NCBI RefSeq assembly: GCF_019890615.1
Contig: NZ_JAINVZ010000036.1
Coordinates: forward strand, 1-46,907
DNA from: Streptantibioticus parmotrematis
GTDB taxonomy: Bacteria > Actinomycetota > Actinomycetes > Streptomycetales > Streptomycetaceae
Direction: 5' to 3'
Length of the DNA stretch: 46,907 bases
Positions within the stretch are counted from its first letter, which is position 1; the number at the start of each line of letters is the position of its first letter. Below the pieces are notes generated by a model. That model was not told the origin of the DNA. It ran no database searches and saw only the letters and a list, made by a program, of their open reading frames with translations. The position numbers were made by a program, and so were the translations under genes. Of this stretch, positions 1 to 46,907 are shown one piece after another.

Positions 1-38
1 TCTGTGACGGTTTTCCGTCACAGACCAGCGGCTTTTTT
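1..38 (+). terminator. Intrinsic terminator of the gene left of the window
   Basis: Positions 1-10 and 15-24 form a perfect 10-bp stem (arm TCTGTGACGG) around a TTTT loop. Six T residues follow at 33-38. The stem may continue to the left of the window. It lies 41 bases before the first start codon, so it most likely ends an upstream transcript. Confidence 0.75.
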
Positions 39-78
39 GCGTTGTCCCGCTACCGCGTCGTCTCGTTACAGTGGAGCG

Positions 79-726
79 ATGCGCTACGACCTCGTGATCT
101 TCGACAACGACGGTGTGCTGGTGGACAGCGAGCCGTTGTCGAATCGGATACTCGCCGGCTACCTCACCGAACTCGGGCACCCCACCACGTACGAGGAATC
201 CGTCCGGGACTACATGGGTGCCGCACTCCACCGCGTGCACGACGTCGTGCTCGAACGGTCGGGCCGCACTCTCCCCGCGGATTTCGACGACGTCTTCCAC
301 ACCCGCGTCTTCGAGGCGTTCGAGCGGGAGTTGCGGCCGGTGGACGGGATCGCGCAGGTGCTGGAGAAGCTGGACGCGGACGGGGTGCCGTACTGCGTGG
401 CGTCGTCCGGGAGCCATGAGCGGATCAGGGTCGGGCACCGGGCGGCCGGGCTCACGCGGTACTTCGACGACGCGCGCCTGTTCAGCTCGCAGGACGTCGG
501 ACGTGGCAAGCCTGCGCCCGACCTCTTCCTGCACGCGGCCCGTTCGATGGGCGTCGTCCCGGAGCGTTGTGTCGTCGTGGAGGACAGCCCGCTCGGCGTC
601 CAGGCCGCCGTCGCCGCGGGGATGGACGTCGTCGGCTTCGTCGCCATGACACCGCCCGAGCGCCTGGGCGCACACACCACCGCCCTGTACGGCCACCCCT
701 CCGAGCTGCCGGGCCTGTTGACGTGA
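79..726 (+). CDS. HAD-superfamily hydrolase (beta-phosphoglucomutase/phosphatase type)
   Basis: A 215-residue cytosolic HAD hydrolase. It has the nucleophile motif DNDG at residues 9-12 (Asp9 nucleophile, Asp11 acid/base), a helical cap insert typical of subclass IA, the motif III lysine in GKPAP (Lys144), and the motif IV acid in VEDSPLG (Asp169) that holds Mg2+. Members dephosphorylate or isomerise small sugar phosphates or other phosphometabolites; the substrate cannot be read from the sequence. The ATG at 79 was chosen because the conserved MRYDLVIFDNDG start begins there and a GGAG lies just upstream. The frame is open further upstream but looks non-conserved. It stands alone between a terminator and the MFS gene. 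Confidence 0.88.
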   Translation: MRYDLVIFDNDGVLVDSEPLSNRILAGYLTELGHPTTYEESVRDYMGAALHRVHDVVLERSGRTLPADFDDVFHTRVFEAFERELRPVDGIAQVLEKLDADGVPYCVASSGSHERIRVGHRAAGLTRYFDDARLFSSQDVGRGKPAPDLFLHAARSMGVVPERCVVVEDSPLGVQAAVAAGMDVVGFVAMTPPERLGAHTTALYGHPSELPGLLT

Positions 727-812
727 GCCGCCCCCGGCACGCCGGCCTTCCCGCATCCGATACCAATCAGTAGCGTGATCTCTCTCCCCTAAACGCGCCC
801 CTCCCCGTACGC

Positions 813-840
813 TCCACCTCCAACGGGACGCGGAGGTGGA
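813..840 (+). promoter_or_regulatory. Hairpin that encloses the MFS ribosome binding site
   Basis: TCCACCTCC (813-821) and GGAGGTGGA (832-840) form a perfect 9-bp inverted repeat around a 10-base loop. The right arm is the Shine-Dalgarno sequence (GGAGG, 832-836) of the GTG start at 842. In RNA this fold would hide the ribosome site, so translational control is possible. Control is inferred; the pairing is directly visible. Confidence 0.55.
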
Positions 841-841
841 C

Positions 842-2044
842 GTGGACGCACGGCTTCGGCGCGGCAGGGCATCGCTCGCCGTCAGCTTCTTCGTGCAGGG
901 TGCGGTCTTCGCGCTCCTGGTGACGCGCATCCCCGCGTTGCAGGATCGCTACGGGATATCCAACGCGCTGCTGCCGGTCTTCCTCGCCGCCGTGCCGATC
1001 CTCGCCGGGGTCGGGAGCGTGACGACCGAGCACGTGGTCAAGCGGGTGCGGCCGACGATCGTGCTGCGGTGCGTGCAGCCGGTGGTGTGCCTGGCGCTGC
1101 TGGCCTCCGGGTCGGGCAGTCAGCTGTGGGAGTGCGCCGCGGGCCTGGCGCTGTTCGGCATCACGGTGGGCGCGCTGGACGCCTCCATGAACATGCTCGG
1201 CGTCAGCCTGCAACGCGCGTACGGCCGCAGCATCATGCTGGGCTTCCACGCCGCGTACAGCCTGGGCGGGATCGTCGGGGCGTCGCTGGCGTGGGTCGGG
1301 GCGCACTGGCATCTGTCGCTGGCCGCGCTCTACGCGCCGAGCGTGGTCGTGCTGATCCCGGTCGCGGTGGTGGCCGGCAAGTGGTTCGTCGACCAGCAGC
1401 CGCAGGCGGCCGAGGCGCTGCACGAGGAGGAACGGGCCGCCGCCGCGCTGTCGTTCCGGCCGCTGCTGCCGTTGTGCTTCGTGATGGCGTTCGCGTACAT
1501 CGGGGACTCGACGGTCTCCAACTGGAGCGCGAAGTACCTCCAGGACATCCTGCACAGCTCCGAGCAGCTGTCGACCGTCCCGTACAACGTCTACATGGTG
1601 ACGACGCTGCTGGGACGGGCGGTCGGTGATCTCGGGGTGCGGCGGTTCGGTCCGGCGCCGGTGGTGCGGTTCGGGTCGGTGCTGGCGGCCTGCGGGTTCG
1701 CGGTGGTGGCGGCGGCGACCGGGCCGTGGATGGGGATGCTGGGCTTCACCGTGCTGGGGTTCGGGCTGTGCGTGATCGTGCCGCAGACGTTCGCGGCGGC
1801 CGGGCGGCTCTTCCCGCAGGCCTCCGACACCGCGATCGCCCGGCTCAACGTCTTCAACTACGTCGGGTTCCTGGTGGGATCGCCGCTGGTCGGCGGGCTA
1901 GGCGACGCGTGGAGCTACCGGGGCGCGATGCTGGTGCCGATGGTGCTGGTGCTGGCGACACTGCTGTACGCCCGTTCGTTCGGTGGCAAAACGGACCGAT
2001 ACGGTGTCGGGCATGAGCGGGCGCGCGCGGTTGATGTGGGATGA
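842..2044 (+). CDS. MFS transporter
   Basis: A 400-residue integral membrane protein of the major facilitator superfamily with about 12 hydrophobic segments. It opens with SLAVSFFVQGAVFALLVTRI and carries the loop NALLPVFLAAVPILAGVGS, in the style of the YbjJ/fucose-permease branch of MFS. It probably exports or imports a small solute by proton coupling; the substrate is unknown. The GTG at 842 is preferred over the in-frame GTG at 836 because GGAGG at 832-836 is spaced five bases from it. The 3' end overlaps the downstream deacetylase gene by about 30 bases, so the two are probably co-transcribed. Confidence 0.87.
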   Translation: MDARLRRGRASLAVSFFVQGAVFALLVTRIPALQDRYGISNALLPVFLAAVPILAGVGSVTTEHVVKRVRPTIVLRCVQPVVCLALLASGSGSQLWECAAGLALFGITVGALDASMNMLGVSLQRAYGRSIMLGFHAAYSLGGIVGASLAWVGAHWHLSLAALYAPSVVVLIPVAVVAGKWFVDQQPQAAEALHEEERAAAALSFRPLLPLCFVMAFAYIGDSTVSNWSAKYLQDILHSSEQLSTVPYNVYMVTTLLGRAVGDLGVRRFGPAPVVRFGSVLAACGFAVVAAATGPWMGMLGFTVLGFGLCVIVPQTFAAAGRLFPQASDTAIARLNVFNYVGFLVGSPLVGGLGDAWSYRGAMLVPMVLVLATLLYARSFGGKTDRYGVGHERARAVDVG

Positions 2045-3194
2045 GGCGGTCACGGGCTACGACTTCGGGTCCGGCCACCCGATGGACCCGGTGCGGCTGG
2101 CGCTGACCAGAGCGCTGGTCGAGGCGTTCGAGCTGACCGGTTCCGGGCCGGGACGGGTGCCGGTGGTGGCGGCGCGGGCGGCCGGCGAGTCGACGTTGCG
2201 CCTGGTGCACCGCCCGGACTACATCGACGCGGTGCGGCGGGCCTCGGCCGATCCGAAGAGCGCGGACGGCGGCTACGGCCTGGGCACCGAGGACGACCCG
2301 GCGTTCGCGGGTATGCACGAGGTGTCCGCGCTGATCGCGGGCCAGTCGGTGGGCGCGGCCGAGGCGGTGTGGCACGGCGAGGTGGAGCACGCGGTCAACT
2401 TCGCGGGCGGCCTGCACCACGCGATGCCCGGCGCGGCCTCCGGCTTCTGCGTCTACAACGACCCGGCGCTGGCCATCGCCCGGCTGCTGGAGCTGGGCGC
2501 GCGGCGGGTCGCGTACGTGGACGTGGACGTCCACCACGGCGACGGTGTGCAGGCCGCGTTCTGGGACGACCCGCGGGTGCTGACGATCTCGTTGCACGAG
2601 CACCCGCGCACCCTCTTCCCGCAGACCGGCTGGCCGGAGGAGACCGGCGGCGAGGCGGCGGAGGGCGGCGCGGTCAACGTGGCGCTGCCCGCCGGGACCG
2701 GGGACGAGGGGTGGCTGCGGGCGTTCCACGCGGTGGTGCCGCAGCTGCTGGCCGCGTTCCGCCCCGAGGTCCTGGTCACGCAGCACGGCGCGGACACCCA
2801 CTTCGAGGACCCGCTCGCGCACCTGGCGGTGAGCCTGGACGCGCAACGCGCGGTGGCCGAGGCCTGTCACGAGCTGGCGCACGAGCACGCGGACGGCCGC
2901 TGGGTCGCGCTGGGCGGCGGCGGGTACGCGGTGGTGGACGTCGTGCCGCGTACCTGGACGCACCTGGTGGCGCTGGCGGCCGGCGCGCCGATCGCGCCGG
3001 AGACCGAGACGCCGCAGGAGTGGCGGCACGAGGTCTACCGCAGGGCGCGGCAGAGCGCGCCGCTGCGCATGACGGACGGACGCACGCCGCGCTGGCGGGA
3101 CTTCGACGAGGGCTACGACCCGGCCGACCGCCTGGACCAGGCGATCCTGGCGACCCGGCGGGCGGTCTTCCCGTCGCACGGGCTGCTGGCCTAG
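2013..3194 (+). CDS. acuC: Acetoin utilisation protein AcuC / class I histone-deacetylase fold
   Basis: A 393-residue member of the histone deacetylase superfamily, a cytosolic zinc amidohydrolase that removes acetyl groups from lysines; in Bacillus the AcuC homologue deacetylates acetyl-CoA synthetase. Visible hallmarks are the N-terminal DYDFGSGHPM-like segment (YDFGSGHPMDP), the His-His pair in GGLHHAMPG near residue 140, the zinc ligands in DVDVHHGDGVQ near residue 170, a QHGADTH block and the glycine loop ALGGGGYAVVD near residue 310. The ATG at 2013 starts the conserved SGRARLMWDEAV segment. An upstream in-frame start at 1983 lies well inside the transporter gene and is less likely. Confidence 0.9.
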   Translation: MSGRARLMWDEAVTGYDFGSGHPMDPVRLALTRALVEAFELTGSGPGRVPVVAARAAGESTLRLVHRPDYIDAVRRASADPKSADGGYGLGTEDDPAFAGMHEVSALIAGQSVGAAEAVWHGEVEHAVNFAGGLHHAMPGAASGFCVYNDPALAIARLLELGARRVAYVDVDVHHGDGVQAAFWDDPRVLTISLHEHPRTLFPQTGWPEETGGEAAEGGAVNVALPAGTGDEGWLRAFHAVVPQLLAAFRPEVLVTQHGADTHFEDPLAHLAVSLDAQRAVAEACHELAHEHADGRWVALGGGGYAVVDVVPRTWTHLVALAAGAPIAPETETPQEWRHEVYRRARQSAPLRMTDGRTPRWRDFDEGYDPADRLDQAILATRRAVFPSHGLLA

Positions 3195-3348
3195 GCCCTC
3201 CCGCGGACTGCCGACGCGAGCGGTCTCCGCTCCCGCGTCCTGATGCCGTCCGGCAGCATGTGCGGATGGTCCGAAAGACCCTCGAAAGAGGGGGATTTGG
3301 CGACATGTCGGCGTAGTCCCGCCGCGCATGGGTCAGCATCGGGACATG

Positions 3349-4161
3349 GTGAGTGCCTGCGCCCTGCGCGCGCATCTGCTGGCCGCCCGGCTCGCCGGGC
3401 CGGTGGCCACGGCTCGGGAGTCGAGCCTGCGCAGCTACCAGTTGTTCGCCCAGCGCGATCCCCGCTACCTCATCGGCCTCGATCCGCGGGGGCGCTGGAC
3501 CCGGGACGGGTTGTTACGGCTGATGTCGGAGCGCTGCGGCAACTCGCCGGATCCGTTCCGCGTCACCGGGCAGGAGTTCATCGACCCGGACCGTACGGTG
3601 GCGGCGCTGGACGCGTTCGCGGTGCGGATCGGGGCGGCCGCGCGGGAGCGGTTGCCGGTGCTGCTGGGGACCGGGCACCCGCAGCGACTCCTGGGGTTCT
3701 ACGCCGTGTTGGCGGGGGCGCTGTCGGCGGCGGGCTGTCCGGTGCTCACTCCCGCGTACGGTCGATGTATCGACATCTCGACCCGATTCGGGCTACGTAC
3801 CCACACCCTGGACTACCTGCACGGCGTGGCTGTGGTGCGCCCGGCGGACGGCGGCGCGAACGGGAGCGGCCCGGGGGCGCACAGCCACTCGCCGCTGCCG
3901 GTCCGGGCGGCGCTGGCGGCCGCCGCGGAGAGCGAGGGACCGTTGCCCGGACTGGTGATCGGGGACCACGGCTGGGTCTGCGGGGCAGGTCAGTTGGGGG
4001 TCGAGGCGATCGGGCTGGCGGACGTCAACGATCCGGCGCTCTTCGTCGGTGAGGCGGAGGGGCGGGTGGCGGTCGCCGTTCCGCTTGATGACGCTGTGCG
4101 GTCCGATTACTACCGACCGCTTACTCGCTATGTACTCAATCGAGCGTGTCTGTCACAGTAG
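3349..4161 (+). CDS. Conserved actinomycete protein, often annotated as a phosphatase
   Basis: A 270-residue soluble protein that is usually found in this position in Streptomyces, between acuC and the small excisionase-type gene. It has LLGTGHPQRLLGFY near residue 105 and VIGDHGWVCGAG near residue 205, which look like ligand or metal sites, but I do not recognise a defined catalytic family; the label phosphatase is from genus-wide annotation. The GTG at 3349 is preferred (GGGA five bases upstream, conserved SACALRAHLL start); ATG codons at 3346 and 3328 are alternatives. Codon 56 is TTA (3514-3516), very rare here, so translation should depend on the bldA leucyl-tRNA. Confidence 0.72.
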   Translation: MSACALRAHLLAARLAGPVATARESSLRSYQLFAQRDPRYLIGLDPRGRWTRDGLLRLMSERCGNSPDPFRVTGQEFIDPDRTVAALDAFAVRIGAAARERLPVLLGTGHPQRLLGFYAVLAGALSAAGCPVLTPAYGRCIDISTRFGLRTHTLDYLHGVAVVRPADGGANGSGPGAHSHSPLPVRAALAAAAESEGPLPGLVIGDHGWVCGAGQLGVEAIGLADVNDPALFVGEAEGRVAVAVPLDDAVRSDYYRPLTRYVLNRACLSQ

Positions 4162-4290
4162 GCAACCGAACGGTACTCCTCTTCCCCACTTGCCTCACCC
4201 GCACCTAGTCTGGTGTAGAGCGCACGTGAGTGCCCGAGTCGCCGGAGGGGAAGCCGGTGACCGTCATGTGCGGAAGGTTCAGGTGTTGTC

Positions 4291-4500
4291 ATGGCGACTG
4301 ACGAAAGTTCTCTCGGCCAGATCCAGTTCCTGACCGTGGCCGAAGTGGCCGCAGTGATGCGCGTCTCCAAGATGACCGTGTACCGGCTGGTGCACAGCGG
4401 TCATCTGCCGGCGATCCGGGTGGGCAGGTCCTTCCGCGTGCCCGAGAAGGCCGTCCACGACTACCTCAGGGAGTCCTACGTGGGGGTGGAATCGGCTTAG
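4291..4500 (+). CDS. bdtA: Excisionase-family (MerR-like) small DNA-binding protein, BdtA-like
   Basis: A 69-residue protein consisting of one winged helix-turn-helix of the excisionase/BldC type. The core reads FLTVAEVAAVMRVSKMTVYR then HSGHLPAIRVGRSFRVPEKAV. Such proteins bind direct repeats, usually cooperatively, and regulate transcription. The best match by memory and gene order is SCO3328, reported as a target of the developmental repressor BldD and named bdtA; the symbol rests on that synteny. The 5' leader (4162-4290) has no convincing operator by eye. bS22 follows 135 bases downstream. Confidence 0.8.
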   Translation: MATDESSLGQIQFLTVAEVAAVMRVSKMTVYRLVHSGHLPAIRVGRSFRVPEKAVHDYLRESYVGVESA

Positions 4501-4635
4501 AGTTCACCCGCGCCGACGGCCTGGCGTCACCCCGGATTACCTCCGCCGCGATCGGGCGGGTAGTCTTGGCCGACGTAGGTCGTGTGGGCTCGGACGCCCC
4601 GCACCGAGTGATTCCAATCGTGAGCGAGGGTAGTC

Positions 4636-4734
4636 GTGGGCTCTGTCATCAAGAAGCGCCGCAAGCGCATGGCCAAGAAGAAGCACCGCAAGCTGCTCAA
4701 GCGCACGCGTGTGCAGCGCCGTAACAAGAAGTAA
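4636..4734 (+). CDS. 30S ribosomal protein bS22 (32-residue, AURKAIP1/COX24 motif)
   Basis: A 32-residue, strongly basic peptide starting at GTG 4636 and ending at TAA 4734. It reads [20 protein letters not shown] followed by [12 protein letters not shown], the AURKAIP1/COX24 signature. In mycobacteria the equivalent peptide is structurally resolved in the small subunit as bS22. More than half of the residues are Lys or Arg. The GAGGG at 4626-4630 is the probable ribosome site. It is easily missed because of its size. A strong hairpin at 4788-4833 follows. Confidence 0.88.
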
Positions 4735-4787
4735 GGCCGCGCGCCCACCGAGCGCCATGCGTTAGCGAGCCGTTCGTCGGCTCTCCT

Positions 4788-4833
4788 CTGCCCCCGGATC
4801 ACCGTCGGTCATACGACGGTGATCCGGGGGCAG
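4788..4833 (+). terminator. 20-bp perfect hairpin after bS22
   Basis: Positions 4788-4807 and 4814-4833 are perfect reverse complements (arm starts CTGCCCCCGGATC) around the loop GTCATA. There is no T-tract, which is common for Streptomyces terminators. It lies 53 bases after the bS22 stop and about 190 bases before the epimerase start, so it most likely terminates the bS22 transcript. Confidence 0.8.
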
Positions 4834-5022
4834 CGGTGTATCGGGGCCGGTTCGTGGCCGAAACACCCGCGTCCGGTGTGGTGCGCGGGGGGCCACCGCG
4901 CCGACACTTGGCGTACATCGTCTGTCACGTCCCGCGTTCCCCTGACACCACAGCGCAATATCGAACCGATACGGTGGCGTAACGGTGGCTCGAACAGCCA
5001 GGTGAGAAGGAAGGCTTCGACC

Positions 5023-6063
5023 TTGGGCAACGTCGTGCTCGTCACGGGAGTGGCTCGGCGGCTGAGCGGCCGGTTCATCCGGAGCGTCCAGCGCGAGCCT
5101 GGCGTGGACCGGGTGATCGGGGTGGACTCCGTGCCGCCGGAACATCCCATCGGCGACGCGGAGTTCGTACGGGCCGACATCCGGCAGCCGATGATCGCCA
5201 AGGTGCTCGCCGAGCACGCGGTCGACACCGTCGTCCACCTGGACGTGACCGGCATGCCGCTCGGCCGCTCCAGGGGCGGGCGGGCGCTGGTCAAGGAGAC
5301 CAACGTCATCGGCACCATGCAGCTGCTCGGCGCCTGCCAGAAGGCGCCGAGCGTGCGGCGGCTGGTGGTGAAGTCGACCACCTCGGTCTACGGGTCCGCC
5401 CCGCGCGACCCGGCGGTCTTCCGGGAGACCACCCAGCCCAAGTCGCTGCCCGGCGGCGGCTTCGCCAAGGACGCCGTCGAGGTCGAGGGGTACGTGCGCG
5501 GGTTCGCCCGGCGGCGGCCCGACGTGGCGGTGGCGGTGCTGCGGTTCGCCAACATCCTGGGGCCGAGCGCCGACTCGCCGCTGGCGGAGTACTTCTCGCT
5601 GCCCGTGCTGCCGACCGTCCTCGGCTACGACCCGCGGTTGCAGTTCGTCCACGAGGACGACGTGCTCGACGTGCTGCGGGTCGCCTCCCGCGAGGCGGAG
5701 CGCGGCACCCTCAACAGCGGCACGTTCAACGTCGCGGGCGACGGTGTGCTGTTGCTGTCGCAGACCGCGCGGCGGCTGGGCAAGCCGACCGTGCCGGTGC
5801 TGCTGCCCGCGGTGCGCTGGGTGGGCGCCGCGCTGCGCGGGGTCGGGGTGACCGACTTCTCGCGCGAGCAGATCAGGCTGCTGACGCACGGGCGGGTGGT
5901 GGACACCACGCAGATGCGTGAGACGCTCGGATTCACCCCGCGGTACACCACCGCGGGCACGTTCGAGGACTTCGCGGCGTGCCGGGGCCCCGGGCTCCTG
6001 CCGCCCGACCGGCTGGCCCGGACCGTCGACCGGATCGCCGCGGCGCTGCCGCACGAGGCATGA
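5023..6063 (+). CDS. NAD-dependent epimerase/dehydratase (extended SDR family)
   Basis: A 346-residue Rossmann-fold protein of the GalE-like extended SDR family. The N-terminal nucleotide motif is degenerate (VVLVTGVARRLSGRF rather than TGxxGxxG), followed by the acidic strand end VDRVIGVDSVP. A Ser/Thr-Tyr region, KSTTSVYGSAP near residue 120, precedes KDAVEVEGYVRGFARRR, where the usual YxxxK tyrosine is replaced by FAKDAVEVEG. The catalytic dyad therefore appears altered and a true epimerase reaction is uncertain. The TTG at 5023 is chosen (GAGAAGGAAGG upstream; conserved GNVVLVTGVA start). It overlaps the possible ATG of the acyltransferase gene, suggesting coupling. Confidence 0.8.
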   Translation: MGNVVLVTGVARRLSGRFIRSVQREPGVDRVIGVDSVPPEHPIGDAEFVRADIRQPMIAKVLAEHAVDTVVHLDVTGMPLGRSRGGRALVKETNVIGTMQLLGACQKAPSVRRLVVKSTTSVYGSAPRDPAVFRETTQPKSLPGGGFAKDAVEVEGYVRGFARRRPDVAVAVLRFANILGPSADSPLAEYFSLPVLPTVLGYDPRLQFVHEDDVLDVLRVASREAERGTLNSGTFNVAGDGVLLLSQTARRLGKPTVPVLLPAVRWVGAALRGVGVTDFSREQIRLLTHGRVVDTTQMRETLGFTPRYTTAGTFEDFAACRGPGLLPPDRLARTVDRIAAALPHEA

Positions 6064-6116
6064 GCACCGCCGAGAATTCCAGCACCCTCAAGCGTTCTAC
6101 CGGGAGGAGCCGCACC

Positions 6117-7400
6117 ATGGCGGACGCCAAGGTCATCCCACTCGACGAGGACACCCGCGCTCGGCGTGGTGCGCGAGCGGGAGGCGGCGGGCGTCCCCGG
6201 GGCAGGTCCACCGGCCGCCCGGGCCTGGCGGCGGTCCGCACGGACGAGGCGGCGCCACGCGACGACGCGTCACGCGACGGCAGTTCGCGCGACGGCAGTT
6301 CGCGCGACGACGTTTCGCGCGACGACGTTTCGCGCGACGACGGGACCCGTGAGGACGCGGCGCGTGAAGACGCCGCACGCGAGGACACCGCCGTCGCCGA
6401 CGCCGGGTCGGCGGGACAGGGAGACGCCGACGGCGGTGTCGGCGACGCTTCCGTCCGGGCCCACGACGAGCCGGGAGGCGCCTCCCCCGCTGCCGCGCTC
6501 GGCGCGGTCGCCGGTGCCCTCACCGACGCGGTCGCCGGGGCCGCCGACCGCGTGCTGGGCGGCCGCTGGGACCGCCGGGTCGCGGGCGGGCTGTCGTTCC
6601 TGCGCCGGCGGATCACCGGCGACTACGAGGTCGACGAGTTCGGCTTCGACGAGGAACTGACCGACCAGGTCCTGATGTCGCTGCTGCGGCCGCTGTTCGA
6701 CTCGTACTTCCGGGTCGAGGTGAAGGGCGTGGAGAACATCCCGTCCGAGGGCGGCGCGCTGGTCGTCGGCAACCACTCCGGGACGCTGCCGCTGGACGCG
6801 CTGATGGCGCAGGTCGCGGTGCACGACCACCACCCCGCTGGACGCCATCTGCGGCTGCTCGCGGCCGACCTGGTCTTCGTGCTGCCGCTCGTCAACGAGC
6901 TGGCGCGCAAGGCCGGACACACCCTGGCCTGCGCCGAGGACGCCCAACTGCTGCTGGAACGCGGCGAGGTGGTCGGGGTGATGCCGGAGGGCTTCAAGGG
7001 GCTGGGCAAGCCGTTCTCCGAGCGGTACAAGCTCCAGCGGTTCGGGCGCGGCGGCTTCGTCTCGACCGCGCTGCGCACCGGGGTGCCGATCGTGCCGTGC
7101 TCGATCGTGGGCGCGGAGGAGATCTACCCGATGGTCGGGGACGCGAAGATCCTGGCCCGGCTGCTGGGCTTCCCGTACTTCCCGGTGACGCCCACGTTCC
7201 CGTGGCTGGGGCCGCTGGGGCTGGTGCCGCTGCCGACGAAGTGGACGATCCAGTTCGGCGAGCCGATCCCCACCGACGGCTACGCGCCGGAGGCCGCGGA
7301 CGACCCGATGCTGGTCTTCAACCTGACCGACCAGGTGCGGGAAACGATTCAGCACACGCTCTACAAACTGCTGGTGCGCCGCCGCTCGGTGTTCTTCTGA
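6117..7400 (+). CDS. Lysophospholipid (1-acylglycerol-3-phosphate) acyltransferase family protein
   Basis: A 427-residue PlsC-type acyltransferase. Residues 1-130 are a hydrophilic, Asp/Arg/Ser-rich tail that contains five-residue repeats. The catalytic half begins near residue 205: VKGVENIPSEGGALVVGNHSG carries the NHxxxxD motif (NHSGTLPLD), and MPEGFKG further on is the glycerol-phosphate binding EG motif. It would transfer acyl groups from acyl-ACP or acyl-CoA to a lipid acceptor at the membrane. The ATG at 6117 has an ideal GGGAGGAG seven bases upstream; an in-frame ATG at 6060 overlaps the epimerase stop as ATGA and is the main alternative. It ends convergently with rsbN. Confidence 0.85.
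   Translation: MADAKVIPLDEDTRARRGARAGGGGRPRGRSTGRPGLAAVRTDEAAPRDDASRDGSSRDGSSRDDVSRDDVSRDDGTREDAAREDAAREDTAVADAGSAGQGDADGGVGDASVRAHDEPGGASPAAALGAVAGALTDAVAGAADRVLGGRWDRRVAGGLSFLRRRITGDYEVDEFGFDEELTDQVLMSLLRPLFDSYFRVEVKGVENIPSEGGALVVGNHSGTLPLDALMAQVAVHDHHPAGRHLRLLAADLVFVLPLVNELARKAGHTLACAEDAQLLLERGEVVGVMPEGFKGLGKPFSERYKLQRFGRGGFVSTALRTGVPIVPCSIVGAEEIYPMVGDAKILARLLGFPYFPVTPTFPWLGPLGLVPLPTKWTIQFGEPIPTDGYAPEAADDPMLVFNLTDQVRETIQHTLYKLLVRRRSVFF
6261..6390 (+). repeat. 15-bp in-frame repeats encoding (S/A)-R-(D/E)-D-x pentapeptides
   Basis: About eight imperfect 15-bp units, such as TCGCGCGACGACGTT repeated at 6301-6345, encode SRDGS, SRDDV and REDAA pentapeptides in the acyltransferase tail. They are exact enough to cause slippage or length variation between strains. 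Confidence 0.8.
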
Positions 7401-7417
7401 CCGAGCGGCGACGCACC
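7373..7417. terminator. Bidirectional terminator between acyltransferase gene and rsbN
   Basis: An 11-bp perfect stem, CGCCGCTCGGT (7380-7390) with ACCGAGCGGCG (7400-7410), is extended by GGTGCG/CGCACC after one mismatch, giving 17 pairs in all. It spans the acyltransferase stop codon and lies just beyond the 3' end of rsbN, so it could end both convergent transcripts. Confidence 0.7.
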
Positions 7418-7445
7418 AACGGGCGGGCCGGCCGCCGCCTGCGGA

Positions 7446-8699
7446 CTACTTGCTGTCGTCCCCGCCGCTGATGCCCAGGCCCGGCAGCAGGCCGGGCAGG
7501 AGCGGCGGCACGGTGACACCGGGCTGCGACTTGCCGTCGCCACCGCCGGAACCGCCGGAGGCGGGGGGCTGACTGCCGCTCGTCGGGGCCGGGTTGAGCA
7601 GGCCGCCGGTGTTGCCGCCGATCAGGCCCTGGCCCGAGGTGGTCGACGCGGACGGCGCCGCGCTGCCCTTGCCGTGCGCGGTGTGCCCCTGAGCGGCGGA
7701 CGGGGTGCCGCTCACCCCGGACGGCTCGTGGCCGCTGTCGCCGGGCGCGGTGCCCTCGGGGCCGCCGCCGTCCCGGGTGTCGTGGTGGACGGCTCCCGAG
7801 GTGGCGGGCAGCAGGTGGCGCAGCGGCGCGACCTCGCGCTGTATGGCGGCGAAGACCGAGGTCACCTGGTCGCCGACGCCGGTCAGCTGGGACGGCAGGT
7901 GCTTGCGCATCTGGCCCCAGGCCACGCCGTGCTGCTGCTGGAACGCGTTGAGCGCCTCGATGGGGGCGAGCGAGCCGTCCCGCCTGTAGGCGGCGCTGAG
8001 CAGCTGGTGGCCCTCGGCCGCCTCGTTGTGCATACCGAGCAGCGCGCCGCGCACCTCGCGCACCGACTCGGCGTCCAGCGGTCCGGAACGCCCGCGCTCC
8101 ATCAGGCGGCGGGCCTCCTGCATCCGCGTGGAGGCCATGTCCAGCAGCACCTGGCCGCGCGCGTCGTCGTCGCCCGCCATGCCGAGGCGCAGGTCCTCCA
8201 TGCCGCGCTTGAGGCCGTAGAGCGTGTCGCCGGGCAGCGCGTTGGTGCTGGCGGCGGCGACGCCGGTGAACGCGCCCGCGGTCACGCCGACCGCCAGACC
8301 GCCCGCCGCCAGCCGCCGGGACCAGCGGGTGCGCGGCCGCAGCCGCCCCAGGTCCCGGTGGGCGCCGGCCCTGGACGCCGCGTCCGCGCGCTGCTCGGGC
8401 ACCCGGCCCGCGGTCTCCAGGGAGCCGTCGGCGAGCGCCGCCTCCATGGCCGCGATCAGCTGGGCGCGCTGCACCGTCTTGGTCTCGGCGTCCATCTGCG
8501 GCTTCGGCACGGCCGTGACGGCCCGGGCCACGGCGAGCAGCCGACCCTGCTGGGGGTCGGCATGCCGGTCCGCGGCGTGCGCCGGGTGGTCATCGGCGGG
8601 CTCCCGCTCGCCCGCCGGCCGCGTACCCGCCGACTCCATGGACTCCAGGCCCTGGGCGAAGGCGTTCGCCCGCCGGTGCGCCGTTGCTTGTCCGATCAC
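7446..8699 (-). CDS. rsbN: Membrane anti-sigma factor RsbN (DUF5667)
   Basis: A 417-residue protein. The N-terminal cytoplasmic part (about 1-125, starting MIGQATAHRRANAFAQGLES) matches the sigma-binding region of RsbN, a structurally new anti-sigma class. One membrane segment (about 130-151, GGLAVGVTAGAFTGVAAAS) is followed by an extracytoplasmic DUF5667 region (ALPGDTLYGLKRGMEDLRL) and a low-complexity Gly/Ser/Pro tail. It should hold sigma-BldN inactive at the membrane. The GTG at 8699 is chosen because AGGAGG (8708-8713) is spaced eight bases away; the GTG at 8708 overlaps the ribosome site. It lies directly downstream of bldN on the same strand, after 265 bases that contain its own sigma-BldN-like promoter. 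Confidence 0.9.
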   Translation of the reverse strand: MIGQATAHRRANAFAQGLESMESAGTRPAGEREPADDHPAHAADRHADPQQGRLLAVARAVTAVPKPQMDAETKTVQRAQLIAAMEAALADGSLETAGRVPEQRADAASRAGAHRDLGRLRPRTRWSRRLAAGGLAVGVTAGAFTGVAAASTNALPGDTLYGLKRGMEDLRLGMAGDDDARGQVLLDMASTRMQEARRLMERGRSGPLDAESVREVRGALLGMHNEAAEGHQLLSAAYRRDGSLAPIEALNAFQQQHGVAWGQMRKHLPSQLTGVGDQVTSVFAAIQREVAPLRHLLPATSGAVHHDTRDGGGPEGTAPGDSGHEPSGVSGTPSAAQGHTAHGKGSAAPSASTTSGQGLIGGNTGGLLNPAPTSGSQPPASGGSGGGDGKSQPGVTVPPLLPGLLPGLGISGGDDSK

Positions 8700-8771
8700 G
8701 GGCGGCACCTCCTCTCGTCATCACCTTCGACTCCCGCGGGCACCCGGAGGGTTGCGCACGGTGCGTGTGAC

Positions 8772-8785
8772 CACTCGATCGAGTG
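8772..8785. promoter_or_regulatory. 14-bp perfect palindrome in the rsbN leader
   Basis: CACTCGATCGAGTG is a perfect palindrome, nested in a CCACTC/GAGTGG repeat (8771-8790). It lies about 75 bases upstream of the rsbN start and downstream of the proposed promoter. It could be an operator or a chance palindrome. Confidence 0.35.
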
Positions 8786-8829
8786 AGTGGGGCGAGGCGT
8801 CGTGCGGCCACGGGGAGTCCGCACTCCAT

Positions 8830-8858
8830 GCAACGAGCGTCGTGGCACGCGGGTTACG
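8830..8858 (-). promoter_or_regulatory. Sigma-BldN-type promoter for rsbN
   Basis: Read on the minus strand, CGTAAC (8858-8853), 17 bases, then CGTTGC (8835-8830). The reported sigma-BldN consensus is close to CGTAAC-N16-CGTTGA, so 11 of 12 positions match. Transcription would start near 8823 and run about 125 bases to the rsbN GTG. In S. venezuelae rsbN is reported to be transcribed by sigma-BldN, which fits. Confidence 0.65.
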
Positions 8859-8964
8859 CGGCACTGATGATGTGACCGGTACATGCAGAAATTCCGTTAT
8901 GCGGTGGGGAGTTCGGGGCGTCGGCGGACCCGCCGGGACGGTCGGCGGACGGGTTCGCCTGCGG

Positions 8965-9789
8965 TCAGCGGGCGTCTTCCGGCAGCAGGCGGGCCAGGGT
9001 GCGGACGGCGCGGTACTGGAGGGTCTTGATCGCGCCCTCGTTCTTGCCCATGATCCGCGCGGTCTCGGCGACCGACAGACCTTGCAGGAAGCGCAGGGTC
9101 ACGCACTCCTGCTGCTGCGGGTTGAGCTTCTTGACGGCCTGGAGCAGGCTCTCGTTGGACAGGTGCTCCAGCACCGAGTCCTCCGGGCTGCGCTCGACCT
9201 CGTTGGCGTCGAGCATCTCGCCGGTGGTCACTTCCAGCCGGAACCTGCTCGACTTGAAGTGGTCCGCGACCAGGTTGCGCGCGATCGTGACCAGCCAGGC
9301 GCCGAAGTCCCGCCCCTGCCAGGTGAACGTGCCGATCCTGCGCAGTGCCCGCAGGAACGTCTCGCTGGTGAGGTCCTCGGCCGTGGCCTTACCGCCGACC
9401 CGGTAGTAGATGTACCGGTAGACGGTGTCGTTGTAGTGGTCGTAGAGGCGGCCGAACGCCTCCGTCTCGCCGGCCTGGGCGCGTTCGACCAGCTCCATCA
9501 TCCGCAGGCTGTCGCTGTCGGCGGGCGGACGCCGCGAGGAGGCGCCGGCGCCGGGGGAGCGGGTCCCGGGGGCGCGGGTGCCGGTGCGCTGCGCCGGGCC
9601 GCCGTGGCGGGAGGCGCGAGGGGCTGGTCTGCCGACGGCGGAGGTGCCGCCGGCGGCCATGGCGAAGGCGGTTGCGGGGACGGCGTACGCGGGGACTGCG
9701 TACACGGGGAGGACCTGGCGCAGGCGGTCGGCAACCTGTGCCCGCAGTGCGGTCAGGCCCGAGGCGTCAACCCCGACGAGTGGGTACAC
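8965..9789 (-). CDS. bldN: Developmental ECF sigma factor BldN (AdsA) with N-terminal pro-region
   Basis: A 274-residue ECF sigma factor required for aerial hyphae; known targets are bldM, the chaplins, the rodlins and rsbN. Residues 1-90 are the poorly conserved Ala/Pro/Gly-rich pro-sequence (MYPLVGVDASGLTALRAQVA), removed by proteolysis in S. coelicolor. Region 2 spans about 97-170, with TVYRYIYYRVGGKATAEDLT and FTWQGRDFGAWLVTIARNLV. Region 4 (about 205-270) contains LNPQQQECVTLRFLQGLSV and the HTH ending AIKTLQYRAVRTL. The GTG at 9789 matches the known family start; GGGAG is four bases upstream. It forms the regulatory pair with rsbN downstream. Confidence 0.96.
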   Translation of the reverse strand: MYPLVGVDASGLTALRAQVADRLRQVLPVYAVPAYAVPATAFAMAAGGTSAVGRPAPRASRHGGPAQRTGTRAPGTRSPGAGASSRRPPADSDSLRMMELVERAQAGETEAFGRLYDHYNDTVYRYIYYRVGGKATAEDLTSETFLRALRRIGTFTWQGRDFGAWLVTIARNLVADHFKSSRFRLEVTTGEMLDANEVERSPEDSVLEHLSNESLLQAVKKLNPQQQECVTLRFLQGLSVAETARIMGKNEGAIKTLQYRAVRTLARLLPEDAR

Positions 9790-10148
9790 GGGACTCCCAG
9801 ATGCAGGACTTCCATCACGATCAGTACGGAACCGTTCACCCGCCGTAGGGACGCGTGGGTACCGGTGTGCGTCTGAGGAGAATAACGCTTCGTACAGACG
9901 ACGCTACACCGAGTTGCCGAATTAGCCGGATGCGCTCGTTCCGTATCGCATTGACGACCGATCAAGTACGTGGTCGACGGCGGAAGTTGACCGTTTGGGC
10001 GCGTGGAATGTCCGGAACCAGGGCGTGTTGTGCCGATGTGGTCGCCCGGGGAGTGGCGCGGGCCGCGCCGGGGTACGGGACGGGGAATGCGCGCGCGGGC
10101 AGTGTGGACGCGGCCGTTCGCACCGCGCGTGGGCGGGCGTCGAACCGG
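9790..10148 (-). other. 359-base bldN upstream region, no gene
   Basis: A long non-coding leader between the HAD hydrolase and bldN. Known bldN promoters are BldD-controlled, but I could not find a convincing BldD box or a spaced -35/-10 pair by eye. No ORF here looks like a gene. Confidence 0.6.
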
Positions 10149-11096
10149 CTACCGCCTGCGGCGCTGTATGGCTGCGGCGGCCACCGCGCCGCCCGCCACC
10201 GCGCCCACGCCGGCCGCCGCCGGGAGGCCGATGCGGGCCGCCTTGCGGCCGGTGCGGTAGTCCCGCAGCCGCCAGTCGTGTTCACGGGCGTGCTTGCGCA
10301 ACGCGCTGTCAGGATTGATCGCGTACGGATGACCGACCAGCGACAGCATCGGGATGTCGTTGGCGGAGTCGCTGTAGGCGGCGCAGCGGGCCAGGTCGAG
10401 GCCGCGCGCGGCGGCCAGCGCCTTGACCGCCTCGGCCTTGGCGGGCCCGTGCAGCGGTTCGCCGACCAGGCGGCCGGTGTAGACGCCGCCGACCGACTCG
10501 GCGACGGTGCCCAGCGCGCCGGTCAGGCCGAGGCGGCGGGCGATGATGGTGGCGGTCTCGACCGGGGCGGCGGTCACCAGCCACACCGGCTGGCCCGCGT
10601 CCAGGTGGGCCTGGGCGAGCGCGCGGGTGCCGGGCCAGATCTTGCCCGCCATGTACTCGTCGTAGACCTCCTCGCCGATGGCCATCAGTTCCTCGACGCG
10701 GTGGCCCTTGACGATGGACAGCGCGCTGTTGCGCACGTCCTCCATGTGTCCCGGGTCCTCGGTGCCGGCCAACCGGAACCAGGTCTGCTGCCAGGCGAAG
10801 CGCAGCAGGTCGCGCTTGTGGAAGAACTTGCGCTTGTACAGGCCGCGGCCGAAGTGGAAGATGGCCGCGCCCTGCATCACGGTGTTGTCGAGGTCGAAGA
10901 ACGCGGCGGCCCTGGGGTCCCCGGCGACGGGGAAGCGGGGCTCCCGCTCCTCCTCCGCCTCGCGCGCGTCGGCGGCCTCGGCGGGCGCCGCCTCCTCGCG
11001 CACCGCGAGAGCGGCCTCGGCGGCGGCCTCCCCGGCCAGCACGCTGCGCGGACTCGCGGAACGGCGCCGCGCGGTGAGCCATCCAAGAGCGGGCAT
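10149..11096 (-). CDS. HAD-superfamily subfamily IB hydrolase (SerB/CicA-like)
   Basis: A 315-residue HAD-IB phosphatase. A low-complexity Ala/Glu-rich lead (about 1-60) precedes the nucleophile motif [12 protein letters not shown] near residue 65. Motif II is WLVTAAP, motif III the lysine in [11 protein letters not shown], and motif [14 protein letters not shown]. The short C-terminal hydrophobic stretch ([21 protein letters not shown]) followed by QRRRR resembles a membrane anchor. The family removes phosphate from small molecules or lipids; the substrate is unknown. The ATG at 11096 begins the conserved [21 protein letters not shown] segment. It lies upstream of bldN on the same strand, as in other Streptomyces. 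Confidence 0.88.
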
Positions 11097-11235
11097 AGGG
11101 CGAGCATAGCCATTGCGTTCGACCGGCCAGGGACGGGCGTCGCGCCCTGACGTGAACTCTTCAGGTCCCGGGTGTGACGCGGTGCGCGGGCGGGCGGGAC
11201 GCCGCGCGGGGGCGGGGCGGGGGAGAATGGCGGGC

Positions 11236-11514
11236 GTGAGCCCTCTGTTCGGCCGCAGCGCCGCCAAGAACCCCGCCGACCGCGTCGTGACGCTGATCGG
11301 CAAGCCGGACTGCCACCTGTGCGACGACGCCCGCGCGATCGTGACGAAGGTCGCGTCCGAGGTGGGCGCGACGGTGGAGGAGCGGGACATCACGCGCGAC
11401 GAGGAGCTGTTCCGCGTGTACTGGGAGCAGATCCCGGTCGTCCTGATCGACGGCGAACAGCACGACTTCTGGCGCGTGGACGAACGGCGCCTGCGCAAGG
11501 CGCTCGGGGCCTGA
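11236..11514 (+). CDS. Glutaredoxin-like thiol protein (DUF836 type)
   Basis: A 92-residue thioredoxin-fold protein. The redox motif is CHLC (Cys26-Cys29 in [11 protein letters not shown]), followed by [20 protein letters not shown] and the cis-proline site [15 protein letters not shown]. It likely reduces disulphides in the cytosol, but its physiological partner is unknown. GTG at 11236 (conserved SPLFGRS start) is preferred; ATG at 11227 is an in-frame alternative. It is divergent from the HAD-IB gene and lies upstream of the exonuclease gene and of rex, whose product senses redox state. Confidence 0.83.
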
Positions 11515-11670
11515 GCCCGGGCCTGCGGCCACAAGGCGGCCATACGGGCGTCTTCGGGGGGTCTTCCGCCGTCTTTCCCGGGTTCTCCTTCTGGTCGCGC
11601 ATTCGGTTGCCTTCGACTACCATCGAGGCGTTTTGTTCGGGCTGGGGGCATACGCAAGGACGGTGAACGG

Positions 11671-12345
11671 GTGCTTCCCGGCTACGCGGTGGTCGACGTC
11701 GAGGCCACCGGATCCAGCTCGCGCAGGCACCGCGTCGTCGAGGTCGCCGTCGTCCAGCTGGACGACGAGCGCCGCGTCCAGGGCGAGTACAGCACCCTGA
11801 TCGACCCCGAGGGCCCGGTCGGCCCGACCCACATCCACGGCATCGAGCAGCACCACCTGCTGCCCGCCCCCCGCTTCGGCGGCATCGCCGCGCGCCTGGC
11901 CGCCCTGCTGCGCGGCCGGGTCCTGGTCGGCCACAACGTGGGCTGCGACCGCGCCTTCCTCGCCGCCGAGTTCGACCGTGCCGGGATCGTGATGCCGGAC
12001 GTCCCCACGGTGTGCACGATGCGGCTGGCGGAGGAGTCCTTCGGCGCCCCTTACGGGCTGAGCCTGCGCGCCTGCGCCCGCGCGGCGGGGATATCCGGCT
12101 GGGCCGCGCACACCGCGCTGGGCGACGCCCGCGCCTCGGGTCAGCTGTTCGCCCGGTGCGCTCCGCAGGACCGCGGGGAGCTGGCGGAGGCCGCCGCGGT
12201 GCCGTGGCCCGCGTCGGCGCATATGACGGGCGAGGGTGCCCGCTGGATAGCCCGGCGGGCCGGTTTCAGCCCCTTCGCGGCCGCCGGAAACGGGGACGAA
12301 CGAGACCGCCGAATGGTTTCCTCCGGTCGTCACGGGGGCGCGTGA
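11671..12345 (+). CDS. DEDDh 3'-5' exonuclease (DnaQ/epsilon-like)
   Basis: A 224-residue exonuclease of the DnaQ-like DEDDh group. ExoI is VVDVEATG (Asp9, Glu11), ExoII is [11 protein letters not shown] (Asp93), and ExoIII has [10 protein letters not shown] (His147, Asp152), so all five catalytic residues are present. It would remove nucleotides from 3' ends with two metal ions, in repair, proofreading or RNA trimming. The last about 45 residues are Ala/Arg-rich with no clear domain. GTG 11671 is the start; the upstream AAGGA is about ten bases away. It lies just before the Rex-controlled haem operon. Confidence 0.86.
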
Positions 12346-12380
12346 TGCCCATCACTTCGCGGGGGCAAATCGGACACCAT

Positions 12381-12402
12381 CTTTGTGCACGCGTTCACAA
12401 AG
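12381..12402 (+). promoter_or_regulatory. Rex operator (ROP) in front of rex-hemACD
   Basis: CTTTGTG (12381-12387) and CACAAAG (12396-12402) are perfect inverted arms; the core TTGTG-N8-CACAA matches the Streptomyces Rex operator. It lies 75 bases upstream of the rex start. Rex bound here would block transcription when NAD+/NADH is high and release it when NADH rises, giving autoregulation and control of haem synthesis. Confidence 0.92.
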
Positions 12403-12476
12403 ACATAGCCTGGCGAGTACAGGGCCACGCCAGGGAAGGCGTGCGTCCGCAGCCCAGCTCTACCCGCAGGAGCATC

Positions 12477-13226
12477 GTGGCAACTGGCCGAACTCACCGA
12501 CCGGCGACCCGGAGCCGAGGGATTCCCGAGGCCACCGTCGCCAGGCTTCCGCTGTACCTGCGGGCGCTCACCGCTCTGTCCGAGCGGTCCGTACCCACGG
12601 TCTCCTCCGAGGAACTCGCCACCGCGGCGGGCGTCAACTCCGCCAAGCTGCGCAAGGACTTCAGCTACCTCGGCTCCTACGGCACCCGTGGCGTCGGCTA
12701 CGACGTCGAGTACCTCGTCTACCAGATCTCCCGCGAACTGGGCCTGACCCAGGACTGGCCGGTCGTCATCGTCGGCATCGGCAACCTGGGCGCGGCGCTG
12801 GCCAATTACGGCGGGTTCGCCTCGCGCGGCTTCCGGGTCGCGGCGCTGATAGACGCCGACGCGGCGCAGGCCGGGAAGATGGTCGCGGGGCTGCCGATCC
12901 GCCACACCGACGAGCTGGAATCGATCATCGCGGACAACCTGGTGTCGATCGGCGTGATCGCCACCCCGGCCGGTGCCGCGCAGGAGGTCTGCGACCGGCT
13001 GGTGGCCGCCGGGGTCACCTCCATCCTCAACTTCGCGCCCACCGTGCTGTCCGTGCCGGACGGGGTGGACGTGCGCAAGGTCGACCTGTCGATCGAGCTG
13101 CAGATCCTCGCCTTCCACGAGCAGCGCAAGGCGGGCGAGGAACTGGGCGAGGCGGTCGCCACCGCCCGCAAGGCCGTCAAGCGCCCAGGATCGGACGGGG
13201 ACGTTCCCGCCGTGATGCCTGTATGA
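12477..13226 (+). CDS. rex: Redox-sensing transcriptional repressor Rex
   Basis: A 249-residue homodimeric repressor. The N-terminal winged helix (about 17-85, EATVARLPLYLRAL and GVNSAKLRKDFSYLGSYGTR) binds the operator. The Rossmann domain (about 95-210) has the dinucleotide motif VGIGNLGAAL and binds NADH, which causes release from DNA. A C-terminal helix (LSIELQILAFHEQRKAGEEL) is the domain-swapped arm of the dimer. GTG 12477 is chosen because AGGAG is four bases upstream. The stop overlaps the hemA start (ATGA), so rex is the first gene of the haem operon, as in S. coelicolor. Confidence 0.95.
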   Translation: MATGRTHRPATRSRGIPEATVARLPLYLRALTALSERSVPTVSSEELATAAGVNSAKLRKDFSYLGSYGTRGVGYDVEYLVYQISRELGLTQDWPVVIVGIGNLGAALANYGGFASRGFRVAALIDADAAQAGKMVAGLPIRHTDELESIIADNLVSIGVIATPAGAAQEVCDRLVAAGVTSILNFAPTVLSVPDGVDVRKVDLSIELQILAFHEQRKAGEELGEAVATARKAVKRPGSDGDVPAVMPV

Positions 13227-14554
13227 GTCTTCTCGTCGTCGGCCTGAGTCATCGCAGCGCTCCGGTGACGGTGCTGGAGCGTGCCGCGCTGACCGAGGAC
13301 GCCAAGGCCAAGCTGCTCCAGGACACCCTCGCCGCGGAACCGGCCACCGAGGCCGCCGTGCTGGGCACCTGCAACCGCATCGAGCTGTACGCGGAGGTGG
13401 ACAAGTTCCACGCCGGCGTCGCCGAGCTGTCCACGTTGCTGTCGCTGCACAGCGGTGTCGGCCTGGACGAGCTGACCGAGCACCTGTACGTGCACTACGA
13501 GGACCGGGCGGTCCACCACCTGTTCTCGGTGGCCTGCGGCCTGGACTCGATGGTGGTCGGCGAGGGCCAGATCCTCGGCCAGATCAAGGACGCGCTCAGC
13601 CTCGGCCAGGAGCTGCACACCGCGGGCCGCGGCCTCAACGACCTGTTCCAGCGGGCCCTTCGGGTCGGCAAGCGGGCGCACAGCGAGACCGGGATCGACA
13701 AGGCGGGCCAGTCGCTGGTCACCTTCGGCCTGGACCGGCTCACCGCCGGGATCGGCCAACTGCCGGGCAAGCGCGCCCTGGTGGTCGGCGCGGGCTCGAT
13801 GTCCTCGCTCGCCGCCACCACGCTGTCGCGTTCCGGCGTGGCCGACCTGGTGGTCGCCAACCGCACCCTGGAGCGCGCCGAGCGACTCGCCGCGCAGCTC
13901 GGCGGGCGGGCGGTGCCGTTCGCGGACGTCAGCCGCGAGCTGGTCCGCGCCGACGTCGTCGTGTCGTGTACCGGGGCGACCGGCCTGGTGCTCGACCGGG
14001 ACGCGGTCGCCGCCGTACTGCCCGAGCGGGCGCCGGACGCCGCGCCGCTCGGCCTGCTGGACCTGGCCATGCCGCGTGACGTGGACGGCGCGGTGCACGA
14101 CCTGCCCGGCGTCCACCTCGTCGACATCGAGGACCTGGCCGCCGCCTCCGCCGACGCGCCGATGGCCGCCGACGTGGACGCGGTACGGCGTATCGTCTCG
14201 TCGGAGGTCGAGGCGTTCGGTGCCGCCCTGCGGGCCGAGCGCATCACGCCGACCGTCGTCGCGCTGCGCACCATGGCCGCCGACGTGGTCAGCGCGGAAC
14301 TCGCCCGCCTGGACGGGCGCCTTCCCGACCTGGACGACCGGTCGCGCGCGGAGGTCACCCAGACCGTGCGCCGCGTCGTCGACAAGCTCCTGCACGCGCC
14401 CACCGTGCGGGCCAAACAGCTCGCGGGCGAGCCCGGCGGCGCCGGGTACGCCGACGCGCTGCGCGAACTGTTCGACCTCGACCCGCAAGCGGTCGCAGCG
14501 GTCAGCCGCGCGGACACCGTGGGCCCGAACGACCCGAATCGAGGAACATCATGA
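13223..14554 (+). CDS. hemA: Glutamyl-tRNA reductase HemA
   Basis: A 443-residue NADPH-dependent enzyme that reduces glutamyl-tRNA(Glu) to glutamate-1-semialdehyde, the first committed step of C5-type tetrapyrrole synthesis. The catalytic Cys50 is in AVLGTCNRIELYAE. GEGQILGQIKDA near residue 115 and the Rossmann segment KRALVVGAGSMSSLAATTLS near 190 are clear; the C-terminal dimerisation region (RTMAADVVSAELARL) is intact. The length is normal. ATGA overlaps both upstream (rex) and downstream (hemC) indicate tight translational coupling. Confidence 0.97.
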   Translation: MSLLVVGLSHRSAPVTVLERAALTEDAKAKLLQDTLAAEPATEAAVLGTCNRIELYAEVDKFHAGVAELSTLLSLHSGVGLDELTEHLYVHYEDRAVHHLFSVACGLDSMVVGEGQILGQIKDALSLGQELHTAGRGLNDLFQRALRVGKRAHSETGIDKAGQSLVTFGLDRLTAGIGQLPGKRALVVGAGSMSSLAATTLSRSGVADLVVANRTLERAERLAAQLGGRAVPFADVSRELVRADVVVSCTGATGLVLDRDAVAAVLPERAPDAAPLGLLDLAMPRDVDGAVHDLPGVHLVDIEDLAAASADAPMAADVDAVRRIVSSEVEAFGAALRAERITPTVVALRTMAADVVSAELARLDGRLPDLDDRSRAEVTQTVRRVVDKLLHAPTVRAKQLAGEPGGAGYADALRELFDLDPQAVAAVSRADTVGPNDPNRGTS

Positions 14555-15567
14555 CCGCGGCGCGGAGCGCCTCCGTCGAGGGCGGTGGCGGGCGACGGGA
14601 GGGCGCGGCACCACTGCGGCTCGGTACCCGTCGCAGCAAGCTCGCCATGGCCCAGTCCGGCCAGGTGGCCGACGCGGTGCGGGAGTTGACCGGCCGGTCC
14701 GTCGAGCTGGTCGAGATCACCACGTACGGCGACACCTCGCGTGAGGCGCTGGCGCAGATCGGCGGCACCGGTGTGTTCGTCTCCGCGCTGCGCGACGCGC
14801 TGCTCGCCGGGGACGTGGACTTCGCCGTGCACTCCCTGAAGGACCTGCCGACCGCCGCGCCCGAGGGCCTGACGCTGGCCGCGGTCCCGCGCCGCGAGGA
14901 CCCGCGCGACGTGCTGGTCGCCCGCGACGGGCTGACCTTCGAGGAACTGCCCGACGGCGCGCGGGTCGGCACCGGCTCGCCGCGCCGGATGGCCCAGCTG
15001 AACGCCTGGGCGCGGCAGTTGGGCCGCCGTATCGAGACCGTCGCGATCCGCGGCAACATCGACACCCGGGTCGGGTACGTCACCTCCGGTGAGCTGGACG
15101 CCGTGGTGCTGGCCGCGGCGGGACTGACCCGGATCGGGCGGCTGGAGCCGGTGACCGAGTTCATCGACACCGACGCCGTCCTGCCCGCGCCCGGCCAGGG
15201 CGCCCTGGCCGTGGAGTGCGCTGCGCGCGACACCGCGCTGGCCGACGCGCTCGCGCGGCTCGACGACCCGGCGACCCGGGCCGCCGTGACCGCGGAGCGA
15301 TCCCTGCTCGCCGCCCTGGAAGCCGGCTGTTCCGCCCCTGTGGGCGCGCTCGCCGAGCCCAGCACCCACGGGTCCGGCGCGCACCAAGTAACCGAGCTGC
15401 GTCTGCGGGGGGTCGTCGGCACGACCGACGGCACCACGCTGATGCAGATGTCCGCCACCGGCGGCCTTCCGGCATCCCACGACGAGGCGGTGGCCCTGGG
15501 CCGCGAACTCGCCGAGGAGATGCTGGCCAAGGGCGCGGCCGGTCTGATGGGGGAGCGAGCACTTTGA
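14551..15567 (+). CDS. hemC: Hydroxymethylbilane synthase (porphobilinogen deaminase) HemC
   Basis: A 338-residue cytosolic enzyme that condenses four porphobilinogens into hydroxymethylbilane. The start of the fold is LRLGTRRSKLAMAQ; HSLKDLPTA carries the active-site region; the dipyrromethane cofactor attaches to Cys260 in LEAGCSAPVGALAE. About 25 extra Gly/Arg-rich residues precede the fold. ATG 14551 overlaps the hemA stop. The stop overlaps the hemD TTG start. Confidence 0.96.
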   Translation: MTAARSASVEGGGGRREGAAPLRLGTRRSKLAMAQSGQVADAVRELTGRSVELVEITTYGDTSREALAQIGGTGVFVSALRDALLAGDVDFAVHSLKDLPTAAPEGLTLAAVPRREDPRDVLVARDGLTFEELPDGARVGTGSPRRMAQLNAWARQLGRRIETVAIRGNIDTRVGYVTSGELDAVVLAAAGLTRIGRLEPVTEFIDTDAVLPAPGQGALAVECAARDTALADALARLDDPATRAAVTAERSLLAALEAGCSAPVGALAEPSTHGSGAHQVTELRLRGVVGTTDGTTLMQMSATGGLPASHDEAVALGRELAEEMLAKGAAGLMGERAL

Positions 15568-17183
15568 GCCCCACCGCCACGCACAAGCCCGTCCAGGGGC
15601 ACGTCACCTTCCTCGGTGCCGGACCCGGGGATCCCGGGCTGCTGACACTGCGCGCCGTCGAGGCGCTGGCCGACGCGGATGTCCTGGTCGCCGACCCCCG
15701 GGTGCTCGACGTGGTGCGCGTGCACGCGCGGGCCGCCGCGGAGGCACCCGAACTCGCGGCGCTGGACGGCGCCGTGGGCGCCGCCGCGCATGCCTCCAAG
15801 CTTGTCATGGCGTCCGCGAGCAACGGCAAGCGGGTGGTGCGTGCCGTGGCGGGCGACCCCGGCCTGGACGGCGGCGCCGCCGAGGAGATGCTCGCCTGCG
15901 CGCAGGCCGGCATCCCGTTCGAGGTGGTGCCGGGCGTCGCGACCGCGGTGGGCGTGCCGGCGTACGCGGGCGTGCCGATCGGGCAGGACGTGCGGTTCAT
16001 CGACGCCGCGACCGCGGACACCCGTTGCTGGACCGAGGCGGGTTCCTCCGATGCCACGCTGGTGGTCTCCACCACGCTGGAGTCGGTGGCGGCCACCGCG
16101 AGCGAGCTGATCGCCGCGGGCCGCAAGCCGGACACCACCCTCACCGTCACGGTGGCGGGCACCACGACCCGGCAGCGCACCTGGAACGCGACCCTGTCGA
16201 CGATCGCGGCCGAGCTGAAGGCGGCCCGGGCGCTGCCCGCGGCGGAGCCCGGCCAGGCGGCGATAGCCGTGGTGGGCGAGCGGGCGGCCGGTGAGCCCGG
16301 CCAGCTCTCCTGGTTCGAGACCAAGCCGCTGTTCGGCTGGCGGGTGCTGGTGCCGCGCACCAAGGAGCAGGCCGCGTCGCTGTCGGAGCAGCTGCGCTCC
16401 TGCGGCGCCGTGCCGCACGAGGTGCCGACCATCGCGGTGGAGCCGCCGCGCACCCCGCAGCAGATGGAACGCGCGGTCAAGGGCCTGGTCACCGGCCGCT
16501 ACGAGTGGATCGCGTTCACCTCGGTCAACGCGGTCAAGGCGGTCCGCGAGAAGTTCGAGGAGTACGGCCTGGACGCCCGCGCGTTCGCGGGGATAAAGGT
16601 CGCGGCGGTCGGCGAGTCGACCGCGAAGTCGCTGATCGAGTTCGGCGTCAAGCCCGACCTCGTGCCGTCCGGCGAGCAGTCGGCGGCCGGGCTGCTGGAG
16701 GACTGGCCGCCGTACGACCCGGTCTTCGACCCGATCGACCGGGTGTTCCTGCCGCGCGCGGACATCGCCACCGAGACGCTGGTGGCGGGCCTGATCGAGC
16801 TGGGCTGGGAGGTGGACGACGTCACCGCGTACCGCACGGTGCGGGCGTCGCCGCCGCCGGCCGAGACGCGGGAGGCGATCAAGGGCGGCGGGTTCGACGC
16901 GGTGCTGTTCACTTCGTCGAGCACGGTACGGAATCTTGTCGGCATCGCCGGAAAGCCGCACAACGTGACCGTCATCGCGTGCATCGGTCCCGCGACGGCG
17001 AAGACGGCGGAGGAGCACGGGCTGCGGGTCGACGTGATGGCGCCGGAGCCGTCGGTCCACGCGCTGGCCGAAGCCCTGGCGGACTTCGGCCGCTCCCGCA
17101 GGGCCGCGGCCCTGGAGGCGGGCGACCCGGTAACCCGCCCCAGCGAACGCCGCCCCGGCTCCCGCAGGCGAGCCCGAGGCTGA
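15564..17183 (+). CDS. hemD: Uroporphyrinogen-III synthase fused to a SUMT-like methyltransferase domain
   Basis: A 539-residue two-domain protein. Residues about 10-235 resemble uroporphyrinogen-III C-methyltransferase (VTFLGAGPGDPGLLTLRAVE, then GIPFEVVPGVATAVGVPAYA). Residues about 250-515 are uroporphyrinogen-III synthase (FGWRVLVPRTKEQAASLSEQ, YEWIAFTSVNAVKAV, DAVLFTSSSTVRNLV), which closes hydroxymethylbilane with ring D inversion. In the first domain the usual GGDPxxFGRGxEE motif reads AGDPGLDGGAAEE and the THR after the PAYAG loop reads GQD, so methylation activity is doubtful. TTG 15564 overlaps the hemC stop with GGGAG upstream. The Arg/Pro-rich tail is variable. Confidence 0.93.
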   Translation: MSPTATHKPVQGHVTFLGAGPGDPGLLTLRAVEALADADVLVADPRVLDVVRVHARAAAEAPELAALDGAVGAAAHASKLVMASASNGKRVVRAVAGDPGLDGGAAEEMLACAQAGIPFEVVPGVATAVGVPAYAGVPIGQDVRFIDAATADTRCWTEAGSSDATLVVSTTLESVAATASELIAAGRKPDTTLTVTVAGTTTRQRTWNATLSTIAAELKAARALPAAEPGQAAIAVVGERAAGEPGQLSWFETKPLFGWRVLVPRTKEQAASLSEQLRSCGAVPHEVPTIAVEPPRTPQQMERAVKGLVTGRYEWIAFTSVNAVKAVREKFEEYGLDARAFAGIKVAAVGESTAKSLIEFGVKPDLVPSGEQSAAGLLEDWPPYDPVFDPIDRVFLPRADIATETLVAGLIELGWEVDDVTAYRTVRASPPPAETREAIKGGGFDAVLFTSSSTVRNLVGIAGKPHNVTVIACIGPATAKTAEEHGLRVDVMAPEPSVHALAEALADFGRSRRAAALEAGDPVTRPSERRPGSRRRARG

Positions 17184-17192
17184 GCGCGGCCC

Positions 17193-17215
17193 GAAAGGGG
17201 CGCCGCGCCCCTTTC
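17193..17215 (+). terminator. Hairpin terminator of the rex-hemACD operon
   Basis: GAAAGGGGCG (17193-17202) and CGCCCCTTTC (17206-17215) form a perfect 10-bp stem around CCG, nine bases after the hemD stop. There is no T-tract. Confidence 0.65.
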
Positions 17216-17220
17216 CAGCT

Positions 17221-17460
17221 CACGCGATCGCATGAGCCCCGCAAGGGGCGCGAGGAACTGCGCGACCGGCCACGACGGACCGGCGGATGGCCACTCGCCG
17301 TGAGGGTTACGGTGGTTCCAGGACCACCGGCCGGCAGGGGCCGAGCGCGCAGTTCCCCGCGCCCCTTTCCCCTCACGCGATCGCATGAGCCCCTTTTCGA
17401 ACTCGCGCGATCGCCTCGGCCCCGTCAGGGGCGCGGGGAACTGCGCGACCGGCCCCCACC
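17221..17460. repeat. Array of Streptomyces intergenic repeats (direct and inverted)
   Basis: Two exact copies of CACGCGATCGCATGAGCCCC lie at 17221-17240 and 17374-17393, with a diverged third copy at about 17402-17423. The element GGGGCGCGGGGAACTGCGCG occurs at 17245-17265 (one change), inverted at 17343-17366, and at 17428-17447 followed by ACCGGCCCCCACC. The inverted copies can pair to form long hairpins. This GGAACTGCGCGACC-type element is common between Streptomyces genes; its function is not established. It fills the 351-base gap between hemD and hemB. Confidence 0.85.
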
Positions 17461-17534
17461 GAGCCGGCAGCCGGGAGACAACAGTCAGTGGCTCGGCGGG
17501 TAGCCGAACAGCAGGGAGAAGGAGAAGCCGCACG

Positions 17535-18536
17535 ATGACCTACGAAGACGGCGGGCCCCTCGTGCCGATCGAGCGTCCGCGTCGCCTGCGGACGACCCCC
17601 GCTATGCGGCGGATGGTCGCGGAGACGCGCCTGCACCCGGCCGACCTGATCCTTCCCGCGTTCCTGCGTGAGGGGATCAAGGAGCCGCAGCCGGTCTCCT
17701 CGATGCCGGGAGTGTTCCAGCACACCCGTGACAGCCTGCGCAAGGCCGCCGCCGAGGCGGCCGCCGCCGGGGTCGGCGGCATCATGCTGTTCGGCGTGCC
17801 GCGGCACAAGGACGCGACCGGATCGGGCGGCACGGACCCCGAAGGGATCCTTCAGGTCGCCATCCGGGACGTGAAGGCGGAGACCGGTGACGCGCTGGTC
17901 GTCATGTCCGACCTGTGTCTGGACGAGTTCACCGACCACGGCCACTGCGGCGTGCTGGACGCGGCCGGCCGCGTGGACAACGACGCGACGCTGGAGCGGT
18001 ACGCGGAGATGGCCCGGGTGCAGGCCGCGGCGGGCGTCGACGTGGTCGGCCCCAGCGGCATGATGGACGGCCAGGTGCGGGTGGTCCGTGACGCGCTGGA
18101 CGGCGCCGGGCACCAGGACGTGTCGATCCTCGCGTACACCGCCAAGTACGCCTCCGCGTTCTTCGGACCGTTCCGTGAGGCGGTCGACTCGTCGCTGAAG
18201 GGCGACCGCAAGACGTACCAGCAGGATCCGGCCAATGCTCGCGAATCCCTGCGGGAGCTGGCGCTGGACCTGGCCGAGGGCGCGGACATGGTGATGGTCA
18301 AGCCCGCGTTGCCGTACCTCGACATCCTGCGGCAGGTCGCCGACGCGGTGGACGTGCCGGTGGCTGCCTACCAGGTGTCGGGCGAGTACGCGATGGTGGA
18401 GGCCGCGGCGGCCAACGGCTGGGTGGACCGGGACCGGATGATCATGGAGATGCTCGTGGGCGCGCGGCGTGCCGGGGCGGGCATGGTGCTGACGTACTGG
18501 GCGACCGAGGTCGCGGAGCGTCTGCGTTCCGACTGA
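17535..18536 (+). CDS. hemB: Delta-aminolevulinic acid dehydratase (porphobilinogen synthase) HemB
   Basis: A 333-residue TIM-barrel enzyme that condenses two 5-aminolevulinates to porphobilinogen. The two Schiff-base lysines are Lys204 ([13 protein letters not shown]) and Lys256 ([12 protein letters not shown]). The metal loop reads [17 protein letters not shown]: two of the three zinc cysteines of the E. coli type remain and the middle one is Asp. PSGMMDGQV and YQVSGEYAM are typical family blocks. ATG 17535 has GGGAGAAGGAG upstream. It is separated from hemD by repeats, so it probably has its own promoter or relies on read-through. Confidence 0.96.
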
Positions 18537-18878
18537 CCGGTTCTTGACGCTTGCACAGGTGGGCGGGTCATCGACGAGACGGCACACGGCCGTGCTCGTG
18601 CGGTGCCCGCCCTCTGTCGTTGCCGGGTTTCCGCGTTCCGTCGCGGGCGTTCGCCGGGACGACGTTGGCGGATTCGGCCCCCGGGCAGGCGTATGGAGGG
18701 CGCATATTCAGCCACCCCGTTAACGTGTGCGGTCAACTCCCCTTTAAAGTACGGGAGTTGTAAGGGTGTTCGGCGGGCAATGCGCATGACGTGGAGTCAG
18801 GCGTACGCGGGTGCCCCGGACTCATGTCTCCACGTCGTGCCTTAGCTGGCCGTGTCCGAGCTGGAGGAGCGCATCCCG
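18537..18878 (+). other. 342-base intergenic region with hairpin and operator-like repeat
   Basis: It holds no credible gene. GGGCGGG (18561-18567) and CCCGCCC (18606-18612), with partial inner pairing, form an imperfect hairpin that may end hemB transcription. A separate inverted repeat lies at 18734-18760. The remaining sequence shows nothing I can name. Confidence 0.55.
18734..18760 (+). promoter_or_regulatory. Inverted repeat upstream of the zinc-ribbon/XRE regulator
   Basis: CAACTCCC (18734-18741) and GGGAGTTG (18753-18760) are perfect 8-bp arms around an 11-base AT-rich spacer that contains CTTTAAAG. The 27-bp element lies about 120 bases upstream of the next gene and looks like an operator in a promoter. 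The binding protein is unknown; self-regulation is possible. Confidence 0.5.
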
Positions 18879-20486
18879 ATGACCACGACGGCGAAGTCGC
18901 CCGCCCCGGTCGGCGGGCCGGTGACGGCCCAGGGCCGCCGGTGCGCTCGCTGCGGCTGTGTGCTCAGCGCGTACAACACCGACGAGACGTGCGGTGCCTG
19001 CACCCGTGCCGCGCTGCCGCCCGCCGACGAGACGCCGAGGGTGCCCGCCCGGGTGTGGTCCGACCCGGAGATCCGCGAGGCGCTGGCGGCCTGGAACTTC
19101 GGCCAGGTCTCCCGCCTGGTCCGGCAGCGCGGGTCGATCCGGCAGGAGGACGTGGCCCAGCTGACCGGCCTGAGCCAGGGGTTCCTGTCCATGCTGGAGT
19201 CCGGGGCCCGCCGCCTGACCAGCATCGACCGCATCGTCGACTTCCTCGACGGGCTCGCCGTCCCCGCCGATCTGGTCCGCGTCCCGCGCCGCCGCCCGGT
19301 GCCCAGGACCGCACCGGCCGCCGCCGTACCGCGTTCCGCCTCGCTCGCCCCGCCGCCGCGCGGCACGGTGTCGCTGCCCGCGCAACGCACGTCCTCGGTC
19401 ACGGAGTTGGACTCACGCCGCTCGGACGCGGAGTCGCCGTGGACCGCCGGGCACGCGGTCGCCGCGCTCGCCGACGCCGCCGCCGCGCTGACCTCGGGCG
19501 TGGCCTGCGCCGCCGTGCCGAGGCTGCCGGAGCTGACCGGTTACGCGCACCGCTGGGCGACCGCCGGGCCGTGCGACGCCGCCCGCCGCGACGGCGCGGG
19601 CGCCGAGGTCGCGCCGGGGCTGTCGGAGCGGCTGCGGGCCACCACGGACGTGCTGCGCGGCATGGACGACGAGCACGGCGGCGGCAGCCTCGCGCCCGCC
19701 GCGACCGCCCATCTGGGCGTCGTCGTCGGCCTGTTGCGCGGCGGCAGCTACGACGCGGACACCGGGCGGGAGCTGGCCGCCACGGCCGCCGACGCCGCCC
19801 GGCTGGCCGCGTGGTTCCAGGTGGAGTCCGGCCGCCCGGTCGCCGCCTCGATGCGGCTGCTGCTGGCCGCGCTGCGCGTGGCGCACGTCGCCGACGACGC
19901 CCGGGTCGGCGCGGGCGTGCTGCTGGGGCTCGCGGTGGGCGCCTGCCGCACCGGGCAGCCGGTGGCGACGGTGGACCTGGCCAGGGCGGCTCGCGAGGGC
20001 ACCCGGGAGTACGACGCCCCCGCGCTGCACGCCGCGTTGCTGACCTGGGAGGCGCGCGGGCACGCCCGGCTGGGGCGTCGGCGTGAGGCGCTGCGCGCGA
20101 TGGGGCTCGCCGCCGAACTGTGCGTGCGCGGCCGCGGCACCGAGGAGCCGCAGTGGCTGCTGCCGCTGAGCGAGGGCGACATCCAGGCGCAGGCGGGCAG
20201 TTGCCACCTCGACCTCGGCGACCACCGGGAGGCCGCGACCCTGCTGGACCTCGCGGCCGAACGCCTCGGGTCCGGGCGGTCGCGGGCGCGCGGCCTGGCG
20301 CTGGCGAGGTCCGCGCAGGCGCGGCTGCGGCTGGGCGATCCGCAGGGCGCGTACGAGACGGCCGGGCAGGCCCTTCAGATCGCCGCGCGGATCCGTTCGG
20401 CCAGCCTGGAGGAGCAGGTGCGGCCGCTGACCGAGGCGCTGCCGGGGCTGGCCCAACGACGTCCCCCGGGCCTGGCCGACGCGTAG
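18879..20486 (+). CDS. Zinc-ribbon/XRE helix-turn-helix regulator with a TPR-like C-terminal region
   Basis: A 535-residue regulator. It has a small N-terminal Cys cluster, CARCGC then CGAC (Cys22, 25, 38 and 41), likely a zinc ribbon. An XRE helix-turn-helix follows at about 75-130 (GSIRQEDVAQLTGLSQGFLS, MLESGARRLTSIDRIVDFLD). A long Ala/Leu-rich helical region from about 180 to the end resembles TPR repeats, as in NsdA-type Streptomyces regulators. Target and ligand are unknown. ATG 18879 is chosen because GGAGGAG (18863-18869) is nine bases away; GTG 18852 is an in-frame alternative. It stands alone with its own operator-like repeat. Confidence 0.8.
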   Translation: MTTTAKSPAPVGGPVTAQGRRCARCGCVLSAYNTDETCGACTRAALPPADETPRVPARVWSDPEIREALAAWNFGQVSRLVRQRGSIRQEDVAQLTGLSQGFLSMLESGARRLTSIDRIVDFLDGLAVPADLVRVPRRRPVPRTAPAAAVPRSASLAPPPRGTVSLPAQRTSSVTELDSRRSDAESPWTAGHAVAALADAAAALTSGVACAAVPRLPELTGYAHRWATAGPCDAARRDGAGAEVAPGLSERLRATTDVLRGMDDEHGGGSLAPAATAHLGVVVGLLRGGSYDADTGRELAATAADAARLAAWFQVESGRPVAASMRLLLAALRVAHVADDARVGAGVLLGLAVGACRTGQPVATVDLARAAREGTREYDAPALHAALLTWEARGHARLGRRREALRAMGLAAELCVRGRGTEEPQWLLPLSEGDIQAQAGSCHLDLGDHREAATLLDLAAERLGSGRSRARGLALARSAQARLRLGDPQGAYETAGQALQIAARIRSASLEEQVRPLTEALPGLAQRRPPGLADA

Positions 20487-20530
20487 ACTTGGGCCCTCGC
20501 AGGGCCCCTTCGCCGACGGGAGGACGACTG

Positions 20531-20869
20531 GTGGCTGGCGACGCCACGCGCTTCGACGACCCTCCCGCCGAGGTGCTCCAGGAGGCCGCCGCCGCGTTCG
20601 GCCTGCTCGCCTCGCCCGCCCGGCTGCACATCGTGTGGGTGCTCTCGCGCGGCGAGTGCGACGTCAGCGGTCTCGCGGAGCGGGTGGGCGGCGCGCTGCC
20701 CGCGGTCAGCCAGCATCTGGCCAAGCTGAAGCTGGCCGGTCTGGTGCGCTCCCGGCGTGAGGGCCGCCGGCAGGTCTACTACGTCGACGACCCCGACGTC
20801 GTCACCATCGTCCGCCTCATGGTCGGCCAGCTCACCGCGCGCGAGCGGGTGCGCGGGCTGGGCGCGTGA
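20531..20869 (+). CDS. ArsR-family transcriptional regulator
   Basis: A 112-residue winged-helix repressor. FGLLASPARLHIVWVLSRGE is followed by CDVSGLAERVGG and the recognition helix PAVSQHLAKLKLAGLVRSRR, then the wing EGRRQVYYVDDPDVVTIVRL. One Cys follows the conserved Glu at the alpha3 site (ECDV), without the usual CxC pair. The alpha5 site lacks the His residues of CzrA/NmtR-type sensors, so the inducer is not predictable. GTG 20531 has GGGAGG seven bases upstream. It lies 31 bases before the P-type ATPase, which it probably controls. Confidence 0.85.
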   Translation: MAGDATRFDDPPAEVLQEAAAAFGLLASPARLHIVWVLSRGECDVSGLAERVGGALPAVSQHLAKLKLAGLVRSRREGRRQVYYVDDPDVVTIVRLMVGQLTARERVRGLGA

Positions 20870-20900
20870 GCCCCCGTGTCACGCAAGTAGCGTGGTGCGG

Positions 20901-23477
20901 GTGAACGAACGGGCCGGGGCGTCAGTCGTCGGTGTCCTGCGGGGGCTCGGCTCCCGGCCGCGCGGGCTGACCGAGGGCGAGGCCGCGGAACGGCTGGCGT
21001 GGGCCGGGGAGAACGTGGTGCGCCCGCTGCCCGCCCCCGGGTGGGCGCCGCGGCTGCTGCGGGCGGCGCGTGATCCGTTCACCGGTGTGCTGTTCGGGCT
21101 CGGCGTGGTCTCCGCGCTGGACCGGGCCTGGGGCACGGCCGGGGTCATCCTCGTGCTGGTGGGCGTCAGTTGCGTGCTGCGCGCGTGGGGCGAGATGCGC
21201 GCCGACCGGGCCGCGGCGGCGCTGGGGCGGCTGGTGCCGTCGACGGCGACCGTGCGGCGCCGGGCCACCGAGTCCTGCGCGCCGCTCGCCCGCGAGGTGC
21301 CGGTCGAGGAGATCGTGCCCGGCGACGTGGTGCAGCTCGCGCCCGGAGACGTGGTCCCGGCGGACGTGCGGCTGCTGCGCTCGCGCGGCTTCACCGTCCA
21401 CCAGGCCGCGCTCACCGGCGAGTCGGCGCCGGTGCCCAAGTCGCCGGACGCGGCGGACGACGACGGGCGGCTGTGCTTCGCGGGCAGCGACGTGGCCTCG
21501 GGCACCGCGTCCGGCGTGGTCACCGCCACCGGCGCGGGGACGGTGCTGGCCGCCACCGGCGAGCCGCCGCGGCGCCGCACCACCGCGTTCGGCCGGGCCG
21601 TCAACGGGGTGTCGTGGACGCTGGTGCGCATCATGGCGCTGGCCGTTCCGGTCGTGCTGGCCGTCAACGCGGCTGTGCGCGGCCGGGGCTGGGAGACGCT
21701 GCCGTTCGCCGTGGCGGTCGCGGTGGGCCTCACCCCGGAGATGCTGCCGGTCGTGGTGACCGCCGCGTTCGTGCGCGGCGCGCGCGACCTGGCCCACGAC
21801 GACGGCGTGATCGTCAAGCGGCTGCCCGCGCTGCACGACCTGGGCGCGATGGACGTGCTGTGCACCGACAAGACCGGCACCCTCACCTGCGGCACCCTCG
21901 TGGTCGACGCGGCGGCCGGTGACCGGGACGCGGTGGCGTGGGCGGCGCTGGGCAGCCGGTGGCTGCTGGACGGCTCGGACGGGCTGGGCCTCGACGCCGT
22001 GGACGAGGCGTTGCTCGCCCACCCGTCGGACGTCCCCGAGCCGTTGTCGCCCGGCCATTCCTGCGTGGACGTCCTGCCGTTCACGCCCGCGCGCCGCCTG
22101 TCCACCGTGGTGCTCGCGAGGCCCGACCGGCCCGGCACACGGATGCTGGTCGTCAAGGGCGCGGTGGAGGACGTCCTCGCGCGGTGCGCCGTGGACGAAC
22201 CGGAACGCGAGGCGCTGCGCCGCAGGGCCGACGCGCTCGCGGGCGGTGGCCTGCGGGTGCTGGCGGTGGCCACCGCCGAACGCCCGTCCCGGGGACGCCC
22301 GTTCACCTCCGCCGATGAACGCGGGCTGACCCCGCACGGGCTGGTGGCCCTGCGCGACGAGACCGCACCGGGCGCCCGCGCCGCCCTCGCCGCGCTCACC
22401 GCCGCCGGGGTGGAGGTCAAGGTCCTCACCGGCGACCACCCCGGCACGGCCGCCCGCGTCTGCCGGGACCTGGGCCTGGACCTCGGCCCGGGCGCGTGGG
22501 ACGTCCCCGATGCCGCCTGCGCCCGGGTCCTGACCGGAGACCGCGTCGACACCCTCGACGACGAGGCGCTCGCCGAACTCGCCTCCCGCGCGATCCTGTT
22601 CGCCCGCTGCACGCCCGCGCACAAGGCCCGCGTGGTGGACGCGCTGCGCCGGGCGGGCCGGGTCGCCGGCTACCTCGGCGACGGCGTCAACGACCTGCCC
22701 GCGCTGCGCGCCGCCGACGTCGGCGTGAGCCCCCGTGACGGCGCCGACGCGGCCCGCGCGGCGGCGGACGTCGTGCTGGCCGCCAAGGACCTGACCTCCA
22801 TCGGCACGGCGGTCGCCGCGGGCCGCCGCGCCACCGGCAACATCGCCACCTACCTGCGCGTCGCCGTCTCCTCCAACCTCGGCAACGTCATCTCGATGCT
22901 GGTCGCGGGCGTGCTGCTGCCGTTCCTGCCGATGCTGCCCGCGCAGGTCCTCGCGCAGAACCTCTGCTTCGACGCGGCCCAACTCGCGTTCGCCTACGAC
23001 CGCCCCGGCCCCTCGGTACTGCGACGCCCCGCGCGGCTGCGGCCGGAGGCGTTCACCCGCTTCGTCACGCTCTACGGGGTGTTCAACGCGGCGGCCGACC
23101 TCGCGACGTTCGGCGTCCTCGCGGTCGTCGCCTCGGGTGAACGCGCCTTCCACGCAGGGTGGTTCACCGAAAACCTCATCACCCAGGCAATGATCATGGT
23201 GATGCTGCGGTCCGGTTCCGCGTGGGGAACGGGAGCGGGGACGGGCGGGGGAACGGGGCCGGGGGAGCGGACCGCGTTGCCGAGGCCGCTGCGGATCGCG
23301 GTGGCCGCGCTCGCCGCCATCGGGCTGCTGCTGCCGCTCAGCCCGCTCGCCGCGCCGCTACGGCTGCGCGCGCTGCCGCCGCTGTACTACGGGTTGCTGG
23401 CCGTCGTCCTCGCCGCGTACGGCGCGGGCCTGGCGCTGGCGTGCCGCCACCGGTCCCGGCGGCGGCACGCCCCATGA
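20901..23477 (+). CDS. P-type ATPase, Mg2+-transporter (MgtA, P3B) type
   Basis: An 858-residue cation pump. Catalytic motifs: ALTGES (Thr172), phosphorylated Asp323 in CTDKTGTLTCGTL, KGAVEDVLARC in the nucleotide domain, and LGDGVNDLPALRAADVGV (Asp594). The M4 motif is VGLTPEMLPVVV, typical of MgtA-type Mg2+ ATPases, not of heavy-metal pumps, and M5-M6 contain PMLPAQVLAQNLCFDAAQLA. There is no N-terminal metal-binding domain. It would use ATP to move Mg2+ (or a related cation) inward. The start is uncertain; GTG codons at 20892, 20895 and 20901 are in frame. Pairing with an ArsR regulator is unusual for MgtA. Confidence 0.88.
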   Translation: MNERAGASVVGVLRGLGSRPRGLTEGEAAERLAWAGENVVRPLPAPGWAPRLLRAARDPFTGVLFGLGVVSALDRAWGTAGVILVLVGVSCVLRAWGEMRADRAAAALGRLVPSTATVRRRATESCAPLAREVPVEEIVPGDVVQLAPGDVVPADVRLLRSRGFTVHQAALTGESAPVPKSPDAADDDGRLCFAGSDVASGTASGVVTATGAGTVLAATGEPPRRRTTAFGRAVNGVSWTLVRIMALAVPVVLAVNAAVRGRGWETLPFAVAVAVGLTPEMLPVVVTAAFVRGARDLAHDDGVIVKRLPALHDLGAMDVLCTDKTGTLTCGTLVVDAAAGDRDAVAWAALGSRWLLDGSDGLGLDAVDEALLAHPSDVPEPLSPGHSCVDVLPFTPARRLSTVVLARPDRPGTRMLVVKGAVEDVLARCAVDEPEREALRRRADALAGGGLRVLAVATAERPSRGRPFTSADERGLTPHGLVALRDETAPGARAALAALTAAGVEVKVLTGDHPGTAARVCRDLGLDLGPGAWDVPDAACARVLTGDRVDTLDDEALAELASRAILFARCTPAHKARVVDALRRAGRVAGYLGDGVNDLPALRAADVGVSPRDGADAARAAADVVLAAKDLTSIGTAVAAGRRATGNIATYLRVAVSSNLGNVISMLVAGVLLPFLPMLPAQVLAQNLCFDAAQLAFAYDRPGPSVLRRPARLRPEAFTRFVTLYGVFNAAADLATFGVLAVVASGERAFHAGWFTENLITQAMIMVMLRSGSAWGTGAGTGGGTGPGERTALPRPLRIAVAALAAIGLLLPLSPLAAPLRLRALPPLYYGLLAVVLAAYGAGLALACRHRSRRRHAP

Positions 23478-23499
23478 CGCAGGCGGTGGGGCGTACGGC

Positions 23500-25137
23500 T
23501 CAGCCGCCCGCGCCGTAGCTGAGGTTGGAGCACGGGTCGTCGGCGGCGCTGCGGGCGCTCCCGGCGTCCTTCGACGGCAGTACCGAGGGTGTCGGCCCGG
23601 TCGCCGCGGGGGCGCCGCCGCCCGACGGGCCCGTGGTGCCGTTCGCGTAGTCCTGCCCGAGCACCAGGTTGATGCCCGCCGCCGCGGTCGGCTCCAACTG
23701 GGCGCCGGGGAACAGCTTCGCCAGCGCCTGCGCGCCCTGGAGGTGTGCGGACCCGTACTCGATCAGCGTCACCTGGTGGTCCTGCTGGGCGGCCGTCGTC
23801 GTGCCGGTCACCGTGAAGCCGTCGGCCTGGAGGGCCTGCGCCGCCTTCGCCGCGAGACCGCCCGAGACCGTGCCGTTGTAGACGGCGACGCTGATGCCGG
23901 AGCCGTTGACCGCGGCCGCGGTGGGCGCGCTGGACGAGGACGCCGGGGCGGGCTTGCCGTTCTTGCCGCCCTTGCCTCCCGCGTCCTTGCCGTCCAGCGT
24001 GCGGTCGGCGCGCAGCGTCGACCACAGGGCGTCCACGTCCGGGTGCACGAGGTCCACGCGCGAGCCGACGTACTTCCACGGCGTGGTGATGAACTGGATG
24101 TTCTTCAGGTCGATGCCCTTGAGCGACATCGCGAACGAGATCAGCTTCTCCGCCGAGCCGAGTCCCGGGTCCACGGTCAGCGACTTGGTCGCCGCGTCCG
24201 CCAGCGGCAGCAGCGACGTCGGGTTCAGCCCCTGCGACTCGACCTTCTTGATCAGGCTGGACAGGAACGCCTGTTGCCGCTGCATGCGGCCGATGTCCGA
24301 GCCGTCGCCGATGCCGTGCCGCAGCCGCACGTAGTCCAGCGCCTTCGTGCCGGAGACGGTCTGGAGGCCCTTGCCGAAGACCAGGTTGCCCTTGTAACCG
24401 AGGTTCGGGTCGACGTCGCCCTGGTAGATGTCGTTCGGCACGCACACCTGCACGCCGTTCACGGCGTCCGTCATCGCCGCGAACCCGGCGAAGTTGACGA
24501 CCATCGTGTGGTCCACCCGCATGCCGGTCAGCTGCTCCACGGTGTTCTGCGTGCAGGCCGGGTTGCCCTTGACCGTGTCGCCCACCGAGAAGGCCGAGTT
24601 GAACATCTGGTGGTACGCGGGCTGCGTCCACCGCCCGTTCGGCAGCAGGCACGGCGGAACGGTCACCAGCGCGTCCCGGGGTATCGAGACGCCCACCGCG
24701 TGCTTGTTGTCGGAGTAGACGTGCAGCAGGATCGTGGTGTCGCTGCGGCCGATGTCCCCGACGCCGCCCGCGAAGTCGCTGTTGTCCCCGGCGCGCGAGT
24801 CGGAGCCGATCAGCAGGATGTTCTGGCCCGCGGAGGAGTCGGCCGGGCGGTTCTTGCTCAGGCCGTTGGCGTCGAACGTCGAGATGTTGCCGTTGAGTTT
24901 GAGGTAGATGGCGCCCACCGCGGCGATCACCAGCACGACGACCGAGGCGGTGACGGCCAGCACGAATCTCTTCCGGGTCCGCTTCGGGCGCCCGCGCGCG
25001 TCACGACGGCCGGGGCCGCCGCCGCTGTCCGCGCCTCCGGCGCCACCCTGGGCCGGCACGCGCCCCCGCCGGGCAGCGGCCCGTCCGCCCTCCCGGGCGT
25101 CACGCACCCCGGTCCGCTGTCCGTGGCTGCCTGTCAT
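23500..25137 (-). CDS. LCP (LytR-CpsA-Psr) family cell-wall glycopolymer ligase
   Basis: A 545-residue type II membrane protein. A basic Gly/Arg-rich cytoplasmic tail (1-57) precedes one membrane helix (about 58-79). The LCP domain (about 100-330) includes NILLIGSDSRAG, GRSDTTILLHVYSDNKHAVG, VSIPRDALVTVPPC, YVRLRHGIGDGSDIGRMQRQ and QAFLSSLIKK, with the conserved Asp and Arg residues. A C-terminal LytR_C domain follows (about 405-505, GISVAVYNGTVSGGLAAKAA). These enzymes attach teichoic acid-like or other polymers to peptidoglycan outside the membrane. ATG 25137 has GAAGGTG upstream. It ends convergently with the P-type ATPase. Confidence 0.93.
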   Translation of the reverse strand: MTGSHGQRTGVRDAREGGRAAARRGRVPAQGGAGGADSGGGPGRRDARGRPKRTRKRFVLAVTASVVVLVIAAVGAIYLKLNGNISTFDANGLSKNRPADSSAGQNILLIGSDSRAGDNSDFAGGVGDIGRSDTTILLHVYSDNKHAVGVSIPRDALVTVPPCLLPNGRWTQPAYHQMFNSAFSVGDTVKGNPACTQNTVEQLTGMRVDHTMVVNFAGFAAMTDAVNGVQVCVPNDIYQGDVDPNLGYKGNLVFGKGLQTVSGTKALDYVRLRHGIGDGSDIGRMQRQQAFLSSLIKKVESQGLNPTSLLPLADAATKSLTVDPGLGSAEKLISFAMSLKGIDLKNIQFITTPWKYVGSRVDLVHPDVDALWSTLRADRTLDGKDAGGKGGKNGKPAPASSSSAPTAAAVNGSGISVAVYNGTVSGGLAAKAAQALQADGFTVTGTTTAAQQDHQVTLIEYGSAHLQGAQALAKLFPGAQLEPTAAAGINLVLGQDYANGTTGPSGGGAPAATGPTPSVLPSKDAGSARSAADDPCSNLSYGAGG

Positions 25138-25202
25138 CCTCACACCTTCAGTCGCGCGGCTTCCTGACCTGGAAGACGAGTGGGGCCCGGGCTGCGGTTT
25201 CC

Positions 25203-25224
25203 CACTTGCGCAATGTAGCAAGTG
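25203..25224 (-). promoter_or_regulatory. Inverted repeat upstream of the LCP gene
   Basis: CACTTGC (25203-25209) and GCAAGTG (25218-25224) are perfect 7-bp arms around eight bases, 66 bases upstream of the LCP start. It is operator-like; the binding protein is unknown. Confidence 0.45.
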
Positions 25225-25346
25225 TCCGCATTCCCAAGGCGGCGGGTTTCTGTCCTACCGGACCCTCTTACGTGGGTCGGAGGACCGTAGCCCTGGGCCC
25301 TTGGAAGATGATTAAAGGCTTGGGGGAGATTAAACCTCGCGTTAAC

Positions 25347-25547
25347 TCAGGCCTCAAGAATGATCTGTTGGTCGGCGGCGAACGTGGTGAACGCGGCCCA
25401 GGCGGTCGGGGTGAACGCGAGGGTGGGACCCTGCGGGTCCTTGGAGTCCCGGACGTGGACGAGGGTGGGGCAGGCGGCGACCTCGACGCACTGCCCGCCT
25501 TCTTCGCTGCTGTAGCTGGACGTGAACCATCGCGGTGCGCCGTTCAT
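25347..25547 (-). CDS. DUF397 domain protein (second tandem copy)
   Basis: A 66-residue DUF397 protein: APRWFTSSYSSEEGGQCVEV, AACPTLVHVRDSKDPQGPTL and FTPTAWAAFTTFAAD contain every family hallmark. DUF397 proteins are encoded next to WhiJ-like XRE regulators in actinomycetes, where the pair acts in development and antibiotic control. In at least one case they behave as a toxin-antitoxin-like pair (Scr1/Scr2). GAGGAG is six bases before the ATG. It lies 21 bases after the first DUF397 gene, in one operon with the XRE gene. Confidence 0.93.
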   Translation of the reverse strand: MNGAPRWFTSSYSSEEGGQCVEVAACPTLVHVRDSKDPQGPTLAFTPTAWAAFTTFAADQQIILEA

Positions 25548-25568
25548 CGCTCTCCTCGGGGTCGGCGA

Positions 25569-25766
25569 TTACGCCTCAGGAAAGGGGTGTTGCGCGGCGA
25601 AGCTGGTGAACGCGGTCCAGGCGGTCGGGGTGAACGTCAGCGCGGGCCCTTCGGGGTCCTTGGAGTCGCGGACGTGGACGACGCTCGGGCAGGCGGCGAC
25701 CTCGACGCAGGCGCCGCCCTGTTCGCTGCTGTAGCTGGACTTGAACCATTGCTGTGCGTCGTTCAT
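25569..25766 (-). CDS. DUF397 domain protein (first tandem copy)
   Basis: A 65-residue DUF397 protein (MNDAQQWFKSSYSSEQGGAC, VEVAACPSVVHVRDSKDPEG, LTFTPTAWTAFTSFA). Its ATG at 25766 overlaps the stop of the XRE regulator (ATGA), so the two are translationally coupled. It is about three-quarters identical in protein sequence to its downstream neighbour, and both share the ribosome-site/start segment AGGAGAGCGATGAACG. It is likely a recent local duplication. Confidence 0.93.
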   Translation of the reverse strand: MNDAQQWFKSSYSSEQGGACVEVAACPSVVHVRDSKDPEGPALTFTPTAWTAFTSFAAQHPFPEA

Positions 25767-26590
25767 CGCTCTCCTAGCAGGCTGTCCAACAGGCCCTTGG
25801 TCTCCTCGGGATTGCAGGCCTGGGATCGCAGCATCGCATACTTCCGCGCCAGGATGCTTACCTCGTCCGGGTCGGAGATCAGGTGGCTGCCGCGCTGCGT
25901 CTCCGTGTACGCGAGCTGTACGTGTTCGGGGGTTTCCAGCAGCACGAACGAACCCGACAACCCGGCGTGTGTGGTTCGACCTTCGGGCATCACCTGGATC
26001 GTGACACCGGGCAGATCTGCGCACGCGCGGAGGTGCGCCAGTTGCTGGCGGTAGACCTCGCCGCCGCCAAGTCGGTCCTTGAGCGTGGCCATGGAGAAGA
26101 TGAAGCTGGCGGACACCGGTACCTCCCTGTGCAGAACCTCCTGACGCTCCATGCGTGCGGCAACGCGTTCTTCGATCTCCGCATCGCTGAGGATCGGGAT
26201 CTCGTTGCGGAACACGGCGCGCGCGTAGTTCTCGGTTTGGAGCAGCCCGGGCAGCACCTGGTTCTCGAACCATGACATCGCGACCGCCGTCCGCTCGTAG
26301 AGCATGAACTCCTCAGCCCAGACGGGATATCGATCCACCTCCGGCATGTTGTCCGTGGCGACCTCGAACACGCCCTTGGTGTTGAGGACGCGATCGAGTT
26401 CGCGGGCCAGATCGGGCAGCAGCGGGCGCCGCCCCTGCTCGATGGACGACATCAACTCCCCGCTGATCGTCACGCGGTTCGCGAGTTCGACCTGTGTGAG
26501 CCCGTTGAGGCCCCGGAACAGCGCGACCTGCGCGCCCACGAGCCCCCACGCCGTCGTCGGCTTCTTCCTGCGCTTTCGTTGTGGCTGCAT
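25763..26590 (-). CDS. WhiJ-like XRE regulator with DUF5753
   Basis: A 275-residue protein. A basic lead (QPQRKRRKKPTTAW) is followed by an XRE helix-turn-helix at about 18-75 (FRGLNGLTQVELANRVTISG, MSSIEQGRRPLLPDLARELD). The DUF5753 domain fills about 90-265: WFENQVLPGLLQTENYARAV, the helix ERVAARMERQEVL, and HLRACADLPGVTIQVMPEG. Such regulators bind DNA near their own operon and act with DUF397 partners. It is coupled to the first DUF397 gene. ACCCGTACG repeats in the 173-base upstream gap (26591-26763) are candidate operators. Confidence 0.92.
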   Translation of the reverse strand: MQPQRKRRKKPTTAWGLVGAQVALFRGLNGLTQVELANRVTISGELMSSIEQGRRPLLPDLARELDRVLNTKGVFEVATDNMPEVDRYPVWAEEFMLYERTAVAMSWFENQVLPGLLQTENYARAVFRNEIPILSDAEIEERVAARMERQEVLHREVPVSASFIFSMATLKDRLGGGEVYRQQLAHLRACADLPGVTIQVMPEGRTTHAGLSGSFVLLETPEHVQLAYTETQRGSHLISDPDEVSILARKYAMLRSQACNPEETKGLLDSLLGER

Positions 26591-26633
26591 GCCCCATCAA
26601 CTCCCCACCCGTTTCCCAGCGCACCGTAACCGC

Positions 26634-26690
26634 ACCCGTACGTTGCGTTCGTACGGGTTCCGCAAAACGCGACCCGTACGTGTGATCGGG
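26634..26690 (-). promoter_or_regulatory. ACCCGTACG operator cluster upstream of the WhiJ-like gene
   Basis: ACCCGTACG occurs at 26634-26642, inverted at 26650-26658 (a 9-bp perfect inverted repeat with a 7-base spacer), and again at 26672-26680. The third copy lies inside a 21-bp block (26670-26690) that is repeated exactly at 30329-30349. The positions 45-100 bases before the regulator start suggest self-regulation. Confidence 0.6.
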
Positions 26691-26763
26691 CGCCGAGCCG
26701 CCCAGGGAGTTCGCGCCCCCGGGCGCCGTTTCCACCGCGCACGGGTGGAGCCGCCGGCGCGGC

Positions 26764-27708
26764 CTAAGCGGTCAAGTCTGGGCCGAAGTACCCCGGCGTG
26801 CGGAACAGGCCCGTGAAGGTACCGGGGCCGTGCCGTTCGTCCAACCACGTCCCCAGCGCCGCAGCGTCTCCGCTGATGACGGCAGCGAGGAGGCGCTTGT
26901 GGCAGTCCTCCTCTTCCCCAGGAGCGAACTCCGCGAGGAAGCGCGCGTACCGGTGGTTGACGCCCTTCTCGTAGTCGGCGAGGGCCGCCGCGTACCGTGT
27001 TCGCTCCGTGTTTCCCGGCACGGCCACCACGCGCCGGGCGTCCTCTTCAGTGAGCCTTCCCGTCACGTCACGGAAGACGAGTGCGTCGAGGACGTCCGAC
27101 GGCTCCGCCACGTCGAAGCGTTCCGCCGTCTGCCGGGTGATGGAGCGCGCCTCTTTGTCACACACGCCTTCCATGACGATTCCGAGATTGCGGGTGTGGA
27201 GGCTTCCGTGTTGGTCGGCCGCCGAGTAGGTCTGTCCGCTTGTGCGGCGGTAGTTGATCCCGTATTGGGTTCGGACGGGTACGCCCGCCACTTCCACGTA
27301 CCGCCGACGGGACCCGTAGTGGAGGCAGTCATGGGCGTACGCGCGGAGCAGGTCGAGGAGTGCCAGCGCGGGGCGTTCGGGACTCCGCCGTTCCATGGGC
27401 CCGTACATGGTGATGACAGCCACCATGTGCAGATGCCGGTATCCCTGGCCCGGGTGGTGGAACCCGCCGAACGCGTCGGCACGGGAGGAGTCGTAGCCGA
27501 CCAGCACGCGGTCGAGCGGCAGCATCCTCGCCAGCCCGTAGGCCGCGTACCGGCGTCCTGCGATTTCGGCACCGGTGCGGAAGGGAGTGGTGTCGATTCC
27601 GTCGGCCGCCCACCGGCTGAGCAGCTCCGGGAGAGGCCGGAACACATGGGCGGGGTGTTTCCTCGTGAGCGAGGAGGCGTCTGCGCGCATGGCCGCGAGT
27701 GCGGCCAC
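26764..27708 (-). CDS. Unrecognised 314-residue protein with an HDxxH motif
   Basis: I do not recognise this family. The protein is soluble, with no signal peptide or membrane segment. Notable are ALLDLLRAYAHDCLHYGSRR (HDxxH near residue 155), GYRHLHMVAVITMYGPM before it, and GIVMEGVCDKEARSITRQT about 50 residues later. The HDxxH-plus-distal-Glu layout could bind a metal as in zincins with Asp in place of Glu, or as in HD hydrolases; both are guesses. The start is uncertain: GTG 27708 (GGGG upstream) or ATG 27690. It follows the Nudix gene by about 40 bases on the same strand, so the two are probably co-transcribed. Confidence 0.7.
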   Translation of the reverse strand: MAALAAMRADASSLTRKHPAHVFRPLPELLSRWAADGIDTTPFRTGAEIAGRRYAAYGLARMLPLDRVLVGYDSSRADAFGGFHHPGQGYRHLHMVAVITMYGPMERRSPERPALALLDLLRAYAHDCLHYGSRRRYVEVAGVPVRTQYGINYRRTSGQTYSAADQHGSLHTRNLGIVMEGVCDKEARSITRQTAERFDVAEPSDVLDALVFRDVTGRLTEEDARRVVAVPGNTERTRYAAALADYEKGVNHRYARFLAEFAPGEEEDCHKRLLAAVISGDAAALGTWLDERHGPGTFTGLFRTPGYFGPDLTA

Positions 27709-27749
27709 GGCCCCAGCGCCGATAACGGATTCGTTGGGGCCGAGTTCCG

Positions 27750-28205
27750 CTAAGCAGGCGTGCCCGACTTGATGAGCTGGACATGTGAATCCTGCATCCC
27801 GTCCGGGAGCCCGTCCGGACTGAACCATTTCGCCTCCAGGATCTCGAAGCCGTCGAGCTTGAGAGTTCCACCCACGTGCAATGCCTCGTAGGCGATTTCC
27901 ATGCGGAGCTTGTAGCCGCTGGTCACCTGGACCAGGCGGCCCGGAAGGACTTCGAGACCGGTTTCTTCGCGGACCTCCCGAACGACGGTGTTCGGGAATT
28001 CCTCGCCCTTGACCGCGTAGCCGGTCGGGAGCCCCCACGGCCGCTCTGCGGGCCACATGCGGTGCTTGAGCAGGAGGATTTGGCCTTGTTCGTTTCGCAC
28101 CACACCCGTCACGCCGACCATGAATTTGGCGTGCGCCAACCACAGGATGCGCCATTGCAGAGGGCCGCGGATGAGTTTCCATACGCCGGCAACGATGCGT
28201 TTCAT
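27750..28205 (-). CDS. Nudix hydrolase
   Basis: A 151-residue Nudix protein. The box GX5EX7REVXEEXG is complete: GYAVKGEEFPNTVVREVREE then TGLEV (about residues 62-86), with the metal-binding Glu residues present. It would cleave a nucleoside diphosphate linked to another group; the substrate is not predictable. The N-terminal MKRIVAGVWKLIRGPLQWRI is basic and amphipathic. GGAAAGG is six bases before the ATG. It lies between the CxxC mini-protein gene and the unrecognised HDxxH gene, all on the minus strand. Confidence 0.88.
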   Translation of the reverse strand: MKRIVAGVWKLIRGPLQWRILWLAHAKFMVGVTGVVRNEQGQILLLKHRMWPAERPWGLPTGYAVKGEEFPNTVVREVREETGLEVLPGRLVQVTSGYKLRMEIAYEALHVGGTLKLDGFEILEAKWFSPDGLPDGMQDSHVQLIKSGTPA

Positions 28206-28300
28206 GCCCAACCTTTCCACAGGCAAGCCGGAGGCCTGCGTCAGCTGACTCAACCCGGGCCGCGGGGAGCAGGTCACGCCTGCGGGCGGGACAGGCACGC

Positions 28301-28501
28301 TCACCGGTGGTCCGCCGAGAGGTGACGGTGCAACCTCACGTCGCAGTCACTGCGCTTGCTCGCGTCACCGTTCACCCGCGCCCGGCCCCGCTCCATGGCG
28401 ATCTTTTCGCAGTATGCGCAACCCGGTACCGGCCTCGGCCCGTCATCCGGCCCCAGAGGCAAGGCCGTTGGATCGCTCGGATTGGTTCGCGGCTCGCGCA
28501 T
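28301..28501 (-). CDS. 66-residue CxxC mini-protein
   Basis: A short protein with a proline-rich start and the segment CAYCEKIAMERGRARVNGDA followed by SKRSDCDVRLHRHLSADH. The CxxC pair plus a later Cys and several His residues could bind zinc. Similar short CxxC proteins accompany WhiJ-like clusters in Streptomyces, but I know of no assigned function. GAAGGGG is five bases upstream of the ATG. Confidence 0.7.
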   Translation of the reverse strand: MREPRTNPSDPTALPLGPDDGPRPVPGCAYCEKIAMERGRARVNGDASKRSDCDVRLHRHLSADHR

Positions 28502-28589
28502 GAAGGCCCCTTCGCGTCGTCTGGATCAGGACCACGCTAGGGACGACCGGGTCTCAACTCACAGCGGATTGCACACGATTGCGGGTGAG

Positions 28590-29438
28590 TCAGACAAGCG
28601 AATCCCGTGCCTTGGCCAGCAGCACACGTGCCCTGCCCCCGTATACCGCCATCCCTGCCAGCGTGGCGAAAGTGTCGGCGTATGCCTTGATCTCGCTGGG
28701 TTCCGTGATCGTGAGATAGCCGGACACCAGCTCGACGTTCACCTGTGCGGAGTCGAAGATCCAGAAGCCTTCCACCGGCATGCGCACCCGGCCGAGACGA
28801 ACGGGGACCACCCCTACGCTGACATTCGGCAGACCCGCGACCGCCAGCAGGTGGTCGAGCTGTTCCGCTTGAGTGTCCGCGTTGCCCAGGCCGTTGCCCA
28901 GCACTGATTCCTCCACAAGGAACGCGAAGCGCCGCCGTCCTTCACGCAACACGCTCTGACGTTCCATCCGGGCGGCCACCGCATCGGCGACGTCATCAAT
29001 GGCGACCCGCCTGCGCTGGACAGCGCGCAACACGTCCTCCGTGTAGCCGAAGGTCTGAAGGAGCCCAGGCAAGAGCCCCGGCGAGTACGCACGGAACCAC
29101 CGGGTTCGCTCGTACAGCGGCAAGCGGGCTTCCTGTGGCCGACGAAGACCCGCGCGCTCCATGCGACGCCAGGACACCCACATCTCGTCCACGGCCCGCA
29201 GAGAGGCAATCAAGTCGTCCGTCTGGTCCTGTGCCCCGCACGCTTGGCACCACGCCCGGATGTCGTCCGCGCTGGGCTGTGTCTTTCCCGTCGAGATCCG
29301 GGACACCTTGGACGGATGCCAGCCGCACAGTGCGGCGACTTGCCGCCCTTCCAGCCCCGAGTCCGTGACCAACTCCCTCAGCCGACCGGCCAGGGCTTGC
29401 CGGGCTCGCTGGACGCTGGATGACGCTGATCGGGGCAT
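28590..29438 (-). CDS. Second WhiJ-like XRE regulator with DUF5753
   Basis: A 282-residue regulator. The XRE domain is at about 12-70 (LRELVTDSGLEGRQVAALCG, WHPSKVSRISTGKTQPSADD). DUF5753 covers about 95-280 (FRAYSPGLLPGLLQTFGYTE, AARMERQSVLREGRRRFAFL, HLLAVAGLPNVSVGVVPVRL). It differs clearly from the first copy, so it is an ancient paralogue. Its start is only six bases after the DUF6879 stop, so the two are one transcript. A DUF6879 partner in place of DUF397 is a recurring variant of this cassette. Confidence 0.92.
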   Translation of the reverse strand: MPRSASSSVQRARQALAGRLRELVTDSGLEGRQVAALCGWHPSKVSRISTGKTQPSADDIRAWCQACGAQDQTDDLIASLRAVDEMWVSWRRMERAGLRRPQEARLPLYERTRWFRAYSPGLLPGLLQTFGYTEDVLRAVQRRRVAIDDVADAVAARMERQSVLREGRRRFAFLVEESVLGNGLGNADTQAEQLDHLLAVAGLPNVSVGVVPVRLGRVRMPVEGFWIFDSAQVNVELVSGYLTITEPSEIKAYADTFATLAGMAVYGGRARVLLAKARDSLV

Positions 29439-29444
29439 GGCGGA

Positions 29445-29960
29445 TCAGACCGGCCTGTACTCCTCATGCGGCACAGCGCGCTTCCACACCAACTCGAACG
29501 CGGACGAGACGAGTTGGACGACTTCCGGCTCTGTTCTCCACTCTCGGTCGACCACCTCCCCGACTCCGGAGAAATGCGTGAACAGGACTGCTTCGCCGTC
29601 GAACATCCACAGGTCGGTGCCGGGCAGCGGAATGTCGGCGGCCTGGCGTCGCGGCAGCCAGCGCACCAGTTCACCCGCCACCACGTTCGGGAACGTCACG
29701 TCGTACTCGTACCGGATGTAGTCCGTCACCGGCTCCGACACGATCCGCGCCCGCCGCATGGCCACACCGCGCGCCCTCGTCTCCACCACCACGTCGAGGA
29801 ACGGCCGCCACCACGTCGAGCGCTCGGCCTCACGGTCCAGGCGCTTGCCGTTCTGCCACGCGAGGAATTCGGGGTCGCCGGGCTGGTAGGTGTCGCGCAT
29901 CTCCAGGTGCACGGCGGAGTGCCGGGCTTTCGCCAGGCTCTCGAGCACGGGGTTCGTCAT
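29445..29960 (-). CDS. DUF6879 family protein
   Basis: A 171-residue soluble protein of the DUF6879 family: HLEMRDTYQPGDPEFLAWQN, RGVAMRRARIVSEPVTDYIR and YEYDVTFPNVVAGELVRWLP are typical. These proteins usually lie beside XRE/DUF5753 regulators and probably act with them; no biochemical role is established. It is followed by the second XRE gene six bases downstream and is preceded by the 80-residue gene four bases upstream. Confidence 0.87.
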   Translation of the reverse strand: MTNPVLESLAKARHSAVHLEMRDTYQPGDPEFLAWQNGKRLDREAERSTWWRPFLDVVVETRARGVAMRRARIVSEPVTDYIRYEYDVTFPNVVAGELVRWLPRRQAADIPLPGTDLWMFDGEAVLFTHFSGVGEVVDREWRTEPEVVQLVSSAFELVWKRAVPHEEYRPV

Positions 29961-29964
29961 CGTC

Positions 29965-30207
29965 CTACTCGCTGTCGGGAGCCGGCAGGTACCGCCGCAT
30001 GACCTGGGGCAGCCTGATGATCACCTCGTGATCCGGAACCTCCGTGCTGTGACCGGGGATCGACCCGATCTCCTGGCATGCCTTCACCTCTTCTTCCGTG
30101 GCGCGGTACGACTGGATCAGCAGATCCCCACTGTCCTCGTCCAGCCAGATCGTCGGCGAGTCCGTGTCAGGGGTGTTCGGAATGATGCCCAGGAAACGTA
30201 AGCGCAT
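29965..30207 (-). CDS. 80-residue conserved hypothetical protein with a TTA third codon
   Basis: A short acidic protein (MRLRFLGIIPNTPDTDSPTI, then WLDEDSGDLLIQSYRATEEE). No known domain is recognised, but it is a frequent first gene in DUF6879/XRE cassettes. ATG 30207 has GGGAG five bases upstream. The third codon is TTA (30201-30199), which would tie translation of the operon's first gene to bldA tRNA. The upstream gap 30208-30367 contains a second copy of the 21-bp ACCCGTACG block. Confidence 0.77.
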   Translation of the reverse strand: MRLRFLGIIPNTPDTDSPTIWLDEDSGDLLIQSYRATEEEVKACQEIGSIPGHSTEVPDHEVIIRLPQVMRRYLPAPDSE

Positions 30208-30328
30208 GGCCACTCCCAGCGTCGATCCGGTTGCAGCGGATTGCTCGAGCGTCACCCGGTATGCCTCCACGGTCAAGAGGACCTTGTTGTCGGGGCGTTG
30301 ACCCAAAGCCGACAGGCCCGCCCCCGCC

Positions 30329-30349
30329 CGACCCGTACGTGTGATCGGG
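30329..30349 (-). promoter_or_regulatory. Second exact copy of the 21-bp ACCCGTACG block
   Basis: These 21 bases are identical and in the same orientation to 26670-26690. The block starts CGACCCGTACG and ends GTGATCGGG. It lies about 122 bases upstream of the 80-residue gene start. A shared operator or promoter for the two cassette halves is the simplest reading; a recombination boundary is possible. Confidence 0.6.
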
Positions 30350-30367
30350 TCACGGGTCCCCTCTGGC

Positions 30368-31096
30368 TCACGATGCGAGTTCCAGCAACACGGCGGCCAG
30401 TTCCGTGGGCATGGTGATCATGCAGTCGTGTCCGGTCGGCAGCTCTCGTGTGCGGGCGGGGGAGCCGTTGGGCTGGGTGGCGGGGACGGGGCGTCGCACG
30501 ATGCCTTCCGGCTTTGTGCCGACGCAGTGGATGTGGGTGCGGGGGATCGCGTTCGCGGCGGGGTTGTCCAGCCGGGCCGGTTGCTGGAGGCAGCGCACCG
30601 GGTGGTCGGAGAGCATCGAGCGGAGCCACGCGGCGTCCGCCGGGTCGGTGACCCCGAACAGGCCGAACGGCGGCGGCAGTTCCGGCAGGGGCGGGATGCG
30701 CCAGGGCGTGTCGGTGCGGGCGGCCAGGTCGATCAGGTTCTGGGTCACGGGCTGCACGTCGACCGCGGTCTCGCCGTGCTCCGGGACCATCGCGTCGAGG
30801 TACACGAGGTGGGCGACGCGCTCCGGTATCTCGTTGGCCACGGACGAGACGACCAGTCCGGCGTAGCTGTGGCCCACGAGCACGACGTCGTTCAGGTCCT
30901 TGTCGTGGACCAGTTCCAGGATGTCCTCGACGTGCGTGTCGAGCCCTACCTCCGGGCCGAGCAGGTGTGCCTTGTCGCCGTAACCCGTCAGCGAGGGAGT
31001 GAGCACGCGGTGCCCTGCCGACGTGAGCAGCGGGGACACCCGCTCCCAGCACTGGCCGCTGTGCCAGGCGCCGTGGACCAGGATGAACGTTGACAT
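30368..31096 (-). CDS. Alpha/beta-hydrolase (esterase type)
   Basis: A 242-residue alpha/beta-hydrolase. The N-terminal strand STFILVHGAWHSGQCWERV carries the oxyanion HGAW. The nucleophile elbow is VLVGHSYAGLV (Ser77), the acid is probably in the FGVTDPADAAW region, and the catalytic His lies in LPTGHDCMITMP near the C-terminus. It resembles plant methylesterase/hydroxynitrile-lyase-type enzymes that act on small esters. AAGGG is seven bases before the ATG. It is divergent from the HxlR regulator, which likely controls it. Confidence 0.88.
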   Translation of the reverse strand: MSTFILVHGAWHSGQCWERVSPLLTSAGHRVLTPSLTGYGDKAHLLGPEVGLDTHVEDILELVHDKDLNDVVLVGHSYAGLVVSSVANEIPERVAHLVYLDAMVPEHGETAVDVQPVTQNLIDLAARTDTPWRIPPLPELPPPFGLFGVTDPADAAWLRSMLSDHPVRCLQQPARLDNPAANAIPRTHIHCVGTKPEGIVRRPVPATQPNGSPARTRELPTGHDCMITMPTELAAVLLELAS

Positions 31097-31133
31097 GAGG
31101 GAACCCTTCGGGAGGTCGGAGCACGGCAACGCG

Positions 31134-31172
31134 CCGGTTCCTGTTCGTGCCTCGGTACTCTTCAGGAACCGG
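31134..31172. promoter_or_regulatory. Inverted repeat between hydrolase and HxlR genes
   Basis: CCGGTTCCTG (31134-31143) and CAGGAACCGG (31163-31172) are perfect 10-bp arms around 19 bases, in the 149-base divergent promoter region. It is a good candidate operator for the HxlR protein. Confidence 0.6.
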
Positions 31173-31245
31173 AATCATCGTGCTGCGCCTGACGCACTCC
31201 GATCAATAAGGCACATTTCGGTGCCCCGGTTCTCTGGAGGTAACC

Positions 31246-31632
31246 ATGAGCGACACAGCGGACGGCGGGCCGGCCTCCGAGGAGCCGTGCCGGGCGCGCG
31301 AGGTACTGGGCATGGTCGGCGACAAGTGGTCGCTGCTGATCGTGCGCCACCTCAGCGAGGGGCCGCGTCGCTTCACCGAGCTCAAGCGCAGCGTCGAGGG
31401 GATCAGTCAGCGCATGCTCACCGTCACCCTGCGCGGCCTCGAGCGGGACGGCATCCTCACGCGGACCGTCCGCAACGTCATGCCGCCGCACGTCAGTTAC
31501 GAGCTCACGCCGATGGGCAGGTCTCTGCGCGAAGCCACCGCGCCCCTGCTGGAGTGGAGCACCGCGCACCTGGCGCGCATCGGCGCCGCTCGCGCCGCCT
31601 ACGACGCCCGCCCGGACGCCCCGCCGGCCTGA
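31246..31632 (+). CDS. HxlR-family transcriptional regulator
   Basis: A 128-residue winged-helix regulator: CRAREVLGMVGDKWSLLIVR, then HLSEGPRRFTELKRSVEGIS, QRMLTVTLRGLERDGILTRT and YELTPMGRSL cover the full HxlR domain. A Cys before the first helix (EEPCRAREVLG) is at the place where redox- or aldehyde-sensing HxlR proteins have theirs. GGAGG sits eight bases upstream of the ATG. It is divergent from the hydrolase, with the inverted repeat between them. Confidence 0.92.
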   Translation: MSDTADGGPASEEPCRAREVLGMVGDKWSLLIVRHLSEGPRRFTELKRSVEGISQRMLTVTLRGLERDGILTRTVRNVMPPHVSYELTPMGRSLREATAPLLEWSTAHLARIGAARAAYDARPDAPPA

Positions 31633-31656
31633 CCCTCGCCGGGCTTCCTGGCTCCC

Positions 31657-31714
31657 GCGGCCCGCCCGTGCTGCGGCCCGCCCGTGCTGCGGCCCGCCCG
31701 TGCTGCGGCCCGCC
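31657..31714. repeat. 16-bp tandem repeat, 3.6 copies
   Basis: GCGGCCCGCCCGTGCT occurs three times exactly at 31657-31704 and a partial fourth copy runs to 31714. It lies between the convergent HxlR and ArsR-SRPBCC genes and can be prone to slippage. Confidence 0.9.
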
Positions 31715-31752
31715 TCCGCGAAGGTGGCGCCGGGGCGCGCCCGCGAGAGCCG

Positions 31753-32580
31753 CTACCCGTTCTTCCCCATGCGGGCCGCGCGCTCGGCGGCGTGGAACTC
31801 CCAGGGCGGCGTGGGCAGTACGTCGCCCGTCTCCAGGAACGTCTTGAGGTTGGCGAGCACCGTGGGCCAGCCCTGCCCGATCGCCTCCCGGTCGGCTGCC
31901 GAACGGAAGCGGGTCTGCGTGAGCGTGAGCTTCACGATGTCGCGGTACGGCTCGATCTCGAACGTCACCACGCTCTGCTCGGCCGCGGGGGCGTCGGCGT
32001 CGTGGGGAGCGCCGAAACCGAACGACAGGCGGCGCGGTCGGTCCACCTCCGTGACCGTCCCGGCCGCGTCGGCGATGCCGGAACCGTCGGCCCGCACGTG
32101 TTCGACCCGGCTGCCGACGCTCCAGTCCGAGACCTGTGCGTGACCCCAGAACCTCGCGGTGATGTCCGGGTCGGTGAGCGCTCGCCACACCTGCTCCGCC
32201 GTGGCGTGGATGTAGGTCGTGTAGACGTAGTCGGGGATCGTCCCTGCGTGATCGGCCTCGGACATCGTGTTCTCCTCCGCGCGATTCCTGATCGTTTCGA
32301 GTGCCGCGAGACGCGGCTCCTCGAACTTCCGGATCCAGCGGGTCTGGATCCGGTGAATGGGCACCGGGTTCAGGTAGTGGAGCTTGCGCCGGCCGTCCCG
32401 CACCGAGGTCACGAGATTGGCGGCCTCCAGGATTTCGAGGTGCTGGCTGACCGACTGGCGGCGCATGTCGAGGCCCTCGCAGAGTTCGCCGAGGGTCAGC
32501 CCCGCGCGCTCGCGCAGCATGTCCAGCAGGCGACGCCGCCCGGGGTCGGCCAGCGCCTTGAACACCGTGTCCGGTTCCAT
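31753..32580 (-). CDS. ArsR regulator fused to an SRPBCC (AHSA1-type) domain
   Basis: A 275-residue fusion. Residues 1-100 are an ArsR winged helix (MEPDTVFKALADPGRRRLLD, MRRQSVSQHLEILEAANLVT). Residues about 110-260 are an SRPBCC/AHSA1 domain (YVYTTYIHATAEQVWRALTD, ARFWGHAQVSDWSVGSRVEH, GWPTVLANLKTFLETGD), a hydrophobic ligand pocket. These are usually two overlapping genes; here MSEADH at the junction, where a second gene would start, is read through in the same frame. The SRPBCC part may sense a ligand. A palindrome lies directly upstream of the ATG. Confidence 0.9.
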   Translation of the reverse strand: MEPDTVFKALADPGRRRLLDMLRERAGLTLGELCEGLDMRRQSVSQHLEILEAANLVTSVRDGRRKLHYLNPVPIHRIQTRWIRKFEEPRLAALETIRNRAEENTMSEADHAGTIPDYVYTTYIHATAEQVWRALTDPDITARFWGHAQVSDWSVGSRVEHVRADGSGIADAAGTVTEVDRPRRLSFGFGAPHDADAPAAEQSVVTFEIEPYRDIVKLTLTQTRFRSAADREAIGQGWPTVLANLKTFLETGDVLPTPPWEFHAAERAARMGKNG

Positions 32581-32589
32581 GGCCTCATT

Positions 32590-32609
32590 ATGCAGGCATT
32601 CACCTGCAT
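32590..32609 (-). promoter_or_regulatory. Palindromic operator in front of the ArsR-SRPBCC gene
   Basis: ATGCAGG (32590-32596) and CCTGCAT (32603-32609) are perfect 7-bp arms around six bases. The site starts nine bases upstream of the start codon, where an autorepressor would block transcription or early elongation. Confidence 0.6.
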
Positions 32610-32695
32610 GTGCCAGCGGGGCTTCGGCGGTCGTCAGCGGCCCGGCCGCGTCGTGCGACCCGGAGGGGCCGACCTCGCGGGCTGACTGGGTGCGG

Positions 32696-33418
32696 CTACA
32701 GGTTGTTGACGAGCAGATTGACCGCGAACGCGAAGCGGTCCGGGCCCGTGCCGGAGATCAGGTCGGCGGCGTGGCGCTGGGTGTGCGGGAACTGCTCGAC
32801 CGGCAGCGCGGTGAAGCGCTCCAGCAACTCGTCCTGGCCGAGCACCCACTCCTGGTCCGGGCGCTTGCGCCGCTGCTGGACCACCGACTGCTCCAACGCG
32901 TAGGCGCTGACGTAGAGGGAGAGCGCGTCGCGGGCCCAGGCGGCCGTCCTCGGGGCGACGCCGCCCGCGAGCAGGATCGCCAGGATTCCTTCGCCGACCC
33001 GCAGCGTGTCCAGGTTGGTCGGCACCACGGCCAGCGCGGCGCGTGAGACCCCGGGGTACTTCAGGTACAGGTCGCGGATCTGCGTGCAGACCCCGAGCAG
33101 CTGCTCGCGCCAGGCGGCCGGGTCCGGCTCGGGGAGCGCGACCTCCGCGTAGAGCCTGCCGATCAGCAGCTCGTCGATGTCGTCCTTGTTGACGATGTGC
33201 GCGTACAGCGACGACGGGCCGGTGCCGAGCACGGCGGCGACACGGCGGATGGTCAGCGCGTCGTACCCCTGCGTGGCGACGACTTCCAGGGCGGCGTCGG
33301 TGATCCGCTCGACGGTGATCGGCTTCTTGCGCGGCACCGGTGCGGCGGCGGCCTCCGCGGCGGGCTGGGCGTGGCGGGCGGCGCGGCGCTTGCGGGGATC
33401 GTCGGGCATGCCGGCCAC
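32696..33418 (-). CDS. TetR-family regulator with a TetR_C-type ligand domain
   Basis: A 240-residue repressor. The HTH is at about 32-80 (ITVERITDAALEVVATQGYD, LTIRRVAAVLGTGPSSLYAH). The C-terminal domain (about 95-235) starts LLIGRLYAEVALPEPDPAAW and resembles TetR_C/TetR_C_1 domains that bind tetracycline-like or aromatic ligands. The GTG at 33418 or the ATG at 33409 may be the start; neither has a clear ribosome site, so the transcript may be leaderless. It is divergent from an FAD monooxygenase, with two palindromes between them. Confidence 0.9.
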   Translation of the reverse strand: MAGMPDDPRKRRAARHAQPAAEAAAAPVPRKKPITVERITDAALEVVATQGYDALTIRRVAAVLGTGPSSLYAHIVNKDDIDELLIGRLYAEVALPEPDPAAWREQLLGVCTQIRDLYLKYPGVSRAALAVVPTNLDTLRVGEGILAILLAGGVAPRTAAWARDALSLYVSAYALEQSVVQQRRKRPDQEWVLGQDELLERFTALPVEQFPHTQRHAADLISGTGPDRFAFAVNLLVNNL

Positions 33419-33430
33419 TATAGCTTGACA

Positions 33431-33462
33431 CGATCTAAGTTCGGTGCGTAGAACTTAGATCG
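33431..33462. promoter_or_regulatory. 12-bp-arm inverted repeat next to the TetR start
   Basis: CGATCTAAGTTC (33431-33442) and GAACTTAGATCG (33451-33462) are perfect arms around eight bases. It starts 12 bases upstream of the TetR GTG and is AT-richer than its surroundings, as operators often are. Confidence 0.75.
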
Positions 33463-33466
33463 TCAA

Positions 33467-33483
33467 TACGAACAATGTTCGTA
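33467..33483. promoter_or_regulatory. TetR-type operator upstream of the first FAD monooxygenase
   Basis: TACGAACA-A-TGTTCGTA is a perfect 17-bp palindrome, 37 bases upstream of the monooxygenase start. Related copies lie at 36752-36785 in front of a second monooxygenase. Confidence 0.75.
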
Positions 33484-33520
33484 CCATGGTCGTGCAGAAG
33501 TGTTCTGGAGGTGGTGGGTG

Positions 33521-34645
33521 ATGCGCGTTTCCGTCGTCGGGGCCGGGCTGGGAGGTCTGGCGCTCGCGCAGGGGCTGCGGGGTGCCGGGATCGAGGCCGA
33601 CGTGTTCGAGCGCGATCCGGGGATCGTGGCGCGGTTCCAGGGCTACCGGCTCGTGCTGGACCCGACCGGCTTCCAGGCGGTGCGCGACTGCCTGCCGACG
33701 CGCTGGCACCCGTTGCTGGACGAGATCGTCATGGACGCCTCCGCCGGGCAACTGGTCCTGGACCCGCGGCTGAACGAGATCGGCAGGCTCGGCGGCGGCC
33801 GCACCGGCATCGTGGTCGACCGGCAGGTGCTGCGGCACCTGCTGCTGACCGGCCTCACCGTGCACACCGACGCCGCGCTGACCGGCTACGAGGTACTGGC
33901 GGGCGGCGGCGTCCGGGCCCGGTTCGCCCGCCGCGAACCGGCCACCGCCGACCTGCTCGTCGGCGCGGACGGCGTCACCTCCGCGGTCCGCGGGGTGCTG
34001 TCGCCGCGGACCGTCCCGACCGACACCGGCGTGCGGTTCGTCATCGGCCGTACCCCGCTGACCGACGAGTTCGCCGGCCTGTCCAGGGCCTACGGCTCGA
34101 AGATCGCGGGCGACGGCGTCAGCCTGCTGCTCGGCGCGATGCGCTTCCGTACGCCGCCGAAGCAGGCCGCCGAGCAGCTGGCCCCCGACGTCACGCTGCC
34201 CGACATCGGCGACTACGTGCGCTGGGCCATGATCCTTCCGCCGAACGGCTCGCTGGGGAACCTGAGCGCGCAGGACGCCGTGCTGTCCCGGATGGAGGGC
34301 TGGCACCCCGAGCTGCGCGCGCTGATCGAGCAGGCCGACCCGGACAACAGCACGCTGCTGTCCATCCGGGTGGTCGAGCCCGGTGAACGCTGGGCGCCCG
34401 GCCCGGTCACGCTGCTCGGCGACGCGATCCACGCCACCTCCCCGACCGGCGGCAACGGTGCCAACACCGCGTTGCGTGACGCCGACCTGCTGCGCCGCCG
34501 TCTGATCGAGGCCGAGGCAGGCCGCCAGGATCTGTTCGACGCGGTCGGTGACTACGAGCGGGAGATGTTCGCGTACGGGGCCCAGGCCGTGCGTAGCAGC
34601 CTGGAGAAGCTGCCCGCCTTCGCCCCCGGAGTGAAACCCTCCTGA
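33521..34645 (+). CDS. FAD-dependent monooxygenase (PHBH/TetX-like)
   Basis: A 374-residue class A flavoprotein monooxygenase. It has [20 protein letters not shown] (FAD-binding GxGxxG), the DG-type segment [15 protein letters not shown] near residue 150, and the GD motif [20 protein letters not shown] near residue 300. It would use NADPH and O2 to hydroxylate an organic substrate, perhaps an aromatic antibiotic. GGAGGTGG (33507-33514) sits six bases before the ATG. It is divergent from the TetR gene and next to a nitroreductase-like gene, and the TetR protein likely represses it. Confidence 0.9.
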
Positions 34646-34770
34646 GGAACGCCCGCCCGGTCACCGCCTGGGGGATCATGGAACGGCACGATCCGACCGA
34701 GGGCGCGGGACGGCAACTGGCGTCAGGCCAGACCGCTTTCGCGGCCTCCGCTAGTGGGACGGGAAACCGC

Positions 34771-35217
34771 ATGCCTCTCAACGGCGAGTACGAGCCGAGC
34801 CCGGACACGTTCGTCAGCGACCAGGTCGCGCTGTACGAACGTTCCGGCGGCACCGAGGGAACGACCTTGCAGGGCAAGCCCGTCGTGGTCCTCACCAGCC
34901 TGGGCGCCAAGAGCGGGAAGGTCCGCAAGACGCCGCTGATGCGCGTCGAGCACGACGGCTCGTACGCCCTCGTGGCCTCGCAGGGCGGCGCGCCCAAGCA
35001 CCCGACCTGGTACTTCAACCTCGTCGCCCACCCGGTGGTCGAGTTGCAGGACGGGCCCGTGCGGCGCGACATGCGGGCCCGCGTGGTCGAGGGCGCCGAG
35101 CGGGACGCGTGGTGGGCGCGGGCGGTCGAGGCGTGGCCGGACTACGCGGAGTACGTGAAGAAGACGGACCGCGTGATCCCGGTCTTCGTCCTCGAACCGG
35201 TGGGCGACGCGGGCTGA
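34771..35217 (+). CDS. F420-dependent nitroreductase/DDN-family protein
   Basis: A 148-residue split-barrel protein of the deazaflavin (F420)-dependent nitroreductase family. It contains [40 protein letters not shown] and [20 protein letters not shown], which form the F420-binding groove in Ddn-type proteins. It would reduce an acceptor using F420H2. ATG 34771 has GGGA six bases upstream. It follows the first monooxygenase by about 125 bases and ends one base from the convergent second monooxygenase gene, so it is probably in the same regulon. Confidence 0.9.
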
Positions 35218-35218
35218 G

Positions 35219-36754
35219 TCAGCTCGCGGGTTCGCCCGCCCAGCGGCGCAGCGTGGCGTCGAGGCCGTCCGCCGACGTGTCGTCCGCGGCCCAGGCGATC
35301 ACGCCGTCGGGGCGGACCAGCACGCCGGTCGGCGTCCCGGGGCCGTCGGCCACCGTGGTGACCCGGCCCGCCCAGGGCGCGGCGATGCGGGCGAACGCGC
35401 CGTCCGGCGTGCGGTCGAGCAGCAGGAAACCGCCGTCGTGGCCGTGGTCGACCAGCCGCGAGCCGTCGTTCAGCCGCGCATCGGGCAGGTAGCGGCCGGT
35501 CAGCGGGTGGTCGCCGGGCAGGGCGAGGCGCTGGGTGACGCCCCAGATCTGCTTGACGGCGTACGTCGCGCCCTCGCCGGTGGCCAGCAGGTCGGCGACG
35601 ACCGTGCGCAGCGCGGTGGACTGCGCGTCGCCGCGCAGCACGCCGATCTGGGCGCGCGTCCAGTCCAGCACCCAGGCGCCGAGGGGGCGGCGCTCGGCGT
35701 CGTAGGTGTCGAGCAGTTCCTCGCCCGACCGCCCGGCGACCACGGCGGCGAGCTTCCAGCCGAGGTTCATCGCGTCGCCGACCCCGAGGTTGAGGCCCTG
35801 GCCGCCGAACGGCGGGTGCACGTGCGCGGCGTCCCCGGCCAGCAGCACCCGGCCCAGGCGGTAGTCGGAGGCCTGGCGGGCGTTGTCGCTCCAGCGGGCC
35901 GCGCCGCCGCCGCGCAGCGCGGTCAGGGTGACGTCGGTGCCGGAGACCCGCCGCAGGCTCTCCTGCACGTCCTCCAACGTGACCGGGGCCGAGCGGTCGT
36001 CCGGGACGCGGCCGAACTCGGCGGTGATCACGCGGCCGGGCTGCGGCCCGTAGCGGTAGACGCCGTGCGCCGACCACGTCCAGCCGTCGGCGAGCTTGCC
36101 GGGGTCGGCGATGTCGGCGAGCGCCACGTAGCCGGTCAGCTCGGGGTCGGTGCCGGGGAAGCCGATGCCCGCGAGGCGGCGCACGGTGCTGCGCCCGCCG
36201 TCGCACCCGGCCAGCCAGCCGGTGCGCACCGTGCCGTCGGTGGTGCCGACGAGCACGGCGTCGCCGGTGTCCTCCAGCGCGGTGACCTCGACGCCACGGA
36301 TCACCGGGACGCCGAGCCGCTCGACGTGGGCGGCGAGCAGCGCCTCCAGCTCGCGCTGCGGCACCATGCGCGCGCCGTCGAGCGCGGCGTGCCCGGCGAA
36401 GTCGGGGTCGGACCAGTCCACGAGGCCGGGGTCGAGGACCAGCCCGGCGAAGTGCCCGGTGAACCGCGGCACCCCGCCGGGCTTGCGGCCGCCGCCCGGC
36501 CGGGGGAAGGACCCCGCGCGCTCCAGCACCTCCCGCTGCACCTGCTCGGCGGCGGCCAGCAGCCCGCGGCGGTCGAGCGCGGCGGCCGTCGTCACGTTGA
36601 TCGAGGCCGCCTTCATCCCCTCGTCCGGCTCGGCCAGCCGCTCGATCACCTGCACCGACACCCCGGCGAGCGCCAGCTCGGCGGCCAGCACGAGGCCCAC
36701 CGGCCCGGCGCCGACCACGGTCACGTCCCTGTCCTGCGTCACTCGCGTAGTCAC
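35219..36754 (-). CDS. FAD-dependent aromatic monooxygenase (RdmE/Rox-like)
   Basis: A 511-residue class A flavin monooxygenase with the substrate pocket and thioredoxin-like C-terminal domain of polyketide hydroxylases. Motifs are DVTVVGAGPVGLVLAAELAL at the N-terminus, WLAGCDGGRSTVRRLAGIGF near residue 175, and RVLLAGDAAHVHPPFGGQGL then NLGVGDAMNLGWKLA near residue 305. Relatives hydroxylate anthracyclines or inactivate rifampicin. The start is uncertain: GTG 36754, 36742 and 36724 are in frame and the last has AGGACAGGG upstream. Operator-like palindromes overlap the 5' end and match the one in front of the first monooxygenase. Confidence 0.88.
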   Translation of the reverse strand: MTTRVTQDRDVTVVGAGPVGLVLAAELALAGVSVQVIERLAEPDEGMKAASINVTTAAALDRRGLLAAAEQVQREVLERAGSFPRPGGGRKPGGVPRFTGHFAGLVLDPGLVDWSDPDFAGHAALDGARMVPQRELEALLAAHVERLGVPVIRGVEVTALEDTGDAVLVGTTDGTVRTGWLAGCDGGRSTVRRLAGIGFPGTDPELTGYVALADIADPGKLADGWTWSAHGVYRYGPQPGRVITAEFGRVPDDRSAPVTLEDVQESLRRVSGTDVTLTALRGGGAARWSDNARQASDYRLGRVLLAGDAAHVHPPFGGQGLNLGVGDAMNLGWKLAAVVAGRSGEELLDTYDAERRPLGAWVLDWTRAQIGVLRGDAQSTALRTVVADLLATGEGATYAVKQIWGVTQRLALPGDHPLTGRYLPDARLNDGSRLVDHGHDGGFLLLDRTPDGAFARIAAPWAGRVTTVADGPGTPTGVLVRPDGVIAWAADDTSADGLDATLRRWAGEPAS

Positions 36755-36785
36755 GAACACTGTTCTATGAACGAACGGCGTTCGT
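36752..36785 (-). promoter_or_regulatory. Two TetR-type operators at the second monooxygenase start
   Basis: CACGAACA-C-TGTTCTAT (36752-36768) is an imperfect copy, and ACGAACG-G-CGTTCGT (36771-36785) a perfect 15-bp palindrome. Both keep the ACGAAC...GTTC layout of the palindrome at 33467-33483. Confidence 0.7.
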
Positions 36786-36908
36786 GTCAAGTCGAACACC
36801 CCGCCGACGCCGCCCGGCGAGCCATCCCGGGGCCCTCCCACCGGGGGCGCGCCCGGCCGCCGGAAAACCTCGGGTGTCGGCGCCGAGCGCGCGCCTAGGA
36901 TCGCCCGC

Positions 36909-37658
36909 ATGGCGCTGCGACCTGTTCAGGTGAACTTCAAGGCGCTCGACTGCGAGGCGGTCGGGCATTTCTGGGCGGACGCGCTCGGGTGGGGTGTCTC
37001 CAGCGAAGGGCCCGGCGTGATCAACGTCGAACCCGGCGGCGGCTTCGTCTGGCCCGACCCGGCCGCCCTCTGCGTCGACGTCGTCGCCGTACCGGAACCG
37101 AAGACGGCCACGAAGAACCGCGTGCACCTCGATCTCGCCACCACCTCCGCCGCTCACCAGACGCAGCTGGTCGCCCGCCTGAAGGCGCTCGGCGCGACGC
37201 CCGCCGACGTGGGCCAGGGCGACGACGTGCCGTGGACGGTCCTCGCCGACCCCGAGGGGAACGAGTTCTGCGTGCTGGAGCCCCGGGAGACCTACCGGGA
37301 CACCGGGCCGATCGCCGCCGTGGTGGTCGACTGCGTGGATCCGCGTGCCATGGCCCGGTTCTGGGGTGAGGCGACGGACTGGGACGTGCGCGAAGTGGCC
37401 GACGATCACGCGGTGTTGCGGTCCGCGCGGGGCGTCGGACCGTATCTGGAATTCCTCCGCAAGCCCGAGCCGAAGACCGTGCCGGACCGCGTCCACCTCG
37501 ACCTGATGCCGTACCCGGGTGATGACAGGACCGCGGAGGTCGCCCGGCTGCGGGGGCTCGGCGCCACCGATCTCGACCTGGGGCAGGGCGACGTGCCGTG
37601 GACGTGCCTGGCGGATCCGGAGGGCCACGAGTTCTGCGTCCTGGGCCGCTCCTCCTGA
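36909..37658 (+). CDS. Tandem VOC (glyoxalase-like) family protein
   Basis: A 249-residue protein with two VOC domains. The first covers about 1-122 (QVNFKALDCEAVGHFWADAL ... VLADPEGNEFCVLEP), the second about 128-247 (AVVVDCVDPRAMARFWGEAT ... CLADPEGHEFCVLG). Both repeat the PEPKT...RVHLDL block and the DPEGxEFCVL end that carries a metal-ligand Glu in active enzymes. It is probably a glyoxalase-like enzyme or a drug-binding resistance protein. ATG 36909 starts the first domain. A terminator follows. Confidence 0.88.
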   Translation: MALRPVQVNFKALDCEAVGHFWADALGWGVSSEGPGVINVEPGGGFVWPDPAALCVDVVAVPEPKTATKNRVHLDLATTSAAHQTQLVARLKALGATPADVGQGDDVPWTVLADPEGNEFCVLEPRETYRDTGPIAAVVVDCVDPRAMARFWGEATDWDVREVADDHAVLRSARGVGPYLEFLRKPEPKTVPDRVHLDLMPYPGDDRTAEVARLRGLGATDLDLGQGDVPWTCLADPEGHEFCVLGRSS

Positions 37659-37700
37659 GAAGGCGGGGCCCCGTCCCGCCACTTCAACGTATAGCTGACC

Positions 37701-37723
37701 GGGGGCCTTGCGGCAAGGCCCCC
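37701..37723 (+). terminator. Hairpin terminator after the VOC gene
   Basis: GGGGGCCTTG (37701-37710) and CAAGGCCCCC (37714-37723) form a perfect 10-bp stem with a 3-base loop, 42 bases after the VOC stop and before the next monooxygenase. Confidence 0.78.
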
Positions 37724-37779
37724 GTCGTGCCGCACAATCGCCGGCCGATGCCCATGAGCTGCGCGAACGGGAGTACGCA

Positions 37780-39408
37780 TTGCACGCCACCGCTGAGGAA
37801 CGCACCGCGCGCGAGCCGGACCGGACCGCCGACGTCGTCGTGGTCGGCGCGGGGCCGACGGGACTGATGCTCGCGGCCGAACTGCGGCTCGCCGGCGCGA
37901 GCGTGCTCGTCCTCGACCGGAGGGAGGGCCCTGGGGACACCCCGAGGGCGAGCGGCATGAACGGCCGGATCGTTCAACTGCTGTGCTGTCGAGGCTTGTT
38001 GGAACGGTTCAGCCAGGGCGGCCGCGGGCTCGTGCCGAGTCCCTCGATCCCGTTCGGCGGCATGCAACTGGACCTCGGCCGCCTGCCCGACTCCCCGCTC
38101 CAGGCCCTCCACCTCCCGCAGCCACGCCTTGAACGCCTGCTCGACGACCACGCGCGGGACCTCGGCGCGAGGGTGCTGCGGAGCCGGACGCTGACCGGGC
38201 TGACCCAGGACGAGTCCACGGTGACCGCGCACGTGAGCGGCCCGGACGGACCGTCCGCGATCACCGCGCGCTACCTCGTGGGGTGCGACGGCGGCTGGAG
38301 CCGGGTCCGCGAGGCGGTCGGCATCGGCTTCCCCGGCACGGCGTACCCGGAGGTCAACCGGCTCGCGCAGGTCCCCGTGCCCGACGCGGTGACCCTGCGG
38401 GACGACGGCGACCTCGACGTGCCCGGGCTCGGCAGGCTCCGCGCGGGCTTCACGCGCACGGATCGCGGGGTGTTCGCGTTCGGCGCGCTGAGCGGGGGCG
38501 ACCTGCTCGTGCAGACCACCGAGGACCTGGTGCGGACCACCGAGGACCTCGTGCGGACCACCGAGGGCGAGGCGGTGGCCGACGAGGGCGACGCGCCGAT
38601 GACCCTGGACGAACTGCGCGCGAGCGTCCGCCGGGTGCTCGGCGCGGACCTGCCGTTCGAGGGCGCGACGCGGCTGTCGCGCTACCGGTTCCAGGCCCGG
38701 CTGGCCGAGCGCTACCGGGATGGGCGGGTGATGCTGGCGGGCGACGCGGCGCACCAGTTCCCGGCCACCGGCATCGGCCTGAACGTGGGCATGCTCGACG
38801 CGGTCAACCTCGGCTGGAAGCTGGCCTCCGTCGTCCAAGGCCGTGTGCCCGCCGCGCTGTTGGAGACGTACCACGACGAACGCCGCTTCGCGGGGGAGCG
38901 GGCGATGCTCCAGACCCAGGCGCAGGTCGCGTTGCGGCGCTCGCACGACGCGGCGGGCGACGCGCTGCGCGAGGTGTTCCAGGAACTGTGCGCGGACGAG
39001 GGGGCGTTGCGCACGATCGCGGCGCTCGTCGCGGGCACGGACGTCCGCTACCGGCTGCCGAACCCCAACGGGCACGCGCTGACCGGTGACTTCGCGCCCG
39101 ACCTGAGCCTGAGCACCGGTGAGGGCACGACGAGCGTCGCGCGACTCCTGCACGCCGCGCGGCCGGTCCTGCTTCTGCTGGGCGAGAACGACGACTTGCG
39201 CGAGGCCGCGCGCGGCCGGCGCGATCGCGTGGACGTCATCGAGGCCTCCACCGAACAGCCGCCCGCAGACGCCCTGTTGATCCGCCCGGACGCCCACGTC
39301 GCCTGGGCCGCCGCCGTGGGGGAGCCCGCGTCGAGCGCGGTGCCCGCGTTGCGTGACGCGCTTGCCCGGTGGTTCGGCGAACCCGGGCCGGACTCCGCCG
39401 CGTCCTGA
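37780..39408 (+). CDS. FAD-dependent aromatic monooxygenase (third copy)
   Basis: A 542-residue class A flavin monooxygenase of the polyketide-hydroxylase type. FAD motifs are DVVVVGAGPTGLMLAAELRL near residue 20, YLVGCDGGWSRVREAVGIGF near 165, and VMLAGDAAHQFPATGIGLNV then GMLDAVNLGWKLA near 318. A 7-residue tandem repeat, TTEDLVR, occurs near residue 246. TTG 37780 is chosen because GGGAG is six bases upstream; no good ATG exists. It lacks the ACGAAC palindrome, so it is likely not under the same TetR. The substrate is unknown. Confidence 0.88.
   Translation: MHATAEERTAREPDRTADVVVVGAGPTGLMLAAELRLAGASVLVLDRREGPGDTPRASGMNGRIVQLLCCRGLLERFSQGGRGLVPSPSIPFGGMQLDLGRLPDSPLQALHLPQPRLERLLDDHARDLGARVLRSRTLTGLTQDESTVTAHVSGPDGPSAITARYLVGCDGGWSRVREAVGIGFPGTAYPEVNRLAQVPVPDAVTLRDDGDLDVPGLGRLRAGFTRTDRGVFAFGALSGGDLLVQTTEDLVRTTEDLVRTTEGEAVADEGDAPMTLDELRASVRRVLGADLPFEGATRLSRYRFQARLAERYRDGRVMLAGDAAHQFPATGIGLNVGMLDAVNLGWKLASVVQGRVPAALLETYHDERRFAGERAMLQTQAQVALRRSHDAAGDALREVFQELCADEGALRTIAALVAGTDVRYRLPNPNGHALTGDFAPDLSLSTGEGTTSVARLLHAARPVLLLLGENDDLREAARGRRDRVDVIEASTEQPPADALLIRPDAHVAWAAAVGEPASSAVPALRDALARWFGEPGPDSAAS
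38515..38567 (+). repeat. 21-bp tandem repeat inside the third monooxygenase gene
   Basis: Two copies (38515-38535, 38536-38556), differing at one base, plus the first 11 bases of a third, encode TTEDLVR-TTEDLVR-TTE. The change of three-base multiples keeps the frame; it is likely a recent slippage insertion in a surface loop. Confidence 0.85.
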
Positions 39409-39490
39409 CCCGTTGTCCACCGTTCGGTGGACAACGGGTGTGGCCGGGCGGTTGACGGACGGCGGGGGCGTGCGGGCGGAAGCTCGACGT

Positions 39491-40057
39491 ATGGAGAACA
39501 TTCTGCTGGGGGCCGTGGGCCTCACCTGGGCGATCGTCGAGTTGACCCTGCGCGTGCGGGACCGGGTGCGCGGCAAGGGCGGCACGGAAGGGGACCGCGG
39601 CACGCGGCGGTTCAGCGGCGCGCTGCTGATGGCGGCCGTCGTCGGCGCATGGGTGCTGTCGGCGGTCGCGGGACGGCACTCCCCGCTGCGGGTGCCGGGT
39701 CTGGAGGCGGCCGGGGTGGTGGTGCTGTTCGCGGGCGTGGTGACCCGGGTGTGGGCGGTGGCGACGCTGGGGCGCTCGTTCCGTACGACGGTCGAGGTGG
39801 ACGTCGGCCAGGCGGTCGTCACCAGCGGCCCGTACCGCTGGGTCCGGCATCCTTCGTACACCGGGCTGCTGCTGGCGGCGCTCGGCCTGGGGCTCGGATT
39901 CGGGACGTGGCCGGGGCTGGTGCTGTGCGCGGTGCTGCCGGTGGTGGGACTGTGGCGGCGCATCGAGGTCGAGGAGGCGGAGATGACGCGGGTGCTGGGC
40001 GACGCGTACGAGGCGTACAAGGGCCGCACGAAGCGGCTGGTGCCGGGCCTGTGGTGA
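39491..40057 (+). CDS. Isoprenylcysteine carboxyl methyltransferase (ICMT)-like membrane protein
   Basis: A 188-residue membrane protein with about four hydrophobic segments. The C-terminal block is diagnostic for the ICMT/PEMT family: VVTSGPYRWVRHPSYTGLLL, then RIEVEEAEMTRVLGDAYEAY and KGRTKRLVPGLW, with the RHPxY and Glu residues that bind S-adenosylmethionine. Bacterial members methylate unidentified lipids or small molecules. ATG 39491 begins at a hydrophobic helix, with weak GGAAG nine bases upstream. Its stop overlaps the histidine kinase start (GTGA), so it is coupled to the two-component system. Confidence 0.9.
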   Translation: MENILLGAVGLTWAIVELTLRVRDRVRGKGGTEGDRGTRRFSGALLMAAVVGAWVLSAVAGRHSPLRVPGLEAAGVVVLFAGVVTRVWAVATLGRSFRTTVEVDVGQAVVTSGPYRWVRHPSYTGLLLAALGLGLGFGTWPGLVLCAVLPVVGLWRRIEVEEAEMTRVLGDAYEAYKGRTKRLVPGLW

Positions 40058-41223
40058 GCGGACGCGAATCGGTGGCGAGCGGGACCGGAACCGGGGCGGT
40101 CGAGCCCCGGTGGGAGGTCTGCTACGCGGTCGTGTTCGCGGTGGCCGTGGTGGTGGTCGAGGCGGGGCCGCTGGACACCCGGTCGCGGATCGTGGCCGGG
40201 GCCGCGCTGGCGGCGATGGCCTGCTGGTACGGGTGCGCGGTACGGCCGTTGACGCGGCGGCCGCGGGCGTACGGGGTGTGGCGGCCGGTGTGCCTGACGG
40301 TGCTGCTGGCGCTGTTCGCGGTGGTGCAGTCCCGCGATCCCACGGCGTGGTTCCTGGCGTTCGCGCTGACGCCGATGGGATTCCGGGCGACGCGGACGAT
40401 GCGCGGCGCGATGGTGTTCGTGGTGGCGCTCAACGCGGTGGGCGCGGCGCTGGTGATCGTGGCGCACCCGGGGGCGGACGGCGTGCTGGGGGCGCTGGCG
40501 GTGGCCGCGTTCTCGGTGGTGCTGGCGTACGTGGTGCGGCGGTGGATGCTGCGGGTGACGGCGCAGAGCGAGGAACGGGCCGCGCTGATCGCCCAGTTGG
40601 AGTCCACGCGGGCGCAGCTGGCGGCGGCGCACCACGAGGCGGGCGTCCTGGCGGAACGGCACCGGCTGGCGGGCGAGATCCACGACACGCTGGCGCAGGG
40701 CTTCACCAGCATCGTGACGCTCGTGCAGGCCGCCTCCGCCGGACTCGACGACGGCCATCCGGCGCACCGGCACCTGGAGTTGGCGTTGGCGACGGCACGC
40801 GAGAACCTCGCGGAGGCGCGCTCGCTGGTCTCGGCGCTGGGCCCGGAGGCGCTGCGCGGCGGGGGGCTGCCGGAGGCGGTGGAGCGGGCCGCGCGGATGT
40901 CGGGCGGGACGGCGGAGGTGGCGGGGGAGCCGCGCGTGTTGCCGACCGGGACGCAGGTGGTGCTGCTGCGGGTGTGCCAGGAGGCGCTGGCCAACGCCCG
41001 CAAGCACGCGCAGGCCACGCGGATCGCGGTGCGGCTCGCGTACGGCGAGGGGATCGTGTGCCTCGAAGTGGCCGACGACGGACGGGGGTTCGAGGAGACC
41101 GGGGTGGTCCCGGGGTACGGCCTGCGGGGCATGCGGGAGCGGGTCCGGCAGGCGGGCGGCGCGATCGAGGTGCGCAGCGCGGTGGGCGAGGGAACGACGG
41201 TACGGGTGGAGGTCCCGGGATGA
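40054..41223 (+). CDS. NarL-type sensor histidine kinase
   Basis: A 389-residue membrane kinase. Residues 1-165 contain about five or six hydrophobic segments without a large outside domain. A coiled segment (EERAALIAQLESTRAQLAAA) leads to the HisKA_3 dimerisation helix with His210 in RLAGEIHDTLAQGFTSIV. The ATPase domain has ALANARKHAQATRIAVRLAY, EVADDGRGF and GYGLRGMRERVRQAGG. It would sense a membrane or internal signal and phosphorylate the response regulator encoded directly downstream; its stop overlaps that gene's ATG (ATGA). Confidence 0.93.
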   Translation: MSGRESVASGTGTGAVEPRWEVCYAVVFAVAVVVVEAGPLDTRSRIVAGAALAAMACWYGCAVRPLTRRPRAYGVWRPVCLTVLLALFAVVQSRDPTAWFLAFALTPMGFRATRTMRGAMVFVVALNAVGAALVIVAHPGADGVLGALAVAAFSVVLAYVVRRWMLRVTAQSEERAALIAQLESTRAQLAAAHHEAGVLAERHRLAGEIHDTLAQGFTSIVTLVQAASAGLDDGHPAHRHLELALATARENLAEARSLVSALGPEALRGGGLPEAVERAARMSGGTAEVAGEPRVLPTGTQVVLLRVCQEALANARKHAQATRIAVRLAYGEGIVCLEVADDGRGFEETGVVPGYGLRGMRERVRQAGGAIEVRSAVGEGTTVRVEVPG

Positions 41224-41840
41224 TCAGGGTGATGCTGGTGGACGACCACCCGGTGGTGCGCGCCGGGCTGGCCGGAATGCTGGACGCCGAGCCGGACATC
41301 GAGGTGGCGGCGGAAGCGGGCTCAGGGCCGGAGGCCGTGGCGAGGGCGCGGTCGCTGACCGTGGACGTGGTGCTGATGGACCTGCGCATGCCCGGCGGCG
41401 ACGGGGTGACCGCGACCCGCGAACTGAAGGACGTCACGCCCGCGAAGGTCGTCGTGCTCACCACCTACGACGACGACGCGGACATCCTGCGCGCGGTGGA
41501 GGCCGGCGCCGCGGGCTACCTGCTCAAGGACGCGACGCGATCCGAACTGGCCGACGCGGTCCGGGCGGCGGCCCGCGGCGAGACGGTCCTGTCCCCGACG
41601 GTGGCGGGCCGCCTGGTCACCCACCTGCGCACCCCCGCGGGCCCCCCGCTGTCCGCCCGCGAGACACAGGTCCTCACGCTCGCGTCCAAGGGCGCGACGA
41701 ACGCCGAGATCGGCAAGGAGTTGTTCATCAGCGAGGCGACCGTCAAGACCCACCTGCTGCGCGCCTACGGCAAGCTGGGCGTCTCCAGCCGCACGGCGGC
41801 GGTCACGGAGGCACTGGCGAGGGGGCTGTTGCGGGGGTGA
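41220..41840 (+). CDS. NarL/LuxR-family response regulator
   Basis: A 206-residue regulator. The receiver domain (about 1-118) has acidic residues in MLVDDHP, the phosphorylated Asp54 in VVLMDLRMPGGDG, the switch Thr in VVVLTTYDDDADI, and Lys in AGYLLKDATR. The LuxR HTH (about 142-205) reads LSARETQVLTLASKGATNAE and ISEATVKTHLLRAYGKLGVS. It is the cognate partner of the kinase just upstream. Autoregulation is likely but no operator is visible. Confidence 0.95.
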   Translation: MIRVMLVDDHPVVRAGLAGMLDAEPDIEVAAEAGSGPEAVARARSLTVDVVLMDLRMPGGDGVTATRELKDVTPAKVVVLTTYDDDADILRAVEAGAAGYLLKDATRSELADAVRAAARGETVLSPTVAGRLVTHLRTPAGPPLSARETQVLTLASKGATNAEIGKELFISEATVKTHLLRAYGKLGVSSRTAAVTEALARGLLRG

Positions 41841-41871
41841 GGCGATCGTGGCGCGGGGGGCGTCAACTCAC

Positions 41872-42201
41872 CTATGCGGCAGCCTCGTTGTACAGCTGGA
41901 CCGCCTGAACCAGCGTCAGGGCGGGCATGGCCTGGCGCAGGGCCTTGACCGCGGGGATCTTGTCGGTGACCGCTACGCCGCGACGGGCGAGGACATCCCG
42001 CACCCACTCCTTGCGCACGTCCGCGTCCGGCAGCGCCGCGCGCCGCGCCACGACGTCCACCGCGCGTTCCAGCCCGGCCCGTTCGTCCGGCGCCGCGTCC
42101 TCCAGCGCCGCCCGCAACGCGTCCTCGACCGCCCGCGAATCCCGCACCACGACGACCGAGTCGACCTCCGCCACGGCCCGGCCCTTGCCCCACCCGAACA
42201 C
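41872..42201 (-). CDS. Conserved small protein with an L7/L12 C-terminal-like end
   Basis: A 109-residue protein: MFGWGKGRAVAEVDSVVVVR, then RAVEDALRAALEDAAPDERA and VRKEWVRDVLARRGVAVTDK. Mostly helical by appearance. The C-terminal DKIPAVKALRQAMPALTLVQ is reminiscent of the helix-loop-helix of ribosomal protein L7/L12 (KxxVIKxVRxxTGLGLKEA), a fold used for protein contacts. The function is unknown. GTG 42201 is preferred because AGGGGG is nine bases upstream; TTG 42210 is an alternative. It lies downstream of argS on the same strand. Confidence 0.75.
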   Translation of the reverse strand: MFGWGKGRAVAEVDSVVVVRDSRAVEDALRAALEDAAPDERAGLERAVDVVARRAALPDADVRKEWVRDVLARRGVAVTDKIPAVKALRQAMPALTLVQAVQLYNEAAA

Positions 42202-42329
42202 GTCCGACAACCCCCTGCCAGCCAGAACACACGCCGAACGGCGCGATCCCGCGAACGCTATCCCACGGCGGGTCCGCCTCACACCATCGCACCGCCCTCG
42301 GGCAGGAAGGTCTTCAGGCCCTCCGCGCA

Positions 42330-42359
42330 CTCCCGCGCGGAACGCGCGGAACGCGGGAG
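42330..42359 (-). terminator. Possible hairpin after argS
   Basis: CTCCCGCG (42330-42337) and CGCGGGAG (42352-42359) pair around 14 GC-rich bases, 77 bases past the argS stop. The surrounding 42202-42435 gap also has a direct repeat GCGCGCCTACCGCT at about 42387 and 42417. Confidence 0.45.
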
Positions 42360-42435
42360 CATGACCGACGCGGGCGGCCCTCGAAGAGCGAGCGCGCCTA
42401 CCGCTTCACCATCACGCGCGCCTACCGCTGCGCGA

Positions 42436-44187
42436 TCACAGCTGTTCCGGCGTCCGGATGCCCAGCAGGCCCATGCCCCGGTTCAGCGTCCGCGCGGTGA
42501 GGTCGCACAGGAACAGCCGGTTCTCCACCATCTCGGGCGTCGGCGCCTTCAGCACCGGGCACTGGTCGTAGAACGTCGTGTAGGCCGAGGCCAGCCCGTA
42601 CAGGTACGACGCCAGCTTGTGCGGCTCGTAGGTCTCCGCGACGCCGTCCAGCGTGGCCGCCAGCTCGTCCAGGTGCAGGCCCAACGCGCGCTCCGCCGGG
42701 GCGAGTTCGAGCTGCGGGTGGGCCTTCGGCGTGCGGCCCTCGGCCCGGCGCAGGATGGAGCGGATGCGCGCGTAGGCGTACTGGAGGTAGACGCTGGTGT
42801 CGCCGTTGAGCGAGACCATGCGGTCGAGGTCGAAGACGTAGTCGCGGGCGCGCGACGTCGACAGGTCCGCGTACTTGACCGCGCCGATGCCGACCTGCAC
42901 CGACCGCTCGCCGACCTCCTCGGCGCCCAGGCCCGAACTCTTCTCCTCGACGACCGCGCGCGCCCGGTCCACCGCCTCGGCCAGCAGGTCCATCAGCCGG
43001 ACCGTCTCGCCCGAGCGGGTCTTGAACGGCTTGCCGTCCTTGCCCAGCACCGTGCCGAACGGGAGGTGGTGCGCGGCGCCCTCGGGCAGCCAGCCCGCCC
43101 GGCGCGCGGTCTCGAAGACCATCTTGAAGTGCAGCGCCTGCCGCGAGTCCACCAGGTACAGCAGGGTGTCGGCCTTCAGCACGCCCACCCGGTTGCGGAT
43201 CGCCGCCAGGTCGGTGGCCGCGTAGCCGAAGCCGCCGTCCGCCTTCCGCACGATCAGCGGAACGGGCTGCCCGTCCGGGCCCACAACGTCGTCGAAGAAC
43301 ACGCACAGCGCGCCGTTGGAGCGCACCGCGACACCGGAGTCCTCCAACTCCTGGGCCAGCACCGGCAGATCGTCGTTGTACGCGCTCTCGCCGACCAGGT
43401 CGTCGTCGGTCAGCAGCACGTCCAGCCGGTCGTAGACCGCGTTGAAGTAGATCTTCGACTCGTCGACGATCTTCTGCCACAGCTCGGTGGTCTCCGGATC
43501 CCCGGCCTGGAGGTCCACCACCCGGCGCCGCGCGCGCTCCTTGAACTCCGCGTCCGAGTCGAACACCGCGCGGGACGCCTTGTAGAGCCGGTCGAGCCGC
43601 GACATCGCGGCGCCGCCGGTCTCCCCGCTCTCGTGGTCCAGCTCGTGCGGGTGCTCGATCAGGTACTGCACGAGCATGCCGAACTGGGTGCCCCAGTCGC
43701 CGACGTGGTTGCGCCGGATCACCGTCTCGCCGCGGAACTCCATGATCCGCACGAGCGCGTCGCCGATCACCGTCGAGCGCAGGTGGCCGACGTGCATCTC
43801 CTTGGCCACGTTGGGCTGGGAGTACTCGATGATCATCCGGCGCGGGTCGGCGGCGGTCGGCACGCCGAGCCGGTCGTCCTCGGCGCGCGCGGCGAGGGTG
43901 CGCAGGATCGCGGCGTCGGAGACGGTCAGGTTGAGGAAGCCGGGGCCGGAGACCTCGACGCCCGCGAGCACGTCGTCCTCGGGCAGGTGCGCGACGACCT
44001 CGGCGGCCAGCTCGCGCGGGTTCGCCTTGTTCCGCTTGGCCAGGCCCAGCACGCCGTTGGCCTGGAAGTCCGCCCGGTCGCTTCGTCGCAGCAGCGGGTC
44101 GGCGTCGGCGGCCGACGGCACGGCTGCCGCGAGGGCGGCCGATACGCGCTGCTGGATCGAGGCGGAGAGGGCGGGGACCGAAGCCAT
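42436..44187 (-). CDS. argS: Arginyl-tRNA synthetase
   Basis: A 583-residue class I synthetase that charges tRNA(Arg). The Add-1 domain is at 1-105; the HIGH motif reads [16 protein letters not shown] near residue 132; [17 protein letters not shown] follows. The second signature is the degenerate [17 protein letters not shown] in place of KMSKS, usual in bacterial ArgRS. The C-terminal anticodon-binding DALR domain (about 455-583) ends [14 protein letters not shown] and [18 protein letters not shown]. The length is normal. It is divergent from lysS, with 225 bases between. Confidence 0.97.
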
Positions 44188-44412
44188 GGGCTGTGTGCCG
44201 TTCCTGTCAAAGGGGAAAAGGGGTACCGCCCGAGTATCCCATGGGGAGCGACAGCGCCTAATCGTTTGTCAAGCGACACCGGCGGCGTGACCCCCCCGTG
44301 AAGCGATGTGAAGCGATACCCGCCGGGCCCAGGCAACCGTGTGGCGCCGGACCGCCTCCTAGGGGTGGGAGAATGAGCGGTGGTATGCCGTGAGCGGAAG
44401 GAAGCAAGGACA
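44188..44412. promoter_or_regulatory. Divergent promoter region of argS and lysS
   Basis: A 225-base gap that must hold promoters for both genes. TTGACA is present on the minus strand at 44269-44274, but no -10 box is correctly spaced, so I do not define either promoter. No T-box or other leader structure was recognised. Confidence 0.45.
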
Positions 44413-46080
44413 GTGGCCAAGAGCACCGAAGCCGACTGGGTCGCCCGTGCCGCGGACGACGTCATCGCGGAAGCCGAGCGGCGGGCTCCGGGCGCGAAAA
44501 TCGTCTGCGCTTCCGGGATCAGCCCCTCGGGCCCGATCCATCTCGGCAACCTGCGCGAGATCATGGTCCCGCACCTGATCGCCGACGAGATCAAGAGCCG
44601 CGGCGTCGACTGCGAGCACATCCTGTCGTGGGACGACTACGACCGGCTGCGCAAGGTGCCGGCCGGGCAGCCCGCCGAGTTCGCCGAGCACATCGGCCGC
44701 CCGCTGACCTCGGTCCCCGACCCGTCGGGCGCGTACGCCAGCTGGTCGGACCACTTCAAGGCGCCGTTCCGGGCCGCGCTGGCCGCGCTCGGCGTCGAGG
44801 TCCGCGAGATCAGCCAGACCGAGCAGTACACCTCGGGCGCCTACCGCGAGCAGGTCCTGCTGGCGATGCGCGAGCGCCACCGCGTCGACGAGGTGCTCGG
44901 CCGCTACCGCACCAAGAAGGCCAAGGCCGCCGAGGGCGGCGAGGGCGCGGCCGAGGACGACGAGGGCGGCGCGGGCAGCGGCTACTACCCGTACAAGCCG
45001 TACTGCGGCGTGTGCGGCCGCGACCTGACCAAGGTCACCGGGTACGACGAGGCGACCACCGAGCTGTCCTACGTGTGCGAGTGCGGCCACACCGAGACGG
45101 TGCTGCTGTCGGAGCACAACAGCGGCAAGCTGGTGTGGAAGGTCGACTGGCCGATGCGCTGGGCGTACGAGGGCGTGACCTTCGAGTCCGGCGGTGTGGA
45201 CCACTCCTCGCCGGGGTCGTCGTTCACCGTGGGCGGGCAGCTGGTCCGGGAGATCTTCGGCGGGCTGCCGCCGGTCTACCTCCCGTACTCCTTCGTCGGC
45301 ATCAGCGGCATGGCCAAGATGAGCAGCTCCAAGGGCGGCGTGCCGACCGCCGAGGACGCGCTGCGGATCATGGAACCGCAGCTGCTGCGCTGGCTGTACG
45401 CGCGCCGCCAGCCGAAGCAGGCGTTCAACATCTCCTTCGACCAGGAGATCAGCCGCACCTACGACGAGTGGGACGCGCTGGAGCGGAAGATCGCCGACGG
45501 CTCGGCCGCCCCGGTCGACGCCGCCGTGCACGCCCGCGCCGCCCGTACCGCGCTCGGCGAGCTGCCGGTCACCCCGCGCAAGCTGCCGTTCCGCACGCTC
45601 GCCTCGGTCGTCGACATCACCACCGGGGACGACGAGCAGACGCTGCGCATCCTGCGCGACTTCACCCTCGATGACCCGATCGCGTCGCTGGACGAGACCC
45701 GGCCGCGCCTGGACAAGGCGGAGACCTGGGTCAACACCCACGTCGAGGACGAGCAGCGCACCCGGGTGCGCACCGAGCCCGACAAGGAGACGCTCGACTC
45801 GCTCGGCGAGCCCGACCGCGAGGCGCTGCGCCTGCTGCTCGACAGGCTGTCCGACCACTGGTCGCTCGACGGCCTGACCACGCTGGTCTACGCGGTGCCG
45901 AAGCTCCAGGCGGGCCTGGACGCGGACGCGAAGCCGACACCCGAGCTGAAGGCGGCGCAGCGCTCGTTCTTCGCCCTGCTCTACCAGCTGCTGGTCGGCC
46001 GGGACACCGGTCCCCGGCTGCCCACGCTGCTGCTGGCGGTCGGCGAGCAGCGGGTACGCGAGCTGCTGGCGGCCGGCTGA
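44413..46080 (+). CDS. lysS: Lysyl-tRNA synthetase, class I (archaeal type)
   Basis: A 555-residue class I LysRS, unrelated to the common class II enzyme and found in Archaea and some bacteria including streptomycetes. The HIGH-like motif is SGISPSGPIHLGNLREIM near residue 42; the KMSKS-like motif is MAKMSSSKGGVP near residue 305. A zinc-binding insert has CGVCGRD and CECGH (about 197-235). The C-terminal helical bundle binds the anticodon. A disordered acidic Lys/Glu/Gly insert (KKAKAAEGGEGAAEDDEGGA) lies near residue 180. GTG 44413 has GAAGGAAG upstream. It is divergent from argS. Confidence 0.97.
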   Translation: MAKSTEADWVARAADDVIAEAERRAPGAKIVCASGISPSGPIHLGNLREIMVPHLIADEIKSRGVDCEHILSWDDYDRLRKVPAGQPAEFAEHIGRPLTSVPDPSGAYASWSDHFKAPFRAALAALGVEVREISQTEQYTSGAYREQVLLAMRERHRVDEVLGRYRTKKAKAAEGGEGAAEDDEGGAGSGYYPYKPYCGVCGRDLTKVTGYDEATTELSYVCECGHTETVLLSEHNSGKLVWKVDWPMRWAYEGVTFESGGVDHSSPGSSFTVGGQLVREIFGGLPPVYLPYSFVGISGMAKMSSSKGGVPTAEDALRIMEPQLLRWLYARRQPKQAFNISFDQEISRTYDEWDALERKIADGSAAPVDAAVHARAARTALGELPVTPRKLPFRTLASVVDITTGDDEQTLRILRDFTLDDPIASLDETRPRLDKAETWVNTHVEDEQRTRVRTEPDKETLDSLGEPDREALRLLLDRLSDHWSLDGLTTLVYAVPKLQAGLDADAKPTPELKAAQRSFFALLYQLLVGRDTGPRLPTLLLAVGEQRVRELLAAG

Positions 46081-46124
46081 GCCGTGAGGCCGTGAGGGGC
46101 GCGAGGGGCGCGAGAGCGTGAGGC

Positions 46125-46168
46125 CGTGGGGCGCGGGACCGTTCAACAGAACGGTCCCGCGCCCCACG
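46125..46168. terminator. 20-bp perfect-stem bidirectional terminator
   Basis: Positions 46125-46144 and 46149-46168 are perfect reverse complements (arm starts CGTGGGGCGCGGGACC) with an AACA loop. It lies between the convergent ends of lysS and the last gene, so it can end both transcripts. Confidence 0.9.
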
Positions 46169-46172
46169 CGTC

Positions 46173-46907
46173 TCACGCGATGTGGTCCTCCATCAGCTCG
46201 TTGTTGAGGCGGGCCGTGAACTGGTCCATGTAGTGGTTCAGTTCACGCGACTGAAGGCGCAGCCCGTACTCGGCCTCGACGTTCGCGGCGAACGCGCCGG
46301 GCGTCGGCATGCCCTCACCGGCTATCGAGCGCCGGAAGACCTGGTACAGCTCCTCGTCCGTCGAAGGGGCCCCGTCCTGCGCGCCCTTGCCCAACGGGCG
46401 TACGCCGCCGGCGCCGTTGGGCACCTGGACCTGCGGCTCCGGGGCGGGGGCCTGCGTCTGGTCCGGGACCTGCTCCTGGACCTGGGCCTGCTCCTGGGCC
46501 GGGACCGGCCGGGATTCCGCCGCGCGCGGTTGCGGGAGCGGGATCTCCTGCGGGTCCCCGGGCTCGGGCACGTAGTACGCGGGCAGGTCGTAGTCCGGCT
46601 CGTAGTCCGGGTCGTAGTCGCCCGTGTACTCCACGTCCTGAGGCGTGGCGAACCACTGGCTCGGCGGTTCCTCGGCGGGCGCGGGCGGCTGCTCAGGTTG
46701 GACCGCCTGGGCGGGCTGGGCGGCCTGGGAGGCTTGGACGGCCTGAGCGGTCCGGGCGCCTTGGACCGGCGGCTGCGGTGACTCGGCCCGCGCCGGCAGT
46801 GCCGGCAGCAGCTGCGGTTCGATCCCCGCCGCCGACAGCCCGGCGGGCGCGGTCTCCGCGAGCGGGACGCCGTAGCGCGCGAGACGCAGCGGCATCAGGG
46901 ACTCGAC
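46173..46907 (-). CDS. Proline/glutamine-rich protein, 3' part (DUF2637-type candidate)
   Basis: The reading frame remains open to the right edge (VESLMPLRLARYG at the edge), so the 5' end is outside the window; the ATG at 46895 may be internal. About 245 residues are visible: a low-complexity Pro/Gln/Ala stretch, an acidic Tyr/Asp repeat (DYDPDYEPDYDLPAYYVP), and a conserved C-terminal helix region, ELYQVFRRSIAGEGMPTPGA followed by NHYMDQFTARLNNELME. This C-terminal end resembles Streptomyces DUF2637 membrane proteins encoded near lysS/argS, but the diagnostic membrane part is not in the window, so the family is tentative. Confidence 0.6.
   Translation of the reverse strand, partial: VESLMPLRLARYGVPLAETAPAGLSAAGIEPQLLPALPARAESPQPPVQGARTAQAVQASQAAQPAQAVQPEQPPAPAEEPPSQWFATPQDVEYTGDYDPDYEPDYDLPAYYVPEPGDPQEIPLPQPRAAESRPVPAQEQAQVQEQVPDQTQAPAPEPQVQVPNGAGGVRPLGKGAQDGAPSTDEELYQVFRRSIAGEGMPTPGAFAANVEAEYGLRLQSRELNHYMDQFTARLNNELMEDHIA

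What the first reader, a model, noticed from the sequence alone, without database searches (positions are those of the whole stretch)
25347..30349. Nine-gene minus-strand cassette built around two WhiJ-like regulators
Nine adjacent genes share one strand: an 80-residue protein, DUF6879, XRE/DUF5753, CxxC mini-protein, Nudix, an unknown HDxxH protein, XRE/DUF5753 and two DUF397. XRE plus DUF397 pairs are known regulators, but the link to a Nudix hydrolase, a possible metalloenzyme and a CxxC protein suggests two regulatory pairs that flank effector enzymes, perhaps a toxin-antitoxin-like or signalling system.
Basis: partly seen in the sequence, partly recalled or inferred. Interest (0 to 1): 0.7.

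Follow-up and report, generated by a model that had tools for sequence, protein, structure and literature searches.

The report
Mobile enzyme cassette beside resident regulator
What looked like one nine-gene regulatory cassette is a resident three-gene regulator locus with a separate six-gene unit inserted beside it; that unit carries its own probable DNA switch and a Nudix enzyme paired with a protein of an unclassified family.

Summary
All nine genes are present, but they form two units. (1) XRE2-DUF397-DUF397 (25347-26590) is a resident locus. (2) The other six genes (A, DUF6879, XRE1, CxxC, Nudix, F) lie in a 3,659-bp insertion bounded by perfect 21-bp direct repeats; the one sister genome held has a gapless empty site with a single copy.

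The insertion is itself modular: DUF6879-XRE1 and Nudix-F each co-vary across relatives (r = 0.93, 0.95), but much less with each other (0.50-0.59). A tandem GCAATC-N4-GCAAYC occurs only twice in the 7.4-Mb genome, before A and before CxxC-Nudix-F, and among relatives it tracks XRE1: a likely XRE1 operator.

F has no family in the libraries searched, carries an invariant HDxxH...ExxxD motif, and follows the Nudix gene in 30 of 30 substantial copies; small fragments were left out. Some copies lie near mobile-element genes, one beside a pSAM2-type RepSA. Best reading: Nudix-F cargo of actinomycete integrative elements, captured by a WhiJ-type switch, perhaps for immunity against incoming elements or phage. 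The regulation and the enzyme function are inferred, not shown.

The parts
25347..25547 (-). I: DUF397 protein, 66 aa (resident locus)
   Evidence: Pfam DUF397 8.6e-24
25569..25766 (-). H: DUF397 protein, 65 aa (resident locus)
   Evidence: Pfam DUF397 8.6e-25; tandem copy of I, 86% over 182 nt
25763..26590 (-). G (XRE2): HTH_31 + DUF5753 regulator, 275 aa (resident locus)
   Evidence: Pfam; 94% identical in the sister genome, 67% in three more relatives that lack F
26634..26680 (.). three CGTACGGGT motifs (26634-26642, 26650-26658 inverted, 26672-26680), putative XRE2 sites
   Evidence: 4 in the window, 0.47 expected; three clustered CGTACGGG sites before XRE2 in L121-L124, none near it in L125 (positions converted by me)
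26670..26690 (.). 21-bp direct repeat, inner copy
26691..30349 (.). 3,659-bp insertion holding A-F and one repeat copy
   Evidence: gapless 238-bp alignment (92%) of the joined flanks to the sister genome
26764..27690 (-). F: protein of unclassified family, 308 aa, HDxxH and ExxxD motifs
   Evidence: no family; alignment A1; model pLDDT 87
27750..28205 (-). E: Nudix hydrolase, 151 aa from the corrected start
   Evidence: Pfam NUDIX 2.3e-16; start
28301..28501 (-). D: CxxC mini-protein, 66 aa, optional member
   Evidence: homologue in 5 of 24 loci, window included
28567..28582 (-). site 2: GCAATCGTGTGCAATC, putative XRE1 operator before D-E-F
28590..29438 (-). C (XRE1): HTH_31 + DUF5753 regulator, 282 aa
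   Evidence: Pfam
29445..29960 (-). B: DUF6879 protein, 171 aa, putative partner of XRE1
   Evidence: Pfam 4.6e-51; co-varies with C, r = 0.93
29965..30207 (-). A: 80-aa protein, no family
   Evidence: homologue in 8 of 24 loci
30229..30244 (-). site 1: GCAATCCGCTGCAACC, putative XRE1 operator before A-B-C
30329..30349 (.). 21-bp direct repeat, outer copy

Best explanation
The span is a resident WhiJ-type locus (XRE2-DUF397-DUF397) beside a horizontally acquired, precisely inserted six-gene unit A-F. Shown here: the insertion with its empty site; the modular make-up (B-C pair, E-F pair); and two GCAATC tandem sites that track XRE1. Inferred: XRE1 (C), tuned by its partner DUF6879 (B) as WhiJ is thought to be tuned by BldB/DUF397, binds these sites, represses its own A-B-C transcript from site 1 and switches D-E-F from site 2. 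[quoted passage not shown] E removes a nucleotide-type metabolite or signal, F acts on a partner substrate, and together they guard the cell against incoming elements or phage, in the manner reported for the Nudix protein Pif of pSAM2. My odds: composite structure 0.95, XRE1 operator 0.8, AICE link of E-F 0.7, immunity role 0.35.
For: Empty site: 238 bp, 92%, no gaps; 21-bp repeats. XRE2 locus kept in the sister and three syntenic relatives without F. Co-variation on the same 14 loci: B-C 0.93, E-F 0.95, cross pairs 0.50-0.59 (Spearman 0.77, 0.75 and 0.41-0.44). E directly before F in 24 of 24 loci and 6 of 6 in another family. GCAATCNNNNGCAAYC: two matches in the genome, both here; exact repeat after C in 6 of 7 loci with C at 66% or more, 0 of 16 others (Fisher 7e-5). 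Mobile-element context: DUF3987 in L044, GntR-UTRA in L050, weak resolvase and integrase pieces in L011 and L018, RepSA 7.8e-73 in L145. A second copy (L013) also lies between direct repeats, 161 bp at 87% (0 of 45 control places at E 1e-10 or less). WhiJ9 binds direct repeats beside its gene, activates iosA and appears to repress itself (PMC10294661, passages, discussion). Pif and AICE Nudix genes: PMC3218068 (passages), PMC9513070 (passages).
Against: No binding, transcript or enzyme data. No recombinase in the insertion, so how it moved is unknown; of 23 other loci only L013 shows clear flanking repeats, L018 and L022 possible ones. Relatives of E are common without F (62 of 394 genomes have E at 1e-30, 19 any F match, own genome included in both), so E may be a general enzyme. 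Pif itself could not be compared. L016 has C at 66% but only degenerate sites. The resolvase and integrase matches are below the Pfam cut-offs. The zincin-like hint rests on a motif and on Z of 4.7 at most.
Confidence: 0.5

Rival explanations
1. Toxin-antitoxin-like pair: F is a harmful enzyme and E (Nudix) is its antidote, by removing the product or binding F, kept silent by XRE1.
For: F was damaged or absent beside an intact E in 5 cases: L018 (16-residue deletion), L023 (change of frame), L057 (truncated), L092 (absent) and plasmid L134 (short F). The reverse was not seen. No substantial F copy lacks E.
Against: Five cases are few and relatedness was not corrected. Both proteins are larger than usual toxins. 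E occurs widely on its own. XRE-DUF397 pairs, once proposed as toxin-antitoxin, acted as regulators in S. coelicolor (PMC10364602, passages).
Confidence: 0.2
2. E and F tailor a small molecule or peptide (specialised metabolism), with XRE1 as pathway regulator.
For: XRE-DUF5753/DUF397 genes are noted beside some peptide gene clusters (PMC13097080, passages). One HExxH oxygenase domain is among the weak structural rows.
Against: I saw no biosynthetic partner genes shared between the E-F loci; only E, F and regulators recur. Not searched systematically.
Confidence: 0.2
3. A-F is ancestral at this place and the sister genome lost it by recombination between the 21-bp repeats, which would be true regulator sites.
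For: The repeat contains a CGTACGGGT motif of the putative XRE2 site set.
Against: The sister and three syntenic relatives all keep XRE2 and are not among the genomes with an F match, so repeated loss would be needed.
Confidence: 0.07
4. One reading: one nine-gene system with two regulatory pairs flanking effectors.
For: Shared strand; DUF397 genes within 5 kb of E-F in 10 of 24 loci, about 1 expected.
Against: Empty site between the two parts; different site sets for the two regulators; varying order and strand of DUF397 genes elsewhere.
Confidence: 0.05

Closest known systems
WhiJ-BldB (XRE-DUF397) loci such as iosA-whiJ9-bldB9 (PMC10294661)
   Same: G-H-I has this make-up; for A-F, an XRE-DUF5753 regulator lies beside an effector, with direct repeats about 10 bp apart before its own transcript and before the effector genes
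   Different: In A-F the partner is DUF6879 instead of DUF397, the repeat is GCAATC rather than the WhiJ9 repeat, and the effector is Nudix-F rather than IosA
nud-mdp-xre cluster of AICEs (four Frankia AICEs, Sco5349, pMEA100, pSE211; PMC3218068, passage)
   Same: Nudix gene, XRE gene and a putative metal-dependent enzyme together on integrative elements
   Different: F has no HD-domain match; no AICE backbone gene in the window insertion; sequences not compared
Pif, the Nudix conjugal-immunity factor of pSAM2 (PMC3218068 and PMC9513070, passages)
   Same: Nudix protein on integrative elements; in L145 E-F lies near a pSAM2-type RepSA
   Different: E has an obligate partner F; Pif sequence not held; no immunity data
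Gluzincin metallopeptidases (M1, M2, M49; names recalled)
   Same: HxxxH plus ExxxD 50 residues on; weak structural rows
   Different: HDxxH instead of HExxH; Z at most 4.7; no sequence match

Membership tests
XRE-DUF397 (WhiJ-BldB) pair: genes G-H-I | XRE HTH with DUF5753 and adjacent DUF397 gene(s) | tested here: met
XRE-DUF397 (WhiJ-BldB) pair: genes G-H-I | binding to repeats near its own gene | not testable with these tools
   only motif conservation seen
XRE-DUF397 (WhiJ-BldB) pair: genes B-C | XRE HTH with DUF5753 | tested here: met
XRE-DUF397 (WhiJ-BldB) pair: genes B-C | DUF397 partner | tested here: not met
   partner is DUF6879; B-C works like such a pair at most
AICE (the window insertion) | integrase, replication initiator and transfer genes inside the element | tested here: not met
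   the insertion holds six genes, none of these
AICE (locus L145) | RepSA-type replication initiator near E-F | tested here: met
   PF20199 7.8e-73; integrase and transfer genes not tested
AICE nud-mdp-xre cluster | Nudix and XRE genes together | tested here: met
AICE nud-mdp-xre cluster | mdp with HD phosphohydrolase domain | tested here: not met
   no Pfam family at E up to 1 in 23 rows of F
Pif | sequence homology to Pif of pSAM2 | not tested
   record not held
Pif | conjugal immunity | not testable with these tools
   needs mating assays
Gluzincin peptidase (F) | HExxH | tested here: not met
   HDxxH in all 23 rows
Gluzincin peptidase (F) | ExxxD/E third-ligand motif (recalled) | tested here: met
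   E174 and D178 invariant
Gluzincin peptidase (F) | fold | tested here: inconclusive
   no significant Foldseek match; Z at most 4.7
Toxin-antitoxin pair (E-F) | F toxic alone and neutralised by E | not testable with these tools
   only the loss asymmetry

The most novel reading that the evidence does not exclude
E and F are an undescribed two-enzyme exclusion or defence system: a Nudix hydrolase plus a new, zincin-like enzyme family, spread on actinomycete integrative elements and run by exchangeable regulators (DUF6879-XRE with its own GCAATC operator in this unit, other XRE types elsewhere), which in this genome has become a compact 3.66-kb cassette bounded by 21-bp repeats.
Probability: 0.25. 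Interest if true: 0.75.

Novelty: new variant of a known kind. Interest (0 to 1): 0.45.

Why it matters
The work separates a resident developmental-type regulator from a mobile unit that looks like part of it, and gives the unit a testable regulatory code: one tandem repeat with two sites in the whole genome. It points to an unclassified protein family (F) with an invariant metal-site-like motif, tied to a Nudix gene in every substantial copy seen. How Nudix proteins give conjugal immunity was stated to be unknown in PMC3218068 (2011; passage); a Nudix enzyme with a constant partner is a concrete handle on that question. DUF6879, here linked to an XRE regulator by co-variation, had no paper in the held library.

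Tried and rejected
One nine-gene operon: rejected because of the empty site and because E-F occurs without C-type XRE genes.

Flanking repeats as a general rule: exact repeats of 12 bp or more within 1.5 kb at 13 of the 23 other loci, then gapped repeats within 2.5 kb at 23 of 23. Apart from the window, only L013 is clear (161 bp, 87%, enclosing the unit plus about 0.8 kb). L018 and L022 have 60 and 52 bp at 83-87%; L051, L010, L015 and L049 have weaker ones; the other 16 have none. Control: 0 of 45 places at E 1e-10 or less, 1 of 45 at 1e-5 or less. So most copies show no such boundary.

F as a known family: nothing in Pfam, NCBIfam, PADLOC or PHROGs, nothing convincing in PDB sequences (best single-sequence match E 0.013 to an unrelated-looking protein; best profile match 0.59), no Foldseek match better than E 1.0 in PDB or 2.1 among viral models. 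The second structural look covered only Foldseek's own 407 chains and its rows are mostly ACE and ACE2 entries, which are many in the PDB. The core of F folded alone gave a poor model (mean pLDDT 50.5) and was not searched.

Phage or plasmid carriage: F none in 50,697 phage records; two partial matches in plasmids, one beside an E homologue, the other (Embleya) not looked at.

Rows dropped before the 24-locus count: F fragments in G129, G095, G238, G072 and G371 and the second, 42-aa piece in G294. Of these G129 keeps an intact E beside it and G095 an inverted E fragment; the rest showed no E match, apart from G294, whose intact pair lies about 7 kb away. Partial copies kept: L019 (E and F truncated), L021 (F in pieces, E match starting at residue 15), L023 (split F). 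L014, L020, L022 and L023 were taken as the same records as G233, G113, G130 and G136 because contig lengths agree. Two of the 23 rows of alignment A1 (L033, L034) repeat L020 and L022 in this way. One search used 23 of the 24 (L019 left out) and listed repeats only from 5 kb before to 2.5 kb after E. My gene picker misses low-GC3 genes, so 'no XRE upstream' means no tblastn match to C.
Full report
Observation. A, D and F match nothing in Pfam, NCBIfam or PADLOC. I name the genes A to I in transcription order. The genome holds 46 DUF397 stretches and 4 DUF6879 stretches, 3 of these near full length.

Two units. The stated span ends on one copy of a perfect 21-bp direct repeat (30329-30349); the other copy lies before XRE2 (26670-26690). 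The only other genome held of the same genus, G001, has XRE2 at 94% protein identity and no F. The two window flanks joined at one repeat copy align to it over 238 bp without a gap at 92%. A-F is thus a precise 3,659-bp insertion with a 21-bp duplication. Three further relatives (G014, G026, G034) keep XRE2-DUF397 within the same surroundings, a LytR-CpsA-Psr-like gene on one side and an argS-like gene near the other (gene names by eye), and are not among the 19 of 394 family genomes, own included, with any match to F. Gain in the window lineage is simpler than repeated loss. No recombinase lies in the insertion, and how it moved is unknown. At one other locus, L013, the unit plus about 0.8 kb also lies between direct repeats (161 bp, 87%), the downstream copy falling in the end of another gene; L018 and L022 show shorter ones and most loci none.

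The insertion is modular. I collected F copies from named genomes (14 loci) and unnamed ones and, after removing four duplicate records and small fragments, compared 24 loci. The Nudix gene lies directly before F in 24 of 24 (both truncated in L019; F broken in L021 and L023). A second family of the same class gave 6 of 6. The regulator part is exchangeable: A, B and a C homologue of 48% or more in 8 of 24; diverged DUF6879 and XRE genes (29-34%) in 6; a lone diverged XRE in L019; no match to C in 9, of which L049 has an XRE gene of another type. In L017, a Nocardiopsis, E and F are 81% and 79% identical to the window but C only 30%. On the same 14 loci pairwise identities correlate at r = 0.93 for B-C and 0.95 for E-F, and 0.50-0.59 across the pairs (Spearman 0.77, 0.75 and 0.41-0.44). 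D is present in 5 of 24.

A regulatory code. Between C and D the relatives with C share a conserved block holding GCAATC-N4-GCAATC, two hexamers 10 bp apart. The window has it at 28567-28582, 7 bp after the C stop codon, and a near copy at 30229-30244, 21 bp before the A start codon. The pattern GCAATCNNNNGCAAYC has these two matches in the whole 7.4-Mb genome and no others; 0.01 were expected in the window. Among 23 loci examined the exact repeat follows C in 6 of 7 with C at 66% or more and is absent in 16 of 16 others (Fisher p = 7e-5, not corrected for relatedness). The others include loci whose E and F are just as similar (L011, L014, L017, L018, L046), so the repeat tracks C and not the enzymes. 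L016 has only a degenerate form, and L015 only a near copy before A. WhiJ9 of S. venezuelae binds direct repeats beside its gene, is needed to activate the neighbouring iosA and appears to repress itself (PMC10294661; passages, discussion section). I infer that C works in this way, with DUF6879 in the place of DUF397. XRE2 has a different site set: three CGTACGGGT motifs before its gene (4 in the window, 0.47 expected), with three clustered CGTACGGG sites before XRE2 in each of L121-L124 and none near it in L125 (positions converted by me). The duplication put one such motif about 120 bp before A, so cross-talk is possible but untested.

What E and F may do. F is 308 aa. All 23 aligned rows (21 distinct records) keep HDxxH (120-124) and, 50 residues on, ExxxD (174-178), close to the HExxH...ExxxD signature that I recall for gluzincins, with Asp for Glu. 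AlphaFold2 gave pLDDT 87 and pTM 0.88. Foldseek found nothing significant. The second look listed zinc peptidases of the M1, M2 and M49 types (family names recalled) and one HExxH oxygenase domain, with Z at most 4.7 and many rows of one protein; this is a lead only. E-F copies lie near mobile-element genes in some loci: DUF3987 (L044) and a GntR-UTRA regulator (L050) above the Pfam cut-offs, a resolvase piece (L011) and an integrase piece (L018) below them; in L145 E-F lies between an XRE-like gene (by eye) and RepSA, the pSAM2 replication initiator family (7.8e-73). AICEs often carry Nudix genes, the Nudix protein Pif of pSAM2 prevents redundant transfer, and some AICEs carry a nud-mdp-xre cluster (PMC3218068, passages; PMC9513070, passages; PMC11706625, passages). 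E-F is therefore most likely AICE-type cargo, and an exclusion or immunity role is my first choice, at about one in three. No member of F has an HD-domain match, so it is not shown to be mdp.

Against this, relatives of E occur without F: 62 of 394 genomes have E at 1e-30. In 20 F-less loci viewed the Nudix neighbours were varied, and only L102 had DUF6879 and XRE genes like B and C beside it (DUF397 genes lay in 6 of the 20). One close relative of E (83%, L092) has no F. The toxin-antitoxin idea keeps some support: F is damaged or absent while E is whole in L018, L023, L057, L092 and plasmid L134, and the reverse was not seen. Five cases are few.

DUF397 neighbours. Ten of 24 loci have a DUF397 gene within 5 kb of E-F (9 of 23 without the window), against 0.95 expected from 456 hits in 13 genomes of rounded size. 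Order, strand and distance vary, so I read this as shared islands or hot spots. The test assumes a uniform spread, which clustered DUF397 genes do not have.

Novelty. G-H-I is an ordinary XRE-DUF397 locus. A-F is a new combination of known kinds (AICE-type Nudix cargo, WhiJ-type switch) around a protein family without a description in the libraries searched. In the held papers DUF6879 had no hit, and the searches joining Nudix with WhiJ, XRE or AICE terms listed no paper whose title or shown abstract start describes this pair. I read passages of six papers and one discussion section, no whole paper.

Noticed in passing
30329-30349: The repeat duplication places one CGTACGGGT motif of the putative XRE2 site set about 120 bp before gene A, so XRE2 might influence the inserted unit.
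   Followed up: partly
26691-26763 and the same place in L010, L011, L012, L014, L018, L045, L046: A GC-rich hairpin-like sequence follows F in several relatives (a possible terminator); in the window it looks degenerate.
   Followed up: no
G000 contig C12, 314338-315293 and 435403-436160: Two tandem DUF397 arrays in the window's genome.
   Followed up: no
L110, 1087-1435 and 4660-5056: Two broken copies of the Nudix gene E, each a short way before a DUF397 gene, as if a segment had been duplicated.
   Followed up: no
window 30536-33393 against L121: The sister genome lacks most of this stretch (only 31515-31566 aligns), which includes most of the alpha/beta-hydrolase-like gene (gene name by eye).
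   Followed up: no
L013, about 4932-5089 and 9765-9925: A 161-bp direct repeat (87%) encloses the A-F unit plus about 0.8 kb; the downstream copy overlaps the end of a predicted gene at 9780-10928.
   Followed up: partly
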